From the NCBI GenBank assembly GCA_012862575.1, contig BLSF01000009.1, forward strand, positions 248,001 through 312,000: 64,000 bases of DNA, written 5' to 3'. The translations under genes were made by a program, and so were the position numbers. The notes beneath the pieces are model-generated. The model did not search any database and was not told the DNA's origin. It was given only the letters and a program-made list of their open reading frames with translations. Numbering within the stretch: the first letter of the stretch is position 1; each line of letters opens with the position of its first letter. Below, one piece after another: positions 1 to 64,000 of the stretch. The DNA comes from Parietichytrium sp. I65-24A (Eukaryota > Sar > Bigyra > Thraustochytrida > Thraustochytriidae).

Positions 1-1531
1 CTCGCGCGTGTGAGATCATCGGAGATCGGAAATGATGAGTGGACGGAGCGATAGGCTGTAAGCGGTGCGAGCAGTTACGGTAACTCGAAAAGGAAACGTA
101 TTGTTTCCTAAATTCTAGTTCAACTTTAAATTTTAATTAAAACCGCGAGCATCGCTAGCAGCTGTGAGTCACACAGAGTGATGAGTCTCGACCACTGGCT
201 TGGCAATGACACCGCAGATAAATTTGCACGGAAGTTGGAGATGTACGCTGTGACAGCGCTCAGTACACGCTGTCTGTGCAATTGATTCACCTATCTATAC
301 CTATGCAGACATTTGCAGGCGCAGTGACTTACTGTAAAGAATTGTAAAGAGATCGCTTCTGCTTCGCTGATACTGAACTACCCTAGCTAGCTAGCTAGGC
401 CCTATGTAGGTACTACCATTCAACGGACAAGTACTACTTCTGTCTATTAATCTGTGCTACTGTGATGAAGTAAGCGCCATTGGATCCGTTTGGAAATCAG
501 AGATCCTGATACCATGGCATGATGGAATTCTGATGATCATCATGATGATCATGATGACGATCATCTATCAATGATTATGGCACAATCATCAGATCATGTG
601 GAGCTATTGATCGTGGTTGGGATTGGAAATTCCGCCTGTGGCGCAGTGGCGCTGGCACGGCACGCCGCTAATAACACTTTGCTTTCTCTGAACTCGGGCC
701 AGTAGGGCGGCAAATGAGAACTAATTTGATTCTTGATGTGTTTCATGTACCGACACACCACAGCAGAGGGAGGTCTTTTCCAAATAGCCCTGAAAAACTG
801 TTTAAAAAAGACGCCGCCCGGTGCTTCCTGCCTTTTCGAAAGACCGGAATCAATTGAAGACTCTTCGGTGCATCAAAGAGCATGGTGAAAATTGAACGGA
901 TGCATCCACCACATCAGCTCTTTTAATACTAAAAACTTGCACAAGCAACACAAACTCGGCGGCCGAAGTTCGAGGTCACAACAGACACATGAATTCTGAG
1001 ACCTTGAGTTGATATTCGACCTGAGGTAGCAGTAGAATCGGTGAATAGGGTTCAGGGCAAAGTTCTAGCAATCCTTCCGCGCAGAAAAAAATTGGAACGC
1101 CGGAAGTTGTGCATTTTGTCGCGAAGCTAAAACTGCACGGTTGCAACACAAATTAAGCTCGCTCTGGAAAAAAAAACTCTACCTTTTAGTTAAATTTATA
1201 GAGTTGCTTTGCTTATTCTTGGGAGACATCCTTTATCGCATCCCTTCATCAGTGGCTCGGATCTTTGATCGCCAACGGACAAGCTTAACACCACCGAGCT
1301 AGCTTCACGTTCCGGGCATACATAAGTTTTGACTAAGAAAAAGCACCGAATTCGGAGAGAAATGTGGCCCCACAAGATAATATCACAATTTATATTGCAA
1401 AGTTAGCCCTTAAATGTCCGCCAAGCATCCAGTTCCTCAACGCTTGGGGAGGAGCAAGCTGTCGCTGCTTCGAATTCCAAACTCAAAGAGATTCTCGCCG
1501 TCGATACGAGAGCGCGTGGCAGCACGAGAAA
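1..1531. other. 5' intergenic region upstream of the ammonium transporter
   Basis: No supportable gene. The stretch is AT-richer than the genes. It holds a short CTAG run (about 383-399) and a self-complementary cluster of TGATCA/ATGATC words at about 531-572. The part next to the gene presumably carries the promoter and 5' UTR, but I recognise no specific element. Confidence 0.5.
531..572. repeat. Palindromic TGATCA/ATGATC cluster
   Basis: Overlapping copies of GATCAT and its complement ATGATC make the stretch almost fully self-complementary, so it could form a hairpin. A similar cluster lies at about 24653-24712, upstream of the AI-2E-type gene. Confidence 0.6.
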
Positions 1532-3254
1532 ATGTCGTACAACAATGACAGCTGCGACTTACGAGATCCGGGGGACACAGCATGGCTGCTTTCCTCGGCT
1601 GTGTTGGTTCTGACGATGCAAGGAGGCTTTGCGCTATTGGAGAGCGGCTCAGTGCGCGTGAACAACAGCGTCAATATTCTTGTGAAGAATGTATTTGACA
1701 TGTGCTTGGGCGGAATCGGATACTGGGCATTCGGGTGGGGACTCGCGTTTGGATCGAGCTCCAACGGGTTCATCGGCACAGATGCATTCTTCCCTGACGA
1801 GGGTCTCGATTATTCGTCCTTTTTCTTTCAGCTCTCCTTTGCAGCGACTGCTTCCACAATTGACTCAGGAGCCTGTGCAGAGAAAATGAAGCTCAAAGTC
1901 TACTTTGGTTTGTCGTTTCTCGTCTCTGCATTTGTGTACCCAGTGGTGACACATTGGGTGTGGAATGCTGAGGGTTTTTTACTGAAAAGAGGATACGTGG
2001 ATTTGGCGGGAGTGAGTGCTGTGCATGTGGTCGGAGGATCCTCCGCGCTAATGTGCGCGCTGATTCTCGGACCTCGGCTCGGAAAATTGCACAAAAAAAT
2101 TCCCGACGAGCTACAATGCGTAGAACGCCAGCTCACACTATCCCACGAGGTATTTCAAGGGGAGGCTGTTCATCTAATCTTCGGCTCCCTGCTCTTGCTA
2201 TTCGGATGGATTGGCTTCAATAGCGGGTCTTCCCTGCAGATGACAGACGGTGGGCATCTCATCGCGGGACATGTCGCTTTTACCACAATTCTCGGAGCGT
2301 GCTTTGGAGGTGTCGCGGGCTCTTTTGTTTCCTGGTCGCTAAACTCAAAAGGTTTGTTGGTTCCGGCTGATATTGCCACGGCACTTCTTGCTGGTTTGGT
2401 GTCAATCACTGGGAGCGCTCATGTCATCAGTGGACTCGGGGCTGCTATTATCTCTTCCTTTACAGCAATTGTCTCTGTTCTTTCAATTCCGCTCCTACAA
2501 AAGCTAGGAATTGATGATCCTGTTGGAGTGTTGCCTGTGCATCTGATAGCGGTAAGTTGTTGTTTTTTCAAATTCCCTCCATGTCTCCTTGCTTGCAATT
2601 TAGTCTCACAAACCGTGTCATGCGCAACAGGGTGTATTTGGAACGCTCGCACCAGCCTTTTTTGCTGTGCAGACTAGTTGCTCTGGTGTGGACACTGTAC
2701 CCGGCATTTTCTACGGCGGAGAGTGGAATTACCTTTGGGTTCAAACCTATGGACTCGTGATAATAGTGCTGTGGAGCTCGTTCTGGTCTGCTGGCTTCCT
2801 GCTCATGATTAAGTATGTTTTCCGACAGCCAATTCGAGTTGACCCAGTTCATGAAATCGTGGGAAATGACGTGACAGAACACGGCGTTGACGTTTTCAAA
2901 AAACTCAAACACACGCACGTCATGCAGAAACTGATGCACAAGATCAACAAAGTCGGAGGCGGCGATTATTCCAATTCTGAGGTGTCGACTATCATGTCCG
3001 GCATGGGCAGAGACACCGCCAAAGTCGCTCCTCACAAACGGTCTGTGAAGGCCAAGAGCAAAGTTGAAGCCTCCAACACTGTTCTGACATTAGCAAACAA
3101 CGGCCCGGACGCACTTTCTTTTGTCTCTGCAAACCTTGATGAGCTGCCGGACGGGGACGACGAAGCCCGACCGCATTCTCAACAAACCTCTCCACTGCCG
3201 AAGAGTAGCGCCACGGAACCCGACGATGTCGTGCGGTCGCCGAGCGCATACTAA
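1532..3254 (+). CDS. Ammonium transporter (Amt/MEP family), two exons
   Basis: Membrane channel-like transporter for ammonium/ammonia, probably in the plasma membrane. Exons are 1532-2551 and 2631-3254, joined in phase 0, giving 547 residues, normal for a eukaryotic Amt. The N-terminal part has the family signature DTAW...QGGFALLESG. Both pore histidines are present: His165 in AVHVVGG and His337 in LPVH, the latter just before the intron. Exon 2 begins GVFGTLAP, which restores the usual sequence after the second His. About 11 membrane spans are followed by a soluble tail of about 130 residues rich in Ser, Asp and Pro. The reading frame is open upstream to 1364, but the first in-frame ATG is 1532, directly before the conserved domain. 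It reads in the same direction as the E1 gene downstream. Family assignment is firm; substrate affinity is not deducible. Confidence 0.93.
2552..2630 (+). other. Intron of the ammonium transporter gene (79 nt)
   Basis: The donor is GTAAGT directly after codon GCG and the acceptor is CAACAG. Removing it joins the pore-His segment LPVHLIA to GVFGTLAP in frame, matching the family. It lies between codons (phase 0). Confidence 0.9.
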
Positions 3255-4453
3255 CTGTAAGCGTGGCTCAGGAACCAATACACTTGGACTACACTATCAT
3301 GATAAAACCAGTCGCAACGCGCGCATGCTGGTTCCTCGAAACTTGAACTGCAACTTCCATCGTTCTGAGCCCATTTCTTCTAATTCATTTTCTGTATATT
3401 TAAATCTTAATCTGCTTCCGAGAAAACAGAAACTTTAATGCGCCTTGACTTCATCTGAACGGGAATGTGCTGGTTCACTGAACCCCGTTTTTCGTGCTGG
3501 AATGCGATGTCGTGTGTGGACCACGAGTTCCCTTTCCTGGCCCTCTAGTAGCTAGTTCTGAGTTGACACATGGAAGAAAACTTTAAGATGATACTCCAGA
3601 GCTGGTCTAGAGCAGAGTCTACGACCAAATGCGCGATAAGTACTTAGCGCAATTGAATTGACTCCTTGTTCAATGTTCATTGAATGAAGAACTCGAAGAG
3701 AGTTCCAAATGAGCCGGATCTTCCGCTGCATGTGCATGCATGTGCACTTGGTGTCATAGGATACTTGGGATACTTGGGATTCTCGAATGGATTGGCGGTG
3801 ATAACGCTTTTCCTATAGCAGCAATTCAATTTAAAATCAGCTTTAGAAGGTCTTATCAGCTCGATAGAGAAATCGAGAAAGTTCGAAGGGTAACGACATA
3901 CTACCGCAAATTTACATATCGAGTTAGCTAAATATATAGCAGCTTCTTAAAGCTCCCCACCGCCAACCACTTGACTATGCAGAGACTAACTATCTGTAAC
4001 GTCTTCTAGAAAATATCATAAGACTGGCTTTACTCCGAGTCCTAATAACCAATCGAACGATCCTTCCTCACTGTCAATCAATACAACTGAAGCAGGAGGG
4101 CGTCCCGCTAATCTTTCGAGTAGATACTCTCCTAATAATTCCACAACTCCACAGAGACGATCTATCCATCCTAGTCCTTTGTACCGGTGGTAAGTCAGGT
4201 AAGATGATTATGTCCATCCAGTAGTAAACCTGGGATGATCTTTTTTTCCAGTGAGCGAGAACAGTTGTGAGGAGTGCGTCACTCTTGTCGCATACGCGTA
4301 CGCGTACACATAGAGAGAGATAAGGAAGCGCGGACACAGGCGTCAGTGGGAACGGCCCCACGAAAGTTAGAGTGCTCAAGAGTGCGAGAAGAGTAACGAG
4401 TAAAGAGTAAAGAGTAAAGAGTATAGCGCGAAGTGCGAAGTGCGAAGGAGACC
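3255..4453. other. Intergenic region between ammonium transporter and E1
   Basis: No gene seen. It should contain the transporter 3' UTR and the E1 promoter. A ten-base direct repeat (GGATACTTGG) lies near 3762-3785, and a run of GAGTAAA-like heptamers at about 4388-4424 ends some 30 nt before the E1 start codon. Confidence 0.5.
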
Positions 4454-7400
4454 ATGGAGGTGGACGAAGGCAGCAAGCAGGAGATCGATGAGGGTCTCTA
4501 CTCGCGGCAGCTGTACGTGATGGGCCACGAAGCGCAGAAGAAAGTGGGCAGCGCAGCAGTTCTGGTGGTCGGCATGAATGGTCTGGGAGTGGAGATCGCA
4601 AAGAACGTGGCCTTGGCTGGTGTCAAGAGCCTAACGGTGTTTGATGACAAGCCCACACAAGTTTCCGACCTTGGCGCTCAATTCTATCTCAAAGAGGAAG
4701 ACATCGGCCAGCCGCGCAGCGGGCCATCTGCGAAGAGGCTCGCGGAGCTGAATGAGTACGTGGTAGTGGACTCCTACTCTGGGGAGTTGCTAGATGAATC
4801 CTTCCTCGGAAAGTTTAATGTTGTGGTCATCACGGACGCTCCACTCAAGACCAAGCTTGCCTTGAACGATATTTGCAGAAAGAAGGCTGTAAAATTTATT
4901 TGCTGCCAGACAAACGGCCTCTTTGCAAACGCATTTTGTGATTTTGGGGAGGAGTTTACTGTCACAGACACAAATGGCGAGCAGCCCATCTCGCGCATGA
5001 TATCGACAATTATCCAAGAAGACCCTGGCATCGTCACCGTTCATGACGAGTCCCGCCACGGCCTCGAAAACGGCGCTCTGGTCCGCTTCTCAGAGGTGAA
5101 GGGGATGGTCGAGCTCAACGACATAGATCCCGTACCGATTACAGTTAAAGGTCCATACACCTTCGAGATTGGCGTGGACCTCCGCAATTTTGCGCCGTAC
5201 GAGTCTGGGGGTTACGTCCACGAGGTGAAGCAACCGAAGGTCATGTCTTTCAAGCCCCTGCACGAAGCACTGCGCAAGCCTGGCGAGTTCCTCTTGACAG
5301 ACTTTGCAAAGTTCGGGCGTAGCGAGCTCCTCTTCTTCGCATTTCAGGCGCTGGACAAGTACAGGGAGGCACATGACGGCATGTATCCTGAACCTGGCAA
5401 TGTCTCTCAAGCAGAAGAGGTTTTCGACATTGTCAAAGGTCTTGCCGCCCAGGCAAGTGAAGACGAGGATGAAGACACCGTCAAGCTTGACGAAGATGGC
5501 CTGGATGACAAAGCCAAAGAAATCGTGATTGCATTTGCGTCCGGCTCTTCTGCTGAGCTTGCGCCAATGACCGCATTTCTCGGTGGCGTGGTTGGCCAAG
5601 AAGTACTGAAGGCGTGCTCTGGAAAGTTCACTCCGCTTCATCAGTTTCTCTACTTTGACGCAATCGAGTGCCTTCCGGATGAGTATCCTCTGCCAGAGCA
5701 TGAGGTCAAGCCAGCTGGTTGCCGATACGACGGCGAGATTGCTGTCTTTGGCCGCAGTTTCGTCAAGAAACTCAACGCGCTGAACATGTTCCTTGTAGGT
5801 GCAGGTGCAATCGGCTGCGAGATGATCAAGAACTGGGCGCTGATGGGTGTCGCTGTGGACCCGGTCAAAGAAATTGACGACGCCGACGCTATGGATACCA
5901 GTGATGATACCCCTGCTGCTGGAGTCGTTCACATCACGGACATGGACAAAATCGAAAGGAGCAATTTGAATCGTCAATTTCTCTTCAGAAACTCTGACGT
6001 TGGCTCAAGCAAGTCCGTAGCGGCTTCGAAAGCAGCTGTTGCTATGAATCCCGGTATGCACGTTCGTGCATACGAGGATAAAGTGGCTCCCGATACGGAA
6101 AACATCTTTGGGGATGACTTCTTCCCAGCGTTGAGCGCTGTGTGCACTGCTCTAGATAACGTCGAAGCCCGCCTCTACGTTGACCAGCGCTGCCTCCATT
6201 ACTCAAAGGCGATGCTGGAGTCTGGTACCTTGGGAACGAAAGGCAATACTCAAGTCGTGGTTCCTCACCTCACCGAGAACTACGGCGCCTCTCGCGATCC
6301 TCCAGAAAAGTCGGTGCCCATCTGCACTCTGAAGAACTTTCCCTACGAGATTGCTCACTGTGTACAATGGGCCAGAGATTGGTTTGAGGGCACGTTCACG
6401 CAGACTCCAATGAATGTCAACCAGTACATTACGAGTAAGGAGTTTTTAGATCGCTTGGAGAAGCAGCAAAATGTCAAAGTGCAGACTTTGGAGAGCTTGA
6501 GAGCTGCTCTCGTTTCAGAGAAGCCGGGCTCCTTCGAGGACTGCATCACATGGGCGAGGCTGCAGTTCGAGGAGCACTTTGTCAATCAGATCAAGCAGCT
6601 TCTCTTCAACTTTCCACCAGGAATGGTAACAAGTACCGGGGCTCCATTCTGGTCCGGTACAAAGCGACAGCCTGAGCCACTCGAATTTGACATTGAGGAT
6701 CCTACCCACTTTGAATTTGTTGTGGCAGCCGCCAACCTTCGTGCCGAAATTTATGGGATTTCACAGGTCCATGACACTGCGGTCTTTAAAGACTTTATTC
6801 CAAAAATCTTTGTTCCGCAGTTTAAGCCAAAGAGCAATGTCAAGATCGCTTCCAACGACTCCGAGCTGAAGAATCAGGCTGAGGATATGATGGACGTTGA
6901 CACTCTCGCCAAGAACATTCTCTCCGAAATTCCATCCCCCGAGGAGCTGGCTAATGGCACTTTGAAAGAGGCTGAATTTGAAAAGGACGACGACACGAAC
7001 TTTCACATGGATTTTATTACTGCAGCTTCCAACTTACGCGCGCGCAACTACGGCATCGCCGAGGCCGACAAGCATGAGACAAAACGTGTCGCCGGCAAGA
7101 TCATCCCGGCAATCGCTACAACGACTGCATTGGTGACTGGTCTGGTGTGCTTAGAGCTTTACAAGATTGTCAACCAGAAGAAGACTGTGGAAGCGTACAA
7201 AAATGGGTTTTGCAATCTGGCACTGCCATTCTTCGCGTTTTCAGAGCCGATTGAGGTGAAACGAAATGTTAGTGGTGGACTCTCTTGGTCGATGTGGGAT
7301 ACCATTGATGTCGACGGCACCGAGAAAGAGTACACTCTGGCGGAATTTTTGCACTATTTCAATGACAAGTATGAAGTCGAGGTGAACATGATTTCGTATG

Positions 7401-7603
7401 GTGTCTCCATCGTGCACTCCTTCTTCTCTGCGCCGGCAAAGAGGGCCGAGCGTATGAAGATGACGATGCCTCAGCTTGTTGAGCACATCACGCAAAAGGA
7501 GTTGGATCCTAACACAAAGTACCTCACTTTTGAGGTGATGTGTGTTGATAAGGACGAAAATGACACTGACCTTCCTCCTGTGCGCTATAGGATGAAAAAG
7601 TGA
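4454..7603 (+). CDS. UBA1: Ubiquitin-activating enzyme E1 (UBA1-type)
   Basis: Activates ubiquitin by ATP-dependent adenylation and thioester formation, then passes it to E2 enzymes in cytosol and nucleus. It has 1,049 residues, close to human UBA1. In order: the inactive adenylation half with YSRQLYVMG near residue 20; the active adenylation half with nucleotide-binding VGAGAIGCE at 448-456 and the conserved TDMD...SNLNRQFLFR; the catalytic cysteine Cys624 in PICTLKNFP; and a C-terminal ubiquitin-fold domain ending RYRMKK. The start at 4454 sits in ACCATGG; the frame is open a little further up, but only from a GTG. Oddity: an acidic insertion of roughly 20 residues (about 468-488) lies just before TDMD in the active adenylation domain, where animal enzymes have a short loop. 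It converges with the vWA gene, 175 nt between stop codons. Confidence 0.96.
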   Translation: MEVDEGSKQEIDEGLYSRQLYVMGHEAQKKVGSAAVLVVGMNGLGVEIAKNVALAGVKSLTVFDDKPTQVSDLGAQFYLKEEDIGQPRSGPSAKRLAELNEYVVVDSYSGELLDESFLGKFNVVVITDAPLKTKLALNDICRKKAVKFICCQTNGLFANAFCDFGEEFTVTDTNGEQPISRMISTIIQEDPGIVTVHDESRHGLENGALVRFSEVKGMVELNDIDPVPITVKGPYTFEIGVDLRNFAPYESGGYVHEVKQPKVMSFKPLHEALRKPGEFLLTDFAKFGRSELLFFAFQALDKYREAHDGMYPEPGNVSQAEEVFDIVKGLAAQASEDEDEDTVKLDEDGLDDKAKEIVIAFASGSSAELAPMTAFLGGVVGQEVLKACSGKFTPLHQFLYFDAIECLPDEYPLPEHEVKPAGCRYDGEIAVFGRSFVKKLNALNMFLVGAGAIGCEMIKNWALMGVAVDPVKEIDDADAMDTSDDTPAAGVVHITDMDKIERSNLNRQFLFRNSDVGSSKSVAASKAAVAMNPGMHVRAYEDKVAPDTENIFGDDFFPALSAVCTALDNVEARLYVDQRCLHYSKAMLESGTLGTKGNTQVVVPHLTENYGASRDPPEKSVPICTLKNFPYEIAHCVQWARDWFEGTFTQTPMNVNQYITSKEFLDRLEKQQNVKVQTLESLRAALVSEKPGSFEDCITWARLQFEEHFVNQIKQLLFNFPPGMVTSTGAPFWSGTKRQPEPLEFDIEDPTHFEFVVAAANLRAEIYGISQVHDTAVFKDFIPKIFVPQFKPKSNVKIASNDSELKNQAEDMMDVDTLAKNILSEIPSPEELANGTLKEAEFEKDDDTNFHMDFITAASNLRARNYGIAEADKHETKRVAGKIIPAIATTTALVTGLVCLELYKIVNQKKTVEAYKNGFCNLALPFFAFSEPIEVKRNVSGGLSWSMWDTIDVDGTEKEYTLAEFLHYFNDKYEVEVNMISYGVSIVHSFFSAPAKRAERMKMTMPQLVEHITQKELDPNTKYLTFEVMCVDKDENDTDLPPVRYRMKK

Positions 7604-7778
7604 GTGCACGTTGATATGGAATAGGGGAGATATCCTCGCAGAGGCGATTCATTTGGTGTTCACCTTCAGGGCATATAACATTAAATATTATATATATATG
7701 ATAGACGCACTCTTTCTCAGTTTCAGCAACCCTTCTTTTCCGAGAATAAGGATGACAGTTATTCAGGATGTGTATGGT

Positions 7779-9300
7779 CTAAGCATCTGACTCCGTTGCG
7801 CACATCTTGGAAGTCGCTATGGTAGACATGATGCTTGCTTCTGCTGCAGACGACTCCGTGTACCAATACCCATGACACACATCATGATAATAATCTATGA
7901 TTCCGCTGCCCATTTTGTTTGGAGAAAAGCACCATATCTTTGCTTTGGGAAATCTCTCCATGAGCAACTTGTGCTCATTAACTGCTAGGTTCTTCGACTT
8001 CGACTTGGTCCTCCCTTTCACGTTCGGTTCACCGTCGCTTATCAAAATCAAAGACAGTCCTTTACCCGTGTCTGCATCAAATTTCGCTTTCTTCGGGCGC
8101 TTTGTCGCGAGCCCCCGCACGAACGCGAATACCTCGTTATGTGCAGTGAAAGCATGTGTTTTCAAACGCCTTCCCAGGGCGTTTTGTAGCACAGTCTGAT
8201 CGACCGCTCGGTCATCGTCAAAAGGAATCCAGTCGTAAATCTTTCCCGCAAATTGATAGAGCCCAAATCGAAGTGAATCGCTTTTATTAGCGTACACAAA
8301 GGAGTCTTCGATGATAGTTTGCGCGAATTCTCGCTGTGCCTCTTGCTCCTCTGCTCCTATCGATTTTGATACATCGACGAACAAGACGACGTCTTGCGTG
8401 CAGTTTTCAACAAGGGTCTGTATCAGAACATTTACAGTCGGCGCTTTTGTTGGACTCGTAGGAGGCTCCGTTGTCTGATATCGAAGGGGAAGGGGAGGAG
8501 GAGAAGGAATAGTCAGATCTACCGTGCTCAAGCTCAACTTGCAAAGCTAGTGTGTGGCTCCGGGCCAATCCAAATAAACTTACTGGCGAATTGGTAGGTG
8601 CGTTTGTTGGAGGTGCACTTGTCGGCGACAATGAAGGGGCGTATGATGGTGCCAGAGTCGGGTGCATGGTCGGCAACTTTGTCGGGCTCGATGATGGAGA
8701 ATTCGTGGGCGAGCGCGTTGGGGAGTTGGTGGGGCTCAAAGTAGGTGACCAAGTGGGTGCTTTCGTTGGCGAGTGGCTCGGCGAGCTCGTCGGGTGTATG
8801 GTAGGGGATAGGGTCGGGAGATGTGTTGGTGAAATTGTTGGCGAGTGTGTCGGACTATAGGATGGAGAGCGAGTCGGCCCAATCGTCGGCGAAGGCGTTG
8901 GACTTTCACTTGGCGATATCGTTGGAGATATGGTGGGCATCAACGATGGTGCAGCTGACGGTGCGCTGGTCGGAAGACTTGTTGGCGACAGCGTCGGCTC
9001 GACAGTGATCGGTGCGTGCGTTGGCCATGACGTGGGAACTTGTGTCGGCGATGGGGTTGGAGACGCTGTGGTGAGACTGCTCTCAAGCGTACTCTCCGTA
9101 GGATCTTCTGGCTGCGCTGAACTCTGCAATGTTGTCGCCAATACCGCGGCAATGACTCCAGCAACAAGAAGCCCAGTGAGAAACAACTTGCCAGCCTTCG
9201 CCCCGTAAGCTGCTCCTTCGCTGTAGGCGTTTCGAGGCGGATCATCTGCAACAGGCGCCGTGAGCCCACCCGCAACCAAGTCCAGGCGCGCGTCCGGCAT
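7779..9300 (-). CDS. Type II membrane protein: SPT-repeat stalk plus vWA domain, two exons
   Basis: Predicted cell-surface protein of 470 residues (exons 9300-8584 and 8474-7779, phase 0). A cytosolic tail of about 35 residues is followed by one hydrophobic segment at about 36-58 (LFLTGLLVAGVIAAVLATTL). Then comes a stalk at about 75-245 built of dozens of tetrapeptides of the type SPTx/xPTx, likely O-glycosylated. The C-terminal von Willebrand A domain (about 265-460) has the metal-site motif DVSKS (Asp273, Ser275, Ser277) and a later SDGEPN strand. SPT stalks are common in stramenopile surface proteins, and vWA domains usually bind protein ligands; adhesion is therefore an inference. The tail contains LDLVAGGL, also present in the esterase-like protein at 22140-24251. 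It diverges from the 749-residue gene with 490 nt between starts. Confidence 0.82.
8475..8583 (-). other. Intron of the vWA surface-protein gene (109 nt)
   Basis: On the minus strand the donor is GTAAGT directly after the last SPT-type codons, and the acceptor is ATATCAG. Splicing continues the Pro/Thr stalk in frame (TNSP joined to TTEPP) into the vWA domain. Both halves read further into the intron only as low-quality sequence. Confidence 0.88.
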
Positions 9301-9790
9301 CGTATCGAATCGAGTCCGTCACGATATGTCCTTCCCCCCACCACCTCCTTTGCGCACTTCCGAGTGGGCGTCTCGACTAGCTTCGCGACCTTCACCATAT
9401 GTACAATTCACACATTCTTTCCAAACGTTAGGCTTTGCTTACAACACTCGCACTCGCTCTGCAAAACGCTCATCTCGGATTCCATGGTACTCGCTATTGC
9501 TCCTCTTCACACTTCGGAAACCCCACATTGACTTAGACCAGACCGGCCGTACAATGTGCCAGCCATGTGTGACCAATGCGACCAGCGCGGAGTCACTTAT
9601 TGTTAGTATTGATAATAGCCATTCCATTAATCGCGCACACCCCCAAAAAATTGACATTATGATATCCTCTAACTAGTTATAATGTAACACTCGCCGCTGT
9701 ACTTCCGTAGAACGAGGACGTGAGCGGAAAAGGCGAATGAAAATGTGATGAACCTGACACAGCGGGATCGCCATTCGAACGAACGGGGCC
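9301..9790. promoter_or_regulatory. Divergent intergenic region (490 nt), putative bidirectional promoter
   Basis: It separates two head-to-head start codons, those of the vWA gene and the 749-residue gene, so it must hold both promoters and 5' UTRs. I see no recognisable core element, and the assignment rests on position only. Confidence 0.4.
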
Positions 9791-12040
9791 ATGCTCACGC
9801 TGCCCACAATCCGGCCCGTGGGCAGGGCGCATGCAGGCGCTGAGCTAGCCGTGCCGAGTGCTGATGGAGCTTTGTTTAAGGTTGCTCCGCCCCGCAAAGA
9901 GGCGCGGCTGACAGAGCAGGCACTAGCTGATGCGCGGGAAAGGCGGATGCAAGAGTTTCTCGCAGGCTGCGAGAAGAACATCAGGGACAAGAAGCGCTTG
10001 ACAGGACCCAATCGGGGCGGCGAGAGTGAACGTTTGTCGAGAAACAGATCAACTGAAGCACCAGACCAGTCCCCCAAAGAGTCCTCGCACCCAGCTACAA
10101 TTACTTTCGTCGCAGACTTGGAAAGCCGCCTTGTCTCGCAGACGGAGTCTCTCCGCGATGTGTCGGATGGGGCACTGGAGTATCAGTTCGAGAAGTGTTG
10201 CGAACTTGCCGGCCAGCATCCACGCGCTGCACTGAGACTGCAAGCAATTGCATTCATACTAAATACAATCTGGATTCTTGGAGAGAGGGTGGAAGCACTA
10301 GTGGACCGTTGCAAAGTTTTTCATGAAATACTCCTTCCTCTTTGCGAATCTGGGCGAGTTCCGTGTCGAGCTTCAGATCCAACGTTTCGGTGGCCGATTG
10401 CTTCTCTTCGGCGAGCGGCGTTGCTCGTCGTCGCTCGTCTGATCAGCATCTCGAATGGACCAGAAGACTTTCTTAGACGGCAGCTTGTAAAGGACGGTGT
10501 GTGGTTGGCAATGGCGTCCCTTATTGTTTTCCCTTCGAGGCAATCTACTCAATTGCTCGCCAACAGGTACAGGGCGGTGGACCTCGGAACGAGAAAACGT
10601 GCCCAAATTATACTACAGAGCTGCCCAACCGAAGAAGAGCTCGTCGTGTCTATCGCGATGGCGAAGAAGAGCAAGGACAAATCCATAGTTGAGTGCTTGG
10701 CGCGTGAACGAATAAGAAGAGAGAATCGCCGAGAGCTCCGTGCGCTTCATCATAACAACGCAAAAGTGTGTCAAAAAGTTCAACTAGACCAGAGTGAAAG
10801 GCTGCAACATAGACTTCTCGCAGTCGATCTAGAGGCTAAAGAATTGAGCTTAGTCAGAACTCATCGTCTGAATGGAAATGAACTCGAAGCTGCACAAGAG
10901 TTTAGCGGATTGGAAATAAGAGCAGGAATTCCTAGAGAGGATTGCTCAATAATAAGACTCTCGGAAGAGCTCTTGCCTGACGACACGGAGGAGGAGCTGT
11001 ACGGCGAACGTGCAGAGGAGGGAGCCGGCACCAAGACTTCTGTTCCTACACCTCGACAAGTAGGAGCAGACATGCAAAGAAATGGTCCGAAAGCCTCCTC
11101 AAGAGCAACCGTAACCAGGGTGGAGGAGAACGCAAAAGCATCTCGTCTCGCGGCAGATGTTCTCGAATTTATTGTTGCTAGACTGGAGGCAAATGAGGCT
11201 GTCACGCGAATTCTTCATGAGGACATTTTTGCAGCAACATTGATACAAGTGGACGCAAATGAAGAAATGCGCATGATTCAGCAGAAACACATTCGTACAC
11301 TCTCTGAGATGGAGCATGAAGACAAGTTGTCCAGAGACTTGCGCGAACTTTGCAAATCAAGGCTAGAGGAGGAACGGCGAGGCATGATGTCTGAGGATAA
11401 GGAAGCAATCCGCAAAGCGCTGAAAAAGCTTTCAAGCCCAGAGCGAAGAGCGTACAACCTTGCGGAAGAGGAGTACAGAAGAAAGTGTCAGGCAAGAGAA
11501 GGGAAGAAAACAGACCCCTCCCTTGAGCGGGAAAGACTTCACATGCAGACAGAAGATCGCCTCGCTCGGCGAATCCGTAAAGCAGACAAAAAAGCGCTTG
11601 AACCACAAGCGGAGTACCCGGATTATATTGCGGAAGACGAGGGAGAAATGGAATACGATGCAGCATGGAACACGACGCAAGCATACGGGGACTGGCAGGC
11701 ATATGAGGGCTACTATGATGAAAACTATGGATATGGAGACGAGTACCAATATCATTATCAGGATCAAAACGAAGCCTACGAGCAGACCTACAACTATGAT
11801 GAGTATTCCTCAGACTACATTCAGGGGCAGCAGCAGCAATGGTCAGGAGTGCAGGAAGGGGGCGAAAACACCGCTTATGGACACGAGACGCAATCATATG
11901 AGTATGTAGCAGACTATGGAACGAGCGAAACCTACTGGGGCGAGCAATACGTAAACACTGAGAGCGGTGCTACCTATTATAACGCTGAATATTATCAGAC
12001 GTGGGACGAGCAAAACGTCAACGAGTTCCAGTCTGAGTAA
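9791..12040 (+). CDS. Hypothetical protein with helical core and Tyr-rich low-complexity tail
   Basis: I do not recognise this 749-residue protein. It starts at an ATG at 9791 and is one exon. Residues about 120-300 look like a hydrophobic, helical, armadillo-like segment (for example LRLQAIAFILNTIWILGE). Residues about 300-600 are highly charged and probably coiled coil. The last 125 or so residues are acidic low-complexity sequence unusually rich in Tyr, Asp, Glu and Gln, including QGQQQQW, of the kind found in phase-separating proteins. There is no signal peptide or membrane span. Its stop codon lies 48 nt from that of the Sfi1-like gene on the other strand, so the mature transcripts probably overlap. 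Confidence 0.75.
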   Translation: MLTLPTIRPVGRAHAGAELAVPSADGALFKVAPPRKEARLTEQALADARERRMQEFLAGCEKNIRDKKRLTGPNRGGESERLSRNRSTEAPDQSPKESSHPATITFVADLESRLVSQTESLRDVSDGALEYQFEKCCELAGQHPRAALRLQAIAFILNTIWILGERVEALVDRCKVFHEILLPLCESGRVPCRASDPTFRWPIASLRRAALLVVARLISISNGPEDFLRRQLVKDGVWLAMASLIVFPSRQSTQLLANRYRAVDLGTRKRAQIILQSCPTEEELVVSIAMAKKSKDKSIVECLARERIRRENRRELRALHHNNAKVCQKVQLDQSERLQHRLLAVDLEAKELSLVRTHRLNGNELEAAQEFSGLEIRAGIPREDCSIIRLSEELLPDDTEEELYGERAEEGAGTKTSVPTPRQVGADMQRNGPKASSRATVTRVEENAKASRLAADVLEFIVARLEANEAVTRILHEDIFAATLIQVDANEEMRMIQQKHIRTLSEMEHEDKLSRDLRELCKSRLEEERRGMMSEDKEAIRKALKKLSSPERRAYNLAEEEYRRKCQAREGKKTDPSLERERLHMQTEDRLARRIRKADKKALEPQAEYPDYIAEDEGEMEYDAAWNTTQAYGDWQAYEGYYDENYGYGDEYQYHYQDQNEAYEQTYNYDEYSSDYIQGQQQQWSGVQEGGENTAYGHETQSYEYVADYGTSETYWGEQYVNTESGATYYNAEYYQTWDEQNVNEFQSE

Positions 12041-12088
12041 ATTGCGTACTAGTAATCTATTTTGTACAAACTTCAAAACCTTACTTCT

Positions 12089-15000
12089 TCAATCATGCCC
12101 TCCTCCAAAATCAGCGTTTCTCAGTCTTGTGCGCACGGAGTCCAGAGAAGCAAGCATTTCCCTTTGCTCACGCTCTAGCTGCCGAAGCTCTTCGGAAGGA
12201 GAGATACGATACCTCGGGTCATAAAAGTCCGTCGGGCCAGTCATGTAATCAGGCGAAAGATGAAGATCACGTCGTGAGCTTGTGCTAGGGCCGCTTCTCA
12301 TGCTCCCACTATCAAAGTAGTCCGTTCTTACATCGGCATGCGAGACAAGATTTGTCAATCCCGGTGCTTGATATTCCTGATCCAACTCTGCAACGTCATA
12401 GTTCTCTACAAGTCTTCTCACCTCAAGGTCTACCTCGACTGCCGCTTTAAGCTTTTTCTCAAGAAGATCAATCTTTTCATTGGCTTTCTTCAGCTCCTCG
12501 GAGTTGCTTTCATCGCTCTTCTTTGAATGCCGCTTGACTGCGGAGAGATATTCCTCAATCTCCCTCTGAGACTGCAGAAGCGAGACGTTCTCCTCACGTA
12601 GATGATCTCGCTCGGCAGCTACATCTTCAAGTTCAAGAGAGAGCGTCTGTCCAGTTCTCTTCCACAAAAGCATAGTCGAGATGGCTTCGCTCAATGCTGA
12701 AAGTACCGTGTTGCACATGTCCAGGTACGCATAGTCGTACTGCTCCACGCTCGAGTCAAAGTACTTGGTAGCCTGCAAGAGGCCCGCAACTCGTTCAGAT
12801 GCATCGAATATTGGAATGCAAATGAATGCTAGCACATGCCCACGCCCCCTTTCTGAAGCATAGGTTGACTCGCCGTGAGGAGAATACTCATGCTGCTGTT
12901 GCTCAGAAACAGGAAGAGAATACCTCCTTGCTGCACTTACTATGTGACTGGATGAATTGCTAACCGTCAACGTGAAGCGACTGGCTCTTGAAGTACCAAA
13001 TTGGTCTCTCACACTGTGAAGAGCGACGGTAGAGTCAATTTCAGGGCTAAAGCGAGGGTCTTGAGAAGCATTATGAACAGCAATTGGTTGGCCAGTTCGC
13101 GCTACGTAAGCAGTAAGCCCTGGACCCAGCAAAGCGTGTTCGAGACGTTTCCTGCCGTCGGAGGCATATTCACTGACCAGCTCATGACAAACCTCAAAGA
13201 TTCTGACGCTGTCCGATTGAAAAAGTTCATGAGAGCTCTGTTGGAGACTGATCTGTAGCTGGCCCCAATCCTTTGGCTCAGCTAAAGGTACAAGTGCTCC
13301 AGTGTTGTGGTGTATGTGTTGCCCTCCACTCCTGGGCCGCACAGGATGAAGCTTGCTTCGACCTCCAAGCGTGCCGTATATCGTCCTAGCAGAAGCGAGG
13401 CTAGCCGAGTCCGAAACCGGAGCGCCAGGCAAGTCCAGATTCTCAAGAAGACTTGGCTGAAATGGCAACGCGTTGCAAACCATTGTGACCATGGCTCTTC
13501 GAATCTGCTCCACAATACCTTTCTTGTCCGCGAATCGCAGAGCATCAGCGCTCTGTGCCAGAGTTGCGAGCTTCCATTGAGTGAGAGCTGGGATCAAGGC
13601 TCTGTGCCTGATCCTATTCACGTAAAGGAACAGAGTCCGAGCAGCTGTAAGCTGCATGAATTGTGCATCTCGAACTCGCCTCCAGCGATGAAAACACCTT
13701 GAGAGAGTTTGCCCGGCCCATTTCTGTAGACAAGCCGTTGCGATCACTTCATTGCGCTCGTTGCGTACAGAGCGTTGCGTGTCCATCGCGATAACATGTA
13801 GCCACGTTCTAAACGCCATAGCTTGCCCCGCAAGTCTCCATCTAATAAGAAGTGATCGAATTGCCTTCTTTCTGCGACTTACCTGTGCAACATAGCTCGC
13901 CCACGTACGCAAAGCCTTTGCCTTCAGTCTATCCTTCCAGCGGGACGCAACTAAGATTTGCGTTCGCCGTTTGCTAATGAGTTGCTGCGTCCCTGCTCTC
14001 CACATCCAAAAATATCGTGCCGCAAGTGGGCCCTGCCACGCCGCAACAAATTTTCGAGCACATTGTTGTTGCAGACGAGCATTTACTTGTCTGAGCATTT
14101 GCCTGTCGCCATAAGCGACTAAGGCGTCATACTGCGACTGCTCCAGGTGCGCACCGGAGATCGCCTGCTTCCAGGTCAGCCAAGCCCTCGAAACCTGCTT
14201 GTTCGTCAACCTACCCATTGTACGAGCAAGAAGATTGAGTCCAAACCATTTCTTGTCGGTTCGTGAAATAAAAACCCTCCAGGCGTTCCAGGCTGAGGCA
14301 AGTGCACGATAGTGCATCCGGCTTAAGCACCCCTTGAGTCGAAGCGACCTTCGCGCGGATAGCGCTGAAACTTCACGCCATGCTGTAAAACATTGTGACA
14401 TTGCTGCAGAAGCGGACCGCATCAGGAATTTGTCTAATTTGAGTCTCTGTACTTTGTGTCGCACAACCCACACGCGCCAAAGTCGAAATGCCTGCTCGAT
14501 GCGCCTAAATTTGAGGTTTAGAATGACTTTGTCCGCATACTTTTCTCGAACTTCGTTTCTGTGTTGTTGAAGAGAAATGAGTTGCTCTCCAAAAACTTTT
14601 TCCGCCCCCTTCTGATCCCACTCAAGCTGCCCTATTTTCTCTTTGAGACGGTCAATTTCCAACTTTGCACTCTCAAGTAGCTCTGAATCAGAGTGCCGGA
14701 CAAACCACGACCATTTTGCCCACGCCGCACTCAAATTTTTGCGAACGAGCCTGCCAAGGACACGGTTTGCGACTATTCTGAAGTTCTGCCTCTCGCAGAC
14801 ATTACTTGCCCAGGTGTCAAACACAATGGCAAGTGAACGGCTTCTCCATCGCTGAAGAAACTTTGAGACGGTAATTCGGTGTATGCGTGCCTCCAACGCG
14901 TATTCCTGCCACGCTGCAAAGGCTCTCGTAAGAAGCCCCTTGGAGAATCTTGCAATGACTCTGGCAGTGATTTGCTGGGAGGAGTTCATTTCCTCACGTT

Positions 15001-18000
15001 CAGCCCGAGAGTCGTTTGTGAACTCGATCCACTGGTCAAAGTAGTAGCCAAGGGAGTCGGGTATGATTTGAGCAAAGACTTTTCTAGCGCGGCGTTTCTT
15101 GTCGACGCACTCACGCGAGAAAACCTTCCAAGCAGCAAAGCATCTGAACACTGTCATTTTGGTCTTCTCCCGAAATAAAATGCCCATTTTTGCCCGTTTG
15201 GCTTGCATTTCTCGTGTGGTGCTACTCCACCCTCTGAATGCTGAGGCAAGTTTGACGTTAGCTAATTGAGCGGCATACCGTTCCATCACCGTCCGAGTGT
15301 GCTTTGACTGAGAGGTAAAATCACGCCAGGCACTGAAGGCTCGTACGGTTGTCCTGCTTTTAAAACGGGCCGCATATCTTCGTAACAAGCGCTGATTGGA
15401 GATCTTTCGTTGCGAAAACAGCTGCCACTGTCTAAAGACGTCTTTACAGGTTCTCTCATTGGACGCGCTATTGATTGTGCGTGCAAGTTTAATCAAAATT
15501 CGGTCTCGCTGGGAGAACAGCTTCTTCATCTCATTTTCAAATCGCACAGAAAGAGCAATGTGATCCTCCTTGAGCGTCTCAATTTGTTGAGCAAATTCTT
15601 GCGCTTGGTATCGAGCATAATTGTAAGACACCAGATGCCATTGTCGAAAGGCAGCGCGCTTTTTCTTGAGTTCAGAGTTCTCAAAAATTGTTACGAGGAA
15701 GCTTCTCAAAAACTTGCGACTTGCGGCATACTCGTTCCAAGAGCGAAAAAACGCTGCCATTTTTCGATTCATCCACTGAGCAGCAAATTTGCCCATGACA
15801 ACTCTCTGGTGTCGTAGAGCGATAATGTTAGTTTTGAAAGCGTGGAACACCTTTGCTAGCTGCCGATTCCGCCACATTTTGATTACTCGATCAGCATGGA
15901 CCTGCTGAGCATTCGTACAGTCCGCCGTCAATTCTTGGACCTCGCCCTCCAGCTTGACACGAAGCATATCTCTCTCGTTGGAGATATCTTCAAGTCTTTG
16001 CTTCAGAAGAGCACGCTCTTCATGGTAGACTTGAAGCTCGTCTCTAATACTTGATGCTGTCGCAGAGCGGAACTTCCCAAAAGCAAGTTGTAAATCGTAT
16101 TGACCAGACGAACGGCTGAGGCGGGTGAATAATGAGCGAAGGTATTTACGCCGGGACGCAAAATCATCCCAGCTCTGAAAGGCAAGAGAAAGCTGCCTAT
16201 TCTTCCATCGAGATGCAAAACGCGCCAGAATCGAACTTTCTCTGTTTTCTTGATCCTCTAGCCGCCCCCTCTCCTCCTTCGCCCCTTGGACGAGATGCTT
16301 CCACTGCTGAAATCTGCCGCTGAGGGTATTGGCGCACACACTTCGCCAGATTCGACCAGACTTTTGTTTGAATAAAAGCTTTTCCCTCGCGTAGTTTTTC
16401 CATGCATCGAAAGTCAGACTCAGCTGAATAGAGCGAAACCTTGCAGCCGCACGGAGAACTTTGGAACGATTTCGCCTCCTTTCAATGGTTATCTCTTGCC
16501 AAGCGAAGAAGGCCATGCTTTGCGCTCGCTTGCTTATTATTGAGAGGTGACGCGCCAGAAGCTGTTTATGTTTCCTGTGTGTGCATGCACTTGAGCGCCA
16601 CCAACCGAAGAAATAGGAAGCTCTCTCCATTCTCTTGCTTTGGACTGCACTTGCCCAGCTTCGAAAAACTAATAACAAAATGGTGCCTTGCCACTTCATG
16701 ACAGATTTAGAAGTAAGCGACCGCAGTCTTCCCTTCTCGGCTTTCAGTGTGTCTAGCGCAAGCGCAGCAGCGGCTTCGAGCCGCTGATTCGAGTCTGTAA
16801 GAAGTTCAGCTACGTTCGCCGAGAGTGAGCTTCGCCATGTGTAAAAAGCCTTTGAGAGTGAGCGGAAGAGGAAGCGCGAAACGAGACCAGACAAAACACG
16901 GCGAAGTGACATTCGCTGACCAACATAGTCCTTCCACGTATCAAACGCGGCACTTTGCGCCCTGTACCTAATCCTGGACAACAAGTGCGAAGATTTGTTC
17001 CAGGCCATCCTCCTTCTCTGGTAGGTATTCTTCCATTCCAAAAAGTGAAGAATTAAATGCCGACGTCGCATTCGTGCAACAGCAAGCTTGACAATTGTGT
17101 CTCTCCGATCTCTGGCGCTCTTCTCCTTCATCGTGAGCGCAGCAGTAGCTCGCTCTTCATCAACTCGGCGCGACCACGTATACCATGCGGTGGCCAGTTG
17201 CTTTTTCTGCAAACGCTGAACAGCCCGAAGCATGAACTTCAGCCCGGCTCTTCGAGATACATTGAGAGCCGTTTGTTGCTCTTTAAGCGTATTTGAAAGC
17301 GACACAATCTCGCCGTTGAGATGATCGCGTTCCTGATTCGTATCATCCACTACCTTCCTCATATTATCGAGAGAGGTCTTTTCTTTTGCAAGCCAGTCCG
17401 CCTTCCATTGCCTCAGCTCAGAAGTCTCAGTTTTCTCCGTATCAATCTGGGCCTCGAGTCGCTCCTTCTCTTTTTCTAATTCTTCAACGCGCTTGCGCAA
17501 AAGTTCCAGCTCCTTCTTCTCCTCGGGGCCTATCTGAGCATCATGATCGGACTCTGGCCCGTTCCCGTTTCGCGAGAGCATATGAGAACTCCACTCTAAC
17601 CTATCTTCCTCGTCAATTCCAAGCAGTTCGGCACATCGCCTCTCAGAGGCATGAAGCGCTGTTCTTAGAGATCTATTTTCTGCCACAGCCCTCGAATATG
17701 CCCTGTGTAAGCTCGCGACTGCTAATGCTGACCGCCAGTTTTGACCTAAATTAGACCCGCCCCCTCTCAGCCCATGCTCTTCCCATTCATTCGAAGCATA
17801 ATCTTCGAGCGACTCCTCCCCAGAGTCTCCAGAAAGCTCTTCAATATCGAGAGACCGCCCCCTTCGGTTTCCCCCGCCATGCGCCATGTGCCGTGAACCC
17901 TGGAATTCCCCACGGCGCGAACCATCTCTGACGCTGTTCTCGTGCATGGCGTCATAACTCTGAACACCATCGTCCAACGAGAACTTTCTTCCGGGACTCT

Positions 18001-18340
18001 GCCTTCTGGGCGAGCTTCGAGGCGAGAGCGTGGCAACTACATCGTCGCTAGCAACGCTGACCGACCCGTCCTTGAACACTCTCACTCTCGCAGCAGCCGC
18101 GGATGGAAACGACACGGAAAACGCTCTCTCCGAAGCTGCCGGCCACGAGTCCCATTCTTCCCCGTCCTCAATTTCGTCGCCTTCACCAGCAAAATTCAGG
18201 TTCCCAACGCCCCGATCACCCAATAACACACCCGGCCGGGCTCTCTCGATCGCAGATCGATTCAAACGAAGCCGGTCCAATCGAGGTTGCGTCGGAGCTT
18301 CTGCTATCGGCCCATCCTCCTTCCGTTCGCGCTCCGTCAT
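12089..18340 (-). CDS. Giant Sfi1-repeat protein with C-terminal GAF domain
   Basis: Predicted centriole/basal-body scaffold of 2,083 residues, starting at an ATG. After a low-complexity N-terminus and a coiled coil (about 270-350), about 30 repeats run from about 385 to 1585. Each has the pattern A-F-x-x-W with basic residues, spaced mostly 30-40 residues apart (AFSAWRDF, AFRGWSS, AFAAWQEY, AFRLWRVW). This is the centrin-binding repeat of Sfi1. A GAF-like domain at about 1710-1895 (GPGLTAYVARTGQPIAVHNA, then VLAFICIPIFD) follows, then a coiled coil at about 1900-1957 and a Ser-rich tail. Sfi1 arrays bind centrin and set the length of spindle-pole or basal-body structures; that role here is inferred. 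Yeast Sfi1 has no GAF domain, so this architecture is unusual. Confidence 0.85.
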   Translation of the reverse strand: MTERERKEDGPIAEAPTQPRLDRLRLNRSAIERARPGVLLGDRGVGNLNFAGEGDEIEDGEEWDSWPAASERAFSVSFPSAAAARVRVFKDGSVSVASDDVVATLSPRSSPRRQSPGRKFSLDDGVQSYDAMHENSVRDGSRRGEFQGSRHMAHGGGNRRGRSLDIEELSGDSGEESLEDYASNEWEEHGLRGGGSNLGQNWRSALAVASLHRAYSRAVAENRSLRTALHASERRCAELLGIDEEDRLEWSSHMLSRNGNGPESDHDAQIGPEEKKELELLRKRVEELEKEKERLEAQIDTEKTETSELRQWKADWLAKEKTSLDNMRKVVDDTNQERDHLNGEIVSLSNTLKEQQTALNVSRRAGLKFMLRAVQRLQKKQLATAWYTWSRRVDEERATAALTMKEKSARDRRDTIVKLAVARMRRRHLILHFLEWKNTYQRRRMAWNKSSHLLSRIRYRAQSAAFDTWKDYVGQRMSLRRVLSGLVSRFLFRSLSKAFYTWRSSLSANVAELLTDSNQRLEAAAALALDTLKAEKGRLRSLTSKSVMKWQGTILLLVFRSWASAVQSKRMERASYFFGWWRSSACTHRKHKQLLARHLSIISKRAQSMAFFAWQEITIERRRNRSKVLRAAARFRSIQLSLTFDAWKNYAREKLLFKQKSGRIWRSVCANTLSGRFQQWKHLVQGAKEERGRLEDQENRESSILARFASRWKNRQLSLAFQSWDDFASRRKYLRSLFTRLSRSSGQYDLQLAFGKFRSATASSIRDELQVYHEERALLKQRLEDISNERDMLRVKLEGEVQELTADCTNAQQVHADRVIKMWRNRQLAKVFHAFKTNIIALRHQRVVMGKFAAQWMNRKMAAFFRSWNEYAASRKFLRSFLVTIFENSELKKKRAAFRQWHLVSYNYARYQAQEFAQQIETLKEDHIALSVRFENEMKKLFSQRDRILIKLARTINSASNERTCKDVFRQWQLFSQRKISNQRLLRRYAARFKSRTTVRAFSAWRDFTSQSKHTRTVMERYAAQLANVKLASAFRGWSSTTREMQAKRAKMGILFREKTKMTVFRCFAAWKVFSRECVDKKRRARKVFAQIIPDSLGYYFDQWIEFTNDSRAEREEMNSSQQITARVIARFSKGLLTRAFAAWQEYALEARIHRITVSKFLQRWRSRSLAIVFDTWASNVCERQNFRIVANRVLGRLVRKNLSAAWAKWSWFVRHSDSELLESAKLEIDRLKEKIGQLEWDQKGAEKVFGEQLISLQQHRNEVREKYADKVILNLKFRRIEQAFRLWRVWVVRHKVQRLKLDKFLMRSASAAMSQCFTAWREVSALSARRSLRLKGCLSRMHYRALASAWNAWRVFISRTDKKWFGLNLLARTMGRLTNKQVSRAWLTWKQAISGAHLEQSQYDALVAYGDRQMLRQVNARLQQQCARKFVAAWQGPLAARYFWMWRAGTQQLISKRRTQILVASRWKDRLKAKALRTWASYVAQVSRRKKAIRSLLIRWRLAGQAMAFRTWLHVIAMDTQRSVRNERNEVIATACLQKWAGQTLSRCFHRWRRVRDAQFMQLTAARTLFLYVNRIRHRALIPALTQWKLATLAQSADALRFADKKGIVEQIRRAMVTMVCNALPFQPSLLENLDLPGAPVSDSASLASARTIYGTLGGRSKLHPVRPRSGGQHIHHNTGALVPLAEPKDWGQLQISLQQSSHELFQSDSVRIFEVCHELVSEYASDGRKRLEHALLGPGLTAYVARTGQPIAVHNASQDPRFSPEIDSTVALHSVRDQFGTSRASRFTLTVSNSSSHIVSAARRYSLPVSEQQQHEYSPHGESTYASERGRGHVLAFICIPIFDASERVAGLLQATKYFDSSVEQYDYAYLDMCNTVLSALSEAISTMLLWKRTGQTLSLELEDVAAERDHLREENVSLLQSQREIEEYLSAVKRHSKKSDESNSEELKKANEKIDLLEKKLKAAVEVDLEVRRLVENYDVAELDQEYQAPGLTNLVSHADVRTDYFDSGSMRSGPSTSSRRDLHLSPDYMTGPTDFYDPRYRISPSEELRQLEREQREMLASLDSVRTRLRNADFGGGHD

Positions 18341-18846
18341 CGTCTCCGAAACTGCTTGCTCGATCGCAATACGCCCATCCCTTCTCTCTAAGCCCCCACC
18401 AACGTACGCTATATTCTTTCGGTGGCCTGCACTTCCGCTTCCCGCTACCCGCTACTGCCTCTACTGCCTCTACACTTTGGAACAAGCTCCCACGTCTCAG
18501 ACGCGGACGCCTTGACTGCGTCTGTTTGCTGGGCGGCTATGCACGGGCGACGTTTCTCTAATATCGCTCTGAGAGATATGAGAACTGTGGGAGCTGTGAG
18601 AGCTGCGAGCCCGTTCGACAATCGTCCGCCGCAGATGACTGCTCCGAGAACGAGAGAGAGCAGCTGCTTTGCGCCTTAACCCTTTACGTTTGTGTCGCGG
18701 TTAGCGCGGGAACAAAGCGAACAAACTGATCGAAACGAGCCAAGTGTGTCAAGTGTGCCGAGAGATGCCGAGAGCATCAGAGAGATTCACTGTCAATCGA
18801 TCTCAATCAAATGTGATCAAACAAACAAATTAGATACCGGTACCCG

Positions 18847-18890
18847 AGTACTGAGTACTGAGTACCGAGTACACTCACAGTCAGTACTCG
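18847..18890. repeat. AGTACT-rich intergenic motif cluster
   Basis: Three tandem copies of GAGTACT/GAGTACC are followed by actcacagtcagtactc (18873-18889). The identical 17-mer occurs at 54658-54674, and close variants lie in other spacers of the window. Confidence 0.6.
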
Positions 18891-19123
18891 AACACGGGAG
18901 AAGTACGTCTTACAGTACCGATAGTACCGGTGGCACAGTGTACCATACTGTGATGCCAAGCATTGAACGCGTCGCATTTGACGCAAAGTGTCGATCAAGT
19001 CATTCGGGGGTGTGCTTGTGCTTTTGCCCTGTCAAACTAACTAGCAAATAAATATTTTCTCGGCGCAAAACTTCAACTCAACTTCTTGGAAAGCATAGCC
19101 TTCACAAATTGTGTTCTTTTTTA

Positions 19124-19176
19124 TTAAGTGAAGCCACGAAGTGCAGCGTAAACAAACCCTATCGGAAGGTGGGGTG
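19124..19176 (+). repeat. 53-bp dispersed repeat, copy 1
   Basis: Matches 33107-33159 in the same orientation with a single G/A difference near the right end. It begins ttaagtgaagccacgaag. Flanks are unrelated. Both copies are intergenic. Confidence 0.75.
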
Positions 19177-20304
19177 TGAGTCTTTTGAAAAGAAAACGGC
19201 TCAAAAACTAAAAGCTCATTGGCGCTTATTATTGCCACCAAACCGTCGCTCGCTACGACCCAGCTATGAACAGTTACTGGTCTAAGAGGAACCCATTTGA
19301 GGAACCTTTCGGGTGAAAGCGATGATATTTTGATATGTCATTATGTCATTTCTATATCGAATGTTATTCGTACACGCAGACCTCGCCAGAGGAACCCTGT
19401 GACAGAGAGATGCTAACTCAAGTCTTATGTATGTGTAGGTCGTAGTACTAGGGGAGTATCTTTGGCTGGCGCAATTAGTTGTTTGCGTGTGTTCGCGGGC
19501 GTGGCTCAGTTTCCATTTGATTTTTTGATTGATGTCTTTGATTGCCAACAATAGTCCATTTTCATTTTGGCAGTGAGAGCAAAGTGCTTGTCAATCAACT
19601 TGAGAAGATCAACCCATTGATCGACGACAAGCAAGCTCAGTACCCAGTACTCAGTACTTTACGCAAGATTCGGAGCTTGATTGATTGGTGAATTTTATCC
19701 AACTCACGTTCAATTCGCACTTGTTTTATTTACTTTCTGACCTGACAGTGTTCCGAGTCGAACGCGACATGGAAGGAAGAATCTCTTGCGCAAGTTGTTG
19801 GCTATTCGTGTGCAGTTTGCGCGCTACAAATGGCGGGAGGAGACAGTTAGTACTTTGAGACCAGCGGAGCCTCTGAGAGCTGGGACGGCAACGGCAACGA
19901 GATTGCGTGGAGAATTTTCGCTGCAGCGAGTTAGTTAAACGACGGTGGTGAGGGATTAGCGAGCTAGTCCAAGATTGACTCTCTCAAGGCCAAAAGTCTC
20001 GTCGTAACGCAATCCTGCTTCCACCCGATGGATCTTCGAATGGTATGGACAATTAAGACCAGGTACTCCGAGTGCGCCAAAGATCGGTTTGCGACGCATG
20101 GCGAAAATGGCTGTCACGATGTACCGGCACGAAAGTCGAAAAATCTGAATTCTGAACTCTGGTTTGCTCTACACCCACGGATACGCACAGAGCTGACCAC
20201 GTATAGCTAAGTCGATTTGCTCCATGAATAAGCCCGCAGAGTGGTGGCGTTCGGCAAACCCAAAACTGGCCTCGCGCAGTGCGTTTCGTTCATAATTGAC
20301 AAAG

Positions 20305-21996
20305 ATGGGTTCGTCCTTGTCTCGGTTTGGTTGGCAGCTGGTTCGGGATCTCAGGTCCAATGAACTGCGCAGAAGGTTATTCGCCGCACTGAAATGCTAT
20401 GGGATATTCGCGAGTATCCATGCCTTCATAAAGGTTTACAGCTTTCTGTCGTTCAATGCAAGAGCAGAAAAGCTTTTAAAAAGCTTTCCAGGGTATGAAA
20501 TGGACTGGCGTGGTCGCGATCTCAAAGCGAACTTCAAAAGAATCCACGATTGGAGGCACGAGACATTGGAAAAGTTTCCGGATGCAGACTTTGTTCGGAC
20601 CAGTAGTCCAGGGATCGAGCTCGCTTGCAACAGCGAGAAGGCTGTAAAATTCGTCCTCAAAGATGAATTCAACAGCTTTACCAAGCTTAACGGTGGAAAA
20701 TTCTATCTCATGCAACTCCTCGCTGACTTTATCGGTGGAGAAGGCATATTTGTCCTCAGGCACGGGACGCAGCCAGAGGCTGGCCTAGCGCATGAGAACA
20801 AGCTGTGGTACACCCAGCGCAAGACAGCCTCCAAGCTCTTTACCAAGAACAACTTTGAGAAGTTCATGAAGGAGACGTTTTTACAAAAGGCGGATAAACT
20901 AGTCCAAGTTCTCGGCGAGGTAGCAGACAAGGGGGAGGTCATTGATGTGCAGCGACTCTTTTTTGCTTTCACGATGGACTCAATTCAGAAGATCTTTTTC
21001 TCTCGAGATGTGGACTCACTCGAAGAAGACGCGGTTGATAGCTTTGCCAACGCATTCGACCAAGCGCACCATCACATGATGGCCTTCGCGTATCGCAACA
21101 TCCCGCTGATTATTTCATCGACAATGCTGTTGCCGTTTCCTTTTGGCACGATATTCGAGCGACATTCAACAAACATCCTGCTATCGCTCTGGCGGAAACT
21201 GGACCCAAACGGAAGAGAATTCGAGAAGCACGCCAGATATCTGAGTGAAAGGACGTACGAATTTGTTCGGCAAGCGAGAGTAGACGAGAAACTAGCGGGG
21301 CGCACCGACTTGCTAGCCTTCTTCTTGATGCACGGGGATGCCCTTTCAGACAAACAGCTCCATGACGTAATCCTCAACTTTATCATTGCTGGGAGAGACA
21401 CCACTGCGTGTACACTCTCGTGGCTCCTGTTTGAGCTTACCCAGAACCTGGAGGTCCAAGACCAACTTATAACAGAGGTGGATAGCGTTCTCCAGGGCCG
21501 GGACCCGAAGCTCGAAGACCTCGAGCCCTCGCAGATGCCATACTTGAATGGTGTGCTGTACGAAGCCCTCCGCCTCCACCCTCCTGTGCCAGAAGATCTG
21601 AAAGTCTGTAATCAAGACGCTGTGTTTGAAGGCGTTCGTATTCCAAAAGGTACGCGTATCAGCTTCAGTCCCCATCACTTCGGCAGAAACCCTCGTTTCT
21701 ATGCGGACCCGCTCAAATTTGACCCACGGCGATGGATTCCATTCCAGGAACCCAGTATGTTCCAAATGCCTACGTTTCAGGCCGGTCCGCGCTTCTGCCT
21801 CGGCAAAGATATGGCGCGTTTGGAAGCAAAGCTGGTGGTGGCGAAGCTGTTTCAGCACTTTCGCTTTCGCTTGCAAGACGGAGAAGCTGAGAAAATCAGT
21901 TACTCACTCGGTATTACTCAGACGATTGTCAACAACGCTGAAAAGACGAGCTCACATTTGTGGGTCTTCCCCGAGCGTCGTAGCAAGTCACGATAA
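20305..21996 (+). CDS. Cytochrome P450, CYP4/CYP86-clan type
   Basis: Heme monooxygenase of 563 residues. The proton-relay motif AGRDTT is at 362-367, the K-helix ExxR is Glu420-Arg423 (EALR), and the heme ligand is Cys498 in FQAGPRFCLG. General sequence (PADPLKFDPRRW-like meander, ALRLHPPVP) resembles CYP86/CYP94/CYP704 enzymes, which hydroxylate the omega end of fatty acids; that substrate is inferred. The start at 20305 is the first in-frame ATG. The N-terminus MGSSLS fits an N-myristoylation pattern (Gly2, Ser6) and is followed by a moderately hydrophobic segment at about 25-50 rather than a classic ER anchor. An AATAAA at 22067-22072 lies about 70 nt past the stop. It converges with the esterase-like gene, 143 nt between stops. 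Confidence 0.92.
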   Translation: MGSSLSRFGWQLVRDLRSNELRRRLFAALKCYGIFASIHAFIKVYSFLSFNARAEKLLKSFPGYEMDWRGRDLKANFKRIHDWRHETLEKFPDADFVRTSSPGIELACNSEKAVKFVLKDEFNSFTKLNGGKFYLMQLLADFIGGEGIFVLRHGTQPEAGLAHENKLWYTQRKTASKLFTKNNFEKFMKETFLQKADKLVQVLGEVADKGEVIDVQRLFFAFTMDSIQKIFFSRDVDSLEEDAVDSFANAFDQAHHHMMAFAYRNIPLIISSTMLLPFPFGTIFERHSTNILLSLWRKLDPNGREFEKHARYLSERTYEFVRQARVDEKLAGRTDLLAFFLMHGDALSDKQLHDVILNFIIAGRDTTACTLSWLLFELTQNLEVQDQLITEVDSVLQGRDPKLEDLEPSQMPYLNGVLYEALRLHPPVPEDLKVCNQDAVFEGVRIPKGTRISFSPHHFGRNPRFYADPLKFDPRRWIPFQEPSMFQMPTFQAGPRFCLGKDMARLEAKLVVAKLFQHFRFRLQDGEAEKISYSLGITQTIVNNAEKTSSHLWVFPERRSKSR

Positions 21997-22139
21997 AGTG
22001 TCTGTTTGTTGTTTCAATGACCATTTGTTCTACGCTTCGTCGATGGGGCGCTTTTAAAATGCCTCAAATAAAAATTACAAAGAATAGATGCATAATTGTA
22101 AAAAGAAAACACATTTCCCTAGCGCTGGACAAAAGCAGA

Positions 22140-24251
22140 TCACTTTTTCAAAACTACGAAAAATGGGTCAGGTGGAAGCTCGTATTGCTTCGTAAAAATG
22201 CCACAATTTAAGGGCGGGCAGGGCGCAAGACCGCTACGGACTTTCAAATCATTTGCGCAGCAAGTCTGGTCATCATAAGCATACTTCACAGCCAATACTT
22301 GACCGCCCAAAGTATTGTTCCAGTTCCGCAGCTGCAATGTATCATCAGAAATTACCTCGAAATCTGTGACCACGTTCCAGTGCTTCAGAAGAGGGTTACT
22401 TGGTGGGACGCGTTTCAGCCACGGTACTCTTGTCAATTGAGTCTTCAGCATGGATTGCGCCTGGCTGCTCTCCAGCTCTGGGACTTGGTCCGACAGCCCC
22501 AACGGCAGCATGCAAACCCACTTTTCGATCTCGTAGAAGTAGTCCCACATTTTGCATGAGCAAGTGATTTGGTCTCCGGTACACACTTGAAGCGCACTAG
22601 AGATAATTGTTTTTTGTTCTGGGCTGAGCCCGAATAAAGTGTCCTCTCCGACATCAAAAGTAATATTCATAACCTTCTCGTCCGCGGACAACTCAATTGA
22701 TCGCAACGAAGGATTCACGAGGCGGCGACCCTGTAACAAGCCCAAAGCGCCAACGGCTAGGCGATCAGCGGTCCGTCGTTTGAACCTAGGGTGTATCGGG
22801 CCCATGAAAGGCTGTACAAAGGTCGTGTGGTACGGGCCGTCTATCTCAGCTGTCATCCAGTCTTGGAGGGTGGCGCACGTTCGATTCGGCACGAAGGGAT
22901 TGGAAGGATTGTTGGCCTTGGAAGGACAGCAAGACTTCGCAGCGCAGCTGCTCTGTGGCCATGGATCTCCAAGATCATAGGCGTGACCAACAAAGATGTT
23001 TGGAAGCTTACGCTGTGCGGCAATCTGCGCGACGCGGAATTGGCCCATGTGCGTCCCAAACCCCTCTGATGTGCCAGATGCGAGGCTAACGATCCCAAAG
23101 GGAGCGTCCGGTCTGGTGGTTCCCGGAACACTCGACCACATTTTCCGCCACAACTCGACGAGACTGCGCATCATGCATGAGTACCCGACTTTGCAATCTA
23201 GATCGCCCGGGTACCCGAATACGTTGTTCTCGCCTTGGTACCACACTATTCCTGTCAGAGTGGTGTTGAAGAATGGCGCAACCAGCCCATTATAAAGATT
23301 GCCGGCCGGAACACTGCCGGGTTTGGTGACATTGTTGAAAGCACATGTGGTGGTTGTGGCATTCGGAATCCACGCCTCAATAGGCGTGCCCCCGATTGAA
23401 GCATGTATGAGGCCAATTGGAGTTGGGTCTTTCGCTTCTTGCATACGCTGCATTAGCTGGAATCCAAAGTAGATGCAAGTGCTGCTAAAGTGATCGATCA
23501 TCCCAGCCTCCAAGGAATGGGACATGTTTACCCAGGTCTTGCTTCTCGGACTGACGTTGGTCACAAATACTGGCTCATGGCTCCCTTTGGAAAGGTCGCT
23601 CATACCAGCAAAGTCTAGCATCCGAAGACCAGCACCATAGCGTGCTAAATCGGCCTTTATTTCCGATTTCACGTTTTCGAGCGAGTAGGTAAAGCGTGGT
23701 TCCAAGGCCATGTTTGATTGCCCGGAGCAGAACCACACATCTCCATACGTGACCCTCTCCAAGGTTTGAACGGTTTTCCCATTCGAAACAAGTCTCACAA
23801 GCATACTTCCTCCCCCTTGTTTCGGCCCGGGAGGGAGTAAAACCTTCCAAGTCTGTTTTGCCTGATCTACCGAAACATCCAAGGTAAAAGCGGCCGCCTC
23901 TGATTCGACTTGCACTTGCAAAACATCTCCCTCAGTCCATTCTGCGAAGCCATACAGGGCAGCACGTGCAGGGCCACGCTGCAGAACCAAATCGCTTGTG
24001 AAAATGCTAGCAAATTTGGCTTTTTCGTCTACCTGACGATTTTCGAGACCTCCTGCTACCAAATCAAGATCCGCCTCGGGTCCGCGGGACCAGCGGTTCA
24101 AGGGGACAAGGTCTCCCATGTTCAGGTTGAGCACAAGCGCCAAGCCCACCACCACGGTCACGATGACCGCATTCGTCCAGCCCAGCCGCGCCATCAATCT
24201 TTGCCTGTTGAGTAGGCTACTCTTCTTTTCCGGCACTTTGGAGTTTCCCAT
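22140..24251 (-). CDS. Sialate O-acetylesterase-like membrane protein (SASA/SGNH fold)
   Basis: Probable carbohydrate esterase that removes O-acetyl groups, 703 residues from an ATG. A short basic tail and a membrane anchor at about 28-48 (AVIVTVVVGLALVLNLNMG) suggest a type II protein with a luminal or outside catalytic part. The nucleophile motif is SGQSNM with Ser179, followed by IVWYQGENN and a C-terminal block MGQFRVAQIAA...GHAYDLGD, as in SIAE/YjhS enzymes. It is longer than human SIAE owing to the anchor and inserts. Whether the substrate is sialic acid or another acetylated sugar cannot be told; sialic acids are not expected in most protists. Just after the anchor lies LDLVAGGL, shared with the vWA protein. 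Confidence 0.85.
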   Translation of the reverse strand: MGNSKVPEKKSSLLNRQRLMARLGWTNAVIVTVVVGLALVLNLNMGDLVPLNRWSRGPEADLDLVAGGLENRQVDEKAKFASIFTSDLVLQRGPARAALYGFAEWTEGDVLQVQVESEAAAFTLDVSVDQAKQTWKVLLPPGPKQGGGSMLVRLVSNGKTVQTLERVTYGDVWFCSGQSNMALEPRFTYSLENVKSEIKADLARYGAGLRMLDFAGMSDLSKGSHEPVFVTNVSPRSKTWVNMSHSLEAGMIDHFSSTCIYFGFQLMQRMQEAKDPTPIGLIHASIGGTPIEAWIPNATTTTCAFNNVTKPGSVPAGNLYNGLVAPFFNTTLTGIVWYQGENNVFGYPGDLDCKVGYSCMMRSLVELWRKMWSSVPGTTRPDAPFGIVSLASGTSEGFGTHMGQFRVAQIAAQRKLPNIFVGHAYDLGDPWPQSSCAAKSCCPSKANNPSNPFVPNRTCATLQDWMTAEIDGPYHTTFVQPFMGPIHPRFKRRTADRLAVGALGLLQGRRLVNPSLRSIELSADEKVMNITFDVGEDTLFGLSPEQKTIISSALQVCTGDQITCSCKMWDYFYEIEKWVCMLPLGLSDQVPELESSQAQSMLKTQLTRVPWLKRVPPSNPLLKHWNVVTDFEVISDDTLQLRNWNNTLGGQVLAVKYAYDDQTCCANDLKVRSGLAPCPPLNCGIFTKQYELPPDPFFVVLKK

Positions 24252-24652
24252 CTTCTCCGCACAGCTTGGCTCAGCCTCGTAACCTTCCGCGGCAGTTGCC
24301 TCGTCGCTCGTCGGGCTTTCCTTCTACCAGTTGCGTCGCAACATTCACGGCCGCCTAACTTTTGCAACTCCGCACTTTGGCAGCTTTGCTCCTGTTGCCA
24401 GCTCTGACTTGCTCTACTTTCCAAGTGCCACTGCGCCTTGTGAACGCCAAGCTCTCTAATCCTATAGTACGAAAATGCTCGAAATCCCGGACTGTGATCA
24501 CAGTATAAGAGCGCTAAATCCTGAGATTGAGCTTTTGAAGACACTATTCTGCTCTGACGTTAGACTTGTGTTTCTGTAAAATCCAACAAAGTTCTGTTGA
24601 ATTTTGATCTTTTTGATTGATCTTTTATCTTTTTCCAATTTCGTCATGACCA

Positions 24653-24712
24653 CGATCAATGAATGATCAATGAATGATCAATGATCATCATGATCATCAT
24701 GATTTTGATCAG
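24653..24712. repeat. TGATCA/AATGATCA repeat cluster
   Basis: Three GAATGATCA-like units run into alternating GATCATCAT/ATGATCATC, making a self-complementary stretch like that at 531-572. Confidence 0.6.
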
Positions 24713-25190
24713 CTTACCGGACAGTGAAAAAGTCTCCAAGAATTTTCTCGTGTCCCACCCACACAGATCCCATTCTCCAAAGATATCTGTCAATCCAAAA
24801 AACTCTACTACATAGGTAGAGTACTCAGTACCGGTAAAATCAAGTAGAAAGGAAGGGCAGAAAGAAATCTCGGCTGTACATCCGTGGCCAGCTTCTAAAA
24901 TCCTAAATTCTACAATAGAGCGCCCACCTGCAGTCGCTCCTGCGAGTTCCGACGGAACGTTCCTCAGGGGTCCTCGCTGAGCGGTGAGGACATACACGGG
25001 CGCGTACACTTCGCGTACGATAGTGGGGACGGTTATGCTGCGAGCGCGCACGTGTCCTGGCGCGTACGATTTTAGTGTATTTCTGTGACAGGTTGCGCAT
25101 GAACGAGGAGGATTAGGAGTACATTGGGCTGAGCAACGGGGCGAGTGTACGCGAAGAGTGAGTGGTGAAGCGACGCAGGTGTTTGGCGAA

Positions 25191-25415
25191 CTGTTCGTTC
25201 GTTTGTTCGTTCGTTCATTCGTTTGTTTGTTTGTTTGTTTCTTCGTTTGTTTGTTTCAACTTGAAAGGATCAAAGGTGCTGATTTAGAGTCATTCATTCA
25301 TCGAATAATCCACCATCTCGATTGGACTGTTTGTTTGTTTGTTTCAACTTGAAAGGATCAAAGGTGCTGAATTAGAGTCGTTCATTCATCGAATCATCCA
25401 CCATCTCGATTGGAC
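25191..25415 (+). repeat. GTTT-rich run and 88-bp tandem duplication
   Basis: A GTTT/GTTC microsatellite at about 25191-25258 leads into two tandem copies with a period of 88: about 25245-25327 and 25333-25415. They differ at only about three positions. Both copies contain caacttgaaaggatcaaagg. The second copy ends about 180 nt before the ATG of the AI-2E-type gene. Confidence 0.8.
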
Positions 25416-25592
25416 CGTTGCCTTGGTTGCGCTCAAAGTTTGAGAGATAAGAAAGATAAGCAAGTCGAGCGCCACAAGTCCAAAGTGGAGAGCAGCGGAA
25501 GTAGATTCACGGGAGGCAGGCTGGATCCTGTGAAGAGTAGTGTGCTGCGCAGTCGGCTTGGCCGAGACTCGCCGGCGCTGGAGGCGTTCGGG

Positions 25593-27101
25593 ATGCGGGA
25601 CATGCGGGATGGCACGAATGGATTGTACTCTGGACCACAGAGTCCAGGGGTGCTGGACTTTGATGCAATCGAGGCCGTACTGCGGGAAAAGGGGCTGCTG
25701 AAGGAGATCAATCGGACGTTCAACCTGATTGCCATTCCCTTGCTGATTGTAGCGGTTCTCGGAGTGGGGTTTATACTTGTGTGGGCTCATGAGATCCTGG
25801 TGCCCTTTGTAATTGCATTGTTTTTCACGTATTTGCTAAAGCCGATGGTGAACGCGTTGAGCCAACCGCTTGGGTCTTGCACAGAAGCGAATTGCCTCAA
25901 CTTTTTCAATCCAAATGCTTGTAGGCGACGGCATACATCTGCCGGGTATACTCCAGCTGCCACTACGAGGAAGGACTCCTCAGGTGCGTTAAGCGCCGCG
26001 TTCGGTGAGGCGGGGGTTTCGTTTGACGACGAAGGTGCTTCAGCAAGTGGAATGAAGAGCGAAGTTGAACTCTCTAGCCTGATTGATGGAGTATCGACCC
26101 AGAGTGAAGCTAGCCTGCCAGGAAGGGTCCCGCGGATCTCGGTCAGCCCTCCAAGTACCCAGCAAAACTTTTGCTTTCGCTGCCGGCATTGGAAGCTTCC
26201 TCGATGGTTCTCCATCCTCCTCTCTATGATACTTGTGTTTGGGTTCTTTGCGGGCGTCGTGATTCTCATCGCTGATGCCGTCCAGACTTTTGAGGACGAA
26301 GACATTGAACTCTTTGAAGAGCAGATGGTGGACCTCGGGTTCAAGCTCAAGGGCTGGATGAAGAAGGTGTTTGGAATTGAGCTAAAGTCACTGATGGACC
26401 AATTTCGTGCCGAATTTCACTGGGTTTCACTCACCAAAACTCTGGTGCTTGCGGTGCTCAATGGTTTGGAGTACGCGTTCATCATATTTCTGTTCGTGAT
26501 GTACATGCTGTTTGAGGATTCTGATCTTACGACGATACATGAAGCCAATCTGAGTCGCTCCCACACCCGCGCGCGCGATTTGCGTCGTCAAATTGACGTT
26601 CAAATTCAGCGATACATTGTGATCAAAACCCTCATCTCCTTGGTAGTCGGAGTATCCGTGTACATTGTTCTCGGTCCTCTACTTGGCGTGAAAATGGCCC
26701 ACATTTTTGGAGTCATTACATTTTTCGCCAACTTTATCCCGAACGTGGGCGCCATGCTCGCAACCATCGTCCCGATTCCAATGATAGTCCTCGACCCTGG
26801 ACAAACCACCATATCTGCAATCCTCGCGATCGCACTCCCTGTTTTCATTCACTCTGTGGTCGGAAATGTAATCGAGCCAAAGATATTCGGAGACACCATG
26901 GAGCTTCACCCGGTGGTCGTGCTGATTTCTCTCTCGTTTTGGTACACGGTTTGGGGTATGGCTGGCGCGATTCTGTCCGTTCCGATTACTGCCGTTCTAC
27001 GTATTGCGCTGTCACACATCAAGCACCCATATGCGGTAGTCATGCTACATTTGCTGGAGGGCAAACTGCCAGGTTCAAGAGCGTTCCACGCGAAAGGCTG
27101 A
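25593..27101 (+). CDS. AI-2E/PerM/TMEM245-family multi-pass membrane protein
   Basis: Membrane protein of 502 residues from the first in-frame ATG. Two N-terminal spans at about 42-89 (LIAIPLLIVAVLGVGFILVW, then VPFVIALFFTYLL) are followed by a hydrophilic loop of about 100 residues, Ser-rich and with a CxxC. Then come further spans and the family's conserved C-terminal half: VIVLGPLLGVK-like, FFANFIPNVGAMLATIVPIP, VIEPKIFGDTMELHPVVVLISLSFW. Bacterial relatives export small molecules or act as antiporters; the eukaryotic member TMEM245 is uncharacterised, so the substrate is unknown. The start is uncertain: the frame is open without ATG back to 25371, and two short upstream ATG frames lie at about 25038 and 25099. 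It converges with the KEN/D-box gene downstream. Confidence 0.85.
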   Translation: MRDMRDGTNGLYSGPQSPGVLDFDAIEAVLREKGLLKEINRTFNLIAIPLLIVAVLGVGFILVWAHEILVPFVIALFFTYLLKPMVNALSQPLGSCTEANCLNFFNPNACRRRHTSAGYTPAATTRKDSSGALSAAFGEAGVSFDDEGASASGMKSEVELSSLIDGVSTQSEASLPGRVPRISVSPPSTQQNFCFRCRHWKLPRWFSILLSMILVFGFFAGVVILIADAVQTFEDEDIELFEEQMVDLGFKLKGWMKKVFGIELKSLMDQFRAEFHWVSLTKTLVLAVLNGLEYAFIIFLFVMYMLFEDSDLTTIHEANLSRSHTRARDLRRQIDVQIQRYIVIKTLISLVVGVSVYIVLGPLLGVKMAHIFGVITFFANFIPNVGAMLATIVPIPMIVLDPGQTTISAILAIALPVFIHSVVGNVIEPKIFGDTMELHPVVVLISLSFWYTVWGMAGAILSVPITAVLRIALSHIKHPYAVVMLHLLEGKLPGSRAFHAKG

Positions 27102-27584
27102 ACGGAGTGTTGGAAATTTCCTCTCTGTGCATGGTAATTTTTAACATCTTTCTGAATATGAGCTCATCAAGCAAATTACGAAGGCGATATCGTAATCGTG
27201 GTTGTATTAAATTCTTCTTCTCTCAATTCGTCTCTTTGAGCTCTATTTTGCTTCTTCTACTAAAAACGAACAGCTATCCTTTCAAAGGCTGTGGTTTGGC
27301 GTCTTAATCAGTTGAAGGACACGCGTTGGCCGAAACTCTTTAATGGGTTGAGGCTGGCGGTTTGCACTCGGTGTTGATTTTGGATGGAAACGGGAAGGGA
27401 ATTACTCAAGATCAAAGGAAACGGTTGAAAAAAAATAATGTTATACTCTACAATTTCTCCTGCGCCGATTCAAGTCTTCCAGCTTTGGTGCAATCCCAGG
27501 AGGTGCTTCTAAACATTCGATCTTCCAGGACGTCGAAGTTGGGAGAAACGGTGGAGGGGAAGCAAGTTCGGGGGTTGTGGCAAA
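27102..27584. other. Convergent intergenic region (483 nt)
   Basis: It separates two convergent stop codons and probably consists of 3' UTRs. No gene or notable repeat seen. Confidence 0.5.
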
Positions 27585-28268
27585 TCAAAATTGAAAATCA
27601 TCGTCGTCTTCGTCCATGGAGAGCGCTGGCCCGCGGAGTAGCTTCAAATACTCTGCTTTTTGACTGGTTGCTCCGAGGGCAAAGTGCTCCAGCGAATTAC
27701 CCCCAAGCCCACTCTGCATGTCATCTGCGTCGTCGTTACTGACAAAGAAGGACTTATAATCAGACGATGCCGCTAAAGGCGCGCAGTTGAGAAGCACTTC
27801 GTTTTGGTCACGGGGTCTGTGCGATAGTATGGACTTGAGATTGAAATCAATCTTCGGCTGCGGGCTTGCGGAAAGCGGGCGCCGATTACAAGTGTCAAAG
27901 AGATCGTCATCAAAGTCAATCTCGTCGTCAGCGCTTGGGTGCAATGACCCCGTCGCCAGCGCCGGACCAGGGTCCTGGTAGACCAATTTGGATTTGAGTG
28001 GCTGGCCAGGGGTCTTCTTGTTCGCAAGAAGCCGCGATCCAGTAGCTTGACCCTTTTGCTTTGCGTCCTGCGCGCTGCTCCCGGGCCTGTTGTTTGAAAT
28101 ATCTCCTAACGCCTTTCGCCCCGTCCTCGCCCCGCTTTTAGCGCCTCCAAGTTTGAGCTTTGGCCCTTCCTTCAAACGGCTTCCTTCGGCCTTTTTCCTT
28201 TGTGAAATCCCTGCCACATTCTCCTTGTGGTCCACAAACACCCCTGGGTCGCCTCTGTACACCTCCAT
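27585..28268 (-). CDS. Disordered KEN-box/D-box protein, securin candidate
   Basis: A 227-residue, largely disordered protein starting at an ATG. It carries a KEN box at residues 15-17 in VFVDHKENVAG and a destruction box at 51-59, RKALGDISN. These are the two degrons read by the anaphase-promoting complex. Their order, the N-terminal VDxKEN context and RKALG match human securin (VDKENG, RKALGTVN) and also plant PATRONUS (ARKALNDITN). A basic middle part is followed by acidic aromatic patches (DDEIDFDDDLFDT at 114-126, and a C-terminal MDEDDDDFQF), reminiscent of the acidic separase-binding half of securins. Small cell-cycle regulators such as sororin or shugoshin also carry such boxes, so securin is an inference. 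There is no folded domain. Confidence 0.7.
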   Translation of the reverse strand: MEVYRGDPGVFVDHKENVAGISQRKKAEGSRLKEGPKLKLGGAKSGARTGRKALGDISNNRPGSSAQDAKQKGQATGSRLLANKKTPGQPLKSKLVYQDPGPALATGSLHPSADDEIDFDDDLFDTCNRRPLSASPQPKIDFNLKSILSHRPRDQNEVLLNCAPLAASSDYKSFFVSNDDADDMQSGLGGNSLEHFALGATSQKAEYLKLLRGPALSMDEDDDDFQF

Positions 28269-29862
28269 TGTAACGCCTCTTCTTTCTTTTCTTCTAAACC
28301 GCGACTGCTTTGTGTCGCAGCACCACCAAAACAGCGGCTCTGAACAAGCTACGGCCCACAGTCACCTAGGTTCTCAGATCCACAATTTACACCGGTCCCC
28401 CAATCGCATTCGAGGCAATCTCCTCCCAACGCCTCAACGCCGCAATGCTACACCCACCACAGCACGACAGTCTCCAGCGTCGCGCTCAGCACACTTTCAC
28501 ACTTTCACACTTTCACACTCTCACGCCAAACCCGTTTCCTCTTCCTTCCAGGAAATTTCACTGCCAACCTATGCAGCTCTGCGACGCCTTTATATATTGC
28601 ACTTCCGGACAGCCCTCTCTCTCCTTTCGTCCCTTCGTTCGTTCCACTTAACTCGCGCTTCTGGTCTCCTCTCTTTCGACTCTTCTTCCGCAATCTCTCT
28701 CTCTATCTATCTATCTCTATCTCTATCTATCTCACTCTTTCGCAGTGGCTTCTTCCTTTCCAAAACAGTTGTCCGCACGTATTGGTAGTTGGTTCGCAAA
28801 GACCAACCCAATCTCACAACTTCGTTTGCAAGCCTATTCGTATCTATTCGTTCATAGACAAATCCTTAAAGAGGTCGCCCGACGAAGATGTAACTTAAAG
28901 CAGAAACCTTGGTACGTTATATATATCTATCCGATACTATAGACTATGGTGAAAAAAGGACCAGTTACTTTAAACAGTGGTTGTGAGCCTTCCTCCGTCG
29001 TATGTCTCTTAATTGAGTATTAGTGTTGTTTGTAGATGGTGGTGTGCGCCTGTGTAAGATCGAAAAATGTGGGGAAAAGAGGCCTTTTTAGACTATGCCG
29101 TAGTAGGCAGCTACGGTGCTGGGGTTCTGGCCCCACAGGTATTAGTAGGGGAATAAATACGTCTACTGCCAGGGGAATTTTCGCAAGTTCACGTTGCAGA
29201 GGACCCTAGGTGACGTGGCATCACAAAAAAGTGCAAAATTTTCGAGCAACGTAGAGTACGCATGAGTATGTAGAGATTTGGTTACTGGGGAGAAGCGACG
29301 TTGTTCGCGAACAAGGATCCGTTCGTTGGAGATTTGTCCTTGATTGAAATCACCGAAAACAAATGATAGGACTAAATATTTCCATTGGTGTCAAACTTGA
29401 TATTTACAAGACACGGTGCAGAACCCTATCTAGAGTGTGTTTCGAGGGAGCTCTGTGGGACTTGGCAGAATTCGGGTTTTGTCCCGTTAGAAGATTCATC
29501 GAGGGGAGCGCTCGGGATCTTTACATTCGCTCATTCTCAGCTGATGACATCATGATCCCAGTCCTAGTCACGTATACCCGATCACAATATCCAAATTATC
29601 CAAATTATAAATAGATCATTTGTACTATCCAACCTAACCTTCTGAACCCACCTACCCACCTTCGGGAGGTCCTGCTCGCCCCGCTCGCCTGAAAAACCCT
29701 TCGGACGACCGTAGCAAAACTTCCAATCAATCAATTTCTTCTACCGATGCTTCGACAAACTTATCCACCAACTGGAATTTATTAAGCGTAAATACTTTTC
29801 ACGAGATCTCCTTTCTTTTTGTGTTTTCCTATGCAAAAGCCATTTACAGGCTGTTGTGTCTT
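28269..29862. other. Intergenic region between the Ulp1-type gene and the KEN/D-box gene
   Basis: It holds the promoter of the KEN/D-box gene. A pyrimidine-rich part (28300-28760) includes ACTTTCAC tandem units at about 28490-28523 and a CTAT microsatellite at about 28693-28735. I checked an open frame at 29363-29614 and found no recognisable content. No RNA gene recognised. Confidence 0.45.
28490..28735. repeat. ACTTTCAC tandem units and CTAT microsatellite
   Basis: Four ACTTTCAC-type units (28490-28523) and a CTAT/CTCT run (28693-28735) lie about 220 and 425 nt upstream of the KEN/D-box start codon on the minus strand. Confidence 0.65.
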
Positions 29863-32018
29863 TTAACCCGCACTCGTCCTTTCACTTCCCCAAGCACGTA
29901 TACGGCTTCGCAAGTGACCAAGTGAGGCAGATGCTAAGACAACTTCTCCAACGCTGCGCAAAAACGCAGACATATCAGTTCTTGTCTGCTTGATGTGTTT
30001 CCCCGTTGCCTCAAGCATTATTTCTCCTACTTCCGCATAGCCTTCCTCGCAATGGTTGTCTTCGTCAAGGATAAGTTCGCCTATTTGACAACGTACCTCT
30101 ACCAGGTCCGTCTCAAGGGCACAACTCTGAAGACGAACCTTCAGCACGTCCAGCTGTGCCGCCCCAAGTGTCAGCACGTTGGAGATGAAAGCCCCCACCC
30201 ATAGCCCGCAGGAGGTCAAGTCCTTTTGGGGATGATTATTGGGATCAAAGAGTTCATGAAAAGACCAGTCCCCTTCGAGAGCTCGCCGAAAGACGTCAAA
30301 CCGCTCATCCATTACAAAACCAAGTGAATCCACGCCAAGGCCTTGTTTCCGAGAAAAGTCAAGTATCACCAAACTCCAGTGATTACGCTCTTCCTTCTTT
30401 CCAACTCTAGCGCAACTGCTGTGCACTGGAACAAGTATCAAATCGTTCCCGTCGTGCGCCAGCGCCTGTAATCGATCATAGACTGGGGGCTCGTTCACCA
30501 GATCCGCCCATACAAAGCACCCAGCACACGCCACTCGCGACATGTTTTGCTTTTCTTGGAGCAAAAAGTTGTATGCATCTAGAACATCGCCGTGCAGGTA
30601 CATCTCACTCTGCAATGTGGAGATGCTTTGTTGCACGTCTGGGACTTTTGAGATTAGCCACCACTTCTGCTATCTTCGAATTTTTCGAAAATGTGTTACA
30701 GACGAAAATGTCCGTTTTTCTCTTTGATTTAAGAAAAGCAGCTTGTAATGCCTTCAGAGAAGTATCTGAAATCACTTCTTTTGACTGACACAACCACGAG
30801 AAGACATGGCAAAAACGCCCATAGTCTTCTTCCCTTCCCCCAATAGAGGTTTTCGACGCGAGTTTCACATTCTCTGCAAGGCCACTTTGAAGCGCAACTA
30901 TCCCAGCCCACCGTGACTCAAGCTTCACTTTCGCGAGGAAGTCCTCAGTGGTGGTATTTGAAAGCACTTGCTCTTCCATTTTGATCTGCAGCGCATTGGC
31001 TTTGTCTTGCTCTCCAGCGGCAGTGAGTTTCGCGATCTTAGGCAAGGCCTTTGTGGGGCTGACAGGCGCGCAATGAAGCATTTTATGTTGGAGAGACATG
31101 AACTCCCGAAGTTCTGCCGCAGCGTTAGAGTGTGGAAGTGCTGCTTTGGTAAGATGCGGCATAAGGCTGATGAGAAAACTTCGTCGGACAGGATGACTAC
31201 GAACTCTGCGCACTTCTTTCATGTGAGTCATAACCTCTTCGCGGAGAGGAGAGCACATCTCGTGCGCAATATCTAGGAGCCCAGCCACGTATTCCTGTTC
31301 GGCAATGGCTCGGTCAGCAGGCGCCGTGCGTAGCCCAAAACCAGTCGAATGGATATGGTAGCCGCCATCAGTTTCGACGGTTTTCAATTTACGCAAGAAT
31401 CGATCAAGTGCCAAAAAACGCCTCCAACTCTTCCTCCTTCTCAAACTCCAACATTGTGTAGGTGCCCATGTCCATCGAATAGAAGCTTCTCGTCTCATTG
31501 TTCTCTTGAATATACTCGTTCAAGTCGAAGGACCACTTCTCCAGCTCAGCATTGTAACTGCCCGGCTCATAAACAGAGTCGAGGTTTATGGCACAAGCTC
31601 GGTTGGATTTGTCTGAATTGCGTACCTCGCCATCTCCAGAGGCCAAGTCGCTTTCATACCCTACACTATTCTCCTCGTCTTGTGAATTCTCGTGAACATC
31701 ATCCGGAGCTTCGTAAGCCTGCAAGAAGTTGGGGTATTCGGACTCCCGCAAAATCTTCGCAGTAGCGTCAGTCAGCGACTCAAGTCGCGTGCTTATATAC
31801 CCGGATTTTGAGACAACTTCAGTTTTGCCTTGCCTGGCTTCACCCGAAGGTGCGCCTGTGAAATGCGACCAGCCCTTCGCCGACAAATTTGCTTTCAAAG
31901 CTTCTCGCGACGCTCCTACCTCACATTTGAAATGGGCGCCACGAAAAACTGCTTTACCGTTTAAGTGAAGCTCATCAACCGCATCAGCAAGATCGGAAGC
32001 ACAGCCTCGCCGTTCCAT
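29863..32018 (-). CDS. Ulp1/C48-type SUMO protease-like gene, frame interrupted twice
   Basis: Probable cysteine protease that processes SUMO or NEDD8-like tags. Three overlapping minus-strand frames abut: 32018-31404 (starts ATG), 31498-30605 and 30636-29863. The last carries the peptidase: EMYLHGDVLDAYNFLL (the usual substrate-binding start), NHWSLVILDF with the catalytic His, GLGVDSLG with the Asp, and QKDLTSCGLW with the oxyanion Gln and nucleophile Cys. The frame changes fall at homopolymers, six A at 31413-31418 and four T at 30646-30649 on the plus strand, each as if one base were extra. No GT-AG intron explains them. They may be assembly errors, a young pseudogene, or frameshifting. 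The N-terminal two thirds resemble nothing I know. Confidence 0.65.
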
Positions 32019-33106
32019 TTTGAACGCTCCTCGGTGTTTCTCCGTTTATACTTCAAGACTGTGCCAGTAAGGAAAAGTCCGATATTTAAATATTCGCTGT
32101 CCGAAGGAATCTCTTCGTTGTGCCACCTTGCACCACAAAAAAGTGATTGAGGCTACACGTCACGACCGCCACTTCCCGATACAACTTACTCAGAAAAATG
32201 CGCCACTCGGAAAGATTTGCGATTGAGGATCCCAAGAATACTTGCTACTTCTGGACTTTCGCAAGTAAATCAGACATCCAGCTTTTGAGACAACATCTGG
32301 CTTTGGAACATTTTCAAAAGATGCCTTTAACACTTACTTGATGTTGACCCGCCTTCGCGCTTATGTCTCCTCCCGCGTCGCACCTATCACTACTCCGCCC
32401 TGCGCAGCTCGAGCAACAGCCAAACTCCTTCCCTTGACCTCGCGCAACCGCGTTATACCTCGACAACCACGACTTGGCAAATTTTCCCCTTCCGAAATAG
32501 TTCTGCATTTGACAATGACGTCATCTTTTTTCGAGTTCCATGCTCGTGGACAAGGTCTGGGTCGTTTAAACGTTGCACCACCGAACAGCGGAAAGAAATA
32601 TTCGAAATTTCGTCCATTTGAAAGCGGTTGTTCCCTTTCCCTGTAACCCTGAAATCACTCACCATCAAAACTCCATCAAAACAAAATTATTTGAGTTTTG
32701 CATTTTGAAGAGTTTGGAGAAGAGCGATGTGCGATGAGCGCTTTCTTGCGAGGCGAAAGTCTCATAGCGAAACTTGAAACTGAAAATTACGCAAAGTGAA
32801 GGACCTCAGGAAGAAGGGTGGGGGTGCTTGGGGAATTTGGGTGGCAGTGTCTTTCCCTTTCCTCGCGAGACGCGAGCGCAAGATCAAGACCGTGCTGGCG
32901 TTGTCACGGAATGTGTCAAGACAGCTAGTCTTGTCCAGTGCGCTGTGCGGCCAATGTGACAGCTGTTGTGTCGCGCGGAACGCCCTAATGACTTCTGGCC
33001 CGGTTCTGCGAGTCGCGTAAAGTTGTTCGTCTAATTCGGAAGTGGGGTAAGAGACGCCATTCCGCCCGCCCGGGTCTGCCATTCTGACATTCTGCCATTC
33101 ACCAGT

Positions 33107-33159
33107 TAAGTGAAGCCACGAAGTGCAGCGTAAACAAACCCTATCGGAAGGTGAGGTGG
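33107..33159 (+). repeat. 53-bp dispersed repeat, copy 2
   Basis: Identical to 19124-19176 except for one base, same orientation. Sequence on either side is unrelated. In the minus strand both copies would read SDRVCLRCTSWLH, but neither frame continues into a protein. Confidence 0.75.
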
Positions 33160-35142
33160 CCATTCACAACTGTAAATCAGGGCGAGGGGCCCAGGGGACC
33201 CCGCTGGTCTCGTGGCGCTGGGACCCTGTTCGCATCGCGTTTACGAGCAAGAATCATTTGATTGCGCTTCATGGGCGATTGTGGAAACTAATAGTCAGGA
33301 AAATGCGCGCGAGGATCGAGCAAGCGCTGGACACCAAGAGGCTCCTTGAGTCTCTGCGCGACCTGGCGTCCAGTGGCATGGAAAGACGGGTTAAGATCTT
33401 TACATGTGTGCGTGTTCGCACACCTTGGCAAGATTTTAGAGATTTCAGGGATGAACCTTGAACCTGATGAACCCTGCGGAAACCGGAGACCATGAACGAT
33501 TTATGCATTCAACGTTCGCCAATCAGGAGAAGCGAGAAGAAAGATGGTGTTTTGCAACTGTGCTCGAGCAAAAGAAGTTGGACCGACGGATCTTTGAGGA
33601 GAGCTGGACCACGACACGCCTTCGTCCAATGTTTGCGTTCGCTCCAGTTTTGAAGTCTCTCTGCAGTCCAGACAGTGGTTTCACTCACAGTCAGAAGAAA
33701 TCCGAACCCCTTCGCTTGTGGAAAAAAAAGCATACGGCAACACAAAAATCTTGTCTACGCACGCTCCTTTTTCACCCACCAAAGACACCAAAGGTACCAG
33801 CGTTTTCCGAGCACATCGCAAACACCAGATGCGCTCCAGAAGAACACAACCACATTCACATTCACACGCGCGCGAGCTCTGTTCGGCCAAACTTGCTTTG
33901 TCTCAGCTCTCTTAAGACTGGACATGGCAATCGGTAGCCTCATTAGAGACCAACTTCGCGAGACTTGGCGAAAGATCTTGGCCAAATTCCTCTCATCACA
34001 ATTCGATCGTTACAGCACTGAGTACTGGTCTCGGTATTGGTGCTTAGAGTCAGGCATAGTGTTTCCACTGACTGGCTGTGAAACCACCACGAACACGTGC
34101 ACGACAAGAGTACAGTGGGTAATAATATTTATAAGGCCCGAGACTGTGGCTATCTGTGGCTCTCGTTTGGTTTCACAGTCAATCAAAATGATGGATGAAT
34201 CAAAAGCTTTGGAGTTTCTACAAAAGCCGACATGAAAACAAACAAACAAAACAAATGAAACTTGGTTTTGGCAGTGAGCTCGTTTCGAGCTGGGTCTCGG
34301 CCCAGTCTCACTCGACGCAGCTCGCTGGCACAGTCGTTGGGACCAGCACTGTCAGTGCAGCCAAAGCAAGTCCATCATCCATCAGGTGTGGAAAGTTGAG
34401 GGCGGAAACAGGAATTCGATCAAATTCGTCAAAGTCAAAGGAGAATCGATTCCTCGACCTGACTTCTGACTGCTGAAATCTTGTGATGTTCATGGACAGT
34501 GTTCACTAAATTGACCGCGATGAGAAATTTGGTCTGATCTGGTGGAGCTCGCGGCTGGAGATCTCAGCGTTCAATGAGCGCCACGGCGCTCTGGTATTCG
34601 TACCGAGATAAACTACTGGCAGCGCACCGGACTTGCAACTTTTTCCCGCGCCAACGTCGCCAACGATGCCTGGTGACATCTGATTTATGAATGGTTCTGG
34701 GTTCTGGTGTCCGCTCGTAGCGTCGCTCACGCCTTGTTGCTTGCTGTACGGTATTAGTAAAAGTACAGTAGCTTGGATGTCTGTTGGAGTTCAAAGTACT
34801 ATTTTTCTTTCCAGACTCAGAGTTTCGCGCATGCTGATTTTGACGGTGAAACCTTCATAATTCTTCTGAATTTTGACTGTGAATTCTTCCTTTTCATCCT
34901 TATCTTCCGGTGTGCTGCATTTCTGGCGTTCCAGGTGTAGCGCGGTATTGTAGTCATAGTCAGCACAGCAGCTTCCTTTTTTCAGTTGGGAGTGGTGGAA
35001 CAGTGTAAACGAATTGCGAGCAGGACGATGGGTGGGAAAGCGGCCCGCGACGCGCGCAGCCAGTGCAAGTGCAAGTGCTCGCCGGTGTGGCGAGTGTGAG
35101 AAAAGCCAAAGCTCCTCCAAGAAATCGTTGGTGAGAACCAGT

Positions 35143-35158
35143 GCTCACAGTCAGTACC
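35143..35158. repeat. AGTACT-family intergenic motif
   Basis: gctcacagtcagtacc, a close variant of the 17-mer at 18873 and 54658, in the gene-poor region. Confidence 0.5.
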
Positions 35159-35516
35159 TATCTATTTCAGCTTCGATAACATGCTTATTGTGCCAGTCGG
35201 TCTCTCTTCTTGCCCGTGCGCTTGTGCCGCACTGACAGTGGAAAGCCGCAAATTCTCATGTTGTTTTGAAGAAATTGCATGTAAAGTGAACCTGAGACCT
35301 AAACCAGAGACGCCGGTCTCCACTTGCGCGCTCTGCTAGGTACTGTACTATGGTGCGGTAGGAGTCCGGACCACACAGGATAGTTGTATTGCAATTCGTT
35401 GGAGCTGCGTCACAGGCTTTTCGGAAGGATTTGTGAGTTGGCTTTTTTCAAATTTCCAGAATCCACAATGAATTATTCTGAACTCTGAACTAACTCAAAG
35501 TCTTTGATTTTTAAAA

Positions 35517-35813
35517 ATGAAATCAGAATTCAGAAGAGTTTTAGAAATTAGACGTGAGGCTAGGTCCTCTCCCAAATGGAAGGCAAGCCAAGTCTTGAAC
35601 TGCGAGACATGCGCTTTTGTTCCCAGACAAGTAGAGAAGGACGGCATCGCATGTGCAGCAGTGTGCAAAGAGGGAATGAGTTATTTTACAGACCAAACAA
35701 AACAAACAAAACTTGGACCGATGGATGAAAATCAAGAACTGGACGAGGCCTTGAAATCACTGTCAGGAAGAAGGTGTGTAAGGTTTGTTGAATGTGAAAC
35801 AAAAGAAAACTGA
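35517..35813 (+). CDS. Possible small ORF, function unknown
   Basis: An ATG-started frame of 98 codons inside a gene-poor region. It is hydrophilic with six cysteines (NCETCAFVP, GIACAAVC) and no hydrophobic segment. Nothing in it is recognisable, and its base composition is like the spacer. It may be chance. Confidence 0.12.
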   Translation: MKSEFRRVLEIRREARSSPKWKASQVLNCETCAFVPRQVEKDGIACAAVCKEGMSYFTDQTKQTKLGPMDENQELDEALKSLSGRRCVRFVECETKEN

Positions 35814-37276
35814 GCTCCAACCTCTCACGACGCGAGCGGGGTCGAGGCCAGTAATACCATCTACTTAATACTATTAACACGGGGTATTCAAAACTCCCAT
35901 TGCACACTCCCCAGGGAATATCGATTGTTAATCAACTCTTAGCGCGACGCAGCGCGTACGCGAGCCCGAGAACATGGTGCTAGCGCAGGCTAGGCGGTGT
36001 TTATCGTCGCTGTTAAGTGAAAGTGTAAAAAGACGGAGTAGCTGGCCCTCTCTACTAGCTAGCGCGAACATGTTTCTTTCTTCTCCCCAGGCTGTGCACA
36101 GTTGCATGCAGCGAACACAGCCCCGATTTTGTGAGCAGTTTCTATCTACGCTTTACTTTATGCACCGATAGGATAAGTCAGCGCAAATTGATTCTGACAA
36201 GCTGAGATAAGCTGAGAACGTTTGGGCGTCAGAGCCTTTAGTTAGTTTTTGTAATATGAGGTGGATCGATGTGAGAGAGACACTCTCGTGGCGAGGTGGC
36301 GAGGAGAGAGAGGGAATGAGTGAGTGAGAGAGAGAGTGGGGAGACACAAGGGAGCAACACCCTTTCCCCTCCGAGCAGTCCACACGCTCTCCAAAGTTCG
36401 GGAGCCTAGAGGTTGCGGTAGAGGGCCTCTGACACTGAAATTGAACTTGTATCTCAAAACTTATTGGAAGTGGAGGTGAACGTAGAGAAAGGATGGATTT
36501 AGAGATTGCCAAGTCACTTTCACCGACCGAACTAGCTCCTGCGATTGAATGCCGAGCGAAAGCGCGTGAAAGTCAAGAACATCTCCAAGCAGCTCGAGGT
36601 GTTCATGGCGTGTGAGGATGTGACTGCTCTGACGCTGTCTGAGAGCGTCTGGCCTGCGCGACTTTTGTGAATTCGAAAATGGCAAAAGTGATTACAATTA
36701 TTTTACATTAACCGTAAGGAAAAAGAAACGAACTCGCACACTCCTCCTCTGCAACTGCTGCTCGGGTCGGTGTGCAAGCCCGTAGTCCAGTGGATTGATT
36801 AGTTGATTGGCTGATTGACAAATAAGCTTGGTCAAGCAAAAGTGGGATGAGACTTGGGCGGCTGTGAGAGTGGTGCGAGCGAGAGAGAGAGAGAGAAAAC
36901 GTGACGGATGAGAGAGAGCGGCGCCAGAGACTTATTTTTCAGAGAGAGAGCAAAAAACCTCGTTTCCTTACAAACAGGTCCTATCCATATTTAAAACTAA
37001 AGCGCTGATTGCTTCACGCTCTCTACCGGTCTTTATCGGACTCGTAGGCGCCGAAACGAAGAAGGACTCGAAGTTATAACGAAATCACGCGAAACGAAAC
37101 GCTTCCACGGCGCTTTCCGAGTCCAGGATCGCTGCTATCACTGCGCGAGTGTCGACGTGATGAGGGATGTGACTTACATTCGCAGTTCGTACATAAAGAC
37201 GGAGTTGATTAAAACTGTAAACAAGAAACCAGGAAACGAACTCGCAAACCGCCGAAGCAACGCGCACGACGAACAA

Positions 37277-37307
37277 CCTTCCTTCCTTCCTTCCTTCCTT
37301 CCTTCCT
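37277..37307. repeat. CCTT microsatellite
   Basis: About eight uninterrupted CCTT units in the gene-poor region. Confidence 0.85.
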
Positions 37308-37724
37308 CTGCTGCAAGCCTTGCTGTAAGCTTTTAAAATAAACAACGACTTTTCACACGAGGAAAGAAGGGAAGATGGGAAGATGGAAAGAAGGAAGCGT
37401 GTGCTACGCGGTGGTCTGGCACCAGTACTAGAGGCGGTTGCCTCGATGGGAAATTCCCTTGGCAGACACGTGTGCCATCCATGCATTCGGACCTCCGTTC
37501 GCCTAGGCGCGCATAGGCCTATTTCTCACTCCTCCGCCAGCGCAGCGCTGTATGTTCTCCCCAATTCTTACCACTTTGATCGCAAAGCTCTTCCGTCCAA
37601 CGCGAGGGCGCTACTACCAGGGTACGAGCACATAGCTGTGACAGCGAGTACTGTACTGCACTGACGACTGCGAGTACTGAGTAGTACCAAGTTTCCGAGT
37701 CCTTGTGTGTTGGTAAAAGGGATG

Positions 37725-37754
37725 AAAAGAAAGAAAGAAAGAAAGAAAGAAAAG
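37725..37754. repeat. AAAG microsatellite
   Basis: About seven AAAG units, about 450 nt from the CCTT tract. Confidence 0.85.
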
Positions 37755-37894
37755 AGAGAAAAGAAATGAATTGGTCATTGAAAGTTAGTTTCGCTGCTGA
37801 CCACTGAGCTTGACGTGCTGGCTAGCTGACACGCCGACACACGTCGCACTCGCTTCGACACGCAAAGATCACAGGATAGGAGTTGTGTTTTAAT

Positions 37895-37918
37895 GGGTGG
37901 ATGGATGGATGGATGGAT
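37895..37918. repeat. GGAT microsatellite
   Basis: About five GGAT units preceded by GGGT. Confidence 0.8.
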
Positions 37919-39004
37919 TTGTGATGATTTGTGGGTGGATGAATGGAATTAATTATTTCGATTTGGATTTGGATGAATGAAGGGATGATGACAAAGGAGA
38001 GAAGGAAAAGCACAAATCAGCAACCACCGCCAGTGAGGAGGAGGGCTCTCCCGTTGTCCTTTGTCCTTTCCTCTGCCTCCCTCCGTCGTCTTCAAGACGG
38101 CGTCGACCTTTAACAAACTTGAATTCTGCATGCACAAGGATCGATCGATCGGCATGGATTGTATGGATGGCTCTTTGCTTTTTGCACGACACATTTTCCT
38201 AAATTGTGAGTTGTGAATTGCGAAATGTGAACTCTGGACTTTTCACTCACATTCCTATCTTGCCTCGCTCACATCGAGTCCGCTCTTCGCAGACTTGACA
38301 AGGTGATCTCTCTCACGAGAGCCGAAGCGTACAAGGAAACAGGACAATAATTGGAAAATGCAATAACATTTGGAAATGAAAGATAGAAGGAAACCAGAGC
38401 AGGCAGGGAAGAAGGCAAGACGCCAGCGAGGCAAGGAGAAAGAAGAAGAAGAGGAGGAGGAGGAGGAAGGAGGGGGCGCAGTATTAAGGCCGCCTTAGCC
38501 TCCCTTAACGTGATGGGGTTATCTCGCACTTAGCCTTTAAGCCAGGGATGCCACAAAAACTTCCAAAACCACAAAGTGGACTAGCACAGCACCGTGTCTG
38601 TAATATCCGCGCCGTGCTACATGCGCAGTGTGCGCACGTGTGTACATCGTCGGCGAGCGTTTGGGGTAGAGTCCATTTGCTAGCGGCCAAGACCGGGGAG
38701 GAAGCGCTATGTTACCGGACCAGGTCCTTAAGAAGAAGAAAGAAAGAAGAAAAGAGTGCAGTGTAGGGAAACTACCGCAAATGTCAATGGCAGACTACTG
38801 CGAAAGTTGTGTTTTGGTCGATTGTGTAAAGTTTTGATAGGTAACAAAGAGAAGGAACCAGGAGATTGGGAGACCAGGAAAAGAGTTGGAGTCTGAGCAC
38901 AGAGCAGACCCCAAACTGACTTGGGAAAGGCTTTTGGAGAAGACAGTCGCGAAAGCAGAAAAGTCGCGGAGACAACCTTTCTACTTGACAGTCACATCGG
39001 CAAG

Positions 39005-41251
39005 ATGAAGTTTGCCGCGGCCTGCGCTGGGCTTCTGGGCTTGGCCACCTTGGGCGAGGCACAGGAGAATGAAGTGGCAACGCTCAGCGATTTGGCAGTC
39101 ACCACCACGTACTCGAACGGAGAGTCCGTTGTGCTCCTCCACAGGGGAGAAGTCGTGACTTCGGTTTCCGCGACAATCGCGTGGGAAGAAGCTGAGGACG
39201 GAACCACCGTGTCTAATGCCACTGAGGTAACCCTTAATCTTCTCATTGACGATGAGCTCGTAGCAACCCAGACCGTCGAGGTGTGTGGACTTACGTCGGC
39301 GTCCTTTGATTCGACGTTTGAAGTCCCTGATGCGTCGACCGTCACCTTCGCCGTGGAGCTGATTCGTGGCTCGGATGAGCCTGCATCAACGGATGGGAGC
39401 TTGCAGGTCACTGGATCTGGCGCCTCTCTCATCCCTCTCATCATCATTCTTCTTGCGGCGTCCACTACTCGCATGGTTGAACTTTCCCTCGGTCTTGGAG
39501 TTTTCATCGGAGCCTGCATGGTCGCCGGAGATGTGAAGGGCGGATATATGTCAACTCTTGACATCATTACGAATGCCGTTGCAGACTCTAGTCACGTCAT
39601 GGTCTACCTGTTCACTCTGTTTCTCTCTGGTCTGGTTGGCATGATGGAGAAGTCGGGTGGAATCTCAGGGCTTTCCGAGACGGTTGCACGCTGGGCGAAG
39701 AGCTCTCGCACTGTTCAGCTTGCAGCATTCCTCTGTGGTCTGCTCATCTTCTTTGATGACTACGCAAACTGTCTGGTCGTCGGTGCAACGATGCGCCCAA
39801 TCGTTGATGGCTTCTTCGTGAGTCGCGAGAAGCTTGCATTCATTGTTGACGCAACTGCCGCACCAATTGCTAGCTTGGTACCGGTCTCCAGCTGGGTTGG
39901 GTATGAGGCGCAGCAGATTGGGGATCAGCTCGCAATTCTCCAAAAAATGTCGTTTGCTTTCAACTCGACTGACCCTGTTCCTACCTCTGGTCTTGGTGTG
40001 CTGATTGCGTCCATCCCTTACCGGTACTACCCATTCTTCATGCTCTTCACCCAAGTGCTCACCATCCTATTGAAGCGTGACATGGGTCCACTGCTTATTG
40101 CTGAGCGCCGAACCCACGTGTACGGTCTTACAAATGGTGGTCCAGGCGCTTTCACTGGCAACAAGCATCTCACCAACGTCAACGAGCCGTCTGCTGATAC
40201 CCCACGCCGCTGGTGGAACATGATTGTCCCCGTCATCGTTTTGGTCTTCTTCATCTTTTACTTGCTCGTCAAGAGTGGTGGTGACGGCCCTGATATGACG
40301 TTCATGGACAAGCTCGAGGGCTCGGATTCTTACGCTGCTCTGCTTTACGGTTCTATGGCAGCTGCTTTGGTGGCCGCTCTCTTCTACTTCATCCAGTTCA
40401 AGAAGGATGGTGCATTTACTTTCCCAAGTATTCACACCTTCAACCCATTCGCCAAAGAGGAGAACGACGCTCCAAAGATGCTTTTGGGACCACGCGCCAG
40501 TATGGACAGTTTCCTCTTCGGTCTCGGACGCATTTTCCCTGCCCTCATTGTGCTTACCTTGGCCTGGGCTTGCGGAAAAACCATGACAAATGTCGGAGCA
40601 GACCGCCTTTTCTCCAAGTGGATCCTCGAGGGAAGTATCGCCCCTGCATCGCTTCCAACTGTGGCCTTCCTCCTGTCTTTCTTCATGGCTCTTGCCACCG
40701 GAACCAGCTGGTCCACGATGAGCATCATGTTCCCACTCGTCACTATCCCTTCTTACATTGCTTTCGAGGGTGACCTCAACCTCTTCTACACACTCGTGGG
40801 ATCGATCCTCTCCGGAGCCGTTGCAGGAGATCACGTGTCTCCAATCTCTGACACCACTGTCCTCTCCTCGCTGTCCACTGACTGCGACCTCCTCGCGCAC
40901 GTCAAGACCCAGGCTCCTTACGTGTTTATGAACGTCCTCTTTGCTGTTCTCTTCGGCACTCTTCCGGTGGCCACCGGCAACTACCCAACCGGAGCAGCTA
41001 TTGGAGTCGGCTTCCTTGTCGTTCTTTTGTCTGTCGTCTTCCTCTGCAACAGTGTCATTCACAGCACTGGACGCTTTGACCCTTTCACCGAGCTGTACTT
41101 GCTCATCACCAAGAGCAAGGACCTTCAGAAGCTCAAGGAGGATACTGCAGAGTGCGCTCGCAGGAAGGCTCCTCTTGTTGGCAACGATGCGGACGACAAC
41201 CAGTCCATCGCGAGCATGTCCAAGGACGCCGTAGACCCAACGGAGGTCTAA
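39005..41251 (+). CDS. NhaC-type Na+/H+ antiporter with signal peptide and luminal domain
   Basis: Predicted sodium/proton antiporter of 748 residues, suited to a saline habitat. The start at 39005 is the first in-frame ATG and opens a clean signal peptide (MKFAAACAGLLGLATLGEA, residues 1-19). Residues about 21-135 form a Thr/Val/Ser-rich, probably beta-sandwich region before the first transporter helix. The antiporter part has the family hallmarks GLLIFFDDYANCLVVGATMRP, DATAAPIASLVPVSSWVGYE, ATGTSWSTMSIMFPL and GDHVSPISDTTVLSS. About a dozen spans and an 80-residue cytosolic tail follow. Bacterial NhaC proteins lack the signal peptide and front domain. Codon choice is strongly biased to C/G at third positions in the second half, suggesting high expression. 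It converges with the myosin gene. Confidence 0.9.
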   Translation: MKFAAACAGLLGLATLGEAQENEVATLSDLAVTTTYSNGESVVLLHRGEVVTSVSATIAWEEAEDGTTVSNATEVTLNLLIDDELVATQTVEVCGLTSASFDSTFEVPDASTVTFAVELIRGSDEPASTDGSLQVTGSGASLIPLIIILLAASTTRMVELSLGLGVFIGACMVAGDVKGGYMSTLDIITNAVADSSHVMVYLFTLFLSGLVGMMEKSGGISGLSETVARWAKSSRTVQLAAFLCGLLIFFDDYANCLVVGATMRPIVDGFFVSREKLAFIVDATAAPIASLVPVSSWVGYEAQQIGDQLAILQKMSFAFNSTDPVPTSGLGVLIASIPYRYYPFFMLFTQVLTILLKRDMGPLLIAERRTHVYGLTNGGPGAFTGNKHLTNVNEPSADTPRRWWNMIVPVIVLVFFIFYLLVKSGGDGPDMTFMDKLEGSDSYAALLYGSMAAALVAALFYFIQFKKDGAFTFPSIHTFNPFAKEENDAPKMLLGPRASMDSFLFGLGRIFPALIVLTLAWACGKTMTNVGADRLFSKWILEGSIAPASLPTVAFLLSFFMALATGTSWSTMSIMFPLVTIPSYIAFEGDLNLFYTLVGSILSGAVAGDHVSPISDTTVLSSLSTDCDLLAHVKTQAPYVFMNVLFAVLFGTLPVATGNYPTGAAIGVGFLVVLLSVVFLCNSVIHSTGRFDPFTELYLLITKSKDLQKLKEDTAECARRKAPLVGNDADDNQSIASMSKDAVDPTEV

Positions 41252-42097
41252 AGCCCAAGGAGTGCCTGTTGCTCATTTGACCTATCGAGAGGTTTCTCTT
41301 GTTGTGTGTGTGCTCTTGTTTGTGTGATTGTTCGTCCGTGTGTCTCGCCTCTTCGTGACGCATCTATGGGCGGCGAAAATCTTTGCAAATGTGATTCGTG
41401 TTCTATTCCTAAATAACCGCGTGCATCATCAAAAGCTTTTGCCACGCTAAAAAAGAAAAATATTATCCTCAAGTTACCTTTTTAAGAACATCCTCCAAAT
41501 GAGAAAAGTCTGAGCCTGCGCGCTCACGTTGGAAAGCGGAGTCTTTCCCTCAGCTTCTCTCAAGCGTGAAAGTGAAAGCCTTTTCAGGCCAGGCTGGTTC
41601 AATAGCCGAGCCTTTCGATGCTGCATCGGGAGTGAGTGAGTGAGTGAGTGAGTGAGTGAGGAAGGTGGGAGACCAGGCGGGTCGAGAAAGAAGGTTATGC
41701 TTGAGTTGACATGTGAGACAAGATCTGACAAGTCGAGAGAAGGAAGGAAAGAAAAACCGCAGGCCAGTATATTGGACAGGGTTCGGTTTTGGCAATGGTG
41801 TGCCGCTGCCTTGGACACCGGCGCAAAGTAGTCTCCGAGATTTCGTTGTGACACTGAAATGCCAAACAAGGGAGCATCGATGTACGCACAGTGAATACAG
41901 ATCTCTATTTCTGTTTCCAGGAAGAAGAGAAGCGAAAACTTTCAATTGAAAAACTCAAATTGTGTAGTAGTCGGTGGAGAGAAGAGGAGGCGTGCGTAGC
42001 AATTACTCACAGATACGCGCCACAGAGTGCCCCCAAAAGATTTAAAACGAAAGACACAGTTGATCATATCATGTCACCGGACCATGAGGAGGAGTGC
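41252..42097. other. Convergent intergenic region (846 nt)
   Basis: 3' UTRs of the antiporter and myosin genes. A GTGA/GAGT microsatellite lies at about 41631-41660. No gene seen. Confidence 0.5.
41631..41660. repeat. GAGT microsatellite
   Basis: About seven GAGT units downstream of both convergent genes. Confidence 0.85.
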
Positions 42098-45000
42098 TCA
42101 GTGGCCGGGGTGGGTGGAGTAGCGGGAACGGTCGGTTCTATTCTTGAAAGCACTGATCATGCCAGGGAATGCACCGCCGAAAGGTGGCGTAGAAGACTTT
42201 CCGCCATAAATAGTCTCGTGGAGCACGGAGAGAAACTGCTGGTTGTTGTCACTGAGGCGGAAGTGCTTGAGCAAAAAGTACTCGAAATCGTCGCTTGGAG
42301 TCACAAATGCAACCATCACAGAAAGTAGATCCCATCCGCGTGCAAGGGAGTCCGGCATTGGGTTGTTGGTGGTCTGCTTGATCACTTGAGCGAAAAGTTC
42401 ATCGACAAGCTCGCTGTATGTCATAGCGTTTCCGATGAAACGAGCACCCATCTCGTCGGGCTGTGGGGACTTCTTGTCGCCCATGTATTGCTGAAGACAG
42501 ACAAAGGATTGCACTGCAATCTTATCCAATGCCTTGTCCTGAATCATGGTAAGGGCGGTTGGAATTTTCGCCTTGCTCCACGAATGCATGCCCAACTCCA
42601 GCTGCTTGCGGCCGAATGGAAGCGCTTTCTTTTTGGCAAAGAAGACGGGGTCTTTCAAGCCCTTGAATTTGGCAAGAGAGTCATAGCGGCCACCATTCTG
42701 GTCAATGTGCTCATTCTTGATGGAAATTTGCATAAAGATGATTTGGCGCTTGGCAAGATCGAAGAGCTCTTTCTGGCGGTCCGTGCGGGGAATGTCGAGG
42801 AGTTCGCTAGCGTCAGCGACCGCGGACTCCAGTTCGTCAAGCTGCTTTTGCGAAGGGTTCTTTACAGCGGTGAGGCGATCAAACACCTTCTCGAGGTCAA
42901 TCCAGAGTTGAAGCTTGTCGCGATGCTCTTTGGCCTTCTTGAGGTTGCGAGGTTTTTGCTTGAAGATCTTCGCCAACGGGCCGATGTGTCCTGGGACCGC
43001 AGCAATTGCCTCGTCCAAAAGGTCGATCTCGTTTCCGACCTCGAGAGCGTCGTCGAGCTGGGCGGTGGCCTTGCTCATACGGCGAGCAAACTCGCGATGA
43101 ATGCCTCCACGAATAACCTTTTGGCAAATTGGCACAATATTCTCGAGAGCAAGGTTACGAAGCAACTTGAGGATCTTGTGCTCCCTGGCGCGGTAGAGGA
43201 TGCGGGTTTTGCCGATCTCCACGTCGCCAAAGTTTTGCTTGGCCACTTGCATAATCTCGCGGCATGTATCCAAATCGTCACGAGACCTGTATTTGTGACC
43301 CTGGTTGATGCAGCGGTAACGGAACGCAAACTGGCGATGGTTGAGGCGGAATGGGTAACCCTGCCTGCGAATCTGGACCGCCTCAAACACACCACTGTAA
43401 CGGAGCTGCTCCACGACGAGTGGGGTCTCAAACTTGTCTGGTACCTGCTTGTTGTTTGGCTTGACGCAGCGAATGTATCGCGAGTCGGTCTCGTACAAGG
43501 ACGTCATGAGGTCGTTGAGCTGTCCCCGGAACTGGAAGGAGAGGGACTTGTGCTGGCGACGGCTCATGTCTGGGAACAGCGCAGAAGTAATGCTGTCAGA
43601 CGAACCTGCGCAAACCTGGTACATGTCGTGGAACAAGGTGTCCTTGTTCTTGTCCATGAACTGCGAGGAGTCGTACTTGACAACTCCGGCGTAGTGCTCA
43701 ATTTCGAAGGCAAGCTGGTTCTGCATCTTGCGGTGCTTGTCGGTTAGGAACTTTGGATTGCGACCGTGCTGGGCCTCAATCTTGTTCATGAACTTGACAT
43801 CAGAACCCTCTGGGAGGATACCCTCCTCGTCGAGCATGAGAAGGATGCCGATTGGCTTCTTCTCGATGAGGTCGAGGACAGTTTGATTGTCAATGAACTC
43901 GATATGCTTGAACTTGATTCCCTCCGAAGCATACAGAGCCTCCTCCTCTTTAAAAGTAGTGCGGTTGAACTGTTGCTGAAGCTTCTCATTACAGTAGTTG
44001 ATGCAGAGCTGCTCGAAGCTGTTGTTCTCGAAGATTTCGAAGCCGAAAATATCAAGGATACCAATGTACCTTCCGCGGCGTCCCTCCAGCGCATCGTTCA
44101 CACGCTTGACAAGAAAATCAAACATGCGGCCGTAGATTCCCTTTGCAAGAGAGTTGAGGCCGTGTCGAGCTGCCTCTGGGTCGAGAGGGATGACGCTGCG
44201 CTCCTTGCGAACAGCGATGGAGCGGTAGCAGAGCACCTTTTCGAGGTCAGAAGCCTTAACTCCGAGAAAGTCTGCGGCGATCTTGACTGGGCTCTTGTCG
44301 TTGATGGAACTACCAGTGACGCTTCCCTTCTCGGCCTTCGCTTTGAACTGTACGTTTCCGAGATGCAGGACAGCGGCAGCGGTACGGAACGCCCACTCCT
44401 TCTCCTCCGCGGAGAAGTCCAGCTCGTCCATTGCATTGCGAACCTCCTTGAGGTCGCTTGCATCATCCACATCCCTGGTTTTGATGACTCCGCTTTGGTT
44501 CATGTAGCCAAAGTTTTCTGCACCAGCAGTGAGCTCGTACTTGGAAGAAAGCTGCGAGTCCTGGCACATTTGGTAAAAGATGTGGTAGTTGCGCTCACCC
44601 TTCTGTTGGTACACAACGCGGGATTTCTCGAGCAAGTAGTTGAGGATCTGGGCTCCGCAGATGGATCTGGTCACTGGGTCAAAGTGCACTTCAATCCACT
44701 TTCCGAATCGAGACGAGTTGTTGTTACGGATTGTCTTTGCATTTCCGAAGGCCTCTAGCAATGGGTTAGCCATGAGGACTTTGCTCTCCACATGATTTTC
44801 GCTTCCAGCAACCTCAGCGAGGAACTTCAAGCACTGCTTGGTGGCCTCCGTTTTTCCGGCACCGGACTCTCCGGAAATGAGGATGGACTGGTTGCCACCG
44901 TCGATGAGCATGGACTCGTACGAGTCGCAAGCAATTCCGAATGGGTGCGGTGGAAGAGGCAAATTTGGAGTTTTCTTGTAGTGGAGCATGATCTGGTCCT

Positions 45001-45508
45001 TGCCATACAGAGGGAGGCGCTTGTAAGGATTGACACTCACCAACACGGAGCGGCTCGCACCGACCCAGGTGTACAGCTCATTCTGTTCGTACCGCGAGCG
45101 GAGGGTGTAACTGATGATGCCAGCATTTACGTTTTCTGCCATCACCAAGTCGTCCTCGATGAGCTTCAGGGAGCTCGGTGTCAAAGACCACAGGGGGACC
45201 TCCTGCTTGCGCCCGTCTGTCCATTTGTCGCACATCATTCCATCCTTTGGTACCATGATCGTCTTGCCGTCCTCGGTAAGGCATCGCACGGACCCATCGG
45301 ACTCGGTTCCCTGTCTCCGCGCAGGCTGCCACAGCTTGGTCGGGTGCGGCACCCACACCCAGTCGCCTTGATTCGCCTCCAGCTCCGCCTTGCTCTTGAG
45401 CGCATCTGGCTTCTCCCAGTCCACTTCGCCCGACTCCGCATTGTGGTAATATTCAAGACCGTCCAACGTCCTCTTCACCTCCCATCCGCCTGCGCCTTTC
45501 TTGCCCAT
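42098..45508 (-). CDS. Unconventional myosin: WW - motor - MyTH4-like tail
   Basis: Actin-based motor of 1,136 residues, one exon from an ATG. A WW domain comes first (residues 8-37, with GWEV, EYYHN and DWEKP), followed by an SH3-like part. The motor (about 85-780) has the P-loop GESGAGKT at 213-220, switch I NNNSSRFGKW, switch II DIFGFE, and the relay and converter (YIRCVKPN, LRYSGVFEAV). One degenerate IQ-like helix follows (ICQKVIRGGIHREFARRM). The tail has no long coiled coil, so the protein is probably monomeric. It ends in a MyTH4-like domain (about 970-1105; YSELVDELFAQVIKQTTNNP, RGWDLLSVMVAFVTPS) without a FERM domain. MyTH4 domains often bind microtubules and WW domains bind Pro-rich ligands; cargo is unknown. 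Open frames of 453, 330 and 280 codons on the opposite strand mirror its codon bias and are not genes. Confidence 0.93.
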   Translation of the reverse strand: MGKKGAGGWEVKRTLDGLEYYHNAESGEVDWEKPDALKSKAELEANQGDWVWVPHPTKLWQPARRQGTESDGSVRCLTEDGKTIMVPKDGMMCDKWTDGRKQEVPLWSLTPSSLKLIEDDLVMAENVNAGIISYTLRSRYEQNELYTWVGASRSVLVSVNPYKRLPLYGKDQIMLHYKKTPNLPLPPHPFGIACDSYESMLIDGGNQSILISGESGAGKTEATKQCLKFLAEVAGSENHVESKVLMANPLLEAFGNAKTIRNNNSSRFGKWIEVHFDPVTRSICGAQILNYLLEKSRVVYQQKGERNYHIFYQMCQDSQLSSKYELTAGAENFGYMNQSGVIKTRDVDDASDLKEVRNAMDELDFSAEEKEWAFRTAAAVLHLGNVQFKAKAEKGSVTGSSINDKSPVKIAADFLGVKASDLEKVLCYRSIAVRKERSVIPLDPEAARHGLNSLAKGIYGRMFDFLVKRVNDALEGRRGRYIGILDIFGFEIFENNSFEQLCINYCNEKLQQQFNRTTFKEEEALYASEGIKFKHIEFIDNQTVLDLIEKKPIGILLMLDEEGILPEGSDVKFMNKIEAQHGRNPKFLTDKHRKMQNQLAFEIEHYAGVVKYDSSQFMDKNKDTLFHDMYQVCAGSSDSITSALFPDMSRRQHKSLSFQFRGQLNDLMTSLYETDSRYIRCVKPNNKQVPDKFETPLVVEQLRYSGVFEAVQIRRQGYPFRLNHRQFAFRYRCINQGHKYRSRDDLDTCREIMQVAKQNFGDVEIGKTRILYRAREHKILKLLRNLALENIVPICQKVIRGGIHREFARRMSKATAQLDDALEVGNEIDLLDEAIAAVPGHIGPLAKIFKQKPRNLKKAKEHRDKLQLWIDLEKVFDRLTAVKNPSQKQLDELESAVADASELLDIPRTDRQKELFDLAKRQIIFMQISIKNEHIDQNGGRYDSLAKFKGLKDPVFFAKKKALPFGRKQLELGMHSWSKAKIPTALTMIQDKALDKIAVQSFVCLQQYMGDKKSPQPDEMGARFIGNAMTYSELVDELFAQVIKQTTNNPMPDSLARGWDLLSVMVAFVTPSDDFEYFLLKHFRLSDNNQQFLSVLHETIYGGKSSTPPFGGAFPGMISAFKNRTDRSRYSTHPGH

Positions 45509-45604
45509 CTTTCCTGCCTGCTCTCAAATCTCGTCACTCGTGCCACTCTGCTTGACCAAAGCAACCAACCAACCAAGCAAAAAGCAAAAAGCAAACGAGG
45601 TAGT

Positions 45605-45632
45605 GGATGGGTGGGTGGGTGGATGGATGGAT
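45605..45632. repeat. GGGT/GGAT microsatellite upstream of myosin
   Basis: GGGT then GGAT units about 100 nt upstream of the myosin start codon, probably in the 5' UTR or promoter. Confidence 0.8.
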
Positions 45633-45769
45633 GATGGGCCAACGTGCGTGGAACCAACCCACTGAGATAGGTGTCTGTTTCTCTGTTGATCTCTTGCTGA
45701 TCTCTGCTGATCTCTGCTGGGAGGTGGACTAGCGCAAGTGCAATGCAATTAATGCAATTAATGCAATTC

Positions 45770-45905
45770 TCCTTTTTCTTTCTCTTTCTCCCTCAACCCT
45801 CTCTGGCCCACTCCCTACTTTCCTACTTCCCTACTTCCCCCCTCCCTTTCTCCCTTTCTCCCTCTCTCTCTCTCGCTATCGATCTATCTATCTATCTCTC
45901 TGTCT
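45770..45905. repeat. Pyrimidine-rich tract with CTAT units
   Basis: About 135 nt almost free of purines on the plus strand, ending in CTCT and CTAT units. Confidence 0.7.
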
Positions 45906-46026
45906 CGCATAGGAACAGGAACAGGACGGCACGTGATGAGTGAGAGAAAGAAAAAGAAAACTCTGTAAGACGGACTTCTGAATGCGAGCACCTAAGGAGA
46001 GCGCTGGTATGTGCTCGGAGTGGGTA

Positions 46027-46080
46027 GTGAGTGAGTGGGTGGGTGGGTGGGTGAGAGAGAGAGAGAGAGAGAGAGAAAAA
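46027..46080. repeat. GAGT-GGGT-GA compound microsatellite
   Basis: GAGT, then GGGT, then about eleven GA units in direct succession. Confidence 0.85.
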
Positions 46081-47299
46081 GAGGGTGAAAGAGTGAGAGA
46101 GTGAGTGAGGCAGATTGGACTGGTGCGCAGATTGGGCGTTTGGCACCTTCTCAGTTGTCAGTCATGAATCAATTTACCTTGAATTATTTTATTTTTGAAA
46201 GTCTAACTTAGTTCTGAATCCCGAATTAATTCTGAAAGATCACTTCCGAGTCTGAGTCTTGGCTGGCATTTCAGAATTCATAAACTTTCTTGAGACGACT
46301 TCAATTGGTCGACCGCCCTCCCTGCTCTCCTTCTCTCCCTTCTCCTTTCCTCTTTTGCACATCCACCTATCTAAGCCTGCCCTACTGCACGTAGAGCACC
46401 TTCTTCGTGGTGTGTTCTCTACTAGTGTATACTGATAGCAACTACTATTCAAACGTGTGCATGCCTTCTCTCCACTGTATTATTACCCAAACTCCGTTTT
46501 CGTTACTGGTAGGTACACCTGCACTCTCTCTACCCTCTGCTGGATGAGTGTACTCTGAGAACTTGGTAGCGAGTGCTATTGGAGCAGTAGCTGGGGAGAG
46601 CGGGTGGCCGACTTTTGACTTGGTCGGTAGTACCCATTACTGTGCCTAGTACCGACTTTTACGTTGGCTAAAAAGCTGGCAGAAGATGAAGCCATTTTTC
46701 TTTTCCTTTTTTTCCTCGCAGAGCATTTACGAGGGATCGAGATCGGGCTGCACAGAACGTTTTATATATTTCGCTCGCTGTTTGCTTTAAACTGCCTATT
46801 CATATTTATTCACTGTCAGTTGGCTGTGAACTCTAAATTCTACATTCATGTTCATTCCAAATTCCATTTTCCGTGTTCGTACGTGTACTGCTATAGTCCT
46901 ATCACAGTACTACCGCATGCAGACTGAAGGTTACCGTAGTACCTATGAGCACAGTAGGCCTCGACCAAAGCGGCGCTAACCTACCGGTGCCTTTTGGTGC
47001 CGCTTCGAAGGCGTAGCTCGGGCTAGTTGTATCCAGTAATCTTTCGCTGACAGTGCGTAATCCGTCCAATTAGCACACCCGGGCTGTGCAGAGGAGCGCG
47101 AGAGGAGAGCCAAATCGCACGAATAGATCGATCGATCCATCGATCAGTTTAGAACCTGCGCACAGAGAACCCCATTTCATCTATCATCGGAATTCTGCTC
47201 TTGTCAAATCTTGTCGCCTCGTTTTGATTTTTTGATTTTTGATTGATGTTTCTTAAAATCAATTCTTTCTAAACAAACGGATCACGTATCAGCGATCAC

Positions 47300-47350
47300 A
47301 GATCCGGGATCACGGGATCTGGGATCTGGGATCTGGGATCAGGAATCAGG
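47300..47350. repeat. GGGATCT tandem repeat
   Basis: Four to five units of GGGATCT(G) with flanking degenerate GATCAC/GATCAG copies. Confidence 0.75.
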
Positions 47351-47863
47351 TCAGAGCTCGCTCAGAGCCCAGAAAGAAACTACACGGCCAGCGCATTGAG
47401 AATTTAGAATTTAGAAATGCACCTCTTGCCGCTTGGCGATACTAGTACTACAAGTACATCCGGGTTGCGTGAATGCGGTGCACGCGAGCACAAGTGCGCA
47501 CTGCACCGCATGCTTTGCCTCTACGCACTCTACGCCCCAGTTGCGCGTTTCGTTAACCAGTTCCGCTGCAGATTTCAAGAAGGTCATCTGGGGAAATGTG
47601 GGCGGGCATCTCGTCTGAGACCGCTTTTGGGGGGAAAGAAACTGCTCATGCATGTTTGCTCACATTCCCCCACTCACTGCTCAACATTTTCTTGTTCTTT
47701 GTTGTTCAATGAATTGACTGTGAATGTGAATGAAGAACAACACGAAATGACAAGAAATGGAAAAGATGGTGAAATCGTGTCGTACTCTACTCGAAAAGGC
47801 TGTCGAAGCAGACACAGAATCTTTGACTGCGGAATGGATGAATGTGCGGTGCAGCAGAGGAAG

Positions 47864-47893
47864 CGGAGGAGGAGGGAGGGAGGGAGGGAGGAA
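47864..47893. repeat. GGA/GGGA microsatellite
   Basis: GGA units followed by about five GGGA units. Confidence 0.8.
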
Positions 47894-50800
47894 GGGAAGA
47901 ATTGGCGTCATGGACGGCGGACGACTGTGTTGGGGTGAAGGTCCAGTCAGTCAGGTCAGACACCAGGTACAAGTTGGTCTACGCCGATTAGGAGCAGGGG
48001 GGGAGGGGGGAGAGAAAAGGAGAAGGCAAGTTTTTTAGGAAAGGGCCTACATCAACTCGTACCTGCTCTACCTGCTCTCGTTGGAGAGCGACACAAGTCA
48101 CTGCACGCATGCACGCACACCTTTGGATTCGAAGACGGTACTGGGTACTGAGTAGCGCTCTAGCTAGAGACAATTCGGAGATCAGTGATGATCAGAATGA
48201 TCAGTGATTGAACGCGCGCGCTCAATCGAACATCCTGTGCCTGCCAGACAACTCTAAAAGATTCTGCAGAGAAGATTTCGGTAGGGGTGGACCGCTTGCG
48301 CACGGCCTGCTCTTGACCGAGCCTGACGCCAGCCTGCCAGATTCTGCCATCCCGCCAACCTGACGCGCCAGTTTTATGTAGCCCTCCCTGTGTTACTCTG
48401 ACTCAGACGTCCAGGAATCAAAAGCAACCACTCTCCATTTGGCGAGAAAAATACTCTAAATCCCAGAATCCCTCGCCACAGGCCTCGACTCATTCTCGAC
48501 AGTCAGCACTCGCTAGCCTTTGAATTACGTACACTTGGTCGTGAGTTAGCCACGCACAAGTACAATTCAATTCCCGGGCACGTGCCAAGCGGATGGATCA
48601 CTTTGCAGTCACTGCCAGCAGACATCGAGGAGTCAGGAGGCTCAGATGTCACCGCCAGTAGTACCAACAGTGCTCGCAATTTGACTGTGCTTGACTGGCA
48701 CGAGCCTCCAGGTGTGCGAAGGGAGACTATTTTCTTCATAGTTTGGAGTTTCTCGACGTTGAAACGACACTTTGAGCTTCCGTGCAAAACGTACAAACAG
48801 TCAGTTTCGAAGTTTCTTTCACTGCCGACACAAGCACACAAGAGTACTCACACGTCAGTGTACTGACAGAATGTGAGTACCTACCTGGCCCGGAGTGAAG
48901 TTCTCCTTTCGACATTCTATGCGGTGTGGAACCCGTGTGGTGGAACCGCAGGAAACGTGCCGCTGGTGCCATCATGCTCCATCTTATGCCATCGCGAATG
49001 TTCAAAGCTGTTCTTGCAGTTTTGCTGCTCAGCAGGTGACAAACCCTGACAAAGTGCAAACGATTGCTGAGCCCATTGAAGCGAGGGGAGACACAGTTGC
49101 TGCGTCTGAACGAAAACTGTCGACAATGGCTCGCGTCCGTTGCAATCCTATGGCTGAGCAATGGCCGTTGCAATCCCATGGCGCAGCTCCAGGGCCAGGC
49201 CAGTATGATGATTGACAGTGACTGACTGCGAGTCCCAAAGACCGCTGAGCAGGGCGGAGCAAACCTGCAAGCCGACACATTGCTCAGTGCCTCCGCGCAC
49301 GATACAAATGGACCGCCGGCCCCGGAAACGTGGCAAAGTCCTGTCTCTTTCCCTGGAGGCTCGCATTCCACTTGTTCTTGCTCATCGTTTGAGAGGCTTT
49401 GATGTTCAACGCTTCTAAGACAGATACATGAAACTGTTCCGAGCCAACAGATAAGTGTCTGGATTCGTATAGAACAAGTTGGCCACTTGCGTCTAGCAAA
49501 TCCATCTCGTCCAGCTGGAGCCAATTCTTGAACATCAGGGGCCAAAGTATGTCTTTGGAGCCCGAGAACGACAGAGAGCCCGAGAACGACAGAGTGCCCG
49601 TACCGGTACACAACGTCACTCAACAGGCAGGTCGGGACTTTATTATGCAATAAACTCAACCACGAGCTCTGCCAATGCCACAATGGAGATCATAAGTTCA
49701 TGTGGTTTCGTTTCTTGTTCACTGACTCGCGCATCTTTTTGGAAACCACATGAGATGTGGACGCCGCGAGGGTCACAGGTGCGAGGAGCGGACAGCGATG
49801 CCGTGAACCACCTGCCCGAAGCGACCCGAAAATGGAACTCGAATTTTTCCAACCTTTTCGATCGAAACACCGAACACTCTTCGAATGCCTCCTCAAACTC
49901 GACAACAATCAGTACTCGAGTACCGTTACCTCGGTTGCAAGCTGAGCTGCATGACTTCTCCTTGCGAGCCGTCACGTATGTTGAGAACTCGAACGCACAT
50001 GATCTTCATGAAATTGGGAGTTTCCCAATGCGAAAGGGACTGTCTCCTTATGGCGGAGTGTGCCGTCGTGGCTCAACGGTGCTAGAGAGGAGAAGAGATG
50101 TACAGTACCAGGTACTGTCAGTCAGTGCCGAAGCATACGGAGAGAGGTGCTGACAGCGAGACGTCGGCGCCGAAGCTCCGCATTTCTTGCTCGTCACATA
50201 CTCTCCTGCGCCAAAAACTAATGTAAAACGACACCGCACTATCTGAACGACGGGCAAACGAGTCTGTCCCTTCCGCCAGCGTCACTTGCAGTCGCGCACC
50301 ACACTCGCGCGCTACTTTTAACGAGCCAACCCAGCGATGCTCGAGGTGACCAGTCCAGACGGCCGATGGCAAACATCGCACATTTGCAGCGCTAGAGCTA
50401 GCTAGCGAACTTCAAGTTGAAGTATGAGTGACGTCATTGCAATCTCGCCACAGCTGAGCTTTTCTTTTCTGACAGCAACGAAGAAGAAAAATGTTGAACT
50501 GCAAGTGGAAATATCTGGACGTTCTTTCTGCGCTTTGTGTTCTTTTTCCCATTCCAATTTCCATAATTTCCAAAATTTCCGACATTCATCATGTTTGTAC
50601 TATAACTGATGCCCTACTGGTACGCATTAGCTTGCACAATCACAGCGCAAGCTAATGCGACTGCGACTGCAAATATGACTCTCTGATTCACTGTCGCGTT
50701 GCTCGGCTGCCGGGCGAATATCATTGTCAAGCAAGCCGTCGCCAAGTCCTTGATGGCGGGGCCTGCGCGCGACTGAGAAAAACTGTGAAGTCAGACGGGC

Positions 50801-51225
50801 ATCCGATCTCGCAAATCGAGCGCTCGTACGTCCTTGGATCAGAAACGAGTGGACGGACGTGGCGGGATTAGCGGGATTAGCGGGAAGCGCAAGCTTCGTT
50901 AGCTTTACCAGCTCTTCACTCATGAGCCGCCGACAGCGCTGATTTTGAAGTTCGCTAGCCCGCCCGTTCGTGGCTTGTCAACGCAAACGCCGTGCAGAAT
51001 CAGCGAAGACGAATGGTTGCGGCTCAAGTCCCCAGTTCATGCGGTTCTCGATTCGCGAATTCTCGAAATAATGAATCCATTCTTTCCCCAAAGTTGACTC
51101 GGCATCTCCATGGACGGAGGGATTCCCTCCCTCACATTCCCTCTCTCTCTCTTCTGCCTCGCAAAATAGGCCTCGGGTCGTTGTGCGTCCCAGCCCCAGT
51201 GCGTAAGCTAGCAACTCGCTGTCGC

Positions 51226-51272
51226 ATCATGCATCATGCATCACCATTACCATCACCATCACCATCACCATC
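51226..51272. repeat. ATGCATC/CATCAC microsatellite
   Basis: CATCATG units lead into seven ATCACC-like units, about 560 nt upstream of the symporter start. Confidence 0.8.
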
Positions 51273-51833
51273 TCGCACGATTGGCGGTGAGTCTATCGAG
51301 AAACAAGAAACACTGGCTCACTGTTGTTCGCTTCCACTGTAAACTCTAAAGCAGTCGCTGCTGTCGTAATTTGGAGATCGGATGCACGCGAGCTAGCACC
51401 CCACTCTAGCTGCTCAATGTCGTTCTCCTCCGCTGGCGAGCTAACTCAGAACAGTTGATGATAGTTGATGGAAGGTAAGTTAGTGCGGGTCAGTGCAGTT
51501 AGTTAAAATGTACTTGTGTACTAGTACAGTTGTTGCGGGAATAAAGGGCGAAACGATCTGTCCACCGATTTGGATCAGTACTCAGTAGCCGCATAGCCGC
51601 ATTGAGTGTATGAGTAGCGGGAAGGATAGTATGCCTTTGAGTCTCTGTAGAATCTCTGTAGACGAAGAAGGATTGGCAATGGTTGGGCTTGTTTGGACAG
51701 TCGGCAAATACGAGCGACGGCCGTGACAAGCGTGAGCCAAGCTGTGCGCTTTGGTGCTTGAATTGAGCGACGTGGAGAGAGAGATATTTAGCGCGACACG
51801 CGAGTCAGAGATTAAAACTTCACACAGGTCGAG

Positions 51834-53492
51834 ATGATGTTGCGACTTTTGGCCTTGGCGGCCGCAGTCAATGGAGTCTGCGGACTTGAGGCAGTGGAGG
51901 GCTTCCATGACTCGTCTTACGCAAAGGCCGCGCTCGGCCTCGCTGTTGTTGTCGTGCTTGCGTTCGGAGTGTTTGCGCTCGTTTATACTTTCCTGAACCG
52001 CGCCAAGACCAAGGAAATGACCATGGAGGACTTCGTGACAGCGAGGGGAAGCGCAACGAAATGGCTCATCGCATGGAGCTTGTACGGAAGCGCTATGGGC
52101 TCTTGGGTAGTCAGCGGGGCCCCATCGTACGCGTACTGGGCTGGAATTCTTGGCTGCTTCATGTACGCGTTCGCTGCTGGCTTGCCTCTTCTCATCATCG
52201 CGTTTCTTGGAAACAAGGTGCAGGCAGAGTACCCTAGCGTCCTCTCTCTTAGCGACTACATTGACTTTCGATTCGGCAGATTGACCCAGGGCATGGTGGT
52301 CATCATCACTCTCTTCAACATGGCAATTGCTAGCTGTGCAGAATACACCACCGTAGCATCCATCATGGGCGACTATGTCGGCATTGGGGACTTCAACATT
52401 CTCTTTACCTTGTTGTTGGGTGTCGTCACTATCACATACACCACTGTTGGCGGACTCGGGATCTCCATTCAGACGGATAAGATCCAGGCCATCTTCTCGC
52501 TCCTTCTCTTCGTTGTGGTTGTGATCTACATCGCCGCGACCTTTCGCGTGCCTGGTGGCGTGTACAATGCAGATCGCCTCGATGAGGAGTCCAAGTCTCA
52601 GTTCTTTGGTACCACCGAGCTCGGCTACTCATCCATCTTCACCATGCCACTCTCGTTGACCGCTGCCACCGTCTTCTCTGAGGCCATGTGGCAACGGGTT
52701 TGGGCTTCTGAGAGCCCCAGCGCCGTCCGTTTCGGTGCCCTTGTGTCCTGTGGTTTGGTCTTCACTGTTGTTTTCGTCATCGGCTTCAGCGGTATTCTCG
52801 CAGGCTGGGCGGGCTTGTATGCGACCAACGAGAACTTGTTTCTCTTTTATGTGCTGCAGCCTGTTGATGAAGAGTTCCAGCCATTGGTGGCCAGCGCAGT
52901 AGGTGTCATTGTAATTCTGCTTGCTGTCACTATGAGTGAGTCTGCGCTCGACTCTATGCAAAATGGAATTGGCGGGTGCATCAACGGCGCTGTTGCCCGA
53001 TACTTCCCTAACCACGCCCTCGCTTTCAGCAGGTTGGTCGTTCTCATCATCAATATCCCATTCATCTTCATTGGGTCCCTGCAGCCTAGCGTGATCGGTC
53101 TATTTTTGGTTGGCAACATGGTGACCACCTCAGCAGCTTTCCCAATTGTCCTGTCTCTGAGCAAGAACAAGGTCGTGCGCGCGTCCCTCACCGACGCTGT
53201 GCCTCCGCTCTCTTTTGCGATCTCTCTCTGCTGCCTGGTCGGTTACGGCACTTCCCAGGTCCACGACCCGTCCCTCTCCGCAGGAGAAAATTTTAAAAAT
53301 GGCATCAAGATGGCCTTTTACGACAACGGTTACACCTGGGACTTCTTCCTTGTAGCCATGTGCGTGTCCATCGGCTCAACCCTTCTGCTCATGGCTATCA
53401 ACTATGCAATTTTTGGAACTCGCAAAGTTGACAATGCCAAGGCTGGCAGCGGCGATGCACTGCAAGATGAAGAACAAATCGAAAAGCAGTAA
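51834..53492 (+). CDS. Sodium:solute symporter family protein (DUR3/SSS-like)
   Basis: Multi-pass symporter of 552 residues from an ATG. A hydrophobic leader (residues 1-18) may be a signal peptide. Then come the SSS core features: MEDFVTARGSATKWLIAWSLYGSAMGSWVVSG near residue 60, PSVLSLSDYIDFRFG, the conserved ITYTTVGGLGISIQTDKIQ, a bundle of about 14 spans and a short charged tail. The YTTVGG...TD segment and overall layout are closest, as I judge, to DUR3-type urea/polyamine transporters of fungi and plants. That substrate is an inference, and other SSS solutes are possible. Its neighbour on the right is convergent (351 nt between stops). Confidence 0.86.
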   Translation: MMLRLLALAAAVNGVCGLEAVEGFHDSSYAKAALGLAVVVVLAFGVFALVYTFLNRAKTKEMTMEDFVTARGSATKWLIAWSLYGSAMGSWVVSGAPSYAYWAGILGCFMYAFAAGLPLLIIAFLGNKVQAEYPSVLSLSDYIDFRFGRLTQGMVVIITLFNMAIASCAEYTTVASIMGDYVGIGDFNILFTLLLGVVTITYTTVGGLGISIQTDKIQAIFSLLLFVVVVIYIAATFRVPGGVYNADRLDEESKSQFFGTTELGYSSIFTMPLSLTAATVFSEAMWQRVWASESPSAVRFGALVSCGLVFTVVFVIGFSGILAGWAGLYATNENLFLFYVLQPVDEEFQPLVASAVGVIVILLAVTMSESALDSMQNGIGGCINGAVARYFPNHALAFSRLVVLIINIPFIFIGSLQPSVIGLFLVGNMVTTSAAFPIVLSLSKNKVVRASLTDAVPPLSFAISLCCLVGYGTSQVHDPSLSAGENFKNGIKMAFYDNGYTWDFFLVAMCVSIGSTLLLMAINYAIFGTRKVDNAKAGSGDALQDEEQIEKQ

Positions 53493-53843
53493 ATGCTTTG
53501 ATAAGCTGACCTGATATATATTTCCTCTTTACTCTTTCTTTTCTCCTTGCTTACTTTTGGGCTGCTTTGATCCCTGCAGCTCCGCGCAAAGTTGGGCAGG
53601 ATGGCAGCTCTCTCGCAAGCTCCGGGAGCGAATCACTCTCTGCACTCCAGGTGACACTACGCCGAGCGCTTGCAAAGGGAGGCGCAGGGAGCTGGCTATG
53701 AAGAAGCCACTCGAGGACTTTTTACGTTGCTAAAAAGCGATGGTGCATGTTTGAGAACCTCATCCAGAACCACATCACCTCGAGGTGCGCCAGAAGATGA
53801 GTGCTCATGAACCGCGGCGTAAAAGTTGCTTGAAGCCACCCAT
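53493..53843. other. Convergent intergenic region (351 nt)
   Basis: Presumed 3' UTRs of the symporter and the Zim17-type gene. The symporter stop is followed by a T/C-rich stretch. No gene seen. Confidence 0.5.
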
Positions 53844-54323
53844 CTAATTGGGAGCATCGACGAGATCCTCTGCCCGCAGCCTGGTTACCTGCTCGCCTTT
53901 GTTACGCATAATATCCTCGATGTTACGCTCTGTGTCGCTGAACCAGCCCAGGTTGTCGGCAATCAAGTGCAGCTTGGTGCAGGCACAGTGCACCAAGACC
54001 ACCCCTTCCTGATAGGACTTTTTGCTGATCAATTTCACCGTTCGCCTGTCATCCTCACAGGTCTGCTCGCATGGCCCTTTGTAAGTGCACGTGAACGCTA
54101 TCGCCATCTTCCCGCCGAGCTCCTTGTTGGACCTCTTCTCCATCTGTGTTTTGATGTTCTCCAAAACCCTTCTCAACCGCTCGTCGACCTGGTCTCCCTC
54201 GGACCCTTCTTCTTTCTTGCTGGACCCTGTGCTAAAAGCCCTCACAGGAGGCGCAGCGCCAGCCGCGCGAAACAGTCTCGCTGCGCCGGACCTCGCCCAC
54301 GCCGTTCGAGAAAGTGTCAACAT
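53844..54323 (-). CDS. Mitochondrial DNL-type zinc-finger protein (Zim17/DNLZ/HEP1)
   Basis: Partner protein that keeps mitochondrial Hsp70 soluble and supports protein import and iron-sulfur assembly. It has 159 residues from an ATG. The N-terminus (about 1-32) is Arg/Ala/Ser-rich without acids, as in matrix presequences. The DNL domain is clear: SYQEGVVLVHC...HLIADNLGWF and ERNIEDIMRNKGEQV. Oddity: the zinc site departs from the family's two CxxC pairs. The first part has Cys79, Cys85 and Cys89 (CxxxxxCxxxC), and the second is Cys113-Ala-Cys115, one residue shorter than CxxC. The flanking sequence is otherwise well conserved, so the protein is probably functional with changed ligand geometry. 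Confidence 0.9.
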   Translation of the reverse strand: MLTLSRTAWARSGAARLFRAAGAAPPVRAFSTGSSKKEEGSEGDQVDERLRRVLENIKTQMEKRSNKELGGKMAIAFTCTYKGPCEQTCEDDRRTVKLISKKSYQEGVVLVHCACTKLHLIADNLGWFSDTERNIEDIMRNKGEQVTRLRAEDLVDAPN

Positions 54324-54656
54324 CTCTCCCTTTGCGACTTCCGACGGTCGACGACCTGTGTGTGTGTGTGAGTGTCTGGGTTTCGTTCTTGCAGGAATCC
54401 AAGCTTCACCGAGTCAGTCGCACTTGCAAGCTTCACGCAAGCTTCACGCAAGCTCAGCAGAGGGTGTGGTGTTCACGACTTCGCTTGAGAGGGCTCTCAT
54501 CAGAAGACACCTAAACTTCCGAGCTTGCAGAACTGAGAGGTACTCACTGTCAGTACGTCAGTGCTCAGTAATCAGTGCTCGCTCGCTCGCACAAAAAGAG
54601 ATTCGAGTACCACTGCTCTGAGATACAACAAGTCCTTGTCAAACAATGATTCTGTG

Positions 54657-54690
54657 TACTCACAGTCAGTACTCAGTACTCAATACTGGT
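54657..54690. repeat. AGTACT-rich intergenic motif cluster
   Basis: It contains actcacagtcagtactc at 54658-54674, identical to 18873-18889, followed by further AGTACT units. Confidence 0.6.
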
Positions 54691-55451
54691 ACCACCACTC
54701 GCTGTTATCACCGCAGCTTTCGCTTGTGTCAGTAGAGAGACAGTCAATTCATCCTTCAATCATCTTCAAAATGAAAGTCCAGAAGGTTTGGTTGGTTTGG
54801 TTTTCCATTTGCACGTGAACGACTGACTTGCGATAAGCTTAACACCAGATACTACCATTTACTAATTTTTACTACTAGGTGAAGTTAGATGCGAACACAT
54901 TGCAAACCTTCTCACCCTTCAAAAGCCTGCATAATGCCGGTAATGTGGTGGTCTATTGGATATTGACCTACTCTTATGTAAGCGGTGAACCATCCCGTCG
55001 CTTTGGCCGAAAGCCCTGGGAATTTCATGGGATTTAATGGAATTCATTGGATTCATTCGCCACATAAGCTATAGTCATTCTCTCGATGCTGCCTCGCTCA
55101 GCTCAACTCAAAGGCTCATAGGCTCTACTCTCTCAGACTCAACTCGCCCACAACGTCTCTCACCAACAACCCACATCATCAGGAGCAGCGAACAGAACGA
55201 GCAAACGGTCGCCTCGCCTAGGCCTGGCCTAGTCCTCTTCCATACTCAAAACTACCCAAATACCTTTCCAACTACGCTTCATATTCCCAACTACAATCAC
55301 CCGAAAAAGACGTTAGCGGCTAGTGCTCCCTCCTCCCCTTACCGCACGCTACCCCCATCTACACCTTTCCCTTAACCTCCTCCGCCCCTACCCGCCCCGC
55401 TAGCCCACGGCGTAAGACATGGGGGTAGAAGAAATTAGAGCGAAAGTGACG

Positions 55452-55471
55452 AGTGAGAGAGAGTGAGAGAC

Positions 55472-55502
<31 letters not shown>
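55452..55502. repeat. GA microsatellite upstream of dynein
   Basis: A GA run of about 25 nt with flanking GAGAGTGAGAGA, about 450 nt upstream of the dynein start codon. Confidence 0.85.
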
Positions 55503-55955
55503 CAACAACGAAGGCGGACGCGCAGAAGAACCGGTGTCCCTCCCTCTCAGCGACAGAGTGGCGGTGTCTCTCGCGCGAGAGAGGCAAGAGAGGCAAGAGA
55601 GGCAACTGGCGCGCGCAAGGAGGAGAACCGAACGGAGAACCGGCCCAATATTTCGGCCCTTCCGCAACCCACAAACCACAAGCCACAACGCTCAAGCAGA
55701 TTTGAGTTGCACGGTTTTTGGGCTGCAGCATATTGCAAATTGCAACTTACAAGTTGCAAATTGCAAGTGGCTCGTTGTTCATTGTTCGTTGTTTGTTGTT
55801 TGTTGCGGGCTGACTCTGCGCAAGAGGAGGACGGAGCATAGAAGCAAAGGAAGAAAGGAAGAAAGGAAGTGAGAAGGACGTGGGCAAGTGAGCAAGTGAA
55901 CAAGCGAGCAATTGTAAAAGCGGGAAGGACAAGGTAGTGTCGCGGCATTCCTGGA

Positions 55956-58900
55956 ATGGCGCACGCGGGCGAAGCTCCGTCATACACGCAGGAGCATCGC
56001 GATGGCGCTCCGGCGGAGGTCCGCGCGTGGGTGCGCAAGGTGCTGGTGATGGGCCTGGAGCTGGGCAAGGATTCGCAGCTGAGTGAGTTCGAAAAGTGGG
56101 AAGCGGAGCGGGGAGATGCAGTGCTTTCCGAGTTTCTCGGCGCGGACACCCCTGCCGACACCTGTTTGGTGCTGCACTGCGCGGGCAACGGGACCGACCT
56201 GGGTCACGCCGTGATGCTGCCCGGCGCGCTGCCGACCGAGGGTCTCGGCGGACGTAGACAGGTTTATCTTTGCAAGACGTGCACCGGGACGGTGACAGAC
56301 TATCACGACGGGCTCGAGTTCGGAGTGCTCACTGGCGACGCTCTGGCGGACCTTGGAGACCTGCTGAAAGAGGTTTACGAGCCGCTGCTGGACATGCCCT
56401 CCGCCAGTGCACAGGGCAGAGCGGGAAACAATAATAAGGCCGCAGCACATGCGATTGCGGACGACGGAGTCCGAGAGCCGGGGGCAGAGGAGCGGGACGA
56501 GGAGGAAGCCAAGGACAGGGACGAGGCATCGGAGAGCGATGAACGCGTCGCCAGGAAGGAGCAAGTGCTGGGTGAGTCAGCAGCCATCACGTCGCTGAGT
56601 CGTGAGCTGCGGTCCAACATGCAAAAGTTCGAGTCGCAGATTGAGCACGCCCTGCAGCAGATTAACGGGGACGTGCAGCTCTACATCCCGGATGTGCAGA
56701 TCGACGACATTACAAAGATCACTGAAGACTACGAGACGATGAATGAGCTCGAGAACGCCTTGGAGGAGTGGTCCAAGGCCGTGGCCCAGGTGGTGGAGCA
56801 GGAAACTAAAAAGACTCCGCAGCGGTCGGGGCCCCTCGCAGAGATCGAGTTTTGGAGAAAACGAAACGCAGCTCTCAGCGCACTCTATGAGCAAATCAAT
56901 CTCCCCAACGTTCAACTCATGTTCAAGGCGCTCGAGCTCATAGAAGCCAACATGCTGCCTACCTTTAGGTATCACTTCGTGGAGCTTACCAAACTTTATG
57001 TCGAGGCCAAGGACAATGTGAAGTTTCTGTCCACACTGGAACGTCATTTTAAGAGCATCTCATCTGGGACCCTGTCCTCCATTCTGGACACCATTCCGTC
57101 CATGATGAACGCCATACGCATGGTGTGGATCATTTCTCGGCACTACAATACGGACGAGCGGATGGTGCCTCTCATGGAGCGCATCGGATCGGAGATCGCA
57201 GAGAAGGTGGCAACAGAGATAAATATTCGAAACATTCTCCGCAAGGACCCTGAGTCTGCCCTGAAAACCATTGACGAGGCAAGGACCGTTTTGGAGACTT
57301 GGTATAGAACGTATATGACCGTCAGAGAAAAAATTGAGGCCAGCGGAACCGACCATCGCTGGGAATTCGACCGCAAACGACTGTTCGAGCAAACGAACTA
57401 CATGGCCAAAATTTGCGAAAATCTGCATGAGGTTGCCATGGTGCTCGATCAGTTCCAGAAGTTCCTTGGTCCGGAACTAAAAGCAGTCACCGGCGACTCG
57501 GAAGGCATCGACGAGGTGATTCGCCGAGTGGAAGCCCTCATCTCGCCGCTCGAGACCGTTCCGTTTGACATATTTGACAGGAGATACAAGACAAGCTGGG
57601 ATGCTGTCATGTCTCAGTTCCGAGACAAAGTCGATGAGATTGAGGAGATGACGAAGAGTTTCATAGATACGTCCTTCCAGAAGCTGCGCTCTGCAGAAGG
57701 TGCGTTTGACCTTCTGCAGAACTTCCAAAACATCCAGAGTCGCGAGTCGATCAATCGCCAGATGATGCAAAAGTTCGACGATATCCTCCTGCAGTACAGC
57801 AAAGAGCTCGAGAGGGTTAGGGAGAACTTTCAGCAGCAAAAGTCATCTCCAGCAGTATTCAAAAACTTTCCTCCAGTTGCGGGGGCTATTTCTTGGGCCA
57901 ATCACCTCTACTATCGTGCAAAGCGCCCAATCATGAGATTCAGAAAGATGGAGTCTTGGTTCGAAGGCTCAAAGACGTGGCAGAACGTAATGAACGAGTA
58001 CATGAGCTTTGCGAAGGAAATCAAAGAATACAACAAGGCAATTTATGCTCAATGGCAGGAGAAAGCACACGCTACCTCGCTTCTGCTTCAGCAACCCGTG
58101 CTTGGCCCGCCACTTATTCCCGTGGACGATGCATCTGGGTCGAACGCGCAGCACCACAACGCAGGACTTCAGCAACAGCAGGCGGCCAGCGGAAAGCCTT
58201 CGCCAGGTTTTCGTTTGCCAGAACCGCCATACTATGTCAATTTTAGCGAGGACCTTGTACGACTTATCCGCGAAACCAAATATCTAGACAGGATGGGATA
58301 CAAAGTCCCTGAGGCTGCTCTCAACGTAGCCTTACAAGAGGATAAATATCACGGCTATGTCCAATCCCTCAAAGAAATGCTCCGCAATTACGATAACATC
58401 ATGGCCAGCTTGACGCCTGTGGAGCTCCGCTTAGTTTCGCGCAGGCTGGAGGAACTCCAAGCCGAGCTACTTCATGGGTTCGATCCTTGCAACTGGTGCT
58501 CTCTACACATTCCGACCCTCATTGAGCGCTGCACAAAAGCCATCAACGAGTTTCAAGGCGTCGTGAGCCAAATTCACAAGTCGTCGGGAATGATCGAGGA
58601 GGTCATTGGAAAAATTGAAGGCACGCATCTTATCGACTGGTCTAGTTTCGCCGATCGGCTTGCAAAAGGGGCAACAGCCGCAAATGATTCTTCTGAAGTC
58701 GAGGCATCTGAGCCAGCTGAGCCCGGCTCGCCTTCTGTTCTCCACAATGAGGATGGCACCTTGGAAATCTCCGTCCTATACGAACAGCTCGAAAAGACTC
58801 GTCAAAAGAAGATTGCTACCTTGGTGCGAAATTACCGATCAATTAGCCCTTTGCTGGTGAAGGTGGAAGAAATCGTTGCTTCGAGTAACACTGGAGCAAG

Positions 58901-61900
58901 CCCCGCTCTTGCCGAGTTCTACAAGTACTGGGAAAAGAGAATGTATAACGCCATCACAAAGATGGTCGTACGTGGCATCTCCAGCTTCGAGGTGCTGCTG
59001 AACTTGGACCGTGATGCGGATGGAGCGCTGAGTACTCTTGATACCGGGGGCGAGAGCAGAGTTTCCAAACTACGGCCTGCCCTCTGCAGCGTGCACGCCA
59101 CCCTAAACGGCAGTGACGTCAGTGTAACGCCTGCTCTGACAGATATTTACAAATACGTGAGCAGGATTGTGCGCAATATTGTGGAGAGTTCCAAGTCTTT
59201 CCATAGGTGGATGCGAGGTACCTGTAAAGAGTGTGAGCCGGTGTTTGTCAGCGAAGACGAGGATCCAATAATCTTCAGTTTCTACCAAGACATCTCCAAG
59301 AATCCACAGGTCATCAAGCTTATGTTGGGCCTCAATCACAGTTTTCAGTCAACATTTGCAGTTGTTCGACGCTACTTGGACACCTGGCAGCGATACGACG
59401 AAGTCTACGGCCTATGGAACGCCAAGCGCCGCGAGCAACTCGGTCGCTTGAGAGACGAAGCGGTCTCGACCGTGTACTTTGATAACCGCATTTCGATGTT
59501 TGATCGTCTAGCACACGGAGTTCGGGCTCAGCCCTCGAGGAAGGATATTGACTTTTTACGAATAGACTGCTATGCTGTTCAAGCTGGTCTCGCCCAGAAA
59601 GCATCCGAGTGGTCTGTCGAGTACGGCAAAATTTTGTTTGACGTCGCGAAATCCCGCCTGAGTGCCATCAACGACGAAGTGTTCCAAGCTCGGGCAACCC
59701 TTGACTCTGACCCGAATAATCTTGAAGAGCTCAAGTATGTGCTTAACGTCATCACCTCCGTTTCAGAAAAGACAATGATCAAGGAGCTGGAAGTTGCTGA
59801 CGTCATGGAGAGTTTCAGGACTCTGACAAAGTTCGGGCTGACCCCCGAGAAGCTCTTGGACTCTGCTTTGAGCGGATCATCCGAGCCAAAGTCGCCCAGT
59901 GGCAACCCTCTCGAGCAATCTGACGAAGTTAGGGAAGCACAACAGTGCTTTGAAAATGCCGAGCAGCTGGACAGTACGTGGCACAAACTCGTGATTGATT
60001 CCAAGACCAAGGATCTTCGAATGAACAAAGTGAAAGAGAAGTTCCGCAAGGTCACGCAGAGCGACGCAGAGGCTTTTGCGGAGGAAGTTCGCGCGCTGCA
60101 GACCAGGTTTGATCGCACCGGTCCGGGCACCAAATCTGGTGGCGACGCCGAGCTGGACGAAGGCGTAGAGCTCATCGAGCAGTATGTTACTGAGAGTGGA
60201 AATATGTTCAAGCGTCGAGAAGAAATCGTCAACGCTCAGCGACTCTTCAACCTGGATATTACTTCTTTCCCTGAACTCAATCAGGTGAAGAATGAGCTTC
60301 AAAGGCTCCAGCAAATATATGGCCTATACTCGGAGCTCAAGCGATTCGAGTCAACGATGTCAAATATGCTCTGGAGCGAGCTTGATGCTCACACTCTGAT
60401 GAAGGGGGCGGAGGACCTCGAAAAGAATCTACGCAAGCTGCCTAAAGAGCTTCGTGCGTTTTCAGTCTTTGATGCTGTCGAGCAATCCATCATTCGATTC
60501 AGAGACAGCATCCCTCTCATTCAGTCGCTGAAGAATGACGCGATGAAAAAGCGCCACTGGGACAAACTTTCGAAAGTGACTGGTGTAGCCTTTGAAATGG
60601 ATCCTAAGACTTTCACCCTTGGTGCGCTATTTGCGATGAAACTTGCCCGGTTTGAGGAGGACATCGCTGAGATTGTCAACGAAGGTGCGCAAGAGGCGAA
60701 AATCGAAAAGGCTCTCAAGGACATTGAGGAGAAGTGGAGCGAGACCGACTTTGCTGTGGCAAAGTACAGCAAAGGCAACGTGGACAAAGGATTTGTCCTG
60801 CGCTCTTGTGACGAGATCAAGCTTGAACTGGAAGATAATATGCTCAATCTTCAGACCATGGCTGGTTCGAGATTTGTGGTTTCCTTTTCCGATGTTGTGC
60901 GAAAGTGGGAGAAGCAGCTTAATCACGTCTTGGAGACAATCGATGTGTGGCTTAAGGTGCAAAGTAAATGGATGTACTTGGAGTCCATTTTCATTGGCGC
61001 CGAAGATATTCGCATGCAGCTCCCAGAAGAAGCCAAAAAGTTCGATCAAGTGGACAAAGGGTGGAAGCTAGTAATGGCATCAACTGCAAAGAGCCCAAAT
61101 GTCATTGAAGCCTGTCACGCGGAAAATAGGATCGAGACCTTAAAGGCCCTCAGTGAGCGTCTTGACCTTTGCCAAAAATCCCTCAGCGACTACCTCGACT
61201 CGAAAAGGAATGCTTTTCCTCGCTTCTTCTTCATCTCAGACGATGAGTTGCTCAGCGTCTTGGGAAGCTCCGACCCGACCTCAATTCAAGTACACATGCT
61301 CAAGCTCTTTGACAACACGAAGACCTTGAAATTCTCGCGCGGGGCGAAAACTGTCATCGGAATGGGGTCCAGCGAAGATGAGGAGTTTTCATTTGATCTG
61401 CCTTCCATTGTCGAAGGACCGGTCGAGCAGTGGATGACCGGAGTGGAGAATGAGATGCGCAGATCGTTGCAAATCATCAGCAAGCAGGGTGTCTTCTTCT
61501 ATGCCAAACAGGATCGCGTCCAATGGGTCGATGACAACTTGGGGATGGTCGGTCTCCTTGGCACACAGATCTGGTGGACCTGGGAGGTTCAAGACGTGTT
61601 CAATCGTGTGCGCGAAGGAGACAAACACGCGATGAAAAACTTTGCCGAGAAATTGACCTCGCAGCTCAATGATTTGGTCACAGTTGTGCGGCAGGATATC
61701 TCCAAACACATGCGCAAAAAGGTCAACGCTTTGCTCATCATTGACGTTCATGCTCGCGACATCGTTGATAGTTTTGTTCGCGATTCTATCCTCGATGAGC
61801 GCGAATTCGCCTGGGAGTCGCAGCTGAGATTCTACTGGGACAAGGACAAGGATGACGTCCAAATCGGCCAGTGCACCGGGTCATTTGATTATGGCTATGA

Positions 61901-64000
61901 GTTTATGGGCTTGAACGGCCGCTTGGTGATCACGCCATTAACCGATAGGTGCTACATGACCATCACACAAGCGCACACATTTAACTTGGGTACTGCCCCT
62001 TCTGGACCAGCAGGAACGGGTAAAACCGAGACGGTAAAGGACTTGGCAAAAGGTATGGCCCTCCCTTGCTTTGTCATCAACTGCGGTGAAGGTTTGGATT
62101 ACAAAGCCATGGGAAGTATTTTCTCCGGTCTTGCACAGATCGGCGCCTGGGGATGCTTTGATGAGTTCAATCGTATCAATATCGAAGTGCTTTCCGTGGT
62201 CTCTGCCCAGCTACAAGCCATTCAGGGTTCTTTGAAAGCTCAGAAGAAGCGGGTGGACATCGGCCTCGGACAGGAAATTCGCCTTGACAAGAAAATTGGT
62301 ATCTTCGTCACTATGAATCCTGGTTATGCCGGCCGTACAGAACTTCCGGACAACTTGAAGGCTCTCTTTCGTCCAGTGACCATGATTGTTCCAGATTTGC
62401 TCCAGATTTGCGAAATTATGCTTTTCTCGGAAGGATTTGGACTAGCGAGAGTTCTTGCAAAGAAGATGACTACCTTGTACTCTCTTGCCAAGGGTCAATT
62501 GTCCAAGCAATACCACTATGATTTTGGCTTGCGTGCCCTCAAGTCTGTATTGGTCATGGCTGGCGGGCTGAAGCGTCAATACGCTGAAATGCCCGAGGAC
62601 TTGGTATTGATGCGAGCTTTGCGTGATTCAAACATGCCGAAATTTGTTTTCGACGATGTTCCTCTGTTCCGCGGCCTCATTGCAGACCTTTTCCCTGGCC
62701 TGGATTGCCCTCGAGTTGCGTTCGAGCTTTTGAAGGTTGCAATTGAATCGGATCTTGAGGCCAATAATTTTCGGCCATCAGACGACGAGGTATTCCAACT
62801 CCAGGTGGACAAAACGATCCAGATGTACGAGACTATGCTAACACGTCACACATGCATGATTGTTGGGCCAACGGACGGCGGAAAGTCGGTTGTGCTGGAG
62901 TGTCTGAAGAAGGCTCAAGGGCAAGCTTTTGATCAAAGTGTGAGGATGCTCGTGCTCAACCCGAAAGCCCAAACTTTACCCGAGCTGTATGGTGAACTCG
63001 ATCCTGTCACTCGAGACTGGACAGATGGTGTGCTCTCCAAGCTGTTCCGCAATATGAACGAGCCACTTCCCGTTGGAAAGGAAAATGAACTTCGATGGCT
63101 CATTTTCGACGGTGATGTTGATGCGTTGTGGATTGAGAACATGAACTCTGTCATGGATGATAACAGGCTGTTGACGCTTCCCAATGGAGAACGCATTCGA
63201 CTGCAACCGTACTGCAAGCTCATTATGGAAACCTTTGACCTTCAGTATGCTTCTCCGGCGACAATCTCTCGATGTGGAATGGTGTACGTTGATCCTAAAA
63301 ATCTTGGTTACAGGCCATTCTTCGAGCGTTGGCTTCGAGTGCGGACAGCTGGTCTCTCGGATGGCAGCGCAGACAGAGACGACCATAACAGGGAAGGAGA
63401 GAATGAGGACGGGCGCCATGACTCAGAGGCCGATCGTCAGGCAACAAATGAGGTGCTGATGGAGCTTTTCGACCGATACGTTCCAAAGTGTATCGACTTT
63501 GTGCTCGAAGGAATGATTGACGACGAGGTCGTGGAGCGCCCGACTCAGGTCATCCCAATCACAAATCTCAGCATGGTGAAGCAGCTGTGCTCGTTGATGG
63601 ACGCCATGTTCGAAACAGGTGGTAAATTAGAAGCCAAGCCAGCTGCATCCGGAGAGGGGGAAGATGCTAACGCTGTAGTGGAATCGAGCGAACGCAACGC
63701 GCTAAGCGAAGGCGACATCGAGGGATTGTTTGTGTTTGCTGCTCTCTGGTCCATTGGTGGGCAGTTAGTGGAGTCAAGCCGCGATCGGTTTGCCAAAGTG
63801 CTGCTCAGCTGCTCGCCTATCGCTTTGCCCGAAAAGATCTTTGATTCTTACTACGACGTCGGTAGCTGTCGTTGGGAGAAATGGGAGACGCAAGTTCCAC
63901 AATATGTTCAGCCAAGCCCGTTCGAGTTTGCCAAGATTATGGTACCGACCAAGGAAAATGTGCTCTACACGCATCTTTTGCGCCTCACCAAAATCGTGGA
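55956..64000 (+). CDS. Axonemal dynein heavy chain, DNAH10 (inner-arm I1 beta) type, 3' truncated by window
   Basis: Motor subunit of an inner dynein arm that bends the flagellum. The frame is open from the ATG at 55956, with a stop codon in frame at 55935, to the window end (2,681 codons, no intron). A full heavy chain has over 4,000 residues. Seen in order: an N-terminal tail (about 200-1400); the linker from about 1420 (ITSFPELNQVKNELQRLQ) to 1960; AAA1 with P-loop GPAGTGKTE at 2017-2025 and Walker B CFDEFNR at 2067-2073; and AAA2 with P-loop GPTDGGKS at 2304-2311. The window stops just before AAA3. The stretch KALFRPVTMIVPDLLQICEIMLFSEG, LRALKSVLVMAGGLKR, VPLFRGLIADLFPGLDCPRV matches DNAH10/1-beta chains closely. 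It implies a flagellated life stage. Confidence 0.94.
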   Translation, partial: MAHAGEAPSYTQEHRDGAPAEVRAWVRKVLVMGLELGKDSQLSEFEKWEAERGDAVLSEFLGADTPADTCLVLHCAGNGTDLGHAVMLPGALPTEGLGGRRQVYLCKTCTGTVTDYHDGLEFGVLTGDALADLGDLLKEVYEPLLDMPSASAQGRAGNNNKAAAHAIADDGVREPGAEERDEEEAKDRDEASESDERVARKEQVLGESAAITSLSRELRSNMQKFESQIEHALQQINGDVQLYIPDVQIDDITKITEDYETMNELENALEEWSKAVAQVVEQETKKTPQRSGPLAEIEFWRKRNAALSALYEQINLPNVQLMFKALELIEANMLPTFRYHFVELTKLYVEAKDNVKFLSTLERHFKSISSGTLSSILDTIPSMMNAIRMVWIISRHYNTDERMVPLMERIGSEIAEKVATEINIRNILRKDPESALKTIDEARTVLETWYRTYMTVREKIEASGTDHRWEFDRKRLFEQTNYMAKICENLHEVAMVLDQFQKFLGPELKAVTGDSEGIDEVIRRVEALISPLETVPFDIFDRRYKTSWDAVMSQFRDKVDEIEEMTKSFIDTSFQKLRSAEGAFDLLQNFQNIQSRESINRQMMQKFDDILLQYSKELERVRENFQQQKSSPAVFKNFPPVAGAISWANHLYYRAKRPIMRFRKMESWFEGSKTWQNVMNEYMSFAKEIKEYNKAIYAQWQEKAHATSLLLQQPVLGPPLIPVDDASGSNAQHHNAGLQQQQAASGKPSPGFRLPEPPYYVNFSEDLVRLIRETKYLDRMGYKVPEAALNVALQEDKYHGYVQSLKEMLRNYDNIMASLTPVELRLVSRRLEELQAELLHGFDPCNWCSLHIPTLIERCTKAINEFQGVVSQIHKSSGMIEEVIGKIEGTHLIDWSSFADRLAKGATAANDSSEVEASEPAEPGSPSVLHNEDGTLEISVLYEQLEKTRQKKIATLVRNYRSISPLLVKVEEIVASSNTGASPALAEFYKYWEKRMYNAITKMVVRGISSFEVLLNLDRDADGALSTLDTGGESRVSKLRPALCSVHATLNGSDVSVTPALTDIYKYVSRIVRNIVESSKSFHRWMRGTCKECEPVFVSEDEDPIIFSFYQDISKNPQVIKLMLGLNHSFQSTFAVVRRYLDTWQRYDEVYGLWNAKRREQLGRLRDEAVSTVYFDNRISMFDRLAHGVRAQPSRKDIDFLRIDCYAVQAGLAQKASEWSVEYGKILFDVAKSRLSAINDEVFQARATLDSDPNNLEELKYVLNVITSVSEKTMIKELEVADVMESFRTLTKFGLTPEKLLDSALSGSSEPKSPSGNPLEQSDEVREAQQCFENAEQLDSTWHKLVIDSKTKDLRMNKVKEKFRKVTQSDAEAFAEEVRALQTRFDRTGPGTKSGGDAELDEGVELIEQYVTESGNMFKRREEIVNAQRLFNLDITSFPELNQVKNELQRLQQIYGLYSELKRFESTMSNMLWSELDAHTLMKGAEDLEKNLRKLPKELRAFSVFDAVEQSIIRFRDSIPLIQSLKNDAMKKRHWDKLSKVTGVAFEMDPKTFTLGALFAMKLARFEEDIAEIVNEGAQEAKIEKALKDIEEKWSETDFAVAKYSKGNVDKGFVLRSCDEIKLELEDNMLNLQTMAGSRFVVSFSDVVRKWEKQLNHVLETIDVWLKVQSKWMYLESIFIGAEDIRMQLPEEAKKFDQVDKGWKLVMASTAKSPNVIEACHAENRIETLKALSERLDLCQKSLSDYLDSKRNAFPRFFFISDDELLSVLGSSDPTSIQVHMLKLFDNTKTLKFSRGAKTVIGMGSSEDEEFSFDLPSIVEGPVEQWMTGVENEMRRSLQIISKQGVFFYAKQDRVQWVDDNLGMVGLLGTQIWWTWEVQDVFNRVREGDKHAMKNFAEKLTSQLNDLVTVVRQDISKHMRKKVNALLIIDVHARDIVDSFVRDSILDEREFAWESQLRFYWDKDKDDVQIGQCTGSFDYGYEFMGLNGRLVITPLTDRCYMTITQAHTFNLGTAPSGPAGTGKTETVKDLAKGMALPCFVINCGEGLDYKAMGSIFSGLAQIGAWGCFDEFNRINIEVLSVVSAQLQAIQGSLKAQKKRVDIGLGQEIRLDKKIGIFVTMNPGYAGRTELPDNLKALFRPVTMIVPDLLQICEIMLFSEGFGLARVLAKKMTTLYSLAKGQLSKQYHYDFGLRALKSVLVMAGGLKRQYAEMPEDLVLMRALRDSNMPKFVFDDVPLFRGLIADLFPGLDCPRVAFELLKVAIESDLEANNFRPSDDEVFQLQVDKTIQMYETMLTRHTCMIVGPTDGGKSVVLECLKKAQGQAFDQSVRMLVLNPKAQTLPELYGELDPVTRDWTDGVLSKLFRNMNEPLPVGKENELRWLIFDGDVDALWIENMNSVMDDNRLLTLPNGERIRLQPYCKLIMETFDLQYASPATISRCGMVYVDPKNLGYRPFFERWLRVRTAGLSDGSADRDDHNREGENEDGRHDSEADRQATNEVLMELFDRYVPKCIDFVLEGMIDDEVVERPTQVIPITNLSMVKQLCSLMDAMFETGGKLEAKPAASGEGEDANAVVESSERNALSEGDIEGLFVFAALWSIGGQLVESSRDRFAKVLLSCSPIALPEKIFDSYYDVGSCRWEKWETQVPQYVQPSPFEFAKIMVPTKENVLYTHLLRLTKIV

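Follow-up and report, generated by a model that had tools for sequence, protein, structure and literature searches.

Introduction

Separase cuts its substrates at the consensus [D/E/S]ΦExxR and is bound by securin, which runs antiparallel along the protease as an extended chain and, in the human protein, presents the pseudosubstrate EIEKFFP together with an LPE motif, as described in three reports (PMC6858450, PMC12609080, PMC10317155). According to the same reports, the LPE/VPE dock following the pseudosubstrate occurs in vertebrates and some lower eukaryotes (PMC6858450), and human securin additionally carries an NxLxΦE motif (PMC10317155). A 2011 phylogenomic survey lists securins only in animals (Metazoa) and Fungi, and places none in the last common ancestor (PMC3195147). 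Our own literature search, covering mostly non-subscription papers, showed no report of a stramenopile securin among the titles and abstract openings listed. Plant PATRONUS was reportedly first described as plant securin in a 2019 paper. Here, we analyzed a 64,000-nucleotide stretch of DNA (the window) that contains an open reading frame (ORF) proposed by an initial annotation to encode a stramenopile securin.

Results

The candidate is a single open frame of 227 codons with an ATG start, running on the minus strand from 28268 to 27585 (Table 1). The interval originally assigned to it proved correct; it is read on the minus strand, and seven stops interrupt it on the plus strand. The codon usage of this frame scored 0.209 bits per codon, as compared to -0.057, 0.022, 0.084, -0.018 and -0.09 for the other five frames and to 0.108-0.372 for 11 window ORFs, from which the codon table had itself been built. 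Because four ORFs lying antisense to other genes also reached 0.187-0.301, codon usage alone is no proof of the ORF. The ATG sits in the context ACAATGG and is preceded by 31 open codons and then a stop. Downstream, the neighbouring ORF of an AI-2E family transporter is convergent and ends at 27101, leaving a gap of 483 bases. Upstream, between 28269 and 29862 on the minus strand, the longest open stretch among those of at least 40 codons comprises 75 codons. The 500 bases upstream of the candidate contained one AACGG and no GGCGC (window averages of 0.77 and 1.05, respectively), giving no signal, and the AACGG count was 0 upstream of both the cyclin B and the separase gene.

Table 1. Features of the candidate securin and of its putative pathway partners (window positions unless a genome contig is given).
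Feature	Position	Strand	Basis
Candidate securin ORF (P0001), 227 aa	27585..28268 incl. stop codon	-	translation, own-genome search, codon usage
KEN box, residues 15-17 (VDHKEN)	28218..28226	-	translation; shuffle frequency
D-box RKALGDISN, residues 51-59	28092..28118 (G000:C9:276092-276118)	-	translation, genome pattern search, shuffles
Basic middle, residues 61-105, net +6	27954..28088	-	charge count
EIDFDD, residues 116-121, proposed pseudosubstrate	27906..27923	-	compare human EIEKFF, yeast DIEIAP, worm DIEDDM; assignment inferred
Acidic, aromatic C-terminal region, residues 171-227, net -8, end DEDDDDFQF	27588..27758	-	translation, charge count
SLEHFA, residues 192-197, only strict [DES]-hydrophobic-E-x-x-nonR match	27678..27695	-	motif scan
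Separase (L027)	G000:C31:426500-434500		Peptidase_C50, catalytic motifs
Rad21 ORF (L030)	G000:C44:107000-111500		conserved C-terminal region, part of N-terminal domain

The translated ORF carries two APC/C degron sequences in its N-terminal third. Both elements named in the initial annotation, a KEN box at residues 15-17 in the context VDHKEN and the D-box RKALGDISN at 51-59, were recovered in the minus-strand translation. Among 20,000 residue shuffles, KEN arose anywhere in 3.1%, and in 0.36% it lay among residues 1-30; a strong D-box was never seen; the analytic expectation of a strong D-box in a shuffled protein of the same composition is 2.6e-6. Scanning the 42,540,916 bases of the genome with a narrow D-box DNA pattern yielded three matches (reversed control, 2), which are not to be taken as the sole D-box proteins of the genome, the pattern missing the cyclin L005. 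The matches correspond to the candidate ORF, to cyclin B (RSALGDISN) and to a sequence with Ser as its first codon, located opposite a 234-aa ORF, so that Arg is found only in the first two. The D-boxes of the candidate and of cyclin B (L025) differ at one free position only. Of 20 Cyclin_N matches in the genome, two (L004 and L005) contain an RxALxD[IV]xN box, the second cyclin D-box, RRALHDVTN, falling outside the narrow pattern; a further cyclin (L009) reads RQALMDRER, without the [IV]xN end. Given how rarely a strong D-box arises by chance and how rare the pattern is across the genome, we consider it very probable that the ORF product is a substrate of the anaphase-promoting complex/cyclosome (APC/C).

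Outside the degrons, the protein shows no sign of a known domain. Searches of the ORF product returned no match in Pfam (E<=1), in NCBIfam (E<=1) or in the PDB (E<=10); in particular, Pfam gave neither a cyclin box nor a Sororin region at E<=1, and the FGF motif, a mark of sororin, is missing. Thus neither a folded domain nor an unrelated family emerged that would compete with the securin assignment. A single-sequence AlphaFold2 model had low confidence along its whole length, with a mean pLDDT of 48 and four short helices; such a pLDDT agrees with disorder, but a poorly modelled fold would share it. Together, these data describe a small protein that has no recognised domain and is probably unstructured. 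Its charge is distributed as previously noted, with a basic middle followed by an acidic, aromatic C-terminus: the net charge is +6 for residues 61-105, -6 for 106-135, 0 for 136-170 and -8, with seven aromatic residues, for 171-227. Read from the N-terminus, the order +6, +6, -6, 0, -8 resembles that of human securin (+5, +9, -8, -7).

Two stretches could serve as pseudosubstrate. EIDFDD, in the relative position expected of a pseudosubstrate, starts at 51% of the protein length, as compared to 56% for the human EIE, 50% for the worm DIE and 69% for the yeast DIE, and has Asp instead of Glu at P4. Shuffles of residues 60-227 generated [DE]I[DE] in 6.8% and the looser [DES][ILVM][DE] in 69% of cases. 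The other stretch, SLEHFA, appears less likely as a pseudosubstrate, because only 30 residues follow it. Neither an LPE/VPE ([LIV]PE) dock nor an NxLxΦE dock was found in the candidate ORF. By the same expressions, worm IFY-1 also lacks LPE/VPE and NxLxΦE, and yeast Pds1 (residues 1-257 included) lacks NxLxΦE; hence, neither dock is universal among securins.

Alignments to described securins gave marginal values at best. Against human securin, the candidate reached p 0.029 in both local and global mode, changing to 0.22 (local) and 0.034 (global) when the degrons were masked; its C-terminal part by itself gave 0.24 and 0.64. Because the N-terminus of the organism's own cyclin B, used as a control, aligned to human securin nearly as well (local p 0.064, global p 0.036), the marginal values are not specific. 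The comparison with worm IFY-1 yielded p 0.57 and 0.26. The best similarity of the candidate was to the cyclin B N-terminus itself, with p 0.0045 in local and 0.008 in global mode, and lay largely in the D-box region. The alignments to human securin and IFY-1 thus lend no specific support to common ancestry with known securins. Profile searches of the whole genome with the Pfam Securin model, the ORF included, and with the Sororin_middle model were silent, which is uninformative given that both models were equally silent in 14 control genomes. At E<=0.001, the candidate matched only itself in its own genome of 42.5 Mb and 172 contigs. Pattern scans for the candidate picked out 11 stretches in viral contigs and 76 in prokaryote genome contigs, none confirmed as an orthologue; these sets contain no relatives of the source genome, and the candidate is known from one species. 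The searches made are compatible with a further securin gene, which may lie elsewhere in the genome.

The genome encodes the partners with which a securin would act. One separase gene was found, a single open frame that Peptidase_C50 matches twice. The separase motifs YCGHGSG and LIGCSS are the counterparts of the human catalytic motifs, with which the dyad His1717 and Cys1744 (numbered from TTG) aligns, at a PDB E-value of 4.9e-38. The Rad21 ORF contains five ExxR sequences, two of which read IEVAR in similar contexts and are likely, judging from the motif, to be separase cleavage sites. The first 47 positions of the Rad21 profile match a stretch just upstream of the ORF, and the gene therefore probably has an intron. 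Having both separase and Rad21 genes, the organism possesses a protease whose activity would have to be held in check.

Several additional features were observed in these genes. The separase frame harbours a SAP domain (PF02037, E 1.9e-9) at residues 1543-1577, just before the C-terminal protease part, that might tether the enzyme to chromatin; a literature search on separase with a SAP domain returned nothing about separase by title. The two Rad21 sites, EIEVAR (residues 194-199) and QIEVAR (510-515), are near-identical and each is followed by an RRSSA stretch; the search expression allowed Gln at P6, and only the first site has the strict form.

Elsewhere in the window, which carries long uninterrupted ORFs, a 2083-aa ORF (12089-18340, minus strand) comprises many W-containing repeats, which by eye we take to resemble SFI1, and has a GAF match that stays under the curated cut-off. 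Three adjacent, overlapping ORFs at 29863-32018 (minus strand) have no Pfam match at E<=1; one resembles, by eye, a Ulp1-type protease, and the three are possibly the remains of a mobile element. A long PT repeat (PF04886) is found in an ORF at 8407-9300 on the minus strand. No light-harvesting protein was found in the genome, and the organism looks non-photosynthetic; this, the long ORFs and the PT repeat agree with a heterotrophic stramenopile. The LABY-A primer sequence is not matched exactly in the genome. The omega-3 PfaA model gave 13 matches, all below cut-off (best, 143.8 of 1010.1 bits), and also matches below cut-off in 11 of 14 control genomes; PfaA thus gives no indication of a PUFA-synthase thraustochytrid. 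A 5583-codon open frame (G000:C66:8562-22499) has four PfaA matches, all to one portion of the model (about positions 176-516), and probably encodes a large polyketide or fatty-acid synthase.

Discussion

The initial annotation had combined two propositions that fare differently. That the protein is an APC/C substrate is well supported by its degrons, the shuffles and the genome pattern, whereas its assignment as securin is less so, drawing on the layout and charge of the protein, on its apparent disorder and on a single tripeptide that weakly resembles a pseudosubstrate. Securin is nevertheless the best identity, because the protein is small, has no recognised domain, yields a disorder-like model, follows a charge order like that of the human protein and contains the EID tripeptide. 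With moderate confidence, we therefore propose that the product of the ORF is the securin of this organism, or a functional equivalent of it.

The alternative that survives best, which we consider unlikely but still worth weighing, is some other APC/C substrate, possibly specific to the lineage, such as a regulator of the spindle, of chromatin or of cohesion, with an acidic C-terminus that would bind a partner other than separase. In its favour, nothing in the ORF apart from the degrons departs strongly from randomness, the C-terminal part is not significantly similar to human securin and the separase-docking motifs are missing. On the other hand, small size, lack of a recognised domain, order of the parts and charge profile are all securin-like, and most other known APC/C substrates carry a Pfam-visible domain.

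Instead of being destroyed, the protein might use its KEN box and D-box to block Cdc20 or Cdh1, as the APC/C pseudosubstrate inhibitors Acm1 of budding yeast and Mes1 of fission yeast do. Its small size, its KEN box and high-quality D-box and its disorder-like model would suit this role, but the numerous lysines near and downstream of the degrons could act as ubiquitin acceptors, no Pfam match was obtained, the C-terminus DDFQF is unlike the LR/MR tail in which Emi1-type inhibitors end and the acidic C-terminal half would be left without a role, making an inhibitor improbable. A cohesion regulator of the sororin or shugoshin type is more improbable still: both are likewise fast-evolving APC/C substrates, but the candidate is matched by nothing in Pfam at E<=1, lacks an FGF motif and shows no confident helix in its model. 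Least probable of all is that the interval 27585-28268 is no gene, being either open by chance or one exon of a longer gene; some antisense ORFs reach equal codon-usage scores and the gene model derives here from sequence alone, yet a chance ORF is opposed by the favoured frame, the start context, the upstream stop and the expectation of just 2.6e-6 strong D-boxes per shuffled protein, and a larger gene by the 483 bases to the convergent neighbour, too short for a cyclin box plus introns, and by the 75-codon maximum upstream, where exons may yet occur.

If the ORF product is indeed a securin, the disordered protein would bind in extended form along separase. An acidic pseudosubstrate that resists cleavage (E116-I-D-F-D-D being the best candidate) would occupy the active-site groove, and the acidic, aromatic C-terminus would run along the helical part of the enzyme. 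At metaphase, APC/C-Cdc20 would read the N-terminal KEN box and D-box, and the ubiquitination and destruction of the candidate would free separase to cut Rad21 at the IEVAR sites. The ORF, its degron sequences, the lack of a recognised domain and the separase and Rad21 genes are direct observations; we infer each of the steps (degradation, separase binding, inhibition and the Rad21 cleavage sites).

A wider proposal, which taken as a whole we hold tentatively and at somewhat short of an even chance, is that the candidate is a true securin of a heterotrophic protist, a lineage apart from animals, fungi and plants, and has a common origin with animal securin and PATRONUS; that the last common ancestor of eukaryotes accordingly possessed a securin as well as a separase; and that the candidate would use an Asp-P4 pseudosubstrate, without an LPE dock, on a separase with an inserted SAP domain. 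With a named candidate in another lineage, and with its separase and predicted Rad21 sites identified, the age of securin can be tested directly, through a binding assay and a comparison of orthologues of the candidate.

Among the described systems, human securin (PTTG1; PDB 7nj1_B) shares with the candidate a KEN box (9-11) and an RKAL D-box (61-68) near the N-terminus, the basic-then-acidic charge order and an acid-Ile-acid motif in mid-protein. The comparison made in the initial annotation holds against the PDB sequence, which reads VDKEN at 7-11 and RKALGTVN at 61-68, in the same order. Unlike the candidate, with its Asp at P4, human securin has NPLDFE (121) and LPE (130), and the similarity in the C-terminal part is not significant. 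Yeast Pds1 (PDB 5u1s_B, residues 258-373), likewise a separase inhibitor, displays the acid-Ile-Glu motif as DIEIAP, with which the crystallised segment opens, but differs in having VPE and in being longer. Worm IFY-1 (5mz6_B), another separase inhibitor, carries DIEDDML at 121, to be compared with EIDFDDDLF at 116 of the candidate, and its DIEDDM would represent the pseudosubstrate; in contrast to the candidate, it has no KEN box, and there is no overall similarity. The D-box RKALNDITN of plant PATRONUS1 (PANS1) is comparable to RKALGDISN, and PATRONUS1 has DEN in place of the KEN of the candidate. Finally, the organism's own cyclin B, like the candidate, bears its RSALGDISN D-box in a basic N-terminal stretch, but continues into Cyclin_N and Cyclin_C domains, neither of which the candidate has.
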